This document shows positions 1 to 45,092 of a stretch of 45,092 nucleotides of DNA, piece after piece (within the stretch, counting starts at the first letter, position 1; each line of letters opens with the position of its first letter). Below the pieces are notes generated by a model. It did no database searches, was not told where the DNA came from, and was given only the letters and a program-made list of their open reading frames with translations. The DNA is taken from assembly GCA_003650305.1 (NCBI GenBank), contig QMOV01000008.1, forward strand, positions 1-45,092. The letters are read 5' to 3'. The position numbers and the translations under genes were made by a program. Origin of the DNA: Bacteroidota bacterium (GTDB taxonomy: Bacteria; Bacteroidota; Bacteroidia; Flavobacteriales; Flavobacteriaceae).

Positions 1-1124
1 GTAAAATAGTATCCTAAATTTAGTTTTTGAGATTGAAGATTGATTATAGCGTTTTCATTCCCTTCAAAAATGAAGTTATAAATTTCAGGCGAAAAACCGG
101 CTCCAATTACAATGCTTAAATAATTATCGGCATCACTTCTATATTTTCTATAATTAAGTGTTCCAGATTTACTTGAACCAGGTTCGCCAGGAGTAATATA
201 AGTACGAAATGATAAATAACTATTTCCTGTATACCAGCCTAAAGATCCTGTATAAATATTGGTTGTAGTGCTATATTTTAATGCTCTAAACCCTAGCGAA
301 ATTTCAAAACTTTTTGGTAAAGACTTATACAACTCAGCGCCATACCTAATATCTGGATATAGAAACGTATTTGCCACACCAAAATTTAGATATGCATATA
401 ATCCTTTTACTATTCTTGGATACATATCAACCTCGAACTGAACACCATTAGATTGAAATCTTCTACTAAAATTAATTTTACTATGTATGCTTCCAAATTT
501 TGTTTGCCTCACATATTTTAGCAAATAAAATTGCATAGGATCAAAAACATCAGAATAAACATCTACTGAAGATTTGAACGCAATATTATTATGACTAAGT
601 TCATTTAACAAACTTGATTTATAGGCCTCTGTTTTTTCGTGATTTGGATTGTCTTTTAATGAATTTTTAAGAGTTAGTAAAGCTTCCTCTTGATTACTTG
701 TATTATCTTCAGCACTTGCCTTTAAGTACAAAATTTCTGGATTTTTAGGAAAATACTTCAAAGCCTTATTAGCCATTTCTAAAGCGCTAAAAGGAGCTTC
801 GCTCCACAATTCGTTTTTAATTGCTGCTTCCCAAGTATCCAATCGATTAGGATTACTTTTTAAGATATATGCAAATTCTTTTTTTGCTTTTTTATAGTCT
901 CCATCCCATGAATAGGTGCTTCCTAAAAATGAGCGAATATCATGATAATTAGGATATTTCGTTAAAATTAACAACAAAGTGTCTTGAGCTTGTTTACGTT
1001 GTTTATTAAATGCTAGTTCTCTAGCGACTTCAAACGCTCTATCTGGATCACCTTTAAAAACTTTTTGTTGTCCGAAAGAACAAAAGCTTATAAAAAAAAT
1101 TAGTATATATAAATTATTACGCAT
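1..1124 (-). CDS. YaiO-like TPR / outer-membrane beta-barrel protein (C-terminus outside window)
   Basis: Reading leftward from ATG at 1124, the frame stays open to the window edge (374 codons, no stop). Residues 1-18 form a signal peptide ending FCSFG before QQKV. About residues 25-150 are TPR-like (NKQRKQA, WDGDYKKAKKEF). The remainder alternates aromatic and polar residues in short strands, as in YaiO-type outer-membrane barrels. Proteins of this kind are predicted to sit in the outer membrane with periplasmic TPRs and are often linked to polysaccharide export. It is the last visible gene of the five-gene operon, 18 bases after the upstream stop. Its TPR block closely resembles the C-terminal TPR of the preceding gene. 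The fold assignment is by pattern recognition and the substrate is unknown. Confidence 0.8.
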   Translation of the reverse strand, partial: MRNNLYILIFFISFCSFGQQKVFKGDPDRAFEVARELAFNKQRKQAQDTLLLILTKYPNYHDIRSFLGSTYSWDGDYKKAKKEFAYILKSNPNRLDTWEAAIKNELWSEAPFSALEMANKALKYFPKNPEILYLKASAEDNTSNQEEALLTLKNSLKDNPNHEKTEAYKSSLLNELSHNNIAFKSSVDVYSDVFDPMQFYLLKYVRQTKFGSIHSKINFSRRFQSNGVQFEVDMYPRIVKGLYAYLNFGVANTFLYPDIRYGAELYKSLPKSFEISLGFRALKYSTTTNIYTGSLGWYTGNSYLSFRTYITPGEPGSSKSGTLNYRKYRSDADNYLSIVIGAGFSPEIYNFIFEGNENAIINLQSQKLNLGYYF

Positions 1125-1142
1125 AACTGTTTTGAATTGTCC

Positions 1143-3569
1143 TTATTCTAAGGATTTTTTAAATGTTAAATATTCAGGATTATTGGGGTAAACTTGTATA
1201 ATGCTATCCATTAATGTAATTGTTTGGTCTAAACTTTCCATTCGTTTATAAGCCTTTGCCAATTTAAAACTAAGCTCAGGGTTTGTAAGTCCATTTTTTA
1301 ATGCTTTGGAGACCAATGCTATGGCTTTATTATCTTGATCTGACCACCAATACAAATCTAATAATGCCAAATAAGCATCGTTATAATAAGGAGACCTTTT
1401 AATGACATTTAAAAGCTCAGCTTCAGCATTAATATAATCGCCATCCCAAGCTAAAGTCCGTCCCTTTAAAGTTCGAGCATCAGAATGATTAGGGAGTTCA
1501 TTTAAAATATAATCACAAAGCAATCTCGCTATTTTACGTTCTTTATTAAACGCCTTTTCTCTTGCTTTTATAAATGTTTGATCAAAGTTTAATTCCTTTG
1601 TTAACTCAGTAATTGTAGCTAGTTGTTCTTCTGAAAATTCAATACTAGGCTTTATATAAATATTAAGAGAATCGGGGAAAATTTTATTACGTTGGGTAAC
1701 ATAGGCATTCATTTTTTTAAATGCTGCTAAAGAATCCTTCATTGTTTTAATAAGCTCTTCTTCTATTACCTCATATGTTCCAAAATCTTCATTTATTTTG
1801 AATAAGTTACCATCAGATAACAAATAATCTTTATAAATAAAATCATTGATATTTCCTTTATAACGCATTAAAGGGATGCGATGAATATTCCTAAAATTTC
1901 TTGCTGTATCTAGACCTTGACTCATCCATGCAATCTCGTCTAAACCTTTAAACTTATAATTGTTCATTAAAAAGGAAAGTAAACTAGGAGTGACACCCCA
2001 ATGTGATGAAATAGATTTAAATTTTTCTGTTCTCTTCAGCATTGGACTATAAATATATAGTGGTACATGAAATCGGCATAACTTATCTTTTTGAGATATC
2101 GGAATAAGCCTATGATCGCCTGTAATTATAAATATTGTGTTATTATAGTCATCTCTCTCGGCAAATGCAGTCATAAAATCTTTGATAGAATTATCGGTAT
2201 AATATAAACTCGCATAAATCTCTTTATTAGCTGCGATTTCTTCCTTACTAATATCAAATCGTTGACCAGACTCTGAAATGCTATCCACCTTTGCTAAATA
2301 TTGTTCTTTTAAAGGGAAACTAAACGGTTCATGATTGGTAAGAGTTACTATAATATCTAATCTTGGTTCTGTTTTATTGTCTAATGACGCCAATGTTTTT
2401 CTAAATATTTCTGAATCTGGATAACCCCAAGAAAAACCGCCCGAATTATTTTCTGTTCTACTATATTCTGACCCATATTTGTTTTCGTCAATAACATGAT
2501 CAATCCCACTATATTCTAAAAAGTTAATTATTCTATCAAAACTTGAGTGTCCACCGGAATAATATGAAGTTGTATAACCGTTTGTTTTTAATACATTAAT
2601 TAGGTTAATGTGAGAAGGTGTTTTTTGCAATTCTAAAAACCCTGTTTCGCCAAAAGGCAGTGAGCCTAATAAAGATGGTAAGACCCCAAATGTTCTTCCG
2701 GTAGTACTTACAAAATTTTCCCAATAGAGCGATTTTGAAATTAAAGAATCCAAAAATGGAGTAAAACCTCTATAGGTTTTTTCTCCTATAAACTCGCTTC
2801 CCAAACCTTCCACAATAATTATTACAATATTTGGTTTTTCTTCTTTTACGTTAAAAAATGAAGTCAATACATCATTTGAATCATTAAAAGGCTTTAATAA
2901 AGGGTAATCATTTCTATCAAATAAGTTATAGGCTTTTGTTTTCCTTTTCTCATTTTGAAATTTAATTATATCTTTTGTTAAAAACGCAATTTTGTTTTGA
3001 TAGGCTGTATCATAAGCTTCAGAGAATATTAATTTTAAGCTGCCAAATATTAAAATAAAAAGAATACTTATACCAATTGTTATACGTTCATTAAAATATT
3101 TATTTATTAAAATGAAAATGAAAAAAAGCAACAATGGGAAAACGATAAACGGCAATAACGACATTAAAGTCATTGCTTCTGAAGAACTTACCGTTATATA
3201 AATGTCATTTAAAGAATAGCCTAAAATATCGGCACCTAAGTTTAATAATGTTGTTAAACTGTATTTTACCAATGAAACTTGAATAATTAAAAAAAATGCA
3301 AATAATACTTTTATTGTTGTTAATGCTCCTTTTTTTACACCTATATAAATCAAAAGGAATACTGGAAACAATAGACCTCCAATTATTAAACCACTCCAAA
3401 AATCGTTGAGAAATTTAAATAAAATTGCTAACCCTAAATTTGGTATTACTATTCCAGCTAACTTTGATGCGATTAACTCAAATAAACTAATAACCCAAAA
3501 AGCGCATATTAGCGCAAGTGTTAAATAAATATATTTATAAAAATCTTTTGTTTGTAGGTTAAGTTTCAT
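1143..3569 (-). CDS. LTA synthase/sulfatase-family membrane protein with C-terminal TPR repeats
   Basis: 808 residues. About five membrane helices (residues 12-190) precede an extracytoplasmic alkaline-phosphatase-superfamily domain. The metal site is suggested by PNIVIIIVEGLG (about 247-258), the catalytic Thr by STTGRTFG (about 289-296), and the distal metal ligands by ITGDH (about 482-486). Family members transfer phosphoglycerol or phosphoethanolamine groups, or hydrolyse phosphate or sulfate esters. Residues about 685-800 add TPR repeats (WDGDYINAEAEL, WWSDQDNKAIAL), which LtaS enzymes normally lack. It starts 12 bases after the glycosyltransferase stop and probably decorates or processes that enzyme's product. 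The transferred group cannot be read from the sequence. Confidence 0.85.
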   Translation of the reverse strand: MKLNLQTKDFYKYIYLTLALICAFWVISLFELIASKLAGIVIPNLGLAILFKFLNDFWSGLIIGGLLFPVFLLIYIGVKKGALTTIKVLFAFFLIIQVSLVKYSLTTLLNLGADILGYSLNDIYITVSSSEAMTLMSLLPFIVFPLLLFFIFILINKYFNERITIGISILFILIFGSLKLIFSEAYDTAYQNKIAFLTKDIIKFQNEKRKTKAYNLFDRNDYPLLKPFNDSNDVLTSFFNVKEEKPNIVIIIVEGLGSEFIGEKTYRGFTPFLDSLISKSLYWENFVSTTGRTFGVLPSLLGSLPFGETGFLELQKTPSHINLINVLKTNGYTTSYYSGGHSSFDRIINFLEYSGIDHVIDENKYGSEYSRTENNSGGFSWGYPDSEIFRKTLASLDNKTEPRLDIIVTLTNHEPFSFPLKEQYLAKVDSISESGQRFDISKEEIAANKEIYASLYYTDNSIKDFMTAFAERDDYNNTIFIITGDHRLIPISQKDKLCRFHVPLYIYSPMLKRTEKFKSISSHWGVTPSLLSFLMNNYKFKGLDEIAWMSQGLDTARNFRNIHRIPLMRYKGNINDFIYKDYLLSDGNLFKINEDFGTYEVIEEELIKTMKDSLAAFKKMNAYVTQRNKIFPDSLNIYIKPSIEFSEEQLATITELTKELNFDQTFIKAREKAFNKERKIARLLCDYILNELPNHSDARTLKGRTLAWDGDYINAEAELLNVIKRSPYYNDAYLALLDLYWWSDQDNKAIALVSKALKNGLTNPELSFKLAKAYKRMESLDQTITLMDSIIQVYPNNPEYLTFKKSLE

Positions 3570-3581
3570 ATCTATTTTTTT

Positions 3582-5018
3582 TTAAGCCGTATTAGAAGTA
3601 AATCCTTTCCGTTTCATCTCTCCCCATTTCTTGTTTTTGTTGAAATAGTAATCAATATTCCCTCTAACAGCTGCATATAAAATAAAAGGGTGTAAAACAA
3701 ATGGCTCTAATGCACTTAATAGAACTAATTTATAACCTGTGCCTTTCTTTTTATATTGATGAAATGTTAGTTCTTCGGAGTATAATGAAACAATAGAAAA
3801 TAAAACTGAAAACAAATAAGCTAAAACAAGGAATGATAATGCATATTCCCATCTTACCTCTTTTAAAATAACTAAAACTGCAAAATAAAGGATACCTACT
3901 GTCTCTACAATAGGAGCTAAACGCTCGAATATTAACCAATAAGGATAACTTAACAATCCGAAAGACCCATATTTTGGATTAAATGCAATTTTACGATGTT
4001 TTCTTAATGTTTCTATGGTGCCTCTAGTCCACCTATTTCGCTGTGAAATAAAAATTTTATAATTATCTGGTGCTTCGGTCCAACATAGTGGATCTGGAAT
4101 ATAGGATACTTTATATTTTCTGCCTTGTTCTTCCATATACCTTCTCATGCGCACTATAATTTCCATATCTTCTCCAACCGTATTGGTATCGTAACCTCCA
4201 ACATCTATAGCTATTTTTTTATCGAATACGCCAAATGCACCAGAAATTACTAATAGCCCATTTAACCTACTCCATGCCATTCTACCAAGTAAAAAAGCTC
4301 TTAAATATTCTAAAATTTGTGATCTTACAAGTAAATTCTTAGGTAAATTAACGTCTATCAACTTTCCGCCTCTAATAACACAAGAATTCGCAATACGAAT
4401 AACTCCTCCTGTTGCAATTACTTTCGCATCTGTTACTTCAAGAAATGGTTTTATCATTTTTTGGAGCGCATTTTCTATTAATAAACAATCTACATCAATA
4501 CAAGCAACATATTTACTTGTGCTAATATTTAAGCCCATATTTAGTGCATCTGCCTTTCCTCCATTCTCCTTATCTACAACCATAAGTTTTTCAAAAGCAG
4601 GATTCTTTGATTTGAATACTCCTGAACGTAAAGGTTTTGTTTTAAGTTTTTCGTTAATTATGTAGTCAACTTTTTCTAAATCATAGGCTTCTATTAACTT
4701 TTCTAAACTGTCATCCTTACTGCCATCATTCACTATTATTACACTATAATTTACGTAATGATTAGATAATAATGATCTTACATTTTCTACAACATTAAGG
4801 CTTTCGTTATACGCAGGAGCAATTATAGTTATAGAAGGAGACATAGTTGATGAGAGTATATCTTTATAATTAACAAAACTGTTCCTTTTAAGATATTCCA
4901 TCGTTTCTTTTCCAGAAATTATAGCCAATATAATATAAGACAGTATTGCAGAAAAAGCGTATGCGAAAAATAAATAATGGATTATTTGTATAATTATTTT
5001 AACTGTACTTGTATCCAT
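3582..5018 (-). CDS. Family 2 processive glycosyltransferase (PgaC/NodC/BcsA-like)
   Basis: 478 residues. One N-terminal membrane helix (about 10-33) is followed by a GT-A domain with SITIIAPAYNES, a VNDGS motif, the IDVDCLL DxD motif, GEDMEI (catalytic-base region) and QRNRWTRG (the QxxRW signature of processive synthases). Three or four helices follow at the C-terminus. Such enzymes polymerise beta-linked sugars (poly-GlcNAc, chitin oligomers, hyaluronan, cellulose) and thread them through the inner membrane. There is no PilZ domain. The start overlaps the upstream stop by one base (TAATG), which implies translational coupling to the HEAT-repeat protein. Its sugar specificity is not evident; poly-N-acetylhexosamine is the closest analogy. 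Confidence 0.88.
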   Translation of the reverse strand: MDTSTVKIIIQIIHYLFFAYAFSAILSYIILAIISGKETMEYLKRNSFVNYKDILSSTMSPSITIIAPAYNESLNVVENVRSLLSNHYVNYSVIIVNDGSKDDSLEKLIEAYDLEKVDYIINEKLKTKPLRSGVFKSKNPAFEKLMVVDKENGGKADALNMGLNISTSKYVACIDVDCLLIENALQKMIKPFLEVTDAKVIATGGVIRIANSCVIRGGKLIDVNLPKNLLVRSQILEYLRAFLLGRMAWSRLNGLLVISGAFGVFDKKIAIDVGGYDTNTVGEDMEIIVRMRRYMEEQGRKYKVSYIPDPLCWTEAPDNYKIFISQRNRWTRGTIETLRKHRKIAFNPKYGSFGLLSYPYWLIFERLAPIVETVGILYFAVLVILKEVRWEYALSFLVLAYLFSVLFSIVSLYSEELTFHQYKKKGTGYKLVLLSALEPFVLHPFILYAAVRGNIDYYFNKNKKWGEMKRKGFTSNTA

Positions 5019-6124
5019 TATGATATGTTATTTACGAATTTAAACATTACTGGTGCTTTTTTGTTTGAAGACAATTTGTTCAAGCCCATAAATTTATCTA
5101 GGTTAATTGTTTTTAATATTTTAAGGGCTAATAATTGTATTTCAAAGTTTTTATGAAAAATGTGTTTTTCAATAAAAGGCTCATCGGATGGCACAACTAA
5201 CTTTTCTAACAATCCAAAGAAGCTAATTTGCTCTTCTATACTTAATTCATTAAAGTTTGCTTTTAACATTTCTTTAGCTTCGATTCCATATAGGTGGGTT
5301 AACACCTCAATAACACAAATTCTAATTTCCTTCTTATCATGAGAAAGTAATTCAATAAGTATGTCTTTCATTTCAAACTGATTATATATTTGGGCTAGTT
5401 TTAAGGCAAATAAGACTACACTATCGTTTTTAGATTTTAACCAAGGTTTGATATCACAAATTTGCTGATCGTCAAATTTTTGTAAAACTTCTAGCAACTG
5501 TAATTGAGTCCATTCTGATAAAGGTGTCTTTAATTCGTTTAAAAATGTAAGCCCATCAAATCGAAATAAGTTTACTAAATATAATTGTGTCTCATTTCTT
5601 ACTTCTTTTTTTGAATGTTCAATAAAATTAATAATGTCGCCATAAGATTCTTCAATTTTGAAGCGTCTAAGTTCACCTATACCTTTGGCTATTACATACC
5701 AGTTTTTATTTTCCAATTTTGTCAAAGCATAATCTATAAGGCCTGTTTCATAGTAAAGCGTTTTAATAGATTCTGCCATTTCTCCTGAGACTTCATTCAA
5801 TAAATTATACAAAACAGAAAGGACCATTTTCCTTTTATACTTAATTGGTATATGGGATTTTATTTTAGAAATTATAGCTTTCTGTTTAGTGTGAGCTTCT
5901 TCACTTTCTTCATCTGCATACAAGTATTCAACTAACAATGCTTCGTATTGATTTTTGAATACTTTATACTCATTCTCTTTTTTTCTTAAATGATACCTTA
6001 TTACTTTTAAATAAATTGTGAGTAGAAATATTGCCACAAGGAATAGACCGCTTATTCTCCAAGCCAGTTGAATCAAGAAAGGAAATTCTTCGAAATAATC
6101 AATTAAGTATTGATAATCAATCAT
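5018..6124 (-). CDS. Membrane-anchored HEAT-repeat-like protein
   Basis: 368 residues. One membrane helix at about 17-42 (AWRISGLFLVAIFLLTIYL) is followed by a charged stretch and then helical repeats about 35 residues long (LENKNWYVIAKGIGELRRF, KNDSVVLFALKLA, KKEIRICVIEVLTHLYG), typical of HEAT repeats. No catalytic motif is visible. It lies between a CheY-like regulator and the glycosyltransferase, with whose start codon it shares one base. An adaptor or assembly role at the synthase is likely; receiving the regulator's signal is an inference from position only. Confidence 0.65.
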   Translation of the reverse strand: MIDYQYLIDYFEEFPFLIQLAWRISGLFLVAIFLLTIYLKVIRYHLRKKENEYKVFKNQYEALLVEYLYADEESEEAHTKQKAIISKIKSHIPIKYKRKMVLSVLYNLLNEVSGEMAESIKTLYYETGLIDYALTKLENKNWYVIAKGIGELRRFKIEESYGDIINFIEHSKKEVRNETQLYLVNLFRFDGLTFLNELKTPLSEWTQLQLLEVLQKFDDQQICDIKPWLKSKNDSVVLFALKLAQIYNQFEMKDILIELLSHDKKEIRICVIEVLTHLYGIEAKEMLKANFNELSIEEQISFFGLLEKLVVPSDEPFIEKHIFHKNFEIQLLALKILKTINLDKFMGLNKLSSNKKAPVMFKFVNNIS

Positions 6125-6143
6125 ATTTGTAAAATCTATAATT

Positions 6144-6509
6144 TTAACTTAATAACCTGTTAACTCTTATAACTAACTCGTTTGGACTAAATGGTTTCCC
6201 CATAAAATCATTAGCGCCTAATTTAAAAGCTTTAAGTACCATTTCTTCTTGGCCAGCAGCAGAAAAAACAATAATTGGAATTTCTAAAGCTAACTTGTTT
6301 CTTATATGGCTAATCACCTCAAGCCCACTCACAAATGGCATCATTATGTCAGTAATAACCAAATCAGGCTTATTATTTTCAATAAGCTCAATTGCTTCTT
6401 TGCCATCAACTGCCATTAATAGTTCGTGACCTTCCTTTTCTAATCTAAATTTCAATAATAAAGAAAGTGTTGAGTTGTCTTCGGCAATAACAATTTTATG
6501 TTTACCCAT
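6144..6509 (-). CDS. Single-domain CheY-like response regulator
   Basis: 121 residues, a receiver domain only. The acidic pocket is E10/D11, the phospho-acceptor is D54 (LVITDIMMP), the switch residue is Ser in IIVFSAAG, and the conserved lysine lies in MGKPFSP. No DNA-binding or enzymatic output domain is present, so it must act by protein contact. It is the first gene of the minus-strand operon, 19 bases before the HEAT-repeat gene, which makes that protein or the glycosyltransferase the likely target. No histidine kinase lies next to it. Domain assignment is firm; target is inferred. Confidence 0.88.
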   Translation of the reverse strand: MGKHKIVIAEDNSTLSLLLKFRLEKEGHELLMAVDGKEAIELIENNKPDLVITDIMMPFVSGLEVISHIRNKLALEIPIIVFSAAGQEEMVLKAFKLGANDFMGKPFSPNELVIRVNRLLS

Positions 6510-6717
6510 TAAATAGTGGTTTTAATTCAATAAAAGTTCATTTTATCTTAATAATTAAATTATTAGACTTAAAATGTAGGGCAATATACAAATAATTATC
6601 GATTAAATGCTAAAAATGCATGATGAAATGCATAAATATTAATTAATTTAATATAAAAAGCTATTTATTTCAGGTAAAATATGGTGAAGTACACTTTACA
6701 GTAATATAATACTGTGG

Positions 6718-9700
6718 TTATTTTATAATAACTCTTTTACTTATTAGGCCTTTTGTGGTATTAAATTTTACAATATAAACTCCTGAGCTTACATTTACAG
6801 GAATAGAAATTTCTCTTGAATTAAAATATAAAGATTTTATTCTTTGTCCTATATAATTATATAATGTGGCATTTAAAACTTCAATGTCAACTAATGTAGT
6901 AACCTTTATTTCTGATACACTCGGATCGTAATAAACAATAAATCCATCTTCTAAATCAACTTCATTTGTGAATAACGAATTTGGTTGATTAGCTTGAAAT
7001 ACAAGTTTAAACCTATCTTTATATTCGCCTGGCTCTAAATTAATTTCAAACGGATTGTTATTAATTTGGAATGTTTCACCTGTAGTCTCATCTAAAATAT
7101 ATAAGTCTACACTGGCATCTATATTCTCAATTGCGTCAACACTTATATTTATTAACCCTGCTTCTTTGACAATTAAACCTAGTGAGAACTCTTGGGTTGT
7201 ACTAAAATTATTAACTCCTTGAATTACAAATTTGTTGTCATCAAAAGTCCAATACATATCTTCTTCATTAATATCGGCTATAAATGCATCATAGCCTAAA
7301 TCAAATCCATTTGAAGCCACTTCATTAATACCAACTACAATTTGTCTATGATAGCCTGTTGGAGAATCGAACATCAATCTTATTATTGGATTATCATTAA
7401 TAATTTCATCTTCATTAGCAGTAGTATTATTTTCAGAAGATCTCATAAAAACAGAAGTTGCAGATGCTTCTGTTGCAAAAACGCGTTGGCTATTTTTAAA
7501 AACAATATCTCCTCCATCAACTACAGAAATCGCGACTCCATTATTATTATTAAACCCTTCAAGACTTGTAGTTACAAAAAAACCTTGATTAACTGGGATG
7601 TATTGTCCTGGAATTTTTAATCCTACTTCTCCTGTTGCATTTATTCTAATATCATTAGAAATAGCTACTGCACCTCCAGTTAAATTTCGAGTTGCATATC
7701 CTCCTATAAAATCACTTGTGCTATGAGAGTTTACTTCTCCAAAATGATCCCAAAAATATAAAGCACCATTAAAAATTGTTCCGTTCACATTATTTCCGCC
7801 ATCTGCAATACTCATATTATCTAAAATAAATTCCGTTGCATCAATAGCCGAAGGATATGGATTCCCAATTAGTCTATCAACTTCTCCTGAAGATTTATCC
7901 AAAGTTAAAGTTATATCTCCATTATTAGGGAGTCCTTTAAAAATATAGTTTTGAAAATCAGTTAATATATTGGCAGCTCCAGAAGTTCCTTTCATTGTAT
8001 AACCTTCTCCTGTGAGCAATGAGGAATTCTCATTTATTGATATCCAAGCATTAAAATCATCAGAAGCACCATAAAATTTATACATCCAATATGTACTGAT
8101 GCTTATTGGTATAGGTGGTGTATTTGAATCGGCTGCTGAAAAAGATGGATTAAAAGTTATAGCTTGAGATGAAGATGAAATTGTTCCATCATTTAGAACT
8201 CCAGATATTGAATAATTAGAATTAGTACTACTAATACCAATTCCTTTTGTCTCTGTATTACCACTTATTGGACCAACTGAAGATGACCAATAATTAAAAT
8301 TAAAACTGTTTGCTGTGCCTTGTTGGTCTCTTTCTAAATAGCCACCACTGTCTGCATCAATAATACTTCCCTCAAGTTGTATTAATTGAGACTCACCTAC
8401 CAAATCTATTATACCATCCAGTTCTAAATATTTACTTATGGTTAAACTCTGTCCTGTTCCTGTTCCTGTATTTATATTAGTAGTGCCATCCATTGTTAAT
8501 TTCCCAGCAGTAGAAATTAAACCCCTTAAAGTAATATTTCTACTTCCTGAAGTAACATCATTAGTTAATTCAATGATGTTCCAATCAACAGAAGTAGCTC
8601 CATCAATTCCAATTGTATTCGGAATATAAACGTCAGTACTGTTTAGCCATGTTGTACTGGCATCCCAACTACCATTACTATCCGTTTCATAGGGTATTGG
8701 TGCCGTTACCGACTGTGATGTATTAATATTAACTGGTACTCCTTGAATACCATAACTAGAACTATCAAATGCAGTATTTGAGTTCAGAGGATAATAACCC
8801 CGTAAATTGCTCCACAATAATCCTCCAGAAATATTTAACGGAACTGTTAGTCCTTTAACAGCACTTACATTTTGTACTATTTGCTGATTCATCATTACCC
8901 TTATCTGAGCTTCGGTTAGTGCTACATCCCAAATACGGACTTCCTGAATAGCGCCATTGAAAAAATTTATATCAGATGGTGTTGTTGCGTAATTTGTAGT
9001 TTCAGCTCCAATTTTAAAACCTTGAGTTGTATTTAAAGGTGCTGCTGAAGGTGTTCCAGAAATCAATTCTATGCCATCCATATACAATCTAGCAGTTGTA
9101 CCATCATAAGTAGCTGAAATATGATGCCATTTATTATTTGGAATTGCAAAAGGTGATGTAATATTTAAAACTTCGTTGTTGGAATTATCATACCAGATTA
9201 AATTTGGATAGTTATTTTTTAATGCTAAATGATATCCTGTTTTTACAGTAGCATCAATATTTCCTTTAGAAAGTATTGTTCCAATTGGTACTGTTGCTTC
9301 CTGTAAAACCCATGCTTGTAAAGAAAATGAGCTTGTTAAATCATGATTATCCTCAAAATCAATTAATTGATCCGCTCCATCAAAATCAATTAAATGATCA
9401 ATAACATTAATTGAGTAATCTTCAACTTCGCCATCAAACCCAGAATCACAACTTGATGGGTAAAACTGCCATTTTGTTGCTACACGCATACCTGTTAAAC
9501 CAATAACTGCTGAATTCGGAATTGTAATTGCTAAAGGAGAATTAGATGTAGGTGAGTCTACAACATTAGTTGCAGAGCCCATATCATATTCTTCGCCTAC
9601 ATCAAGAAAATCACCATCTCTATTCCAATCTATCCAAACATTGGTAAAAACTGTAAAATTGCCATCTGTATTAACATTTACTGTTAAATTATGTGTAGAA

Positions 9701-11472
9701 TTTTTGTAAACATTAGTTGACATGGCTGTAAAATCTTCATAAGCATTATCTTTAGGTATTTCATTATCTGCATTACTCATCGTGTTAAAAGAAACAAAAG
9801 TAACACTGGTGTTGTAGGTAGTACTTCCATTAGAACTACAGTATTCGCCTTTTCCTCCTATATTAAAGGTATAAGGATCTTCGTCAGAATCATTGTTTGA
9901 GATAGATACAGTTGCTAAATGAGTTAAAGATGTTGTTGGATTATATTCTATAGTAAATGTTGTACTCCCTCCTGCTATTATTGGTGTTGTTGGGTTTGCT
10001 GTTAAAGTAAAATCGGCAGTATCTCCAGTGATTACAACATATGGACTAATACCATTTAAGGTTACATCAGTACTTCCTATATTTTGAATCGTAAAAGTAT
10101 GTGAAACGGATACTGCTCCAGTGGTTTCTAAATTTCCAAAATCGGTAAAGTCAGTTAATGAAATAACCGCATTTCCACTTGGAATAGTTATACCATTCCC
10201 TTGTATATTTATTTCAGGTCCAGAAAATATTGTTACTAACCCACTTAAATCTATTATTTGTATTTCATGTGATAATGTATTGTTATTTCTGTGAGCCCAA
10301 TGAGCTGCTTGTGTTGTAGAGTTTAAATAGTAATTACGCCACCCTCTACCATATTGTTTTCCATTACCACTTGACGTTGAACTGCCAACAATAAGAGCTT
10401 GATTTACATCTGAAAGTCCTGCGGCTGTAATATTAATATTTGTTTGTCCAGAATTTCTTGAGCTGTCTTGAAACCGAGTTACATTTAATCCTGTGTTAAC
10501 CAATACGTGAACAAAATGCCTGTTGGTTCCGTCTGAATCATGATTATTATGAAACGTCCAATCTACTGTTTGATCATTTAACCCAGGATCCACAACTGGC
10601 CATAGATCGGAAATAGCATCATTACTGCCACTATTTGCTATATCGCCCCTAAAATGACTAAAAATTGCTGCATCACTCCATGAGGTAACATTTGTAGTAG
10701 TACCAGTCCCATCTGATGCATTTCTTAGTGTAATTGTTCCTGTATCTCCATTTGAATTTCCCGAATCTCCATGCAAAACTGTCCAGTTAGCTCCTGTAAA
10801 TTCTACAACTGTAATATATACTGTCACGTTATTATGATAGGAACCTTTTTCTACCCTAAGGGTAGTTGCATTTTCTAAATACGCTATTGCAGTACTCGAA
10901 TCAGCATCATCATTTGTAGAGTTATTTAGAATTCCTGTTATAAAAGGAACACATTTATTTGCATTTGTAATCCCTAATAATGCCTGTGTTGTACTATTAG
11001 TTGCTCCATTTAAACTTACTGCATACCTCCCTCTAACAATAAGCTCATTGCCTCCACCTGGCGGACCTATATATTCCCAAAGCGACGTGTTAAATCTCAT
11101 ATTTATATTTCGTGAAGCTGATTCTCTATAATAAGTTAAAGTGCTATTATCTGTGAGTTGTCTGGCTCCAGACATATCATCTCCATCTTGGATCCCACCA
11201 TTTGTACTAGAACCTGCATGTGTTTTACGATTGCTATTAGCTAAAGCAATAGCACTATTTAACGAACCCACTGGAGTGAAGCTTGTATTTGATCCTCCAG
11301 TTCGTGCTATATTATCTTGAATATGTTGGACCTTGAAATCTGCTGTTTGAGCATTAACAACATAAGCAAATAAGACACAAAAGAGCAATGTGACTTTTTT
11401 CAATATTTGTTGATTATAACAATTGACTGTTGCAATAATAGTGAGTAGGTTTTGATTATTGGCGCTTTTCAT
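6718..11472 (-). CDS. Very large multidomain T9SS-secreted protein (anchor-D, GEVED, LamG-like)
   Basis: 1584 residues. A signal peptide lies inside residues 1-41 (KKVTLLFCVLFAYVVNA before QTADF), preceded by an unusually long n-region. A unique beta-rich region follows, then an ASPM/SPD-2/Hydin-like 'choice-of-anchor D' domain (about 418-540), a GEVED domain (about 544-690, with WIDWNRDGDF and DGEVEDYSINV) and a LamG/concanavalin-like domain (about 695-855, with SFSLQAWV and GAIQEVRIWD). After a long beta-rich stretch, the last 75 or so residues are a type A T9SS sorting domain (LYNYIGQRIKSL, SSGVYIVKF, KRVIIK). It is probably exported through the outer membrane and anchored or released as an adhesin-like surface protein. 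It has its own promoter and is a single-gene unit. The ligand is unknown. Confidence 0.85.
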   Translation of the reverse strand: MKSANNQNLLTIIATVNCYNQQILKKVTLLFCVLFAYVVNAQTADFKVQHIQDNIARTGGSNTSFTPVGSLNSAIALANSNRKTHAGSSTNGGIQDGDDMSGARQLTDNSTLTYYRESASRNINMRFNTSLWEYIGPPGGGNELIVRGRYAVSLNGATNSTTQALLGITNANKCVPFITGILNNSTNDDADSSTAIAYLENATTLRVEKGSYHNNVTVYITVVEFTGANWTVLHGDSGNSNGDTGTITLRNASDGTGTTTNVTSWSDAAIFSHFRGDIANSGSNDAISDLWPVVDPGLNDQTVDWTFHNNHDSDGTNRHFVHVLVNTGLNVTRFQDSSRNSGQTNINITAAGLSDVNQALIVGSSTSSGNGKQYGRGWRNYYLNSTTQAAHWAHRNNNTLSHEIQIIDLSGLVTIFSGPEINIQGNGITIPSGNAVISLTDFTDFGNLETTGAVSVSHTFTIQNIGSTDVTLNGISPYVVITGDTADFTLTANPTTPIIAGGSTTFTIEYNPTTSLTHLATVSISNNDSDEDPYTFNIGGKGEYCSSNGSTTYNTSVTFVSFNTMSNADNEIPKDNAYEDFTAMSTNVYKNSTHNLTVNVNTDGNFTVFTNVWIDWNRDGDFLDVGEEYDMGSATNVVDSPTSNSPLAITIPNSAVIGLTGMRVATKWQFYPSSCDSGFDGEVEDYSINVIDHLIDFDGADQLIDFEDNHDLTSSFSLQAWVLQEATVPIGTILSKGNIDATVKTGYHLALKNNYPNLIWYDNSNNEVLNITSPFAIPNNKWHHISATYDGTTARLYMDGIELISGTPSAAPLNTTQGFKIGAETTNYATTPSDINFFNGAIQEVRIWDVALTEAQIRVMMNQQIVQNVSAVKGLTVPLNISGGLLWSNLRGYYPLNSNTAFDSSSYGIQGVPVNINTSQSVTAPIPYETDSNGSWDASTTWLNSTDVYIPNTIGIDGATSVDWNIIELTNDVTSGSRNITLRGLISTAGKLTMDGTTNINTGTGTGQSLTISKYLELDGIIDLVGESQLIQLEGSIIDADSGGYLERDQQGTANSFNFNYWSSSVGPISGNTETKGIGISSTNSNYSISGVLNDGTISSSSQAITFNPSFSAADSNTPPIPISISTYWMYKFYGASDDFNAWISINENSSLLTGEGYTMKGTSGAANILTDFQNYIFKGLPNNGDITLTLDKSSGEVDRLIGNPYPSAIDATEFILDNMSIADGGNNVNGTIFNGALYFWDHFGEVNSHSTSDFIGGYATRNLTGGAVAISNDIRINATGEVGLKIPGQYIPVNQGFFVTTSLEGFNNNNGVAISVVDGGDIVFKNSQRVFATEASATSVFMRSSENNTTANEDEIINDNPIIRLMFDSPTGYHRQIVVGINEVASNGFDLGYDAFIADINEEDMYWTFDDNKFVIQGVNNFSTTQEFSLGLIVKEAGLINISVDAIENIDASVDLYILDETTGETFQINNNPFEINLEPGEYKDRFKLVFQANQPNSLFTNEVDLEDGFIVYYDPSVSEIKVTTLVDIEVLNATLYNYIGQRIKSLYFNSREISIPVNVSSGVYIVKFNTTKGLISKRVIIK

Positions 11473-11888
11473 AAAAAATAAATTTTATCCCAACAATTTA
11501 TCGTAATCATCGACGAACTGCAAAATTTATCCGACAAACATACATTATTTATACTAATACACAAAAATTAAATTAAATTTTAATAAAAATATTATTTAGA
11601 ATATATTCAAATATAAGCGTAACGCTCTAATTTTAAGATGTTTAAGTGTTTATTCTTAATATTAAAAATTTTACAAACTGACGGTATTTCGTGAATGAAG
11701 AAAATAACGTTCTAAAAACGCGGTATTACGTGAAATTTAATTGCTGAAAGTTTATCAAACAACTCCTTTTTTTTTAAATAACCAAAAAAAAACCTTATAA
11801 CTCAATACTATTTATATAATAGAAGGAAGAATTTATAATATACAGAAAAAGTTGAGGTTTAATAAATGCCAAGAAATTATAACGGTTC
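11473..11888. other. 416-bp AT-rich intergenic region
   Basis: Between ppsR (stop at 11889) and the large T9SS gene. Apart from the minus-strand promoter near 11550, it is A/T-rich sequence with no convincing open frame or strong hairpin. An A-rich run near 11770-11795 may form part of the ppsR 3' end. Confidence 0.5.
11535..11565 (-). promoter_or_regulatory. Bacteroidota-type promoter for the large T9SS protein
   Basis: On the minus strand a TTTG box (11562-11565) is separated by 19 bases from TATGTTTG (11535-11542). This matches the TTTG-N19-TAnnTTTG consensus. The start codon lies about 63 bases downstream, leaving a moderately long leader. Confidence 0.7.
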
Positions 11889-12689
11889 TTACTTTTTTCT
11901 AAGGTTAGATAAAATTTCAGAAGATATTTCTTCTATGGGTTTTTGGGTAACATTTACTATCGTCCAATTTGGGTTTGATTTAAAAATTCTTAATGCATAA
12001 TTTAACTCTTTTTGCACATAAACTCGATCTGAATAATTACCAGTTAAACCACCTAAATGCTTATCTCTGATTGATCTCAAAGCTATTAAATTACTAGAAT
12101 AAGTAGTTAAACAAAAAACGGATTTATGTGATAATTTGTACACGATATCTGGAATGGGAAACCCTAAAATTATTGGAATATTAGCTACATGCCACCCTTT
12201 ATGAGCCATATATACACTTACTGGTGTTTTAAAGGTTCTGGAGACTCCTAATAATACAATGTCAGCAGTATCCAACTCCTCAACACGCTGCCCATCATCA
12301 TGACGTAATGTAAATTCAATGGCTTCAATTCGTTGAAAATAAGCTTTGTTTAACGTATGAAATAATCCTGGTTTTGCAGTTGGTGAAGTTTCAAATTTTT
12401 GAGATAATTGTGCTAATAATGGTCCCATTAAATCAATAGTAACAAGATCGTGAAGACGTCCTTGTTCTAAAACTAAATTTCGTAATTTTTTGGATACAAT
12501 GGTATGAATAATCAATGCTCTAATTCTATAGGCTTCATAAATAAATTCTAATACTTGTTGTTCACTACGCACATTTGTCCATAAATGTGTTTTAACTTTA
12601 GTGAATTCAAATTGGACTAAAGCTGCCTTTAATGCTTGTTGAGCAGTTCTACCAGTTCCATCAGAAACTATAAAAACATGTTGAAGCAT
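11889..12689 (-). CDS. ppsR: Pyruvate, water dikinase/PPDK regulatory protein (bifunctional kinase-pyrophosphorylase)
   Basis: 266 residues, the full length of the DUF299 family. The N-terminal VFIVSDGTGRTAQ motif and the nucleotide-binding GVSRTFKTP motif are both present. Family members phosphorylate a threonine of PEP synthase or pyruvate phosphate dikinase using ADP, and reverse this with inorganic phosphate, switching between gluconeogenesis and glycolysis. The start is at ATG 12689; no alternative start nearby is better. It stands alone on the minus strand with no target enzyme in the window, although PEP carboxykinase at 29445 serves the same metabolic node. Confidence 0.9.
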   Translation of the reverse strand: MLQHVFIVSDGTGRTAQQALKAALVQFEFTKVKTHLWTNVRSEQQVLEFIYEAYRIRALIIHTIVSKKLRNLVLEQGRLHDLVTIDLMGPLLAQLSQKFETSPTAKPGLFHTLNKAYFQRIEAIEFTLRHDDGQRVEELDTADIVLLGVSRTFKTPVSVYMAHKGWHVANIPIILGFPIPDIVYKLSHKSVFCLTTYSSNLIALRSIRDKHLGGLTGNYSDRVYVQKELNYALRIFKSNPNWTIVNVTQKPIEEISSEILSNLRKK

Positions 12690-13177
12690 AAAACGTATTT
12701 AATAATTATTTATACAAAAAAATTAGTGCCCATTAACTTCTAAAAAGAGCCGCATTCTCTCTATTGAATATCTTTCTTAAAAATAGCAATAATATCTAAT
12801 AAAATTACTATGTTGCTCAAACACATTCTATAAAAGTTAACCTTTAACATCACTATCTCCAAATTAATCTTCTTATTTAAAATTGCTCTTCTAACTTATA
12901 GAAATAAAAAAGCCCTTCCTCCACGATAGCTATCGTGGAGGAAAAGCTAAAACCTAGAGTCAATAATAATCAGAAAATTATACAATAATTAACCGAAAAG
13001 GAATCTGAATTGATTATTGAAACTATTAAAGAAAAAATTAGTGATAATTAGTAATAGTAATTTTAGAATAACATTTAATCATTTAAGGATAAAATTAATG
13101 AGGCTACAAAATCGTCAATTTGCTTTATGATGTCTTTCCAACTTTATTTCTACAACTCATAATGTTAATTTGTATAA
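12690..13177. other. 488-bp intergenic region with terminator palindrome and no clear gene
   Basis: Holds the long terminator hairpin at 12906-12950. From 12975 to 13052 the plus strand has a short open stretch that would encode a charged peptide ending EKESELIIETIKEKISDN, but it has no start codon. It may be the tail of a lost gene. The rest is featureless. Confidence 0.4.
12906..12950 (-). terminator. Terminator hairpin with a 28-bp perfect palindrome in its stem-loop
   Basis: On the minus strand, AGCTTTTCC runs into a perfect palindrome and then GGAAGGGCTTTTTT. The palindrome spans 12916-12943 with core CGATAGCTATCG. It lies downstream of the plug-domain gene (stop at 13178), which it probably terminates. 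The outer stem matches the tRNA-Asp terminator at 24387-24416; only the loop differs. Confidence 0.7.
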
Positions 13178-13840
13178 TCATTGTTTTAATGTTATCAAAA
13201 TAACACCATTTGCTGCTTGTAATCCACCATATTCAGCCGCTTCACTACCTTTAGAAATTACTCGAATCGATTTTACATCAGATGTGGCAATAGTACCTAA
13301 CTCGCCAACATTCACTCGTTGGTTATCTACGAATATTAATGGTGTACTATCTCCACCAAACTGATTGGCACCTTTACCAATTTTAATTACACCATTGGTA
13401 ACCCTTACATTGTAAAATCGTTTATCTAAAATCTCAAGTATACTTGAAAAATCTGAATAATTATTATCATTTTTAGGAGCAGGGTCAAGGGTAAAGCCCA
13501 ATTGAAGTAACTTCTCTTCGTTAATAGGTATACTTTCTTGGGTATACATAAAATCTACTTTTGATTGACCTTTATATTCTACACTCAATATCCCTAGATT
13601 TGGTGAATAAACTGTCAACAACTTAGAATCTTGATTCATTTTAATTGTGTAAATCCCCTTTTTATTAGTCTTCACTCTAGTTTTTATCTTATCGATGAAG
13701 ATCATTACTCTTTTGAGTGGGTTGCCATTAACATCTGTCACTATTCCCGAAACTCTAATTTTACTTCTGCTTTCCTGTGCTATAACAGTATTAGAAAATG
13801 CAATCAATAAACTAATACCAAAAAAGAATCGATAAATCAT
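13178..13840 (-). CDS. Stand-alone carboxypeptidase-D-like / TonB-plug-domain protein without a barrel
   Basis: 220 residues. The signal peptide is about 1-21 (FGISLLIAFSNTVIA before QESRS). Residues 30-110 form a carboxypeptidase-regulatory-like beta-sandwich (SGIVTDVNGNPLKRVMIFID). Residues 145-220 resemble a TonB-dependent-receptor plug (PLIFVDNQRVNVGEL, VKSIRVISKGSEAAEYGG, ANGVILITLK). SusC-type receptors follow these with a barrel of roughly 600-700 residues; here a stop follows the plug directly. Stand-alone forms of this architecture occur in Bacteroidota and their role is not established. No truncated barrel sequence is visible downstream, so it looks like an intact short protein rather than a broken receptor. 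Confidence 0.8.
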   Translation of the reverse strand: MIYRFFFGISLLIAFSNTVIAQESRSKIRVSGIVTDVNGNPLKRVMIFIDKIKTRVKTNKKGIYTIKMNQDSKLLTVYSPNLGILSVEYKGQSKVDFMYTQESIPINEEKLLQLGFTLDPAPKNDNNYSDFSSILEILDKRFYNVRVTNGVIKIGKGANQFGGDSTPLIFVDNQRVNVGELGTIATSDVKSIRVISKGSEAAEYGGLQAANGVILITLKQ

Positions 13841-14012
13841 AATCTAGTCCTTAAATTCACCTAAAGATACTGAAATCATGTTATACAAAGTATATCTAGG
13901 CCACAAGATTTTTACAATAAGCTAATAAATACAATGGTTTGATACCCTAACAAAAGAAAAGGACACCTTTTAGATGCCCAAATCTCTTAAATAACTATAT
14001 TTTTGTTTTTAA

Positions 14013-14369
14013 ATGAAGGCTATGAAATCAAAAGTATTATTATTTATTGGAATCATTTTATTAGTCGCAGGCATTATACTAAAAAAAATAACCCAAATGG
14101 ATATACTTGGATTGGCTTCAATTATAACCGGTGTTATATTTAAGTCAATCTACATCCTTGTAAAAGTAAAAAGTGGTGAATATAAGCCAGGTAAAGAACT
14201 TATTTTTTTAGTTGTAGGATTATTATTCTTATTTACAGGCTTGTACCTTCAACGAATTGATCAAGCTCTGATTAAACCAATCTATCTGATAGTTTTTGGA
14301 ATATCTCTTAAAATAACCTTTATCATTAGATTTATTCAAATTGTTCAATCTGGTAAAAAAATGGGGTAA
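14013..14369 (+). CDS. Small four-helix membrane protein, function unknown
   Basis: 118 residues with four hydrophobic segments (about 7-24, 31-50, 63-80, 90-110), arranged as two similar halves: LFIGIILLVAGIILKKITQMD and the later segment at 64-84 (LVVGLLFLFTGLYLQRIDQ). This suggests an internal duplication of a two-helix unit. A start three codons later (MKSKVLL) is equally possible. It is the only plus-strand gene in this part, just outside the first tRNA-tailed repeat. No family recognised. Confidence 0.6.
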   Translation: MKAMKSKVLLFIGIILLVAGIILKKITQMDILGLASIITGVIFKSIYILVKVKSGEYKPGKELIFLVVGLLFLFTGLYLQRIDQALIKPIYLIVFGISLKITFIIRFIQIVQSGKKMG

Positions 14370-14383
14370 TGTTCCTAAACAAA

Positions 14384-14556
14384 CAAAAAAGCATCCCAAT
14401 CTTCTATACAGAAAAAAGGAAAGCTTTCCCTTGGTTTAACTACTTAAACTTTGACAAACATTGATGTTTGCCAACAACACAACATCTTTAAATTGCTAAA
14501 AAAAGCCTAATTCGGTCAAGGCTTTAAACAATCTTGCGGTCTGGACGGGACTCGAA
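14384..14556 (-). repeat. tRNA-Asp-tailed hairpin module, copy D
   Basis: Read on the minus strand, 14556-14535 repeats the last 20 or so bases of the tRNA-Asp gene (T-loop end, T-stem, acceptor strand, discriminator G). A 7-bp stem AAAGCCT/AGGCTTT with a T-run follows (14502-14525), then a CAAACA/TGTTTG hairpin (14455-14470), GTTTAA/TTAAAC near 14434-14449, and a final T-rich terminator region (14384-14420). It begins 22 bases after the kinase stop codon and nearly matches copy C. It could be an attachment scar of an element integrated at tRNA-Asp and may still serve as that gene's terminator. Confidence 0.75.
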
Positions 14557-14577
14557 TCACATTTAGGAACTACTCTT

Positions 14578-15519
14578 TCACGGTTTAAGTAAATTGAAAT
14601 GACTACTAGACAGCGCTCTAATCGTATCTGCCAAATCCTTCATTTCCAAGTAAGTGTCTTTTAAATACTCGTCCGGCTTTATATGATTAAAATTCTTGTG
14701 CCTCCAAAAGGCAACACCAGCAGCTGCATAAACAGTTAATGGTTGAAGAATCTGTATTTCTATTTTTGTAAGTTGTATATTATTTGTATAGCCTTTTAAA
14801 ATGGAAGATGCATGTGAGAAATTGATAGTTCTATTTTCAATACATAAACCAATAAATAGCATCGCAATATCAAATATCCTAAAATAATAAGTGGCTTCCT
14901 CAAAATCCATAATCGTAGCCCTGGTTTCATCATGATTTACGATTATGTTACTATCAAAAATATCGGTATGAATAAATGCTTTTGGTAAATCGGGTGTTAT
15001 GTATTTGTCAACATATAACAGTATATCTTTCATCCAAATATCAAATGATGAATTCAATGCATATTCCTCAACCTCATTAAATCTTTCTTTACCACACCAC
15101 ATAACTTCTCGGAGATAATCCGGAGGTGAAATTTTATGCAGCTTAGCTACATCTGTACCTATTTGTTCTAACAGATGTGCCGGCAAACTGGACATAATCT
15201 TACCTGCGATAAATTTTTTAACCATAACAGGCTTATTATTAAACATTGACAAGCTTTTATTTTTGGCAGTATATACAAGTTCTGATGTAGAAAAGTTGTG
15301 CTTTTTGAGATAGTCAAGCATTCTAGTTAAATTTTGTGCCTCTTCAAAGGTTTTTTGCTCGGAAATGGTAAGTACTATTATTCCAAATTCTGATTCAATT
15401 TTATAATTTGTATTTTCAGAACCTCCACCTAAAATTTCGTATGATCTAATTTCAGAAATTGAATAGGGTTCTAATATTTCAAGTAATTCAACCTTATTTA
15501 AAATTGAATATTGCGCCAT
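14578..15519 (-). CDS. APH-fold small-molecule kinase (homoserine/hydroxylysine/choline kinase-like)
   Basis: 313 residues. The N-lobe has a glycine-rich loop (LGGGSENTNYKI, about 27-38). The C-lobe has the Brenner motif HTDIFDSNII (about 183-192) and the metal-binding DFEEA (about 203-207). Phosphotransferases of this fold act on homoserine, fructosamine, choline, hydroxylysine or aminoglycosides. The sequence alone does not choose among these; the NTNY loop and modest length are closest to ThrB-type II or hydroxylysine-kinase-like enzymes. It is the only gene between repeat copies D and C, so it forms its own islet. A link to the aminotransferase operon just upstream is possible but unproven. 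Confidence 0.75.
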   Translation of the reverse strand: MAQYSILNKVELLEILEPYSISEIRSYEILGGGSENTNYKIESEFGIIVLTISEQKTFEEAQNLTRMLDYLKKHNFSTSELVYTAKNKSLSMFNNKPVMVKKFIAGKIMSSLPAHLLEQIGTDVAKLHKISPPDYLREVMWCGKERFNEVEEYALNSSFDIWMKDILLYVDKYITPDLPKAFIHTDIFDSNIIVNHDETRATIMDFEEATYYFRIFDIAMLFIGLCIENRTINFSHASSILKGYTNNIQLTKIEIQILQPLTVYAAAGVAFWRHKNFNHIKPDEYLKDTYLEMKDLADTIRALSSSHFNLLKP

Positions 15520-16040
15520 ATTATGTCCTAATGTTTTTTGTTAAATTCCAATTATTCCCCTAATTGTTAATAAAGAAGTCCAGATTTAAAACTTCTAACT
15601 TCCCTTTTTTAAGATGATATTTAATCTTTTGCATAATTAGTTATCATCAGCAAATTATATACTCTTAAAGATAGAAATAATAATACTAACCTATATAAAA
15701 CAAAAAAGCATCCCAATTTTCTATACAGAAAAAAGGAAAGCTTTCCATCGGCTTAACTACTTAAACCTTTGACAAACATTATTGTTTACCAATCAACACA
15801 TCTTCTTTAAATTGCTAAAAAAAGCCTTAAGTTGGTAAAGGTTTTAAGCAATCTTGCGGTCTGGACGGGACTCTAGAACCAGCAATGAACTATACACCTT
15901 TGTTAACCTTTCCTTATTTTGATTAATTAATTACTAAGCCTTATTTGGATTAGTAAATTAATAGCGTACTTTTTCTGACGAAAAATCTTATCACTAACAA
16001 AGAACTGAATTATTACCTCAGTCCTTTTAAAACAACTTAT
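15520..16040. other. 521-bp intergenic region containing repeat copy C
   Basis: 15520-15700 is the kinase upstream region without a clear consensus promoter. 15701-15872 is repeat copy C. 15873-16040 is the 3' flank of the aminotransferase, with an inverted repeat TTACTAA/TTAGTAA (15931-15956) that may form a weak hairpin. No gene seen. Confidence 0.5.
15701..15872 (-). repeat. tRNA-Asp-tailed hairpin module, copy C
   Basis: Closely matches copy D along its whole length. The tRNA-derived 18 bases tgcggtctggacgggact (plus strand) are at 15855-15872. The hairpin next to them (about 15822-15845) has decayed by one mismatch, while AAACA/TGTTT (15774-15787) is kept. It lies downstream of the aminotransferase operon stop (16041), with 168 bases between. 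Confidence 0.75.
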
Positions 16041-17366
16041 TTAATATATTAACAATTGATCAAGTTTAGGTTTAATTAACTTGAATCCGTTTAAGAAAGC
16101 TTCTGATAACCTATCAACTTCTTTTTGTGTAAGCGTGGTAGCAAACATACAAGCACAAGTATTAATCATTATAATGTTTTCTTTAAGGAATAAATAATCT
16201 ATGAGTTTATTCATTAAATCTTTTGTTCCTTTATTTTGATAAGCTTCGCGATAAGTTGTTGGAGCATTAGACTGAAAGTGTAACCGGAACATAGATCCTT
16301 CTCCAGTAATAGATACCGGGACATCAGCAATTTTTATAGATTCCTCAATTTGTTGTCTTGCTTTCATAGTTAATGCATTTAATGAAGAAACAGCAGCTTC
16401 ATCAAATAATTCCATAGCTACTCTTCCAGCTGTTGTAGAAATTGGATTTGCAGAGAATGTTCCAGAATGTGGGTGTCTTAAAATTTTTCCTCTTGGATCA
16501 AGAACTTCCATTATTTCCGACCTACCTGCGAGTGCTCCAATAGGGAATCCACCACCAATTATTTTTCCCAATGCAGTTAAATCAGGTTTAACAGTATAAT
16601 TCTCTTGTGCGCCAGCATAATTAACGCGATAAGTTACGACTTCGTCAAAAACTAAGATTGCATTATTTTTACGAGTCCAATTATAAATAGCTTCAACAAA
16701 CTCATTTGTAGCTGGAAAAAGACCTATTCGATGTGGAACAGGATCGATAAGGACACAAGCTATTTCATTTGCATGTTGGTCTAATATATTTATTGTTCTT
16801 TCAATGTCATTATAAGGAAAGATGATTACATCATCTATAGCTCCTTTAGGAGTACCTTCTACAACAGGATTAGTATTTGGATTGCTTATATCACCCCAAT
16901 TATTTGGATTAGATGTTTGACTCATCTCAGCATAATCATAAGTACCATGGTAAGCACCTTCAGCTTTTGCTATTTTAGGTTTATTAGTATATACTCTAGA
17001 AGTCTTTATCATTGTCATTATAGCTTCAGTACCTGAGTTTACAAAGCGCATTCTTTCAAACGTACCAGAACGTTTTATGATTAGTTCGGCAAAATCAACT
17101 TCAGCTTCTGTTCCCATTGTAAATGCTGTTCCATTTTGTAATTGATTGGTAACTGCATCTACAATAGCAGGATGTGAGTGACCATGTATTAAAGAAGCCA
17201 TATTATTAGCAAAATCAATGCGCTCAACACCTTCTACATCAGTAATATAACTTCCTTTTGCAGTAGACACATAATACGGGTGAGGATCACGAAATATAGT
17301 GTTTCGGCTAACACCACCTGTAAGTACATTACATGCTCGATCGTAAATGGTTTTGTTTGTTTTCAT
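16041..17366 (-). CDS. Class III PLP aminotransferase, glutamate-1-semialdehyde-aminomutase-like (candidate beta-transaminase)
   Basis: 441 residues. The PLP lysine is K268 in LGKIIGGGFPIGALAG, the pyridine-binding Asp is D241 in FDEVVT, and the phosphate-binding region is NSGTEAIM. The overall form is that of the GSA-aminomutase subgroup, which also includes beta-amino-acid transaminases. Haem biosynthesis is unlikely as the role, because the gene ends a five-gene operon with a KamA-like aminomutase and a 3-oxoacid CoA-transferase. The parsimonious reading is transamination of a beta-amino acid to a beta-keto acid. It begins 33 bases after the CoA-transferase B subunit. Family firm, substrate inferred. 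Confidence 0.85.
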   Translation of the reverse strand: MKTNKTIYDRACNVLTGGVSRNTIFRDPHPYYVSTAKGSYITDVEGVERIDFANNMASLIHGHSHPAIVDAVTNQLQNGTAFTMGTEAEVDFAELIIKRSGTFERMRFVNSGTEAIMTMIKTSRVYTNKPKIAKAEGAYHGTYDYAEMSQTSNPNNWGDISNPNTNPVVEGTPKGAIDDVIIFPYNDIERTINILDQHANEIACVLIDPVPHRIGLFPATNEFVEAIYNWTRKNNAILVFDEVVTYRVNYAGAQENYTVKPDLTALGKIIGGGFPIGALAGRSEIMEVLDPRGKILRHPHSGTFSANPISTTAGRVAMELFDEAAVSSLNALTMKARQQIEESIKIADVPVSITGEGSMFRLHFQSNAPTTYREAYQNKGTKDLMNKLIDYLFLKENIIMINTCACMFATTLTQKEVDRLSEAFLNGFKLIKPKLDQLLIY

Positions 17367-17399
17367 TTTAGAGTTTTGAGGAATTACAACTAGATAATA

Positions 17400-18071
17400 T
17401 TAAACTTTTGCTTTTATGTATTGATTCAGTTTAGCTCCTGTTTTTACCATTAAATACTCGAAGCTAACATTAGGAGCCATTTCTCTTACAAATAAACCAT
17501 CTTTTTTAACATCGATGATGGCTAAGTTAGTGTAGATGCACTCCACGACTTGTTTTCCGGTTAAAGGAAATGTGCATTCGTCTACAATTTTAGGGTCACC
17601 ATATTTAGTAACGTGTTGAGTGATTACAAATATTCTTTTTACTCCAGCAACCAAATCCATCGCTCCACCTACTGCAGGAATAGCGTTTTTTGCCCCTGTT
17701 GACCAGTTAGCCAAATCACCATCCTTAGAAACTTGCATTGCACCTAGAACACAAATGTCTATATGCCCACCTCGAATCATGGTAAAGCTATCTGCATGAT
17801 GAAAATATGCTGCTCCTGGAATTGCAGTAATATATTTTTTACCAGCATTTACAAGTTCGCGGTCACCTTTTCCTTCTTCAGGAACTGGACCCATTCCTAG
17901 TAATCCATTCTCGGTTTGGTAGATAAGCTCTCTTCCTTCAGGAACAAAATCGGCCACCAACTCTGGAATACCGATTCCAAGATTAACATATGAACCATCT
18001 GGGATGTCTAAGGCTACTTTCTGAGCCATTTCAGCACGGCTCCAACCAATTTTTATATCATTATTTACCAT
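17400..18071 (-). CDS. 3-oxoacid CoA-transferase, subunit B
   Basis: 223 residues, the usual length for the beta subunit of family I CoA-transferases (AtoA/ScoB/PcaJ). The catalytic glutamate is E54 in TENGLLGMGP, and GIGIPELVADFVP (about 32-45) is the family signature. With subunit A it should move CoA from succinyl-CoA or acetyl-CoA to a 3-oxoacid such as acetoacetate. The start overlaps the subunit A stop by seven bases. The neighbouring aminotransferase would supply a 3-oxoacid. Confidence 0.9.
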   Translation of the reverse strand: MVNNDIKIGWSRAEMAQKVALDIPDGSYVNLGIGIPELVADFVPEGRELIYQTENGLLGMGPVPEEGKGDRELVNAGKKYITAIPGAAYFHHADSFTMIRGGHIDICVLGAMQVSKDGDLANWSTGAKNAIPAVGGAMDLVAGVKRIFVITQHVTKYGDPKIVDECTFPLTGKQVVECIYTNLAIIDVKKDGLFVREMAPNVSFEYLMVKTGAKLNQYIKAKV

Positions 18072-18778
18072 GGATAACTTAGTTCTTCTTCTACCAACTT
18101 CGATTCATCGGCAGGGTTTCTAATTTCAATTACCTTTTGAACGAATATTCCTGGTGTTACAACAGTTTCTGGATCAATCTGTCCTGCTCCAACTATCTTT
18201 TTTGCCTGCACGATGGCTATTTTTGAAGCTGTACACATAATCGGTCCAAAGTTTCTGGCAGTTGCATGATAAAGTAAATTACCGTATCGGTCTGCTTTTT
18301 CCGCTTTAACCAAAGCAAAGTCAGCTTTGATACCATATTCAAGAACATATTCTTGCCCGTTAAAAATTTGAGACTCTTTCCCCTCAGCAAGAGGAGTATT
18401 GACAGAAGCGGATGTATAAAAAGCGGGAATACCAGCTCCTCCAGCTCTTATTCTTTCAGCTAAGGTTCCTTGTGGCACTAACTCAAGTTCAATTTTTCCT
18501 GCATTGTATAATTCAGGAAAAACTTTTGAATTTGCCGTTCTTGGAAACGAACAAATAGTTTTTGCAACCTGTCTGTTTTCAATAAGTGCAGCCAGTCCAA
18601 CGTGACCGCTACCTGTATTGTTGCTAACTATAGTTAGGCTTTTTGCACCGTGGTCTATCAATGAGTGAATTAGTTCGATAGGACTTCCGGCTTCACCAAA
18701 CCCACCAATCATAATTGTAGCACCATCAAATATATCAGCTACGGCTTCGGATAAGGAATTTATTTGTTTATTAATCAT
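18065..18778 (-). CDS. 3-oxoacid CoA-transferase, subunit A
   Basis: 237 residues, full length for the alpha subunit (AtoD/ScoA/PcaI). The signature TIMIGGFGEAGSPIELI lies at about 20-36, with the glycine-rich RIRAGGAGIPAFYT downstream. It binds CoA and forms the heteromeric enzyme with the overlapping subunit B. It sits 43 bases after the KamA-like gene in the same operon. Confidence 0.9.
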   Translation of the reverse strand: MINKQINSLSEAVADIFDGATIMIGGFGEAGSPIELIHSLIDHGAKSLTIVSNNTGSGHVGLAALIENRQVAKTICSFPRTANSKVFPELYNAGKIELELVPQGTLAERIRAGGAGIPAFYTSASVNTPLAEGKESQIFNGQEYVLEYGIKADFALVKAEKADRYGNLLYHATARNFGPIMCTASKIAIVQAKKIVGAGQIDPETVVTPGIFVQKVIEIRNPADESKLVEEELSYPW

Positions 18779-18821
18779 TTTTTTTGAACCTGATTCAGTT
18801 TCATCAGGACGGTTTTACTTA

Positions 18822-20267
18822 TTACATAGTTGTTTTATGAGTTTGTTTACTTAGGCTAATCGTTGATTTCATGGACTCGGTAAATAATCCTGCTTCATCA
18901 TAAATTACCCTATCCTCGTATCCACTAAACCAAATAGCTTCTGGGTTCCTTCTCACAATAGCTACTTGTCCTTTGTTCGAGGCATCCGCAGCACCACGTA
19001 ACAATTTAAAGATTACCACACCATTTTCAGTCCCTGGGACACCTTGCATTGGCCCATTGGTTACGGCAACCACTTCTGTTTTACCTAGATAATGCGTAAT
19101 TGATAATCTGGCACTTGCTTCAACTCCTGATAATCCTTTTTGAGAATCATTTAATAAATTCCAAGCATCTTCTATTGTAAGATTAAATGCCTTGTGACCA
19201 ATAATATCACGCCCGCAGAAAAAATAATGATTATTGACACGGTTACGCTTCAGTTCACGTTGCATGATTCTCATGGCATCAGGATCATTGTTAATGCCTT
19301 TAATGAATGGAGCCTGATTTTCAATAATAATATATTTTCGGTCTGCCAATTCTTTAACAGCTCGCTTAGTACTTTCTATCCATACTAACCCACCTTCAGG
19401 ATCTTCTATGTAATTCTCTTTTATATCCTTTTGCAAAAACTCATCAGGATGATTAAAATGTATCATCATCCTTAATTGTACTTCAGGATATGTAGCATGC
19501 CAGTCATCCAGCATGTTAAAAAAAGTTTGGTCAAATCTATCTGGATAAAAAGCCAATTCTTTAGTTCCTACACGTATACTATCAATACCAGCATCTGCAA
19601 GAGCTGAAAACCATTCTGCCAGTTTTTTATTGGAAAGAACCATTGGATCACCTCCCGACATTAAAATTTCTCTTAATTTTTCACGATTCGTTTCAGGGTG
19701 TTTTCCACCATTTTCGACTACCATTCTATTGTGTTCCAAAATATAATTAACCAGTTCAGGTATTTTTGCCAAACCCTTTGAAGCAACTGTACCATCTTCT
19801 CTAAGAATTTCCTTTTTTGCAATTAACTCTTCCCTGTAACAAAATCGACAATGCGCCGAACACGTATTGACTACATATATCAGTCCCAATTCATATTTAT
19901 GAATCAGACCTTCCAAAGGACTATAATCCATCTGTTTACCAGGATCTGGAGCACCTTCAAGATCATATGTTTCTTTAGGACTGGCTTTAACCAAGGTTTG
20001 TATCGCTTTACTTTTTTTAGCAATTTGATAATAATGATTGGTAATCTTTACAGGCATACGCGCTTCGACATCTTGTGCTGTATCTTTTAGATCGATTAAT
20101 ACCTGCAACTCTTCTTTTGAGTAGAATCCTTGCATTTCTTCTGGAACTTTGTTATCTATAAACCTCCTGAGACCCATTACAATCTCACGATTGTATTTTG
20201 CATTTTCAACTTTGTCTAAAAAAGTCTGTGCCTTTTTTGTTGGTTGATATTTTTCTAGAACTGGCAT
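18822..20267 (-). CDS. KamA-family radical SAM 2,3-aminomutase, divergent (possible glutamate 2,3-aminomutase)
   Basis: 481 residues. The radical-SAM cluster motif is C136-S-A-H-C140-R-F-C143, followed by LMSGGDP (about 202-208) and the family-conserved HFNHP (270-274). By my alignment to clostridial lysine 2,3-aminomutase, the PLP lysine corresponds to K396 (LGKTEV). The two aspartates that hold the lysine side chain are lost: the D293 position is R353 (FCGRDIIG) and the D330 position is non-acidic (S389 or T391). Charge reversal suggests an acidic substrate, as in glutamate 2,3-aminomutase, where these positions are Lys and Asn. It follows the XRE-cupin regulator by 98 bases. Database labels of 'lysine 2,3-aminomutase' should be treated with caution. 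Confidence 0.82.
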   Translation of the reverse strand: MPVLEKYQPTKKAQTFLDKVENAKYNREIVMGLRRFIDNKVPEEMQGFYSKEELQVLIDLKDTAQDVEARMPVKITNHYYQIAKKSKAIQTLVKASPKETYDLEGAPDPGKQMDYSPLEGLIHKYELGLIYVVNTCSAHCRFCYREELIAKKEILREDGTVASKGLAKIPELVNYILEHNRMVVENGGKHPETNREKLREILMSGGDPMVLSNKKLAEWFSALADAGIDSIRVGTKELAFYPDRFDQTFFNMLDDWHATYPEVQLRMMIHFNHPDEFLQKDIKENYIEDPEGGLVWIESTKRAVKELADRKYIIIENQAPFIKGINNDPDAMRIMQRELKRNRVNNHYFFCGRDIIGHKAFNLTIEDAWNLLNDSQKGLSGVEASARLSITHYLGKTEVVAVTNGPMQGVPGTENGVVIFKLLRGAADASNKGQVAIVRRNPEAIWFSGYEDRVIYDEAGLFTESMKSTISLSKQTHKTTM

Positions 20268-20365
20268 AGTAATAGTTTTATTTGTTTTTGAATATTAATT
20301 ATTTGTAAATTCTCATTTTCTATAATACCACCAGCATGATTATTGAGTTTATATTTAACTTGTCA

Positions 20366-20920
20366 TTAATTATTGTTTGGTGTAATTATCCATAGCATTT
20401 CTGCGTCTATTCCACTTATATTTTTAAACAGATGAGATTGTTTAGAATTAAAATAAAATCCATCCCCATCATTCAATTCATACTGATGTTTATCAACTAT
20501 TGCTTTAAATTTTCCTTTTAGTACATAGCAAAACTCCTGACCTGGAAAGTTGCTCGTCATGATTCCTTTTGAATTAGAATCTTTATTAAACGCAATGATA
20601 TAAGGTTCAATTTGTTTTGATGGATCATGGTAGGAGAGTAGATGCAAACTAGTTCCAGTTTTATTTTTCTTTACAAACCTTCTCTCCTCTGGTTTTAGCA
20701 AAGGATGACGATTGAGGTCTTCATATTCTCCAATTAGTTCACCAACGGTCGTATGTAATGCCTCGGCTATTTTTTTTAAAGTGACAATGGAAGGGAAAGC
20801 TTTTCCATTTTCAATTTGCGAGATTAAACTGGGTGTTACACCAATTTTTGCAGATAGCTCTTTGACTTGAAAACCAAAATCTTCTCTTTTTTTCTTTATC
20901 CTTGTTCCCATTAAATGCAT
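20366..20920 (-). CDS. XRE-family regulator with C-terminal cupin domain
   Basis: 184 residues. An N-terminal helix-turn-helix (about 6-60; FQVKELSAKIGVTPSLISQIENGKAF) is fused to a cupin_2 barrel (about 105-180; FPGQEFCYVLKGK, LNDGDGFYFNSKQSH). Such regulators sense small ligands such as amino acids, polyamines or their catabolites through the cupin. A start at M4 (MGTRIKKKRE) is also possible and resembles family N-termini. It is first in the KamA/CoA-transferase/aminotransferase operon and is the natural candidate for its local regulator. Confidence 0.85.
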   Translation of the reverse strand: MHLMGTRIKKKREDFGFQVKELSAKIGVTPSLISQIENGKAFPSIVTLKKIAEALHTTVGELIGEYEDLNRHPLLKPEERRFVKKNKTGTSLHLLSYHDPSKQIEPYIIAFNKDSNSKGIMTSNFPGQEFCYVLKGKFKAIVDKHQYELNDGDGFYFNSKQSHLFKNISGIDAEMLWIITPNNN

Positions 20921-21136
20921 ACAACGATATTTTTTTATAAGTATTTAATAATTAATTTTAATTAAATAATATTTAACAAAATAAATTATATTTAATTTAA
21001 TATCCAAGTTTTTTATATAATCTTATGAAATTTTCAGAAAGGTTGAATTATTATTTAAAAGAGTGTAGATCGATAGTATTAGAAGCTAATATTTAAATTT
21101 TGAATAATAATAACAAACAATTTGTTGAAATGTAGA

Positions 21137-21238
21137 AGCTTCTCATTAGTCTATTTAAGACTACATGCTACATTTCTGTAGCCAACACAACTTTGCTTAT
21201 TTCCTCGTTTAAGGAAATCTTGCGGTCTGGACGGGACT
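21137..21238 (-). repeat. tRNA-Asp-tailed hairpin module, copy B (shortened)
   Basis: Carries the 18 tRNA-derived bases at 21221-21238, an ATTTCC/GGAAAT hairpin (21199-21218), GCTACA/TGTAGC (21167-21182) and a stretch identical to copy A around 21136-21156 (agcttctcattagtctattt). The terminal T-run hairpin present in the other copies is missing. It lies just downstream of the gene remnant at 21266. Confidence 0.7.
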
Positions 21239-21265
21239 AAACTTAATACAATCAAAAATTTGACT

Positions 21266-21445
21266 TTAATCTTTTAAGGAATTATAGACAGTACTTTGAG
21301 GTTTGTTCGTTTTTGTAATAACCACATCTTTTAAATCTATAGGGGTAATTTCACCTGTCTCTGGAATTGTAAACTCGTTCTGATCACACTCCACTCTTAC
21401 AATTTTACCATAACTATCTTGTGTAGTTTGTATTTTTCTATGTCC
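21266..21445 (-). pseudogene. Startless C-terminal coding remnant (59 codons)
   Basis: Minus-strand open frame GHRKIQTTQDSYGKIVRV... ending TVYNSLKD at a stop at 21266. A TAA codon lies directly before its first codon and no start precedes it. The amino-acid composition (alternating charged and beta-branched residues, proline/glycine turns) looks protein-like rather than random. I do not recognise the family. It lies between the molybdenum hydroxylase and repeat copy B, as expected for a gene cut when the islet was acquired or trimmed. Confidence 0.45.
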
Positions 21446-21559
21446 TTATAAAGCATTTATATATGAGATTAATTCAAAGTTGAAAGATTTAGAGTATCTA
21501 CTTTTTAAAGATTAAATTAAAAATGATAGTATTTCATTTTATTAGTAAATCCATAAAGA

Positions 21560-23752
21560 TCAGGATTCTAAAACCAACTTAACTTTTGTAGGAGTAAAAG
21601 GAATATGTTTTAATCGTTTTCCAGTAAGTGTAGCAAATGCATTGGCTATTGCTCCTCCAATTATTGGTACTCCCGACTCACCAATTCCAGTTGGCCTTAC
21701 TTTAGAAGGAATAATATGCACTTCCAAACTATCAGGTACTTCATCCATTCTTAAAATATTGTAATCATCAAAGTTAGATTGTTCTACTTGCCCATTTCTA
21801 AAAGTTATGCTTTCCTTTAAAATACTACTCATTCCCATCAATATAGCTCCTTCCATTTGAGCTATCGCATTATCTGGCTGTACTACAACACCAGCATCCA
21901 AAGTTGCCCAAATTTTATGTACAATTATTCTACCAGAATCCTTATCTACAGACAACTCACAAACACATGCTGCCAATGACCTACTTCTTTCGGCAAAAGC
22001 TATTCCTTTTGCTCTTCCATTAGCACTAGGAGATTGCCAATTTGCTCTTTCTGCAACGGTTCTTAAAACATTTTGCGCTCTTGGAGAGTCCTTCATTAAT
22101 TTTAACCTAAATTCTAGTGGATCAATACTCAAGTCTGACGCAATTTCGTCAACAAAGGATTCTATTGCGAATTTATTAGCGCCATGTCCTACACCTCTCC
22201 AGTGTTTAGTCCTAACACCATGGTTGATATTACGAACTTCAACATGAAGATTGGGAATTGAATAAAATTGAGGTTTGGCGCCGCTCCCCAATAAATTATT
22301 TCCGGTTCCAACAATAATATGTTTCCAACCTATTATATTATTAGAATTATCAACACTTGCTTCCATTCGTTGTAGGGATTGTGGTCTAAACATCCCATAT
22401 TGTAAATCATCTTCACGAGTCCAAACTAACTTAACGGGTTGTTTTTGTACATTGGACAGCTTTGTTGCTTCCACAACGTAATCAGAAGAAGACCTCCTTC
22501 CAAAACCACCGCCCAAATAAGTCCTATGAAATTCAACTTTTGAAGGATCGATGCCTAATTCTTGAGCTATAGCATTTCTATTATTTCCAGGGGCTTGTGT
22601 ACCAACCCACGCTTCAGCACTTTGACCATCTGCAGCAACAGAAACTAATGCATTTAATGGCTCTTGTTGTGCGTGATATACAAAGTCATTTTTATAATCG
22701 CTTGAGTAAGTCCTTAATCCTGATTTTAACCCATTAGAAATGTTGCCTTTTTGAGAAAGAACATTGCCACTTGAAAGCCTTTGTTCCGCAATTTCAGGAT
22801 ACGTATTGTAAGCATCAAAGCTGTTAAAGTTTTCAGCCTTATTTCCTGTGCTCCATTCAATTCGTAATTTTGGTTTTATTTTAAGAGCCAATTCTAAAGT
22901 ATCCGTTATCAATCCAATGCCATGATCTAATTCTACGATGTTAACTACTCCGGGAGAATTGATTATTTCAGATTTATTCAACAAAATTGGTTTAGCTCCA
23001 TATACTGGTGATCTTGAGATTACGCCATATACCATATTGGTCACTTTTATATCCATGGCATATTGAGCACTTCCATTACATTTGGAAGGAATGTCGAATC
23101 TAGGTCCAATCTTTCCAATTAATCTAAAATCCTCTGGCTTTTTAAGTTTAGATTCGGCTATATCAGGGACATCATCCATTGGCTTAACAATTTTTGCAAT
23201 CTCACCATATGACATCTGTCTATTAGAAGCCTTGTGAATTACTTTATTTGGCTCTGTTGTCAGCTCATCTATGGAGACTCCCAAACTTTTAGCAGCATTG
23301 GTTAATAATACAAATCGAGCCTGTGCGCCTGCTTGTCTCAATGTATTATAATAACTACTTACAGTTCTACTACCAACAGTTATCATACTTCGACCGCGAC
23401 CTCCCCAACCGGCACCATAAATACTTGGATTTGCAGAAGATTGTTCTATATTTACTTTAGACCAATCTGCATCAAGTTCTTCGGCAATAATAACAGCTAA
23501 AGCTGTCATACTGCCTTGCCCCATTTCTGATGAAGGATTATAGATTGTTATAAAGTCGTCTTCATGAATTTGAACCCAAACAGTTACTTTTTGACCTTCA
23601 AAATCTGTACTAGAATTTATCTGATTTCCTTCCTCATCAAGAAAAAGATTAGGCGCAAGTTTCCAAGCAGAAACTAAAAAAACAACACCGCCACCAATGA
23701 TTCCAACAAACTTCCTTCTTGAAATCCCTTTTGATTTTATTTGTCCTTCCAT
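21560..23752 (-). CDS. Molybdenum hydroxylase large subunit (isoquinoline 1-oxidoreductase beta-like), Tat-exported
   Basis: 730 residues from ATG 23752, one base after the small-subunit stop. An in-frame ATG at 23785 would overlap that gene and add 11 residues, so it is less likely. The N-terminus has a twin-arginine signal (ISRRKFVGIIGGGVVFLVSAW). Molybdopterin-domain motifs include LGGGFGRRSSSDYV, the GVGHGANKFAIESFVDE region and GIGESGVPIIGGAIANA, whose Glu is the probable active-site base. IorB-type enzymes hydroxylate N-heterocycles or oxidise aldehydes in the periplasm, without an FAD subunit. The partner cytochrome c is not encoded here. Substrate unknown. Confidence 0.88.
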   Translation of the reverse strand: MEGQIKSKGISRRKFVGIIGGGVVFLVSAWKLAPNLFLDEEGNQINSSTDFEGQKVTVWVQIHEDDFITIYNPSSEMGQGSMTALAVIIAEELDADWSKVNIEQSSANPSIYGAGWGGRGRSMITVGSRTVSSYYNTLRQAGAQARFVLLTNAAKSLGVSIDELTTEPNKVIHKASNRQMSYGEIAKIVKPMDDVPDIAESKLKKPEDFRLIGKIGPRFDIPSKCNGSAQYAMDIKVTNMVYGVISRSPVYGAKPILLNKSEIINSPGVVNIVELDHGIGLITDTLELALKIKPKLRIEWSTGNKAENFNSFDAYNTYPEIAEQRLSSGNVLSQKGNISNGLKSGLRTYSSDYKNDFVYHAQQEPLNALVSVAADGQSAEAWVGTQAPGNNRNAIAQELGIDPSKVEFHRTYLGGGFGRRSSSDYVVEATKLSNVQKQPVKLVWTREDDLQYGMFRPQSLQRMEASVDNSNNIIGWKHIIVGTGNNLLGSGAKPQFYSIPNLHVEVRNINHGVRTKHWRGVGHGANKFAIESFVDEIASDLSIDPLEFRLKLMKDSPRAQNVLRTVAERANWQSPSANGRAKGIAFAERSRSLAACVCELSVDKDSGRIIVHKIWATLDAGVVVQPDNAIAQMEGAILMGMSSILKESITFRNGQVEQSNFDDYNILRMDEVPDSLEVHIIPSKVRPTGIGESGVPIIGGAIANAFATLTGKRLKHIPFTPTKVKLVLES

Positions 23753-23753
23753 T

Positions 23754-24212
23754 TTACGATATTTTAGATGCGATTTCGACTGCATTAATAATTCTCATAT
23801 AGGCTGCACATCTGCAAAGATTCCCGCTCAAATAAGATTTAATCTCTTCACGAGTAGGATTGGTATTATTCTTTAATAATGATACCGCTTGCATTATTTG
23901 TCCGGATTGACAATATCCGCATTGAGGGGCTTGAGCTTCAACCCACGCTTTCTGAACTGGATGATTGTTGTTTTCTGATAGACCTTCAATAGTGGTAATC
24001 TTGCCACTCGTGCAAGCTGCTACTGGTGTAATACACGCTCTAATTGGAGTTCCATTTAAATGAATGGTGCAGCTCCCACAAATCGCCTTGCCACATCCAT
24101 ACTTGGTCCCAGTAAGCCCTAAATGTTCTCTTAAAACCCATAACACTGGAGTGGTTGGATCTACATTTACAACTTGACTTTGTCCATTTACATTAATTGA
24201 TAATTCTGTCAT
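23754..24212 (-). CDS. Two-[2Fe-2S] small subunit of the molybdenum hydroxylase (IorA/CoxS-like)
   Basis: 152 residues. The plant-type ferredoxin cluster uses C40, C45, C48 and C60 (GCGKAICGSCTIHL). The second helical cluster uses C98, C101, C133 and C135 (QCGYCQSGQ, LCRCAAY). It passes electrons from the molybdenum centre of the next gene to an outside acceptor. It has no signal peptide and is presumably co-exported with the Tat-signal-bearing large subunit after assembly. First gene of a two-gene operon lying between repeat copies A and B. Confidence 0.92.
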   Translation of the reverse strand: MTELSINVNGQSQVVNVDPTTPVLWVLREHLGLTGTKYGCGKAICGSCTIHLNGTPIRACITPVAACTSGKITTIEGLSENNNHPVQKAWVEAQAPQCGYCQSGQIMQAVSLLKNNTNPTREEIKSYLSGNLCRCAAYMRIINAVEIASKIS

Positions 24213-24385
24213 ATCTTAATCCATTTTATTAAACACATAAAATATTCATTGTACTCTTAAGTATGCTTCAACGAATGGAATGCAAATTCTAAAATTAATA
24301 ATTTAAGCTTTCAATTTAGATCCACATACAAATTATGAAGTAACATTCCTTAAAGATAACAAGAAAATTTCAAACATCACTAAAA

Positions 24386-24520
24386 CAAAAAAAGCCCTTC
24401 CAATTAGGAAAAGCTTCTCATTAGTCTATTTCTAAACTACTTGTCACATTTAAGTGACCAACACAACGTCTTTACTCTCTCTGGTTTGAAAGAGATTCCC
24501 ACCTTCGTGGGAATTTGTTG
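24386..24520 (-). repeat. tRNA-Asp downstream hairpin module, copy A (attached to the intact tRNA)
   Basis: Directly after the tRNA 3' end there is a hairpin ATTCCCAC/GTGGGAAT with loop CTTC (24495-24514), then GTCAC/GTGAC (24443-24458), TAGT/ACTA near 24422-24439, and the terminator at 24387-24416. The order and spacing match copies B, C and D, although stem sequences differ. Confidence 0.7.
24387..24416 (-). terminator. Rho-independent terminator of tRNA-Asp
   Basis: On the minus strand AAGCTTTTCC, loop taatt, GGAAGGGCTT followed by a run of T. This is the same outer stem as the long hairpin at 12906-12950. Confidence 0.75.
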
Positions 24521-24594
24521 CGGTCTGGACGGGACTCGAACCCGCGACCCCCTGCGTGACAGGCAGGTATTCTAACCAACTGAACTACCAAACC
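24521..24594 (-). tRNA. tRNA-Asp (anticodon GTC)
   Basis: The 74-base cloverleaf has acceptor stem GGTTTGG/CCAGACC, D-arm GTTCAGTTGGTTAGAAT, anticodon stem CCTGC/GCAGG with loop CTGTCAC (anticodon GTC), T-arm GCGGG-TTCGAGT-CCCGT and discriminator G73, the aspartate identity base. CCA is not encoded (CAA follows). Its 3' portion is repeated at 21221-21238, 15855-15872 and 14535-14556, as at tRNA genes used as integration sites. Confidence 0.97.
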
Positions 24595-24612
24595 GTTGCA
24601 TTATTGCGGTTG

Positions 24613-24642
24613 CAAATATACATTCCATTTTTTATATCACAA
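24613..24642 (-). promoter_or_regulatory. Promoter of tRNA-Asp
   Basis: Minus-strand TTG (24640-24642), 19-base spacer, TATATTTG (24613-24620), an exact fit to the Bacteroidota consensus. The tRNA begins 18 bases downstream. Confidence 0.8.
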
Positions 24643-24678
24643 CTATTTTTTTTCATTTTTTGATAAAGAAAAACAGCC

Positions 24679-25608
24679 TTAAACAAATTTTTGTCGCTCT
24701 AACATATAAGTGGTCAAGATTTTATTAAAACTCTCATTTATATTAGCCTCTACATATTTAATTTTATATTGACCGCATTTCAATTTAATATTATTAAAAT
24801 AAGTATTAACTGCTTTCTCATAGTTCTCTTTAATATTATCGGCATAGAGGTTTATAAACGCTCCTGTTTCAATATCTACAAACCGTTTTGGTTTATTATC
24901 AAAATTAAAATTTAACTCTTTTTCTTTATCATAAACATGAAATAAAATAACATCGTGCTTGTTGTATTTTAAATATCTTAACGCATCAAAAAGTTTAGTG
25001 TCTTCAATTCCTGCCTGAAACATATCTGTAAACACAAAAATCATAGAGCGTCTATGCATCTTTTCGGCAATTTGATGCAAATACTCATAGGTGTTGGTTG
25101 TGACATTCTGTGGTTTTGATATTGTTGTCTTACTCAATTGATCTAACAGCATTCTATGATGGCGTTCACTTCCTTTTTCGGGTGCATAATAATCGTATGT
25201 ATTACTGTAAACACTTAAACCAACTGCATCACGCTGTTTTTTAAAAATATGCATTAAAGATGCTGCTGCCAAAGCAGAAAAACCTATTTTGTTTAACGAA
25301 TTTATAGATAATATATTGACATGAGGATAATGCATAGAGCTGCTATTATCGATTATTAAATGGCATCTTAAATTGGTCTCTTCATCATAGCGTTTTGTAA
25401 AGAGCTTATCGGTTTTGGCAAATAATTTCCAATCTATATGTCTTGTACTTTCGCCTTGATTATAAATTTTGTGTTCAGCAAACTCTGCCGAAAACCCATG
25501 AAACGGACTTTTATGCATTCCTGCAATAAAGCCTTCTACTACTTGTTTTGCAAGTAGTTCCAGATTTTTAAATCCTCCTGTTTTATTGAGTTCTTGTTGT
25601 AAATTCAT
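24679..25608 (-). CDS. DUF58 (vWA-like) domain protein
   Basis: 309 residues, with the DUF58 signature GESTRHIDWKLFAKTDKLF (about 53-71) followed by RCHLIIDNSSSM, a degenerate MIDAS-like motif of a von Willebrand A fold. In Bacteroidota such genes usually accompany a MoxR ATPase and BatA-type proteins and are linked to protein folding or stress. Neither partner is in the window. It starts downstream of the thioredoxin terminator, so probably has its own promoter. Confidence 0.88.
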   Translation of the reverse strand: MNLQQELNKTGGFKNLELLAKQVVEGFIAGMHKSPFHGFSAEFAEHKIYNQGESTRHIDWKLFAKTDKLFTKRYDEETNLRCHLIIDNSSSMHYPHVNILSINSLNKIGFSALAAASLMHIFKKQRDAVGLSVYSNTYDYYAPEKGSERHHRMLLDQLSKTTISKPQNVTTNTYEYLHQIAEKMHRRSMIFVFTDMFQAGIEDTKLFDALRYLKYNKHDVILFHVYDKEKELNFNFDNKPKRFVDIETGAFINLYADNIKENYEKAVNTYFNNIKLKCGQYKIKYVEANINESFNKILTTYMLERQKFV

Positions 25609-25622
25609 AAAGTGTCTAAACT

Positions 25623-25655
25623 AAAAAAGGTTTGACATCCTGCCAAACCTTTTCA
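25623..25655 (-). terminator. Rho-independent terminator of trxA
   Basis: Minus strand AAAAGGTTTG (25653-25644), 9-base loop, CAAACCTTTTTT (25634-25623): a 10-bp stem and T-run, about 20 bases after the thioredoxin stop codon. Confidence 0.8.
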
Positions 25656-25675
25656 CATTTCTTTCACGTTATATA

Positions 25676-25993
25676 TTATAAAAGTGAATCAATAGCTTCT
25701 GCATATACATTTTTAGGTGCTACTCCAACTTGACGACCTACTACTTCTCCATTTTGAAACACCAAAACTGTTGGTATATTTCTCACACCATACTTAGCAG
25801 CAAATTCTTGATTTGCATCTACATCAACTTTACCAACAATAGCTTTGCCTGCATATTCTTCGCTAATTTGTTCTATTACTGGCCCTACCATACGACATGG
25901 ACCGCACCAAGCAGCCCAAAAATCTACCATTACTGGTTTATCACTTTTTAATACTGTTTCTTCAAACGTTGCATCTGTTATTTCTAATGCCAT
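25676..25993 (-). CDS. trxA: Thioredoxin
   Basis: 105 residues, classic cytoplasmic thioredoxin. The redox motif is W29-C30-G-P-C33, followed by the cis-proline loop RNIPTVLVF. It reduces protein disulfides with electrons from thioredoxin reductase. There is no signal peptide, so it is not one of the periplasmic thioredoxin-like proteins. It is flanked by its own terminator and a candidate promoter at 26033-26066. Confidence 0.96.
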   Translation of the reverse strand: MALEITDATFEETVLKSDKPVMVDFWAAWCGPCRMVGPVIEQISEEYAGKAIVGKVDVDANQEFAAKYGVRNIPTVLVFQNGEVVGRQVGVAPKNVYAEAIDSLL

Positions 25994-26032
25994 AATATTT
26001 AATTTAATTGTATTTTATTTCTTATTAATATA

Positions 26033-26066
26033 CAAAATTAGTCAAAAAAAACACTAAAGCTTACAA
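26033..26066 (-). promoter_or_regulatory. Candidate promoter of trxA
   Basis: Minus-strand TAATTTTG (26033-26040) with TTG (26064-26066) 23 bases upstream. The -7 box is exact; spacing is at the long end of the accepted range. Confidence 0.45.
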
Positions 26067-26247
26067 CTAGACAATTTGTTTTGTTTATAACGAGATTGAC
26101 TGTTGTTATCATTGTTGTGAAACGGCATTTTTTTCTGAAATTTTACCCCTTACATATCAAAAACTCAACATGACAAAGTTTCATGAAATAGCAATGGCTT
26201 CATATTTGCTATATTTAATCCGAATTTTAATATTAAAAAATAAATAC

Positions 26248-26943
26248 ATGTACACATATTATATATTGTTAGGAGGAATAGCATTAATAAGCTGGTTAGT
26301 GAGCAACAAATTAAAGAAAAAGTTTAAACATTATTCTAAAATACAATTGCGTAATGGTTTGAGTGGAGCAGAAATTGCAGAAAAGATGTTATTAGACCAT
26401 GGTATTAGAGATGTAAAAGTAGTCTCTACAGCAGGAAGACTAACAGACCATTATAATCCAAAAAACAAAACAGTTAATTTAAGCGAAGCCGTTTATAACC
26501 AGAGAAATGCTGCTGCTGCTGCCGTTGCCGCTCATGAATGTGGACATGCTGTACAACACGCACAAGCATACAGTTGGTTGCAAATGCGATCTACATTAGT
26601 TCCTGTGGTAAGTATTACTTCTGGTATGTCACAATGGATTATTATTGGTGGAATAGTTTTAATGGCCACAAATTTACTTGGAGGAATTGGGTTTTTCGTT
26701 GCTGCTGCTGGACTTGTATTTATGGGATTAGCAACTGTATTTAGTTTTATTACGCTTCCTGTAGAATATGACGCAAGTAATAGAGCTTTAGCTTGGTTAA
26801 AGAACAAGAATATGGTTTCTCAAGAAGAATATAAAGGATCTGAAGATGCTTTAAAATGGGCAGCAAGAACATATTTAGTAGCAGCTATTGGAGCTTTAGC
26901 ATCGCTTGTGTATTGGGCTTTTCAAATATTAGGAAGGGACTAA
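26248..26943 (+). CDS. YugP-type zinc metallopeptidase, integral membrane
   Basis: 231 residues from ATG 26248; an upstream ATG at 26170 adds 26 residues but gives an N-terminus atypical for the family. It has an N-terminal membrane helix (about 3-19), the zinc motif H96-E-C-G-H100 (AAHECGHAVQHA), two central helices (about 120-170) and a C-terminal helix. It belongs to the DUF/Zn_peptidase_2 family (B. subtilis YugP); substrates are not known. It converges with the Lrp gene, with only three bases between their ends. Confidence 0.88.
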   Translation: MYTYYILLGGIALISWLVSNKLKKKFKHYSKIQLRNGLSGAEIAEKMLLDHGIRDVKVVSTAGRLTDHYNPKNKTVNLSEAVYNQRNAAAAAVAAHECGHAVQHAQAYSWLQMRSTLVPVVSITSGMSQWIIIGGIVLMATNLLGGIGFFVAAAGLVFMGLATVFSFITLPVEYDASNRALAWLKNKNMVSQEEYKGSEDALKWAARTYLVAAIGALASLVYWAFQILGRD

Positions 26944-26946
26944 TTT

Positions 26947-27417
26947 TTATATTTTAATCTGCCTACCTATTTGCTGCTCTAAAGAAATAAATGTTTCGGT
27001 TCTCGAAACACCTTTAATAGATTGTATTTCTTTATTTAATAGATTCATTAAATGCTCATTATCTTTACACAGTACTTTTATTAAGATACTCCAATTTCCT
27101 GTAGTATAATGACATTCTAAAACTTCTGGAATTTTTTTAAGCTGTTTAACTGCCTGCGGATTGCTTACAGCTTTTTCTAAAAAAATCCCAATAAATGCCA
27201 TAGTAGTATAGCCCAATACTTTTGGATTAATAATAAATTTTGAACCAGAAATCAATTCGGAATTTTCGAGTTTACGTAAACGTTGATGAATGGCTGCTCC
27301 CGAAATACCAACCTGACGTGCAATTTCAAGTATTGGAGTTCTAGCGTCTTTCATCAATGAGCGAAGTATCATTTTATCGATACCATCTATTAAAATGCTT
27401 TGATTTATAACTTTCAT
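26947..27417 (-). CDS. Lrp/AsnC-family transcriptional regulator
   Basis: 156 residues. The N-terminal helix-turn-helix (IDGIDKMILRSLMKDARTPI, ARQVGISGAAIHQRL) is followed by a RAM ligand-binding domain (TMAFIGIFLEK, LECHYTTGNWSILIKV). Such proteins form octamers and usually sense amino acids. A -7 box TATATTTG lies at 27445-27452, with a 28-bp palindrome just upstream, so autoregulation is likely. The saccharopine-dehydrogenase-like gene directly upstream makes lysine-related sensing possible, but only by inference. Confidence 0.9.
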   Translation of the reverse strand: MKVINQSILIDGIDKMILRSLMKDARTPILEIARQVGISGAAIHQRLRKLENSELISGSKFIINPKVLGYTTMAFIGIFLEKAVSNPQAVKQLKKIPEVLECHYTTGNWSILIKVLCKDNEHLMNLLNKEIQSIKGVSRTETFISLEQQIGRQIKI

Positions 27418-27474
27418 CCTTTATTGAAATTATAAATTAAAACACAAATATACAAAAATGGTTTTAAAGTGTAG

Positions 27475-27502
27475 TTTAATGATTCAATATTGAATCATTA
27501 AA
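27475..27502 (-). promoter_or_regulatory. Perfect 28-bp palindrome upstream of the Lrp gene (probable operator)
   Basis: The half-site tttaatgattcaat is followed by its exact reverse complement. It ends 22 bases upstream of the -7 box TATATTTG (27445-27452) and so abuts the -33 position, where a bound regulator would block or bend the promoter. Not followed by a T-run, so unlikely to be a terminator. Confidence 0.6.
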
Positions 27503-27543
27503 GAGAAATACTTGCATTTTATTAAGCATTCATCAATAAAGTA

Positions 27544-28908
27544 CTAGTTATTAAATACATTATAACCTAAATAAGGTACTTTTTTTTCTACAAAAGAAAT
27601 ATCATATTCTCCTAACTCTTTTAAAATAGGTTCATAAACTTCTTTTGTAATTGGAATTTGCACACCAGACGTTTTAATTTTTCCGTTCAAAATAGTAAGT
27701 GTAGCCATTGCAACTGGCAATCCAACAGTTTTTGCCATAGCCGTGTAAGTTTGATTTTCTCCAATAGTCACCATTGTAGCATCAATTTGATGTGTTTTAC
27801 CATTTAGTTCATACCCAAACTTATGATACATTACAATCATATCCTTATCCTCATGCTTTAGTGTCCATGTATCCATTAATATTTTTCTCAAGATCTGAGC
27901 TGGAGTTGCTTTTTTAAGTGCTACTTTTTTTGTTGAACTGAAAATATCTAGTTCTTCAAGTTTAGCCCAAACAATGTCGTCCTGATCTATTTTTAAACAA
28001 TGTCTCAATTTTAGTTCAACTGTATCTGTTGGATTATAAGGTAAAAAAGCATTTACAAAATCTCGATAACTCATATTTTCGCTATCATCTATTGTATAAC
28101 TGTCGTCAGTCATTCCTAGTTGTACAAACATGTTCCATGCGCGGCTAAATCCAACGCGACGCATAGTGCCACGATATAAAGTTTTTGTTTTATCAAGACC
28201 ATAAGCCCACTGGTATTTTAAAGAATCTCGATTAGCATAAGCTTCAAAACGACCATAACCTTCAATTTCAAAAAATTCGGTTCGTCTAAATAATCGATTA
28301 TAAGGGATATACTTGTATTTTCCTTCGTGCAAGAATTTTGCTGCTCCACCTTGTCCAGCAACAACAACATTTCTAGGATTCCAAGTAAACTTGTAATTCC
28401 AAAGATTATTATCGCTTTCTGGTGCAACCAAACCTCCTGTAAACGATTCAAACAAAATAATTTTTCCGCCTTTATCACGAATCCTATCAATAACTTGCAT
28501 CGCACTCATGTGGTCTATTCCAGGATCGACTCCAATTTCGTTCATAAAAATGAGTCCATTTGCTTTTACATCGTTGTCTAAAGCTTTCATTTCAGGGCTT
28601 ACATACGATGCCGTAACCATACTCTTTTTATAAGTAATACAATCTTTAGCAACTTCAATATGAAAACGAGCAGGAAGCATAGATACTACAATATCTGCTT
28701 CTTTTATCGCATTAGATCTTGATTGTTGGTCAAAAACATCAAGTACGATTGCTTGTGCATTTTTATGATTTCCTATTAGTTGTTTTGCGTTTTCTATATT
28801 AATGTCACCAATGGTAAGGTGTAATTTTTCAAATTCTGCTTTGTCTAAAAAATATTTTATGAGATAGGATGAAGATTTCCCAGAACCAATAACCAAAATC
28901 TTTCGCAT
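27544..28908 (-). CDS. Saccharopine dehydrogenase family protein
   Basis: 454 residues. An N-terminal Rossmann nucleotide-binding motif (ILVIGSGKSSSYLIKYFL) is followed by DIVVSMLPARFHIEVAKDCI and NEIGVDPGIDHMSAMQVID, matching saccharopine reductase/dehydrogenase (Lys9/LYS1-like). The enzyme interconverts saccharopine with glutamate plus 2-aminoadipate semialdehyde, or with lysine, depending on subtype. In Flavobacteriaceae it is probably part of lysine breakdown. It is divergent from the DUF423 gene, with 79 bases between. Confidence 0.88.
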   Translation of the reverse strand: MRKILVIGSGKSSSYLIKYFLDKAEFEKLHLTIGDINIENAKQLIGNHKNAQAIVLDVFDQQSRSNAIKEADIVVSMLPARFHIEVAKDCITYKKSMVTASYVSPEMKALDNDVKANGLIFMNEIGVDPGIDHMSAMQVIDRIRDKGGKIILFESFTGGLVAPESDNNLWNYKFTWNPRNVVVAGQGGAAKFLHEGKYKYIPYNRLFRRTEFFEIEGYGRFEAYANRDSLKYQWAYGLDKTKTLYRGTMRRVGFSRAWNMFVQLGMTDDSYTIDDSENMSYRDFVNAFLPYNPTDTVELKLRHCLKIDQDDIVWAKLEELDIFSSTKKVALKKATPAQILRKILMDTWTLKHEDKDMIVMYHKFGYELNGKTHQIDATMVTIGENQTYTAMAKTVGLPVAMATLTILNGKIKTSGVQIPITKEVYEPILKELGEYDISFVEKKVPYLGYNVFNN

Positions 28909-28987
28909 ATTGAGATTTGTTAAGTAATTTTGTTATCACGAATGTACTAAAATGATACTGTTATAAAAACTGAAAATATAAATTTAT

Positions 28988-29377
28988 ATGAACAAATCTA
29001 TATTGATTACTGCTGCTCTTTTTGGTTTATTAAGTATTGTTTTTGGAGCTTTTGGAGCACATGGTTTAAAGGCATTAATACCTTATGAAGCACTACAAAC
29101 TTTTGAAACTGGCGTACGCTATCAAATGTACCATGCCTTAATGCTTTTATTCGTTGGCAGTACAACATTAATTAAACAAAAAACAAAAAAGATATTGCTC
29201 TATTTAACCATTTTTGGCGTGTTACTTTTTTCAGGTTCTATCTATTGTTTAGCTACAAATAACCTTACAAGTTTCGATTTTAAAACCATAGGTTTTATAA
29301 CACCAGTTGGAGGGTTATTACTCATAACTTCTTGGGGATTTTTGTTGATAAATTTTATTAAAATGAAAATCAAATAA
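28988..29377 (+). CDS. DUF423 small membrane protein
   Basis: 129 residues, four membrane helices. The family signature is SIVFGAFGAHGLKALI (about 17-32). The E. coli homologue is YgdD; the function is unknown. It is followed by PEP carboxykinase in the same direction but separated by a promoter-like sequence. Confidence 0.9.
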   Translation: MNKSILITAALFGLLSIVFGAFGAHGLKALIPYEALQTFETGVRYQMYHALMLLFVGSTTLIKQKTKKILLYLTIFGVLLFSGSIYCLATNNLTSFDFKTIGFITPVGGLLLITSWGFLLINFIKMKIK

Positions 29378-29412
29378 TCGCATTTTTAAATGTTACCTAT
29401 TAAAATAATGTT

Positions 29413-29420
29413 TAATTTTG
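29413..29420 (+). promoter_or_regulatory. -7 element of the pckA promoter
   Basis: TAATTTTG exactly matches TAnnTTTG and lies 24 bases before the pckA start codon. The expected -33 position has only TGT, so the promoter is likely moderate or activator-dependent. Confidence 0.45.
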
Positions 29421-29444
29421 TACTATAATTCAACTTGAATAATT

Positions 29445-31061
29445 ATGTTAGATTATACCCAAACTACGAAATCGATTTCGTTAGAAAAGTATGGTATTAA
29501 AAATGCTAAAGTAAATTATCAATTATCTCCACAACAACTTCATGACATAACGATAGCAAAAGGGCAAGGTGCTGAAGCTTCTTCTGGTGCATTAGCTGTA
29601 AATACAGGCGAATTTACTGGACGCTCACCAATGGATCGTTTTATTGTAAAAGATAACATTACTAAAGACAAGGTTTGGTGGAGCAAAATTAATATTCCGT
29701 TTGAAAGTGATGCGTTTCAAAAGTTGTATATAAAAGTAGTTGATTATTTATCTGATAAGGAACTTTTTGTTCGTGATTGCTATGTTTGTGCCGATCATAA
29801 TTACAAAACAAATATTCGTGTAATAAACGAGTATCCTTGGAGCAACTTATTTGCATATAATATGTTTTTACGTCCTACTGAAAAAGAGCTAGAAGGCTTT
29901 AGTCCAGAATGGACTGTGGTTAATGCTCCAGGTTTTATGGCGAATCCTGAACTAGACGGAACTCGACAACACAACTTTGCTATTTTAGATTTTACAAGAA
30001 AAATTGCCTTAATTGGAGGTACTGGTTATACAGGAGAAATTAAAAAGGGTGTATTTTCTGCTTTAAATTTTATGTTACCTGTGTTTAACAATACTTTACC
30101 TATGCACTGTAGTGCCAATGTTGGCGAAGATGAAGATACAGCCATATTTTTTGGTTTATCTGGAACTGGTAAAACAACGCTTTCGGCAGATCCAGAGCGC
30201 AAATTAATTGGTGATGACGAACATGGTTGGACAAACGAAAACTCAGTATTTAACTTTGAAGGAGGTTGTTATGCCAAAGTAATTGATCTTTCTGAAGAAA
30301 AGGAACCAGACATTTATAAAGCCATTAAAAGAGGTGCAATCCTTGAAAATGTCATTATGGACGAAAATGGTGTGGTTGATTTTGAAGATATATCCATAAC
30401 ACAAAACACTAGAGTTAGTTACCCTATTTATCATATCGATAATATACAAGAACCGTCAATAGGCAAAAACCCTAAAAACATCTTTTTTTTAACAGCAGAT
30501 GCTTTTGGTGTATTACCTCCAATTTCTAAATTAACAGCTAATCAGGCTGCTTATCATTTTATTTCTGGATATACAGCTAAAGTTGCAGGTACTGAAGCTG
30601 GTGTTATAGAGCCTCAACCTTCATTCTCTGCATGTTTTGGAGCTCCTTTTATGCCTCTGCATCCAACAAAATACGCAGAAATGTTAAGTAAAAAAATGAA
30701 GGAATCTGGAGTAAGTGTATGGTTAATAAACACAGGCTGGACTGGAGGATCTTATGGTGTTGGCACTAGAATGAAGCTTAAGTACACTCGTGCAATGATA
30801 AATGCAGTATTAAGAGGAGATTTAGGATTATATTCTTATGAAAATTACCATATGCATTCTGTGTTTGGAGTAGCACAACCTAGATCTTGTCCTGGTGTAC
30901 CAACATCTGTTTTAAGCCCAAGAACTACTTGGAATGATGACGAAGCATATTATAAAACAGCCTTTAAATTATCTAATGCGTTTCGAGAAAATTTTAAAAA
31001 ATTTGAATCTTACGCTAGTGAGGAAATTAAACGAGGTGGACCTCAACGATATGGTTTCTAA
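29445..31061 (+). CDS. pckA: Phosphoenolpyruvate carboxykinase (ATP)
   Basis: 538 residues, full length. The substrate region is NTGEFTGRSPMDRFIV, the P-loop (kinase-1a) is GLSGTGKTTLS, the kinase-2 metal site is LIGDDEHGW, and PEPCK-specific INTGWTGGSYG is near the C-terminus. It decarboxylates and phosphorylates oxaloacetate to PEP with ATP, the entry to gluconeogenesis. It ends at a strong bidirectional terminator shared with hemD. It is functionally connected with ppsR in this window. Confidence 0.97.
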   Translation: MLDYTQTTKSISLEKYGIKNAKVNYQLSPQQLHDITIAKGQGAEASSGALAVNTGEFTGRSPMDRFIVKDNITKDKVWWSKINIPFESDAFQKLYIKVVDYLSDKELFVRDCYVCADHNYKTNIRVINEYPWSNLFAYNMFLRPTEKELEGFSPEWTVVNAPGFMANPELDGTRQHNFAILDFTRKIALIGGTGYTGEIKKGVFSALNFMLPVFNNTLPMHCSANVGEDEDTAIFFGLSGTGKTTLSADPERKLIGDDEHGWTNENSVFNFEGGCYAKVIDLSEEKEPDIYKAIKRGAILENVIMDENGVVDFEDISITQNTRVSYPIYHIDNIQEPSIGKNPKNIFFLTADAFGVLPPISKLTANQAAYHFISGYTAKVAGTEAGVIEPQPSFSACFGAPFMPLHPTKYAEMLSKKMKESGVSVWLINTGWTGGSYGVGTRMKLKYTRAMINAVLRGDLGLYSYENYHMHSVFGVAQPRSCPGVPTSVLSPRTTWNDDEAYYKTAFKLSNAFRENFKKFESYASEEIKRGGPQRYGF

Positions 31062-31063
31062 AT

Positions 31064-31100
31064 AAAAAAGTGCGATTTAATAATTAAATCGCACTTTTTT
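31064..31100. terminator. Bidirectional rho-independent terminator between pckA and hemD
   Basis: Perfect 17-bp inverted repeat AAAAAAGTGCGATTTAA (31064-31080) and its complement (31084-31100) with a three-base loop. A-run and T-run flanks make it work on both strands. Confidence 0.92.
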
Positions 31101-31117
31101 ATACACTTACTACTAAT

Positions 31118-31870
31118 CTATTTTTTTCTTGTATTTGCTTTTTCAATGTACTTTTCTAAAGCCATTGTCATAGATGGTGTTTCAGGAGTTGGTGCAGCAA
31201 TATCTACTCTTAAACTTCTGCTTTCAACAGCTTTTATTGTAGTATCACCAAAAACAGCTATACGAGTTTCGTTTTGCTTAAAATCTGGAAAATTATGAAA
31301 TAATGAATCGATACCTGAAGGACTAAAAAACACCAAAATATCGTAGTAAACATTTGCCAAATCGGACAAATCGCTAATTACGGTTTTATAAAATGTTGCT
31401 CGCTTCCAATTAACACCAAGGCCATCTAAAATATTAGGGACTTCTGGTTTAAGTTTATCTGTACTTGGCAGTAAAAAAGCTTCGTCTTTATATTTTTTTA
31501 TTAATGGTGTAATTTCGCTAAACGTACGTTTACCAACATAAATTTTACGTTTTCGGTACACCACATATTTTTGCAAGTAAAATGCTACAGCTTCAGATTG
31601 GCAGAAATACTTCATAGTATCTGGAACTTTAAAACGCATTTCTTCTGCGACTCTAAAAAAGTGATCTACAGCATTTCTACTCGTAAGTATTATTGCTGTA
31701 TAATTATTTAAATCTACTTTTTGTAGTCTAATTTCTTTAGAAGCCATACCCTCAACATGTATAAAAGGTCTAAAATCAATTTTTACTTTTTGTTTTTGTT
31801 GAAGATCAAAATAAGGAGAATTTTCTACTTTAGGTTCAGGTTGAGAAACCAAAATTGTTTTCACTTTCAT
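31118..31870 (-). CDS. hemD: Uroporphyrinogen-III synthase
   Basis: 250 residues. The family is weakly conserved, but VKTILVSQPEPKVENSPYFDL at the start, LTSRNAVDHFF (about 80-90) and the late FFSPSGIDSLF motif (about 184-194) are typical. It closes hydroxymethylbilane to uroporphyrinogen III in haem/sirohaem synthesis. Bacteroidota often place it next to a DUF4271 gene, as here. Confidence 0.88.
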   Translation of the reverse strand: MKVKTILVSQPEPKVENSPYFDLQQKQKVKIDFRPFIHVEGMASKEIRLQKVDLNNYTAIILTSRNAVDHFFRVAEEMRFKVPDTMKYFCQSEAVAFYLQKYVVYRKRKIYVGKRTFSEITPLIKKYKDEAFLLPSTDKLKPEVPNILDGLGVNWKRATFYKTVISDLSDLANVYYDILVFFSPSGIDSLFHNFPDFKQNETRIAVFGDTTIKAVESRSLRVDIAAPTPETPSMTMALEKYIEKANTRKK

Positions 31871-31897
31871 ATGCTATCTTTCTGTTTTTTAAATCAG

Positions 31898-31993
31898 TCA
31901 TATGTAACATCCAAAACAGTAATTCCCATAAAGAGAATAATCATTCTGTGAAGATGTTTCATAACTCGGTTTGTTATTTCCTCTGGTTAACAT
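31898..31993 (-). CDS. Possible 31-residue small protein coupled to the DUF4271 gene
   Basis: An ATG overlaps the DUF4271 stop codon by one base (TAATG), the same arrangement as the coupled gene pair at 5018. The frame runs 31 codons to TGA at 31898, encoding MLTRGNNKPSYETSSQND... ending YCFGCYI with a CxxC pair. It lies between DUF4271 and hemD. No family is recognised. It could be a chance frame; the overlap is the main argument for it. Confidence 0.28.
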   Translation of the reverse strand: MLTRGNNKPSYETSSQNDYSLYGNYCFGCYI

Positions 31994-32634
31994 TAGTTCA
32001 AAATCTTATATAAAATTATATAAGGTGCGATTTCGAGAGCGCAAAGATACAAAATAAAATAAAATAAGTTATTAAAAACTAACTTTTGATGCGTTTTAAA
32101 AGAAGATACAAACCCAACTAAATTTATAATTAGGAATAAACCTATTATAAGATAAATTATAGTTTTAGTAGGTTGTACTGCGAAAATTAAAAGAATATTA
32201 ATAGGTAAAAGAACTAATCCAATATAATTTTTATAATTTGTTTTTTGAAAAATATACGAGTCGATTAAAGAATCTATTTCAAAAAGACTACCAATTAAGC
32301 GTTCTAATAATACTTTAATTAAAATTATTGCGCCAATCCCTATAAGAAGTTTAAAAAAAAAGATTAATTCGAAAGCAAGAGAATCAAAAAACGTATTATA
32401 TAAAATAAAAAAGAAAAGAGCTAAAGATATAATTAAGTTTAAAAATAATAATCCATCAAACTGGTCAATAAATTTTTGATCTCTAGAGTAGATTTTCAAA
32501 TATTTAGAGTTTCCTATAACCCATAAAAAATCATTAAATCTATTAGAAAAAGCAGCCTTTGCAAAAGCCAAAATACTAATACATAAAACAATTAAAATTG
32601 TAATCCACTCGTTAGATATTATTTCGCGTAACAT
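31993..32634 (-). CDS. DUF4271 integral membrane protein
   Basis: 213 residues with six or seven membrane helices and a charged loop near 30-55 (FSNRFNDFLWVIGNSKYLKIYSRD) typical of DUF4271. The family is restricted to Bacteroidota and usually sits beside hemD. No function is established. It is transcribed divergently from the mannosyltransferase gene. Confidence 0.85.
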   Translation of the reverse strand: MLREIISNEWITILIVLCISILAFAKAAFSNRFNDFLWVIGNSKYLKIYSRDQKFIDQFDGLLFLNLIISLALFFFILYNTFFDSLAFELIFFFKLLIGIGAIILIKVLLERLIGSLFEIDSLIDSYIFQKTNYKNYIGLVLLPINILLIFAVQPTKTIIYLIIGLFLIINLVGFVSSFKTHQKLVFNNLFYFILYLCALEIAPYIILYKILN

Positions 32635-32872
32635 GTTCGCTAAATTATGAAGAATATTTCTATAAAATTAATCCTGTAAATAACTTATATCAACTTAAGT
32701 TAGTAATGACGTGAAACTATATTGAATTATTTTTTGCAAGATTGAAGAAAAAATATTTTAGCATAGCTTTTGCTACAGTAAAATATTTTGTGAAGATATT
32801 GTGAAAAATAAACGATATAACACAACATTATAAAGTTAATTTGGTGTTATTTTTGCTAAAATTATTTTTTTA
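32635..32872. other. Divergent intergenic region with an A/T inverted repeat
   Basis: Between DUF4271 and the polyprenol-phosphate mannose synthase. An inverted repeat AATATTTTA/TAAAATATT around 32753-32788 surrounds an AGCA/TGCT inner pair. TATTTTTG at about 32849-32856 is a candidate -7 box for the rightward gene. Confidence 0.4.
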
Positions 32873-33598
32873 ATGCAAGACGCCATTGTCATTATACCAA
32901 CCTTCAACGAAATTGAAAACATTGAAGATATTATTAGAGCTGTATTTAATTTAGAAAAAGCTTTTGATATTCTTGTGGTTGACGATAATTCTCCAGACTT
33001 AACTTCGCTTAAAGTAAAAGAACTTCAAGAGGAATTTAAAGACAGGTTATTTCTTGAAACGCGACATGAAAAATCCGGACTTGGCACAGCCTATATTCAT
33101 GGATTTTATTGGTGTTTAGATCGCAATTATGATTATATTTTTGAGATGGATGCCGATTTTTCACATAACCCTAAAGATCTTATAGATTTATATAATGTTT
33201 GCCACATTGATGGTGCAGACGTATCAATAGGTTCCAGATATATAAAAGGTGTTAATGTGGTTAATTGGCCAATGGGAAGAGTAATATTATCCTATCTGGC
33301 TTCAGTTTATGTTCGTGTTATCACAGGAATGAAAATTAAAGATACAACTGCTGGATTTGTTTGTTATAAACGAGAAGTTTTAGAAAACTTAAATCTTAAA
33401 AAAATTAAGTTTATAGGTTATGCTTTCCAGATTGAAATGAAATTTAAAGCGCATTTAAAACACTATAAAATTATTGAAGTGCCAGTAGTTTTTACTGATA
33501 GAACAAAAGGAGAATCAAAATTAAGTTCTAACATAATTTCTGAAGCCATATTTGGAGTAATAACAATGAAGTTTAAAAGTTTATTTGGAAGAGCTTAA
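32873..33598 (+). CDS. Polyprenol monophosphomannose synthase (DPM1-like GT2)
   Basis: 241 residues with no membrane helices, as in the soluble catalytic form. Motifs: VIIPTFNEIENI, VVDDNSPD, the DxD metal site in EMDADFSHNP, and GSRYIKGVNVVNWP. It transfers mannose (or a related sugar) from GDP-mannose to a polyprenyl phosphate. It is one base from the dihydroorotase start, so cotranscribed with pyrC and the DUF4296 lipoprotein gene, a grouping frequent in Flavobacteriaceae. Confidence 0.88.
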   Translation: MQDAIVIIPTFNEIENIEDIIRAVFNLEKAFDILVVDDNSPDLTSLKVKELQEEFKDRLFLETRHEKSGLGTAYIHGFYWCLDRNYDYIFEMDADFSHNPKDLIDLYNVCHIDGADVSIGSRYIKGVNVVNWPMGRVILSYLASVYVRVITGMKIKDTTAGFVCYKREVLENLNLKKIKFIGYAFQIEMKFKAHLKHYKIIEVPVVFTDRTKGESKLSSNIISEAIFGVITMKFKSLFGRA

Positions 33599-33599
33599 A

Positions 33600-34946
33600 A
33601 TGAAAAACAAAACTGTACTTATTAAAAACGCTAAAATAGTTAATGAAGGCACTATTTTTAATGGCGATATTCTTATTGAAAATGAGTATATAAAAGAAAT
33701 AGCACATTCTATAAGTGCTAAATCTGCAGATGTGCATGTGTTTGATGCCGAAAACAACTATGTGCTTCCAGGAGTTATAGATGATCAGGTTCATTTTAGA
33801 GAACCAGGACTTACGCATAAAGCTAATATAGAAACCGAATCTAAAGCTGCAATTGCTGGAGGTATTACCTCGTTTATTGAGATGCCTAATACCATTCCTC
33901 AAGCTACTAGTATAGAAAAGTTAGAAGAAAAATTTGAAATTGCCTCAAAAACATCACATGCTAACTATTCTTTTATGTTTGGTGGCACTAACGATAATCT
34001 TGAAGAAATTTTAAAGGTAGATGCCGCAAAAGTTGCTGGATTAAAATTGTTTTTAGGCTCATCTACTGGAGATATGTTGGTTGACAATCCTGAAGTTTTA
34101 GAAAATATATTTTCAAGTACAGATTTATTGATTGCTGTGCATTGTGAAGATGAAGCAACTATAAAACGAAATCTGGAACAACACCTTAAGCAATTTGGCG
34201 AGGATATTCCTGTAGAATATCATCCAATTATTAGAAGTGAGGAAGCTTGTTATTTATCATCTTCTAAAGCCATAGAACTCGCAAAAAAAACAGGAGCAAG
34301 ATTACATGTGTTTCATCTTTCAACAGGAAAAGAAACAGCGTTGTTTACTAACAAAATTCCTTTAAAGGATAAAAAAATAACTGCCGAAGTTTGCATTCAT
34401 CATCTATGGTTTTCAGACGAAGATTATAACAAAAAAGGAGCATTAATTAAATGGAATCCAGCAGTAAAAACTAAAAAAGACAGAGAGCAGCTCTGGAATG
34501 CCTTACTAGATAATCGAATAGATGTTATTGCAACAGATCATGCGCCTCATACTTTAGAAGAAAAAGAAAACATTTATACCAAAGCACCTTCTGGAGGTCC
34601 TTTAGTACAACATGGTTTGGTTGCTATGTTAGAAGCTTACCATAACGGCAAGATTTCTTTAGAGAAAATTGTTGAGAAAATGTGCCATAATCCTTCTATA
34701 TTATTTCAAATAGAAAAACGCGGTTTCATTAAAAAAGGTTATTTCGCAGATTTAGTAATTGTAAACACTAATAACCCGTGGACCGTAAAAAAGGAAAATA
34801 TACTTTATAAATGTGGTTGGTCTCCTTTTGAAGACAACACCTTTAAATCTAGAATAACTCATACCTTTGTAAATGGAAGTTTAGCATATAAGAATTTTAA
34901 ATTTTATAACGTTAAAACTGCAAAGCGATTAACTTTTAACCGATGA
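33600..34946 (+). CDS. pyrC: Dihydroorotase (class I type, Bacteroidota variant)
   Basis: 448 residues from ATG 33600, immediately after the previous stop; an ATG at 33585 would overlap that gene. It catalyses cyclisation of carbamoyl-aspartate in pyrimidine synthesis. Motifs: PGVIDDQVHFREPGL, MPNTIPQA, the lysine in GLKLFLGSS, the metal histidine regions HCEDE and HLSTGKE, and ATDHAPH. The usual HxH metal pair reads QVH. This Gln is also present in other Bacteroidota dihydroorotases as I recall them, so it is a lineage variant, not damage. It overlaps the DUF4296 start by four bases. Confidence 0.93.
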   Translation: MKNKTVLIKNAKIVNEGTIFNGDILIENEYIKEIAHSISAKSADVHVFDAENNYVLPGVIDDQVHFREPGLTHKANIETESKAAIAGGITSFIEMPNTIPQATSIEKLEEKFEIASKTSHANYSFMFGGTNDNLEEILKVDAAKVAGLKLFLGSSTGDMLVDNPEVLENIFSSTDLLIAVHCEDEATIKRNLEQHLKQFGEDIPVEYHPIIRSEEACYLSSSKAIELAKKTGARLHVFHLSTGKETALFTNKIPLKDKKITAEVCIHHLWFSDEDYNKKGALIKWNPAVKTKKDREQLWNALLDNRIDVIATDHAPHTLEEKENIYTKAPSGGPLVQHGLVAMLEAYHNGKISLEKIVEKMCHNPSILFQIEKRGFIKKGYFADLVIVNTNNPWTVKKENILYKCGWSPFEDNTFKSRITHTFVNGSLAYKNFKFYNVKTAKRLTFNR

Positions 34947-35458
34947 TTAAAACACTTAAATATATTTTATTGGTAGTATTATCTATTTCATGTAAGAATA
35001 ATAATATTGAAAAACCTAAAAAACCAGATAATCTTATTTCAAAAGATAAAATGGTTGAAGTTATATACGATATCTCTCTTATTAATTCAGCAAAAGGAGT
35101 AAATAAAAAACTAATAGAAAATGAAGGAATTTCTCCAGAAGATTATATTTATAAAAGGCATGATATAGATAGTTTGCAATTTGCTTTAAGTAATGAATAT
35201 TATGCTTATAATTTAAAAATTTATGAGGATATTTATAATACTGTTAAGGAGAAACTCGAAAAAGACAAGAAACATTTTCAGGCAATTACTGAAGCTGAAC
35301 AAAAAATAAAAGACTCGATAAACAAAAAAACTCGGGGAGAATTTGATTCCTTAAGAAAGATAGATAAATTAATTCCCAAAAAAAACAGAAAGAGAGATTC
35401 TATTTTTCCAAGTCCAATAAAAAAAATCGACACGTCTCTGATAAAGATTCGTCAATAG
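34943..35458 (+). CDS. DUF4296 lipoprotein
   Basis: 171 residues. The lipoprotein signal has lipobox LSIS-C (Cys at 17), followed by the DUF4296 core (KDKMVEVIYDISLINSAKG, ISPEDYIYKRHDID) and a Lys/Asp-rich coiled C-terminus. It is a probable outer-membrane lipoprotein with unknown function. The start overlaps the pyrC stop (ATGA). Its last 59 bases overlap the convergent epimerase gene. Confidence 0.88.
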   Translation: MIKTLKYILLVVLSISCKNNNIEKPKKPDNLISKDKMVEVIYDISLINSAKGVNKKLIENEGISPEDYIYKRHDIDSLQFALSNEYYAYNLKIYEDIYNTVKEKLEKDKKHFQAITEAEQKIKDSINKKTRGEFDSLRKIDKLIPKKNRKRDSIFPSPIKKIDTSLIKIRQ

Positions 35459-36416
35459 GTTTAAATTTAAAATCTAAATCAGCAATAATTTTTTTGTTAC
35501 TGTAGTAATATTTTTCAGAAATAGTTCCTGCCATTTGTTTAGTAAGTTTACGTCGTTTTCCTCTAATAAAATGATTTAACCAATCTAAACGCCAAACAAT
35601 TTGCAAAAGCTTTTTTGAAGCCTCTTTTTTTGGAGGTTTAACTTTGAATTCTTGTGCTACTTTTGTTGCAAACTCTTTAAAAGATAAATTATCGGAAACT
35701 AAAATATAACGTTCATTCTTAATAGCGCTATCCATAAGCTGCATCATAGCAATTACAACATCATCTATATCTACATATCCTGTAACACCAGTAGTGTAAT
35801 GAGACAAGCCTTTGTATATTTTTTTAAACAAACTCCCACTACTCGTTCTCCAAAAACCTGGTCCAAAAATAAATCCAGGATTTACAACAACCGTTTCTAA
35901 TCCTTCTTGAGTGCCACGCCATACTTCTATTTCGGCACCATATTTTGTAATTGCATAAACATTATGGTCGTCTTCTGGAATCCAATTAGTATTTTCTGTA
36001 ATTACAATATCACTCGATTCTCCATGTCCAATAGCTGCAACAGAGCTTACATAACATAATTTCTTAATGTTGTTGGCAAGACACAAATTAACGATATTGG
36101 CTGTGCCTTCAATATTTACACGTCGTAATGTAATATAATCATTAGGGTCAAAAGAAACCAAAGCAGCACAATGATAAACTTTACTTATATCTTTAAAAGC
36201 TATAGTTAAAGCAGGAATATCATTAAGATGCGCTTCAACCCATTCAATTTGCGAAAAAAGGTCATCAACTTGTTTTGTATAATAAGAAAAGACATGTTTA
36301 GCAGCATCAATCTTTTTTTTCGATCTAAAAGTCGCTCTTACTTTATAGCCTTTTTTAACGAGTTTAAATAACAAATGACTACCAACTAATCCTGTTCCTC
36401 CAGTAACTAAAATCAT
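35400..36416 (-). CDS. NAD-dependent epimerase/dehydratase (extended SDR)
   Basis: 338 residues. Rossmann motif TGGTGLVGSHL, catalytic Ser region CYVSSVAAIG, and the YAITKYGAE motif carrying the catalytic Tyr and Lys. Closest in form to dihydroflavonol-reductase/hopanoid-associated sugar-epimerase-like SDRs. The substrate is not visible. It converges on the DUF4296 gene, sharing 59 bases at the 3' ends. Confidence 0.85.
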   Translation of the reverse strand: MILVTGGTGLVGSHLLFKLVKKGYKVRATFRSKKKIDAAKHVFSYYTKQVDDLFSQIEWVEAHLNDIPALTIAFKDISKVYHCAALVSFDPNDYITLRRVNIEGTANIVNLCLANNIKKLCYVSSVAAIGHGESSDIVITENTNWIPEDDHNVYAITKYGAEIEVWRGTQEGLETVVVNPGFIFGPGFWRTSSGSLFKKIYKGLSHYTTGVTGYVDIDDVVIAMMQLMDSAIKNERYILVSDNLSFKEFATKVAQEFKVKPPKKEASKKLLQIVWRLDWLNHFIRGKRRKLTKQMAGTISEKYYYSNKKIIADLDFKFKPIDESLSETCRFFLLDLEK

Positions 36417-36495
36417 AAAGACTAAATTAATGTTTTTATTCTGAACTCGTTTCAGAATCTTTTAAACTTAAAGGTTCGAATTTTTATAATTGTCT

Positions 36496-36525
36496 TTTGT
36501 CTTTTGTCTTATAAACATATCTTTG
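36496..36525 (+). promoter_or_regulatory. Promoter of tyrS
   Basis: TTTG (36496-36499), 18-base spacer, TATCTTTG (36518-36525); start codon 19 bases further. Upstream sequence repeats tcttttg, offering a second TTTG seven bases downstream. Confidence 0.7.
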
Positions 36526-36543
36526 TTCAAACAATAATTAAAA

Positions 36544-37863
36544 ATGTCTAAAAATTTTATTAATGAGTTAGGTTGGCGAGGAATGATTCATGATGTTACA
36601 CCAGAAACTGAAGCTCATTTAAAGGAAAGCATGCGAAGTGCTTATATTGGTTTCGATCCTACGGCAGATTCTTTACATATAGGAAATTTAGTCCCCATTA
36701 TGCTTTTAGCGCATTACCAACGTTGTGGCCATAAACCTATTGCATTAGTAGGTGGCGCAACTGGTATGATTGGAGATCCTTCCGGAAAGTCCAGTGAGAG
36801 GAATTTTTTAGACGAAACTGCGCTTCGTCATAATCAAAACGCCATAAAAAACCAACTCGCTCATTTTTTAGACTTTGACAGTATCCCGATAGCTATCGGG
36901 ACTGATAATGCAGCCATTTTAGTAAATAATTACGACTGGATGAAAGACATTTCGTTTCTTGATTTTATTCGTGATGTAGGCAAACATATTACAGTAAATT
37001 ATATGATGTCTAAAGATTCTGTAAAAAATAGAATTACATCTGAAGCTTCAGAAGGCATGAGTTTTACAGAGTTTACCTATCAACTCGTACAAGGCTATGA
37101 TTTTTTACATTTATATCGTGAACATAATTGTACGATTCAAATGGGTGGAAGCGATCAATGGGGAAACATTACAACTGGAACAGAATTGATTCGTCGTATT
37201 GGTAACGGAAAGGGATTTGCAATTACATGCCCTTTAATTACTAAAAGTGATGGCTCTAAATTTGGCAAATCTGAAGGTGGTAATGTATGGTTGGATGCTA
37301 ATAGAACATCTCCTTATAAATTTTATCAGTATTGGTTAAATTCCAGCGATGAAGATGCTAAAAAATATATTAAAATTTTTACTTTTTTAACCCAAGACGA
37401 AATTATTGCCTTAATAAAAGAACATCAAGAAACACCTCATCTTCGATTGTTACAAAAGCGTTTAGCTAAAGAAATAACAACAATGGTGCATTCTAAAAAT
37501 CTTTTTGAAAACGCAGAAAAAGCCTCTAATATATTATTTAGCAAAACATTTAAAGACGATATTAAAACATTAGACGAAACTACTTTTTTAGATGTGTTTG
37601 AAGGTGTACCTCAAGCCAAAATATCTAAGGCTGACTTTAATAATGGTCTGGATATGATTGCAGCGTTATCGGCTAAAACAAACTTTTTAGCATCTAATGG
37701 AGAAGCCAGACGTGCTCTAAAAGAAAATTCTGTTTCTGTAAATAAAGAAAAAGTAAACGAAACTTATATAATTTCTGCAGAAGATTTAATTAATAACACA
37801 TACGTTATTTTAAATAAAGGCAAACGGAATACTTATATAATTAAAGTAATTGGTATAATATAA
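36544..37863 (+). CDS. tyrS: Tyrosyl-tRNA synthetase
   Basis: 439 residues. Class I signatures: HIGN in [12 protein letters not shown] (about 40-51) and KFGKS for KMSKS. Tyr-binding residues lie in [11 protein letters not shown]-terminal S4-like RNA-binding domain follows ([10 protein letters not shown]). Bases 36884-36901 form the palindrome TCCCGATAGCTATCGGGA, read in frame as SIPIAIGT between FLDFD and [13 protein letters not shown]. Bacterial homologues as I recall them pass directly from the FLDF segment to the AxLVNNYDW motif, so about seven residues appear inserted. The enzyme is still a complete frame and, being essential, presumably works. Confidence 0.95.
36884..36901. repeat. 18-bp perfect palindrome inside tyrS
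   Basis: TCCCGATAGCTATCGGGA. It shares the 12-base core CGATAGCTATCG with the 28-bp palindrome at 12916-12943. In frame within tyrS. Confidence 0.8.
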
Positions 37864-37870
37864 AATTGAT

Positions 37871-37906
37871 GAAGTCTGCCTATTATAAGTATAATAAGCA
37901 GACTTC
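37871..37906. terminator. Long hairpin after tyrS
   Basis: GAAGTCTGC/GCAGACTTC outer stem with an inner TATTATA/TATAATA pairing; begins eight bases after the tyrS stop. No T-run follows on the plus strand, so it may be a weak terminator or mRNA 3' stabiliser. Confidence 0.5.
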
Positions 37907-37992
37907 TAAAAAACTAACCAACCTAATTTTTCTTTTTCATTAGCAATATTCCATGCTTTTTTAGGCTTACCTTTTTTTGGTCGGCTTTTTAA
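37906..37992 (-). pseudogene. Possible remnant of a small basic protein
   Basis: A minus-strand frame of 28 codons without a start codon reads KSRPKKGKPKKAWNIANE... ending KLGWLVF at a stop. It follows the acyl-activating gene by about 35 bases. The upstream A7 run could mark a frameshift: an adjacent frame reads LIKKPTKK. It looks coding-like but very short; no family recognised. Confidence 0.25.
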
Positions 37993-38026
37993 TTAAAACC
38001 TTTCAGTCTTTTTTTTAGAAGTGTTA

Positions 38027-39007
38027 TTAAATTACCATCAAGTTACAACCACGAATATCGGAATTGTCAAAACGTCCAATAACCTCAAAAGAATCATCAT
38101 TATAAACACGTCCCAAATCTTGTGTAGCGATAAAGGCACAAGAATTTAAATTGGCTAAATCTATTATGTTAATGCCACCAGTTTTTCCTTTCTTTTGTAT
38201 TGTAAGTGCATCTTCAGTATCTCGTGTTAGCACTTTCATCCAAGGTGGTGATTTAAAAATGCTATTGCCTTTTGAGTAGGCTTGAGATAATAACTCGGTC
38301 ATACCATATTCGCTATGTATAACATCTACACCAAACCCTTTTTTAAGTTTTTGGTGCAATTCTTTTCTAATCAATTCTTCACGCCGTCCTTTCATGCCAC
38401 CAGTTTCCATAATGATGGTGTTTTTTAAATGGAATTGATATTGCTCTACAAAATCTAACAATGCAAATGACACACCAAGGAGTATAACTTTTTTCTTTTT
38501 CGTTTCAAGATCGAGAAGCACTTCTTTTAATTCATCAAAATTATTCAAATAGAAACCGCTTTCTGGCTGATTGGATTGCGAAATCATATCATTAACCATA
38601 TAAGTTAATGATGAGTTATCACGCTCTAAATAAGATGGCAATAAAGCCAAAACCACATAGTCCTTAATATTTTTATAAAACTGTTGAAAGCCTTTTCTGA
38701 AACTTTGTTTATATATCTCTAAATCTATAATATGGTGTTTACTCGTAACACTTCCTGTTGTACCGCTACTCATAAAAGTTTGCTGTATGTCATTTTTAGA
38801 ACTTAAAACCTGATGTGTTTTAAAAAACTGAATAGGCAAAAACGGAATATCCTCAACTCTTTTTACATCGCTAGGATGTTTATACAATAAATCGCAAAAC
38901 GAACGATATGTTTTATTATGGTCAAACTGATACTTAAAAATATGTAAAGCCAAATCGCAAAATTCTTGCTCGGTTTTAATATTAAATATGACTTTAGTAT
39001 CTATCAT
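38027..39007 (-). CDS. LuxE-like acyl-activating (adenylate-forming) protein
   Basis: 326 residues from ATG 39007 (MIDTKVIF). An upstream ATG at 39046 lies inside the terminator hairpin of the preceding gene and is rejected. The phosphate-binding loop is MSSGTTGS, and SEYGMTELLSQ and TQDLGRVYNDD match LuxE/AMP-binding-like enzymes. LuxE activates fatty acids as acyl-AMP and transfers them to an enzyme cysteine. No luxC or luxD lies nearby, so bioluminescence is not implied; stand-alone members occur in Flavobacteriaceae and may act in surface polysaccharide or lipid acylation. Confidence 0.82.
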   Translation of the reverse strand: MIDTKVIFNIKTEQEFCDLALHIFKYQFDHNKTYRSFCDLLYKHPSDVKRVEDIPFLPIQFFKTHQVLSSKNDIQQTFMSSGTTGSVTSKHHIIDLEIYKQSFRKGFQQFYKNIKDYVVLALLPSYLERDNSSLTYMVNDMISQSNQPESGFYLNNFDELKEVLLDLETKKKKVILLGVSFALLDFVEQYQFHLKNTIIMETGGMKGRREELIRKELHQKLKKGFGVDVIHSEYGMTELLSQAYSKGNSIFKSPPWMKVLTRDTEDALTIQKKGKTGGINIIDLANLNSCAFIATQDLGRVYNDDSFEVIGRFDNSDIRGCNLMVI

Positions 39008-39032
39008 AACACAACAAAAGTATATAAAATAA

Positions 39033-39059
39033 AAGAGCGTTACCAATGGTAACGCTCTT
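39033..39059 (-). terminator. Terminator of the ATT-start T9SS gene
   Basis: 12-bp perfect stem AAGAGCGTTACC/GGTAACGCTCTT with a three-base loop, followed on the minus strand by TTTATTTT. It starts 22 bases after the stop codon at 39081. Confidence 0.85.
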
Positions 39060-39080
39060 AAAATTTATTAAAGTTTAAAA

Positions 39081-40352
39081 TTAGTTTATTACTAACTTTT
39101 TAGTAACAAACGCATTGTCTTGTGAGACTCTCATAATATAAACTCCTCTGTTTAAACTAGACACGTTTAAACGATTATTACTTACTGTTTCATTTATTAC
39201 TTGTTTTCCAAGTATATCAAAAACATTAACCTTCATAACAGTTTGACTTCTACTAGAAATGTTTATATATCCTAACGAGGTTGGGTTAGGGTATAATTTA
39301 AAGGTATCTAGCTCAAAAGATTTAGAATCTAATGTAATATCAGCCAAGCTTCTTGAAGTTACTTGTACCTGTGTAAAAAATTCTGAAACAATAACAACTA
39401 AATTTTGGTTTCCAGAAGGTATCGGTTGCCCAATATAATTGGCATTACTAAAAGCACTTCTAAAAACCGTTGTACCAGTGGCATCGGTAATATTATAATT
39501 ACCAGTCGTGCCTATTGCAGAAACGAATGTGCCTCCTGCATCGGCAAAAGTAGCATTGTTAATATTTACTAATTCAGATTCATAAACTTCCCAATTTGCT
39601 AATAAAGTAGCAATAGTAACTGTTGGAATACCTACACTATTTCCTGTAGTATCTGGTGTACCCCAATCTGCAAATGTCGGTATAAACTGAAGCACCCCAC
39701 TTACAGTTTCTAAATGTCCTCGTATATTAGTTACGGCATCACCTGTATTATATGTTGTTACTTCATAACCTGGGTCAAAAACCATAATACCACCTGTACC
39801 ATCTTGAAAATACATGGTTTGTTCTGTAGCAGCTATTGTATTGGTGTTTATAACTTGCCCAGTAACACGGTAATAAAGATCAGGATCAACTGTTTGAGTC
39901 CTAAGCGTAGCTAAATCTGCAACATCAGTATAAGTAGCAATAGTAATTGTAAACGAATAAACTACAGGTGTACTTAATGGTGCACCAGAATTATCTACCA
40001 ATTCAGAGCTAAAAAAATAGGTTTCTCCAACAGCTAAGCCAGTAACTAGATATTCAAAACCATCATTAGATGTAAAAATATTACCACCATCAACAAAAAC
40101 AGAACCTACAGTATTTACTCCAGACCATTTAATAAAGCCATCTCCACCTGTACCTGTACCCCCTCCAGCATCGCTAGACATGGTGAAATTAGTTGTTGTA
40201 AAATCTATAGTTGTATTTCCTGGTGTAGCCGTTTCAGGATCATCTATAAAAGTACTACCATTTGCTGGACCATCAGAAATTGTAAGGGTAGCTTGTCCAA
40301 AAGAAATCGTAGTAATTAAAAAAGTTAAAAATAAAAAGTAAATTTTTTTAAT
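39081..40352 (-). CDS. T9SS-secreted protein with OB-like domain; ATT where the start codon is expected
   Basis: The first ATG in frame is at 40181 (366 residues), but the frame stays open upstream for 57 codons and encodes a full signal peptide: IKKIYFLFLTFLITTISFG before QATLTIS. The first of these codons is ATT (40350-40352), at the exact place of ATG in the neighbouring paralogue (MKKLYFLLF). An in-frame TAA lies four codons further up, and no ATG, GTG or TTG is available. The mature protein has an N-terminal beta domain, an OB-fold/DUF5689-like part (YYRVTGQVINTN, TMYFQDGTGGIMVFD) and a C-terminal type A sorting domain (PNPTSLGYINIS, GVYIMRVS). It uses either a rare ATT start or is disabled for secretion. 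Confidence 0.7.
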   Translation of the reverse strand: MKKIYFLFLTFLITTISFGQATLTISDGPANGSTFIDDPETATPGNTTIDFTTTNFTMSSDAGGGTGTGGDGFIKWSGVNTVGSVFVDGGNIFTSNDGFEYLVTGLAVGETYFFSSELVDNSGAPLSTPVVYSFTITIATYTDVADLATLRTQTVDPDLYYRVTGQVINTNTIAATEQTMYFQDGTGGIMVFDPGYEVTTYNTGDAVTNIRGHLETVSGVLQFIPTFADWGTPDTTGNSVGIPTVTIATLLANWEVYESELVNINNATFADAGGTFVSAIGTTGNYNITDATGTTVFRSAFSNANYIGQPIPSGNQNLVVIVSEFFTQVQVTSRSLADITLDSKSFELDTFKLYPNPTSLGYINISSRSQTVMKVNVFDILGKQVINETVSNNRLNVSSLNRGVYIMRVSQDNAFVTKKLVIN

Positions 40353-40406
40353 AGTGTTTTTTTAAATTAATATAATTTGTCCCAATCTAAAAAAAAAATA
40401 TCTAAT

Positions 40407-40439
40407 AAAAAAAAAGCAACCTTAAAAGGCTGCTTTTTT
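40407..40439. terminator. Bidirectional terminator between the two T9SS genes
   Basis: AAAAAAGCA-CCTT / AAGG-TGCTTTTTT with one mismatch per side; A-run on one side, T-run on the other. It ends the 40460-41359 gene. Confidence 0.8.
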
Positions 40440-40459
40440 AAGATAAAATAATATTTAGG

Positions 40460-41359
40460 TTAGTTTATTACCAACTTTTTAGTAACAAACGCATTGTCTT
40501 GCGAGACTCTCATAATATAAACGCCTCTATTTAAACTAGACACGTTTAAACGATTATTACTTACAGTTTCGTTAATAACTTGCTTTCCTAAAATATCAAA
40601 CACATTAACTTTTAATGCGGTTTGACTTCTACTAGAAATGTTGATATAACCTAACGATGTTGGGTTAGGCGAAAAACTAAAGCCGTCTATTTTATTTTCT
40701 TTAGTTGATAATAAAAAAGTAGTTCCTATAACCAAATTATCAACAGTGACTGTCTCATTATTATCCGAATCAGATTGACGTAACGCAAATGATTCAATAA
40801 CTGTGGCTCCATCAGCAGTACCTGAAATAGAAGTATCACCTGAAGATGTAGGGTCTATCCATAGCTGGGCTAGACCACTATCTTGATCATATCTCACAAC
40901 AGCTCGATACGTTACACCAAATGTTAAATCTGTAGCCCAAATTGCTTGTGCGGTAGAAGTAGATGACGAAATACCAACTGTAAAATCCCCACCCAATAAT
41001 CCAGGAACGACATCAAGACGACCTCTGAAACCAAATCCAGAGTCTTTAAAATGAGCAAAATATTCATTATCTGTTCCTGGAATTGCACTTCCTGAAGTCA
41101 CTGTGAAATCTATTCCAAAATATATGTTTCCAGAAACTGTTGTAAATGTTAGATTAGCGTCTTCACTAGGAGCGCCATGTTGAACCACTACCTGACCTGA
41201 TGAAACCAATAAGTCTCCTACTGTACCACTATGCCAAGCCCATGTTCCATTTCCAACAAGACTCCCATCTGCATAAGTAAAATCGTCTGATATAATTACT
41301 TGTCCAAAAGAAAAAGCATATATTGAAAAAGTAAAAAGTAAAAAGTATAGTTTTTTCAT
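40460..41359 (-). CDS. T9SS-secreted LamG-like protein
   Basis: 299 residues. The signal peptide is about 1-19 (LYFLLFTFSIYAFSFG before QVIIS). Residues 20-210 form a beta-sandwich similar to LamG/choice-of-anchor domains (WAWHSGTVGDLLVSS, TYRAVVRYDQDSGLAQLWIDP, VTVDNLVIGT). Residues 230-299 are a type A T9SS sorting domain that differs from its neighbour's at only two positions over the last 68 residues. It is exported to the cell surface or medium; binding target unknown. Own terminator downstream. Confidence 0.85.
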   Translation of the reverse strand: MKKLYFLLFTFSIYAFSFGQVIISDDFTYADGSLVGNGTWAWHSGTVGDLLVSSGQVVVQHGAPSEDANLTFTTVSGNIYFGIDFTVTSGSAIPGTDNEYFAHFKDSGFGFRGRLDVVPGLLGGDFTVGISSSTSTAQAIWATDLTFGVTYRAVVRYDQDSGLAQLWIDPTSSGDTSISGTADGATVIESFALRQSDSDNNETVTVDNLVIGTTFLLSTKENKIDGFSFSPNPTSLGYINISSRSQTALKVNVFDILGKQVINETVSNNRLNVSSLNRGVYIMRVSQDNAFVTKKLVIN

Positions 41360-41626
41360 ATTATTAAGAATTAATAAATTATTAGCCTACTAATATAGTG
41401 AGAAATTTATATTTAATCCAAAAAAATACAACGTAGATTACTTTTTTTATAATAATTTAACATATAACAATAACAATATGTCCTTTAATATTAAATTATT
41501 GTATCGATGAAATAAATTTAATGTTAAAGAGTAAGTTACTTTAATGTTATTAATAGTAAATTTTATTTCATCTCTTTTAATTAGTTTTATCTTTACTTAA
41601 AATTAATTTTAGGCCCAACTTTATTA

Positions 41627-42325
41627 ATGGAAAAAAAAGGCATAAAAATACTGTTAGTTGACGACGAGCCAGATATTTTAGAAATCGTTAGTTATAATTT
41701 AATTGCTGAAGGTTACTTGGTTATTACTGCCGAAAATGGAGCCGAAGGTATTGAAAAAGCAAAAAAAGAAAAACCACAATTAATTATCCTAGATGTCATG
41801 ATGCCAGAAATGGATGGCATAGAAGCTTGCGAACACATTAGACAAATACCAGAACTTAAAGATGTAATTATTACTTTTTTAACTGCACGAGGAGAAGATT
41901 ACTCTCAACTAGCTGGCTATGAGGCTGGAGCCGACGACTACATTACTAAACCTATAAAACCAAAAGTATTGGTAAGCAAAGTAAATGCATTATTAAGAAG
42001 ATATAAAGAAGAGTTAACACAAAGCAATATTGTTAAAATTGGCAGTTTAACTATTGACAGAGACGAATATAAAATTTTGTTGCACCAAAAAGAAATGCTG
42101 CTACCAAAAAAAGAATTTGAATTATTATCTTTATTGGCATCAAAACCAGGTAAAGTTTTTAAAAGAGACGAAATACTAGATAAAGTTTGGGGAAACGAAG
42201 TTGTAGTTGGAGATCGAACCATAGATGTCCATATTAGAAAATTAAGAGAGAAAATAGGAGACAACTCTTTTAAAACGGTTAAAGGCGTAGGTTATAAATT
42301 TGTGAGTAATGGCGATAAAATTTAA
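41627..42325 (+). CDS. OmpR/PhoB-type response regulator
   Basis: 232 residues. Receiver domain (1-120) with D12/D13 and phospho-acceptor D56 (IILDVMMPEMDG), switch Thr in FLTARGED, and Lys in YITKPIKP. The winged-helix DNA-binding domain (about 135-230) shows KEFELLSLLASKPGKVF and VVGDRTIDVHIRKLREK. Its 3' end overlaps the kinase gene by 17 bases. In Bacteroidota this pair most resembles PhoB/PhoR; the stimulus is not shown by sequence. Confidence 0.93.
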   Translation: MEKKGIKILLVDDEPDILEIVSYNLIAEGYLVITAENGAEGIEKAKKEKPQLIILDVMMPEMDGIEACEHIRQIPELKDVIITFLTARGEDYSQLAGYEAGADDYITKPIKPKVLVSKVNALLRRYKEELTQSNIVKIGSLTIDRDEYKILLHQKEMLLPKKEFELLSLLASKPGKVFKRDEILDKVWGNEVVVGDRTIDVHIRKLREKIGDNSFKTVKGVGYKFVSNGDKI

Positions 42326-43352
42326 ACGAACATATAAATTTGCACTAATATCCTCGATGTTTATTACTGCATTTTTAACACTCTTTACGAGTGTTTTTTT
42401 ATATGCTTTTTACGAACTAAATAGTGTGCACCTTATTATTTTTGCATTAAGCTGTTTTGTGTTTTCTTTTTTTATAATACAATATCGTGTTGAATATTTT
42501 ATTTACAAACGTATAAAAAAAATATATGCCGATTTAACTTTGCTCGAATCAAGCTCATTTACAAGAGGGCAAATTAATACAGATATGGTAACTCTAAGAC
42601 AAGAAATTGAAAAGTATGCTAAAGATAAAAAGCTAGAAATTGAAGCGTTTAAAATTAGAGAAGAGTATCGTAAAGAATTTATTGGCAATGTGTCTCACGA
42701 ACTAAAAACACCTTTGTTTACAGTACAAGGTTATATCTCTACATTATTAGATGGTGCTGTTAATAAAGAAGAACTAAGAGATAAATATTTAGAAAGAGCC
42801 GATAAAGGTATAGAACGGCTTATTTATATCATAAAAGATTTAGATATGATTACCAAGCTGGAAGCTGGAGATTTAAGCTTAGATTTAGAACCTTTTGATA
42901 TTGTAAAACTCATCCAAAATGTATTTGAGCTTTTAGAAATGAAAGCTGCAAAGAAAAAAATAACGCTCACTTTAGATAAAAATTACAATGACCCTATACT
43001 CGTAAATGGAGATAAAGAACGATTACAACAAGTGTTAAGTAACTTAATCGTAAACTCCATAAAATATGGGAACACAAAAGGCACTACCGAAGTTAATATA
43101 GAAAATCTTATTAAGAATAAAGTCATTGTTCGTGTAACCGATAATGGCGAAGGCATAGATCAAGAACATATTACACGTTTATTCGAGCGTTTTTACCGCG
43201 TAGATAAAAGTGGTTCTCGTAAAGAAGGAGGCTCTGGATTAGGCTTGTCTATTGTGAAGCATATTATTGAAGCTCATAATGAACAAATTTATATTGAAAG
43301 TGAACTAGGAGTAGGAAGTGAATTTTCATTCACGCTCGAAAAGGCTAAATAA
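42309..43352 (+). CDS. Sensor histidine kinase (PhoR-like)
   Basis: 347 residues. Two membrane helices (about 10-34 and 40-58) with almost no periplasmic loop, so sensing is probably in the membrane or through partners. HisKA domain with H130 in NVSHELKTPL; HATPase_c domain with N-box NLIVNSIKYG, G1 DNGEGID, F-box LFERFYRVD and G2 GGSGLGLSIV. It phosphorylates the overlapping response regulator. Its last 27 bases overlap the convergent glycosyltransferase gene. Confidence 0.93.
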   Translation: MAIKFKRTYKFALISSMFITAFLTLFTSVFLYAFYELNSVHLIIFALSCFVFSFFIIQYRVEYFIYKRIKKIYADLTLLESSSFTRGQINTDMVTLRQEIEKYAKDKKLEIEAFKIREEYRKEFIGNVSHELKTPLFTVQGYISTLLDGAVNKEELRDKYLERADKGIERLIYIIKDLDMITKLEAGDLSLDLEPFDIVKLIQNVFELLEMKAAKKKITLTLDKNYNDPILVNGDKERLQQVLSNLIVNSIKYGNTKGTTEVNIENLIKNKVIVRVTDNGEGIDQEHITRLFERFYRVDKSGSRKEGGSGLGLSIVKHIIEAHNEQIYIESELGVGSEFSFTLEKAK

Positions 43353-44387
43353 ACCTTTAAAATCTATATCAAAATCAACCGATTGTAATCCTTTATAATT
43401 GTTAACTTTATGAAGCATTTCGGTTTTAAAATCGGTTTGATCACAACTAGGAACTAACTGTAGCTTTTGTAAGTGTTTGGCAAGATACTCCTGTTCAAAT
43501 TGTCCAGGAGTAGGAATAAAAAACGCTTTTTTATTAAGTTTAGCCAAATCCATAATAGTTGTATAACCCGAACGCGACAAAACAACTGCACTTTCGTTTA
43601 TCGCTTTTTCCAGCTCATGAGTTAGCATATAATTATATAGAGTAAATTGGTCTTTTTTAATTATAGTTTGATTGGCTTCTATTTTTCCTTTTACAAATAA
43701 TGTTTTTCCGATAAAGTCTTTTAAATCTTCAAAGAGCATTTCTTCAAAAATAGTACGTTGTGGTTCTGGACCAGAAAGCAATACTAATAAATCATGTGCA
43801 ATCTTACTATCTGTTTTTTTAAACCGACTTAAAGGACCAATGTATTTGAGACTTAAAGCATGATTTTTTAAGTGACCTAATTTTCCGCTTAAATTAGGTT
43901 CGTCTTCAATATCTGGAATCCAGCATTCATCAAATTTTTTGATGATTTTTTGATGCATTTTTGAACTGAACCAAGTTGTGCTTCCGCTTAACACATTAAG
44001 CTGATGTGTCATATAAACCGAAGGTACTTTATTGCTATAAACACCTAATCTGTTATCTGAAATGATGCCGTTAATCTCATAAGTTTTCAGAATCGTTTTG
44101 ATTGCCTTTTTTTCTGATTCAATAGCTCTAAATATTTTTGGAGCGTCTTTTATTAATTTCACTTTAATATGATGTCCTCTTTTTGGGTATTCTATTTTAT
44201 ATGAAGGAAGTTCGAGACAAATTAATTCAGGAAACTCTTTTTTAAGAAACTGCAATGCAATTCCGTCGGAGGCAATAATAGGTTCATAATTATGCTCTAT
44301 TAACGCATTAATTATAGGGATGCATCGTGTGGCATGACCCAATCCCCAATTTAATGGTGCAACTAAAATGCGTTTTTTTATGTTCAT
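43326..44387 (-). CDS. GT28/MurG-like glycosyltransferase
   Basis: 353 residues with a GT-B form. N-terminal RILVAPLNWGLGHATRCIPII (about 6-26) is the glycine-rich loop region of MurG-like enzymes; C-terminal SRSGYTTIMDLAKLNKKAFFIPTPGQFEQEYLA is the nucleotide-sugar-binding block. It probably transfers a sugar to a lipid or envelope acceptor. It is not MurG itself, since the sequence lacks MurG's extended signatures and has no mur genes around. Overlaps the kinase 3' end. Confidence 0.82.
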   Translation of the reverse strand: MNIKKRILVAPLNWGLGHATRCIPIINALIEHNYEPIIASDGIALQFLKKEFPELICLELPSYKIEYPKRGHHIKVKLIKDAPKIFRAIESEKKAIKTILKTYEINGIISDNRLGVYSNKVPSVYMTHQLNVLSGSTTWFSSKMHQKIIKKFDECWIPDIEDEPNLSGKLGHLKNHALSLKYIGPLSRFKKTDSKIAHDLLVLLSGPEPQRTIFEEMLFEDLKDFIGKTLFVKGKIEANQTIIKKDQFTLYNYMLTHELEKAINESAVVLSRSGYTTIMDLAKLNKKAFFIPTPGQFEQEYLAKHLQKLQLVPSCDQTDFKTEMLHKVNNYKGLQSVDFDIDFKGLFSLFERE

Positions 44388-44447
44388 TTAAAACAAAAGT
44401 AATATTATTTGTTTCCTTATTTTTACTAAAAATTTTAAATAGTTTAG

Positions 44448-45092
44448 GTGGGAAGCAAAAATAAATTAAAACGGTTTAGAGAAAATGAGACTTTTGCTAA
44501 TGTGTTTCAGCCAACTCGAGAAGAATTGGTAAATCAAAATTATGCTTTAAAAGGAAACTGGAATACTAAATTTTTTAAAAACAAGAATCCTTTAATTTTA
44601 GAATTAGGCTGCGGCAAAGGTGAATATTCAGTAGCATTGGCTCAAAAATATCCAAATAAAAATTTTATTGGTATCGATATTAAAGGCGCGCGTTTTTGGA
44701 GAGGTGCAAAAACTGCTGTTGAAGAAAACATACCAAACATCGCTTTTATTCGTACACAAATTGAACTTATAGAATATGCTTTTGCCAAAAATGAAATTGA
44801 CGAAATTTGGATTACTTTTCCCGATCCACAAATAAAATACAAGCGCACTAAACACCGAATGACCAATTCTGTCTTTCTACAGAAATATAGAAAAGTACTG
44901 AAAAAAGAAGGTGTTGTCCACTTAAAAACTGATAGTGAATTTATGCATGGCTATACAATTGGTTTACTTCATGGCGAAGGTCACGAAGTAATATATTCTA
45001 ACCACGATGTCTATAAACAAGAAGGAAGCCCAGAAGAGGTTACAAGCATTCAAACCTTTTATGAATCACAATATTTAGAACAAAACAAACCA
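44448..45092 (+). CDS. trmB: tRNA (guanine-N7-)-methyltransferase (3' end outside window)
   Basis: Begins at GTG 44448: the codon before it is a TAG stop, and GSKNKLKRFRENETF is the usual flavobacterial N-terminus. 215 codons are present with no stop; about ten are probably missing. SAM-binding motif LELGCGKGEYS, GIDIKGAR, and the catalytic/tRNA-binding TFPDPQIKYKRTKHR motif. It makes m7G46 in tRNA variable loops. It is divergent from the GT28-like gene. Confidence 0.93.
   Translation, partial: MGSKNKLKRFRENETFANVFQPTREELVNQNYALKGNWNTKFFKNKNPLILELGCGKGEYSVALAQKYPNKNFIGIDIKGARFWRGAKTAVEENIPNIAFIRTQIELIEYAFAKNEIDEIWITFPDPQIKYKRTKHRMTNSVFLQKYRKVLKKEGVVHLKTDSEFMHGYTIGLLHGEGHEVIYSNHDVYKQEGSPEEVTSIQTFYESQYLEQNKP

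Follow-up and report, generated by a model that had tools for sequence, protein, structure and literature searches.

A conserved receiver–HEAT–GT2–transferase–YaiO locus in Flavobacteriaceae predicted to encode a phosphorelay-gated exopolysaccharide machine

The window analysed here, 45,092 nt of contig QMOV01000008.1 (positions 1–45,092; assembly GCA_003650305.1, Bacteroidota bacterium, Flavobacteriaceae), begins with five nearly contiguous ORFs on the minus strand, with 19, 12 and 18 bases between genes at three junctions and a TAATG overlap at the fourth. They encode a CheY-like stand-alone receiver (6144–6509; 121 aa; PF00072, 6e-28), a membrane-anchored HEAT protein (5018–6124; 368 aa; HEAT_2, 3e-5), a processive-type GT2 synthase (3582–5018; 478 aa; GT2 Pfam families, 1e-19), an LtaS/OpgB-type transferase (1143–3569; 808 aa; PF00884 (Sulfatase), 1e-30, followed by C-terminal TPRs) and a TPR plus YaiO β-barrel outer-membrane protein (1–1124; PF19413, 6e-62; TIGR04390, 5e-52). 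This layout and the family assigned to each of the five proteins in the initial annotation are borne out by the reading frames and by Pfam/NCBIfam profile matches, with two amendments: the C-terminal TPRs of the LTA-synthase-like enzyme had been overlooked, and the YaiO-like gene is truncated. It runs into window base 1, which is the end of the contig, so that its 3' end is lost and its product has 374 aa, as against 416–425 aa in most family relatives. The 208-bp gap upstream of the receiver gene was searched for the flavobacterial promoter motif (TTG...TAnnTTTG), which was not found there.

The synthase has one N-terminal and about three C-terminal TM helices and carries the motifs D98, D175xD177, ED283-284 and Q326xxRW, the catalytic motifs being present in 81 of 81 aligned sequences. 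On these motifs (DxD, ED and QxxRW) it is predicted to be the processive membrane GT2 of a synthase-dependent exopolysaccharide (EPS) system, and the YaiO protein, which exceeds the cut-offs for PF19413 (209 bits) and TIGR04390 (177 bits) and also matches TPR_19, has the TPR and outer-membrane barrel of the corresponding exporter, with export likewise predicted. The best NCBIfam relative of the synthase is PgaC/IcaA (TIGR03937), and PgaC is also its nearest relative among the E. coli proteins compared by BLASTP (27.6%, E 6e-25). These affinities, the TPR-barrel exporter and the position of one haloarchaeal relative beside GlmS and a sugar-phosphate nucleotidyltransferase are what one might expect of a canonical PNAG (Pga) system minus PgaB and PgaD; nevertheless, we regard that explanation as very improbable and have rejected it, given that the profile scores fall far below the cut-offs (PgaC, 133.4 against 422.3 bits; PgaA, 17.5 against 366.65 bits), that the HEAT protein and the receiver are foreign to Pga, and that PgaB and PgaD had no match to any system profile and neither gene is in the five-gene set. 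The set contains no deacetylase either, in keeping with the earlier description of a Pga-like layout that lacks PgaB.

The transferase is composed of about six TM helices, an alkaline-phosphatase-superfamily domain (residues 236–560) and C-terminal TPRs (about 660–808) that resemble those of YaiO. VP1736 and LtaS are the PDB relatives of its catalytic domain, residues E254, D485, H486 and H413 are invariant where aligned, and the nucleophile position 293 is occupied by T (59 sequences) or S (17). Judged by fold, Thr/Ser nucleophile and metal ligands, the protein belongs to the LtaS/OpgB-like phosphotransferase superfamily, and as a PF00884 enzyme with an intact metal site it would provide the periplasmic modifying enzyme of synthase-dependent EPS secretion; its score against the LtaS lipoteichoic acid synthase equivalog NF053595 is 47 bits, with a cut-off of 970. 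It is present in 63 of 100 HEAT-anchored loci and forms one protein with the GT2 in 14 GT2-anchored loci, and L102 has a GT2-LTA-TPR fusion; these natural fusions tie the transferase to the synthase. In a model of one fused relative, the GT2-homologous half adopts the hyaluronan-synthase fold (Z 27.3 over 386 residues) and the other half the LtaS/VP1736 fold (Z 32–36), the pTM of 0.53 making the relative placement of the two halves unreliable.

Since the catalytic domain is nearest to LtaS, LtaP and VP1736, and an enzyme with the LtaS fold could conceivably polymerise, the product might be a glycolipid or teichoic-acid-like molecule, in which the LtaS-like enzyme builds poly(glycerol-phosphate), the main polymer, on a lipid-linked sugar anchor supplied by the GT2. 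We consider this improbable, because the GT2 has QxxRW and the hyaluronan-synthase features of processive synthases and because GT2, HEAT and YaiO are kept where the transferase domain is absent (L042, L104, L122, L135 and L155), so that what stays constant is the GT2 together with export. In two of these loci (L104 and L135) the transferase has lost its sulfatase domain and kept its TPRs, pointing to a putative structural role for the latter. Some loci have no transferase or no YaiO, a point against the machine proposed below.

The neighbourhood as a whole is conserved far above chance and is not random. The five-gene unit proposed in the initial annotation would have been refuted had the five families seldom been found together, and this was clearly not the case: within Bacteroidota their association is very strong, and all five occur together in 61 of 70 loci (counting GT2-anchored loci with full flanks only). 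Among 100 HEAT-anchored loci, GT2 is the gene after HEAT in 99 (0/1055 for unrelated genes), and in 83 the gene immediately upstream of HEAT is an orphan receiver (7/1205 for unrelated genes). Gene order may change while the set is kept: the receiver follows YaiO in L162, L168 and L171, and YaiO stands between receiver and HEAT in L161, L177 and L183. Considering the linkage, the fusions, the folds and the intact catalytic and phospho-acceptor residues together, sequences and models thus favour the envelope polysaccharide operon that had been put forward for this locus.

The receiver has the phospho-acceptor D54, the acidic D11, the switch residue S83 and K105, all of which are present in 79 of 79 aligned receivers. 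The Bacteroidota receivers of these loci form a separate receiver subfamily, to which the receivers displaced by altered gene order still belong. In relatives, an HPt gene overlaps the receiver gene, or HK-REC-HPt or REC-HPt lies upstream of the receiver, and an HPt is found no more than three genes away in 64 of 100 HEAT-anchored loci; in many relatives an HPt or HPt-ending hybrid kinase directly upstream of the receiver would complete a phosphorelay. No HPt is encoded at the locus in the window. A PF01627 search of the window genome returned nothing at threshold, and a relative's HPt used as query found a candidate HPt in trans with an HKMKP motif (L090); a candidate hybrid HK-REC (L082) is likewise encoded elsewhere in the genome, and these two may serve other receivers instead. 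A phosphorylatable receiver, an HPt and a kinase, the parts of a phosphorelay, would thus all be available, in the window genome with HPt and kinase in trans only, and control through a phosphorylated receiver, as originally suggested, gains credibility from the receiver-coupled HPt and hybrid-kinase genes of the relatives.

The HEAT protein has one TM helix (about residues 24–42) followed by a cytosolic-looking α-solenoid. Its HEAT_2 match (3e-5) is slightly below the Pfam cut-off, and the solenoid is confirmed by a confident model (pLDDT 92) that matches HEAT/ARM folds in the PDB; R98, G114, L192, F194, L195, W205, W228, N233 and V236 are near-invariant. Extended HEAT proteins of up to 1027 aa were considered as possible enzyme fusions, and in the two scanned Pfam found only more HEAT repeats and linker. 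Receiver–HEAT coevolution was assessed by APC-corrected mutual information against within-clade shuffles, with the HPt–receiver pair as control: the top-scoring pair rose above the within-clade null, and the control gave no clear interface. An apparent clustering of coevolving positions on the receiver's active face was reproduced by the within-clade shuffles and was discarded.

This mixed coevolution outcome would also suit a different arrangement of the same polysaccharide machine, one in which HEAT is an assembly or stability subunit only and the receiver acts elsewhere, either through a different partner or as a sink for phosphate, the operon serving for co-expression. HEAT-GT2 pairs with no nearby receiver occur in Legionella, Deinococcus, Planococcus and several Bacteroidota, as well as in second, diverged clusters, and so HEAT must have a receiver-independent role. 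Against a purely structural HEAT stand the adjacency of receiver and HEAT in the 83 loci and in haloarchaea, which have no outer-membrane parts, and the retention of the receiver in the cluster despite the changes in gene order; we judge this arrangement unlikely, if less so than the two alternatives above.

The well-studied Gram-negative synthase-dependent polysaccharide machines are gated by c-di-GMP. In the Pfam scan none of the five proteins showed a PilZ or GGDEF domain, and GGDEF was detected in 5 of 299 family genomes and not in the window genome, which makes c-di-GMP control unlikely and agrees with the initial description of an operon without a c-di-GMP element. Staphylococcal PNAG is independent of c-di-GMP, such regulation being usual, not universal (PMC7112194). 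Like the present locus, the Pga, Bcs, Alg and Pel operons bring together an inner-membrane GT2, a periplasmic modifying enzyme and a TPR plus outer-membrane barrel; here, however, HEAT and a phosphorelay receiver replace the c-di-GMP-binding subunit, the transferase is of the LtaS/OpgB type, and both it and the barrel protein bear TPRs. E. coli Bcs type II also couples its synthase to an alkaline-phosphatase-superfamily head-group transferase, in that the pEtN transferase BcsG is recruited through physical contact with BcsA (PMC11470070), whereas here the coupling can be a covalent fusion and BcsB, PilZ and BcsE are missing; BcsG itself was not recovered by BLASTP as a relative. With LtaS, OpgB and VP1736 the enzyme shares a TM domain and an extracytoplasmic alkaline-phosphatase fold with retained metal ligands, but it differs in its C-terminal TPR extension in Flavobacteriaceae, its fusion to GT2 in several lineages and its polysaccharide-operon setting. 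E. coli yaiO-yaiP-yaiS and nfrA-nfrB similarly place a GT2 beside YaiO or a TPR outer-membrane protein, yet have no HEAT or receiver, and NfrB is annotated as c-di-GMP-activated. The twisted stalk cluster (PMC8250860) is a different system, BcsB/EpsE-like, and our searches of an open-access literature collection for the five-gene system and for its parts found no published description of the system.

We suggest, as the probable reading, that the locus encodes a synthase-dependent exopolysaccharide machine gated from receiver to HEAT, the polymer being phospho-decorated during export. The GT2 would polymerise sugar from nucleotide-sugar donors and thread the chain through its own membrane channel, while the adjoining LtaS/OpgB-type protein would decorate the chain, as it emerges, with a head group taken from a phospholipid, either glycerol-phosphate or phosphoethanolamine; we infer the polymeric nature of the product, its identity and its export, and the phospho-group, if any is added, is presumed. 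The TPR modules of transferase and YaiO may then direct the polymer towards the YaiO barrel, through which it would be exported; in Pga, the polymer is scaffolded by the PgaA TPR domain (PMC9384988). Activity would be set post-translationally by a relay from a sensor or hybrid kinase through HPt to the orphan receiver, which, once phosphorylated, may act on the membrane-anchored HEAT subunit; this would gate the GT2 in a manner comparable to the c-di-GMP-dependent action of PgaD or PilZ domains in other systems, the receiver-to-HEAT contact and the sign of its effect being our supposition. Considering that Flavobacteriaceae are almost devoid of GGDEF enzymes, how synthase-dependent machines are switched there is the question addressed; the operon offers a concrete, testable answer, namely a phosphorelay that terminates at the synthase's HEAT subunit. 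A surface polymer with phospho-decoration is a further prediction, and the natural GT2-transferase fusions provide material for structural work.

Outside Bacteroidota, where the spread is based on 14 plasmid records only, HEAT-GT2 occurs in other phyla and in haloarchaea, frequently downstream of a receiver. More tentatively, the receiver–HEAT–GT2 core may be a general phosphorelay switch, in Bacteria and haloarchaea, for processive glycan synthases without c-di-GMP, to which diderms add outer-membrane export and LtaS-type decoration; its presence in haloarchaea suggests an old, general design. Among Alphaproteobacteria, receiver–HEAT–GT2 is accompanied by neighbouring HPt or kinase genes in Mesorhizobium, Devosia and Erythrobacter; the same three genes are found in three haloarchaea.

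We confirm the five genes described in the initial annotation; they lie on the minus strand, spaced 19, 12 and 18 bases apart except for a single TAATG overlap, and by Pfam and NCBIfam assignment they encode a receiver (6509–6144), a HEAT-repeat protein (6124–5018), a GT2 glycosyltransferase (5018–3582), a PF00884 transferase with C-terminal TPRs (3569–1143) and a TPR–YaiO protein (1124–1), the TPRs of the last two being similar. The YaiO gene is incomplete, since contig C8 (genome 2.84 Mb) ends at base 1 of the window. The operon is not a Pga system; by its structure it qualifies as a synthase-dependent exopolysaccharide system, though with a different regulatory subunit, and it very probably makes and exports a polysaccharide. 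A search of open-access papers, which took in only a minority of subscription papers and no bioRxiv preprints, found no description of it. Directly upstream on the same strand, a 1584-aa protein (6718–11472) combines GEVED, LamG and Ig-like domains with a weak match to a secretion tail; relatives stand at the equivalent place in L003, L004, L007 and some Lutibacter loci, and it may partner the polymer at the surface.

The co-occurrence check proposed in the initial annotation came out in favour of a conserved set: among 80 GT2-anchored loci taken from other assemblies, 61 of the 70 with full flanks carry all five genes, more than expected by chance, and in two loci beyond the 61 (L067 and L072) the receiver is present though overlooked by gene picking. 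Within 100 HEAT-anchored loci across Bacteroidota, a sample independent of the GT2 anchor, GT2 is the next gene after HEAT in 99; 83 have an orphan receiver directly upstream (91 have one at most four genes away), 64 have a histidine phosphotransfer protein (HPt) at most three genes upstream, and a transferase domain and YaiO are close by in 63 and 85, respectively. As background, among unrelated genes of the same loci 7/1205 had an orphan receiver upstream and 0/1055 had GT2 downstream.

Both enzymes retain their motifs: D98, DxD, ED and QxxRW in all 81 aligned GT2 sequences, and E254, D485, H486 and H413 wherever aligned in the transferase, whose expected nucleophile position is occupied by Thr or Ser. 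GT2–transferase fusions occur in 14 GT2-anchored loci, L102 joining GT2, transferase and TPRs in one protein. A natural Sphingobacterium fusion models as hyaluronan-synthase-like in its first half (Z 27.3 over 386 residues) and LtaS/LtaP/VP1736-like in its second (Z 32–36), the relative placement of the halves being unreliable (pTM 0.53). Because transferase homologues in L104 (2649–3866) and L135 (10085–11212) kept their C-terminal TPRs after losing the catalytic domain, it is probable that these TPRs serve a separate, structural function.

Receiver residues D11, D54, S83 and K105 are kept in 79/79 aligned sequences. By sequence, the system's receivers form a separate subfamily, with a median of 179 bits against the subfamily profile versus 62 for other receivers of the same loci; receivers displaced within the cluster and excluded from the profile score 120–171 bits versus at most 109 for OmpR-type, and alphaproteobacterial and haloarchaeal receivers are not clearly separated by this score. 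In several genera the genes for HPt and receiver overlap; Lutibacter and others have HPt as the C-terminal part of a hybrid kinase, and in some cases it comes after a receiver domain. Taken together, these parts make up a complete kinase–HPt–receiver chain aimed at an operon that has no DNA-binding output domain. At the operon in the window's genome HPt is absent (lost or never there). Contig C4 of that genome encodes a 113-aa stand-alone HPt-like protein with an HKMKP motif (L090:1405–1746), adjoining a cinA-like gene and missed by the Pfam Hpt model, which is a candidate general HPt, and contig C7 encodes a hybrid HK-REC; that these two serve the operon's receiver is a guess. GGDEF domains were absent from the window's genome and found in 5 of 299 Flavobacteriaceae genomes (three over the cut-off) while the HEAT protein occurs in 78, which argues against c-di-GMP as the usual switch here.

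A high-confidence model of the HEAT protein shows a single TM helix and a solenoid, and matches generic HEAT/ARM folds only. We suggest that GT2 and HEAT would constitute the synthase, that the transferase would decorate the chain as it emerges, and that the TPRs and YaiO barrel would take it out, with HEAT reading the receiver's phosphorylation state. The BcsA–BcsG complex offers a structural precedent for a head-group transferase bound to a synthase (PMC11470070), and the PgaA TPR domain one for a periplasmic scaffold (PMC9384988). Gene linkage and topology incline us slightly towards the receiver acting through HEAT; phospho-decoration of the polymer we rate a little above an even prospect. 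When receiver–HEAT coevolution was examined, the top-scoring pair rose above the within-clade null, but clustering on the active face of the receiver did not, and no clear interface emerged for the HPt–receiver control. HEAT is extended to 625–1027 aa in many Flavobacteriaceae (L092–L095, L121–L156), by a long acidic linker and further HEAT repeats in L093, the one taken in full. A second, diverged HEAT–GT2–YaiO cluster with neither receiver nor transferase adjoins the first in L025 (14837–18743) and L028 (14167–17950); in L028 a DUF4838 protein follows it, and a DUF4838 protein is likewise a neighbour in L105 and on a Bacteroides finegoldii plasmid (L200).

A tblastn search of GT2 against plasmids gave 14 records, and in every distinct one examined GT2 is directly preceded by a HEAT gene, known as such from its annotation or identified by us (Emticicia, B. 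finegoldii, Mesorhizobium, Erythrobacter, Deinococcus, Haloarcula, Paenibacillus, Legionella, Planococcus, Halosolutus, Salinirubellus and Devosia). Distant HEAT proteins match the Bacteroidota profile weakly (7e-12 to 3e-6 for Alphaproteobacteria, Legionella and Haloarcula); those of Deinococcus and Planococcus were not detected by it and were assigned by annotation and position. In Mesorhizobium and Devosia the genes for receiver, HEAT, GT2, HPt and a TPR or YaiO protein are clustered together, and three haloarchaea have receiver, HEAT and GT2 with no outer-membrane parts. Halosolutus has a small additional ORF between receiver and HEAT, and the adjoining sugar-phosphate nucleotidyltransferase and GlmS genes that follow the cluster hint at an amino-sugar polymer. 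The Planococcus pair (L207) has CotH, DUF4956 and polyphosphate-polymerase-like genes as neighbours, with an anti-phage Qat gene in the vicinity. Emticicia plasmid pEMTOL05 (L199) carries a HEAT–GT2–YaiO–LTA set, and the receiver close by seems to lack the phospho-acceptor Asp.
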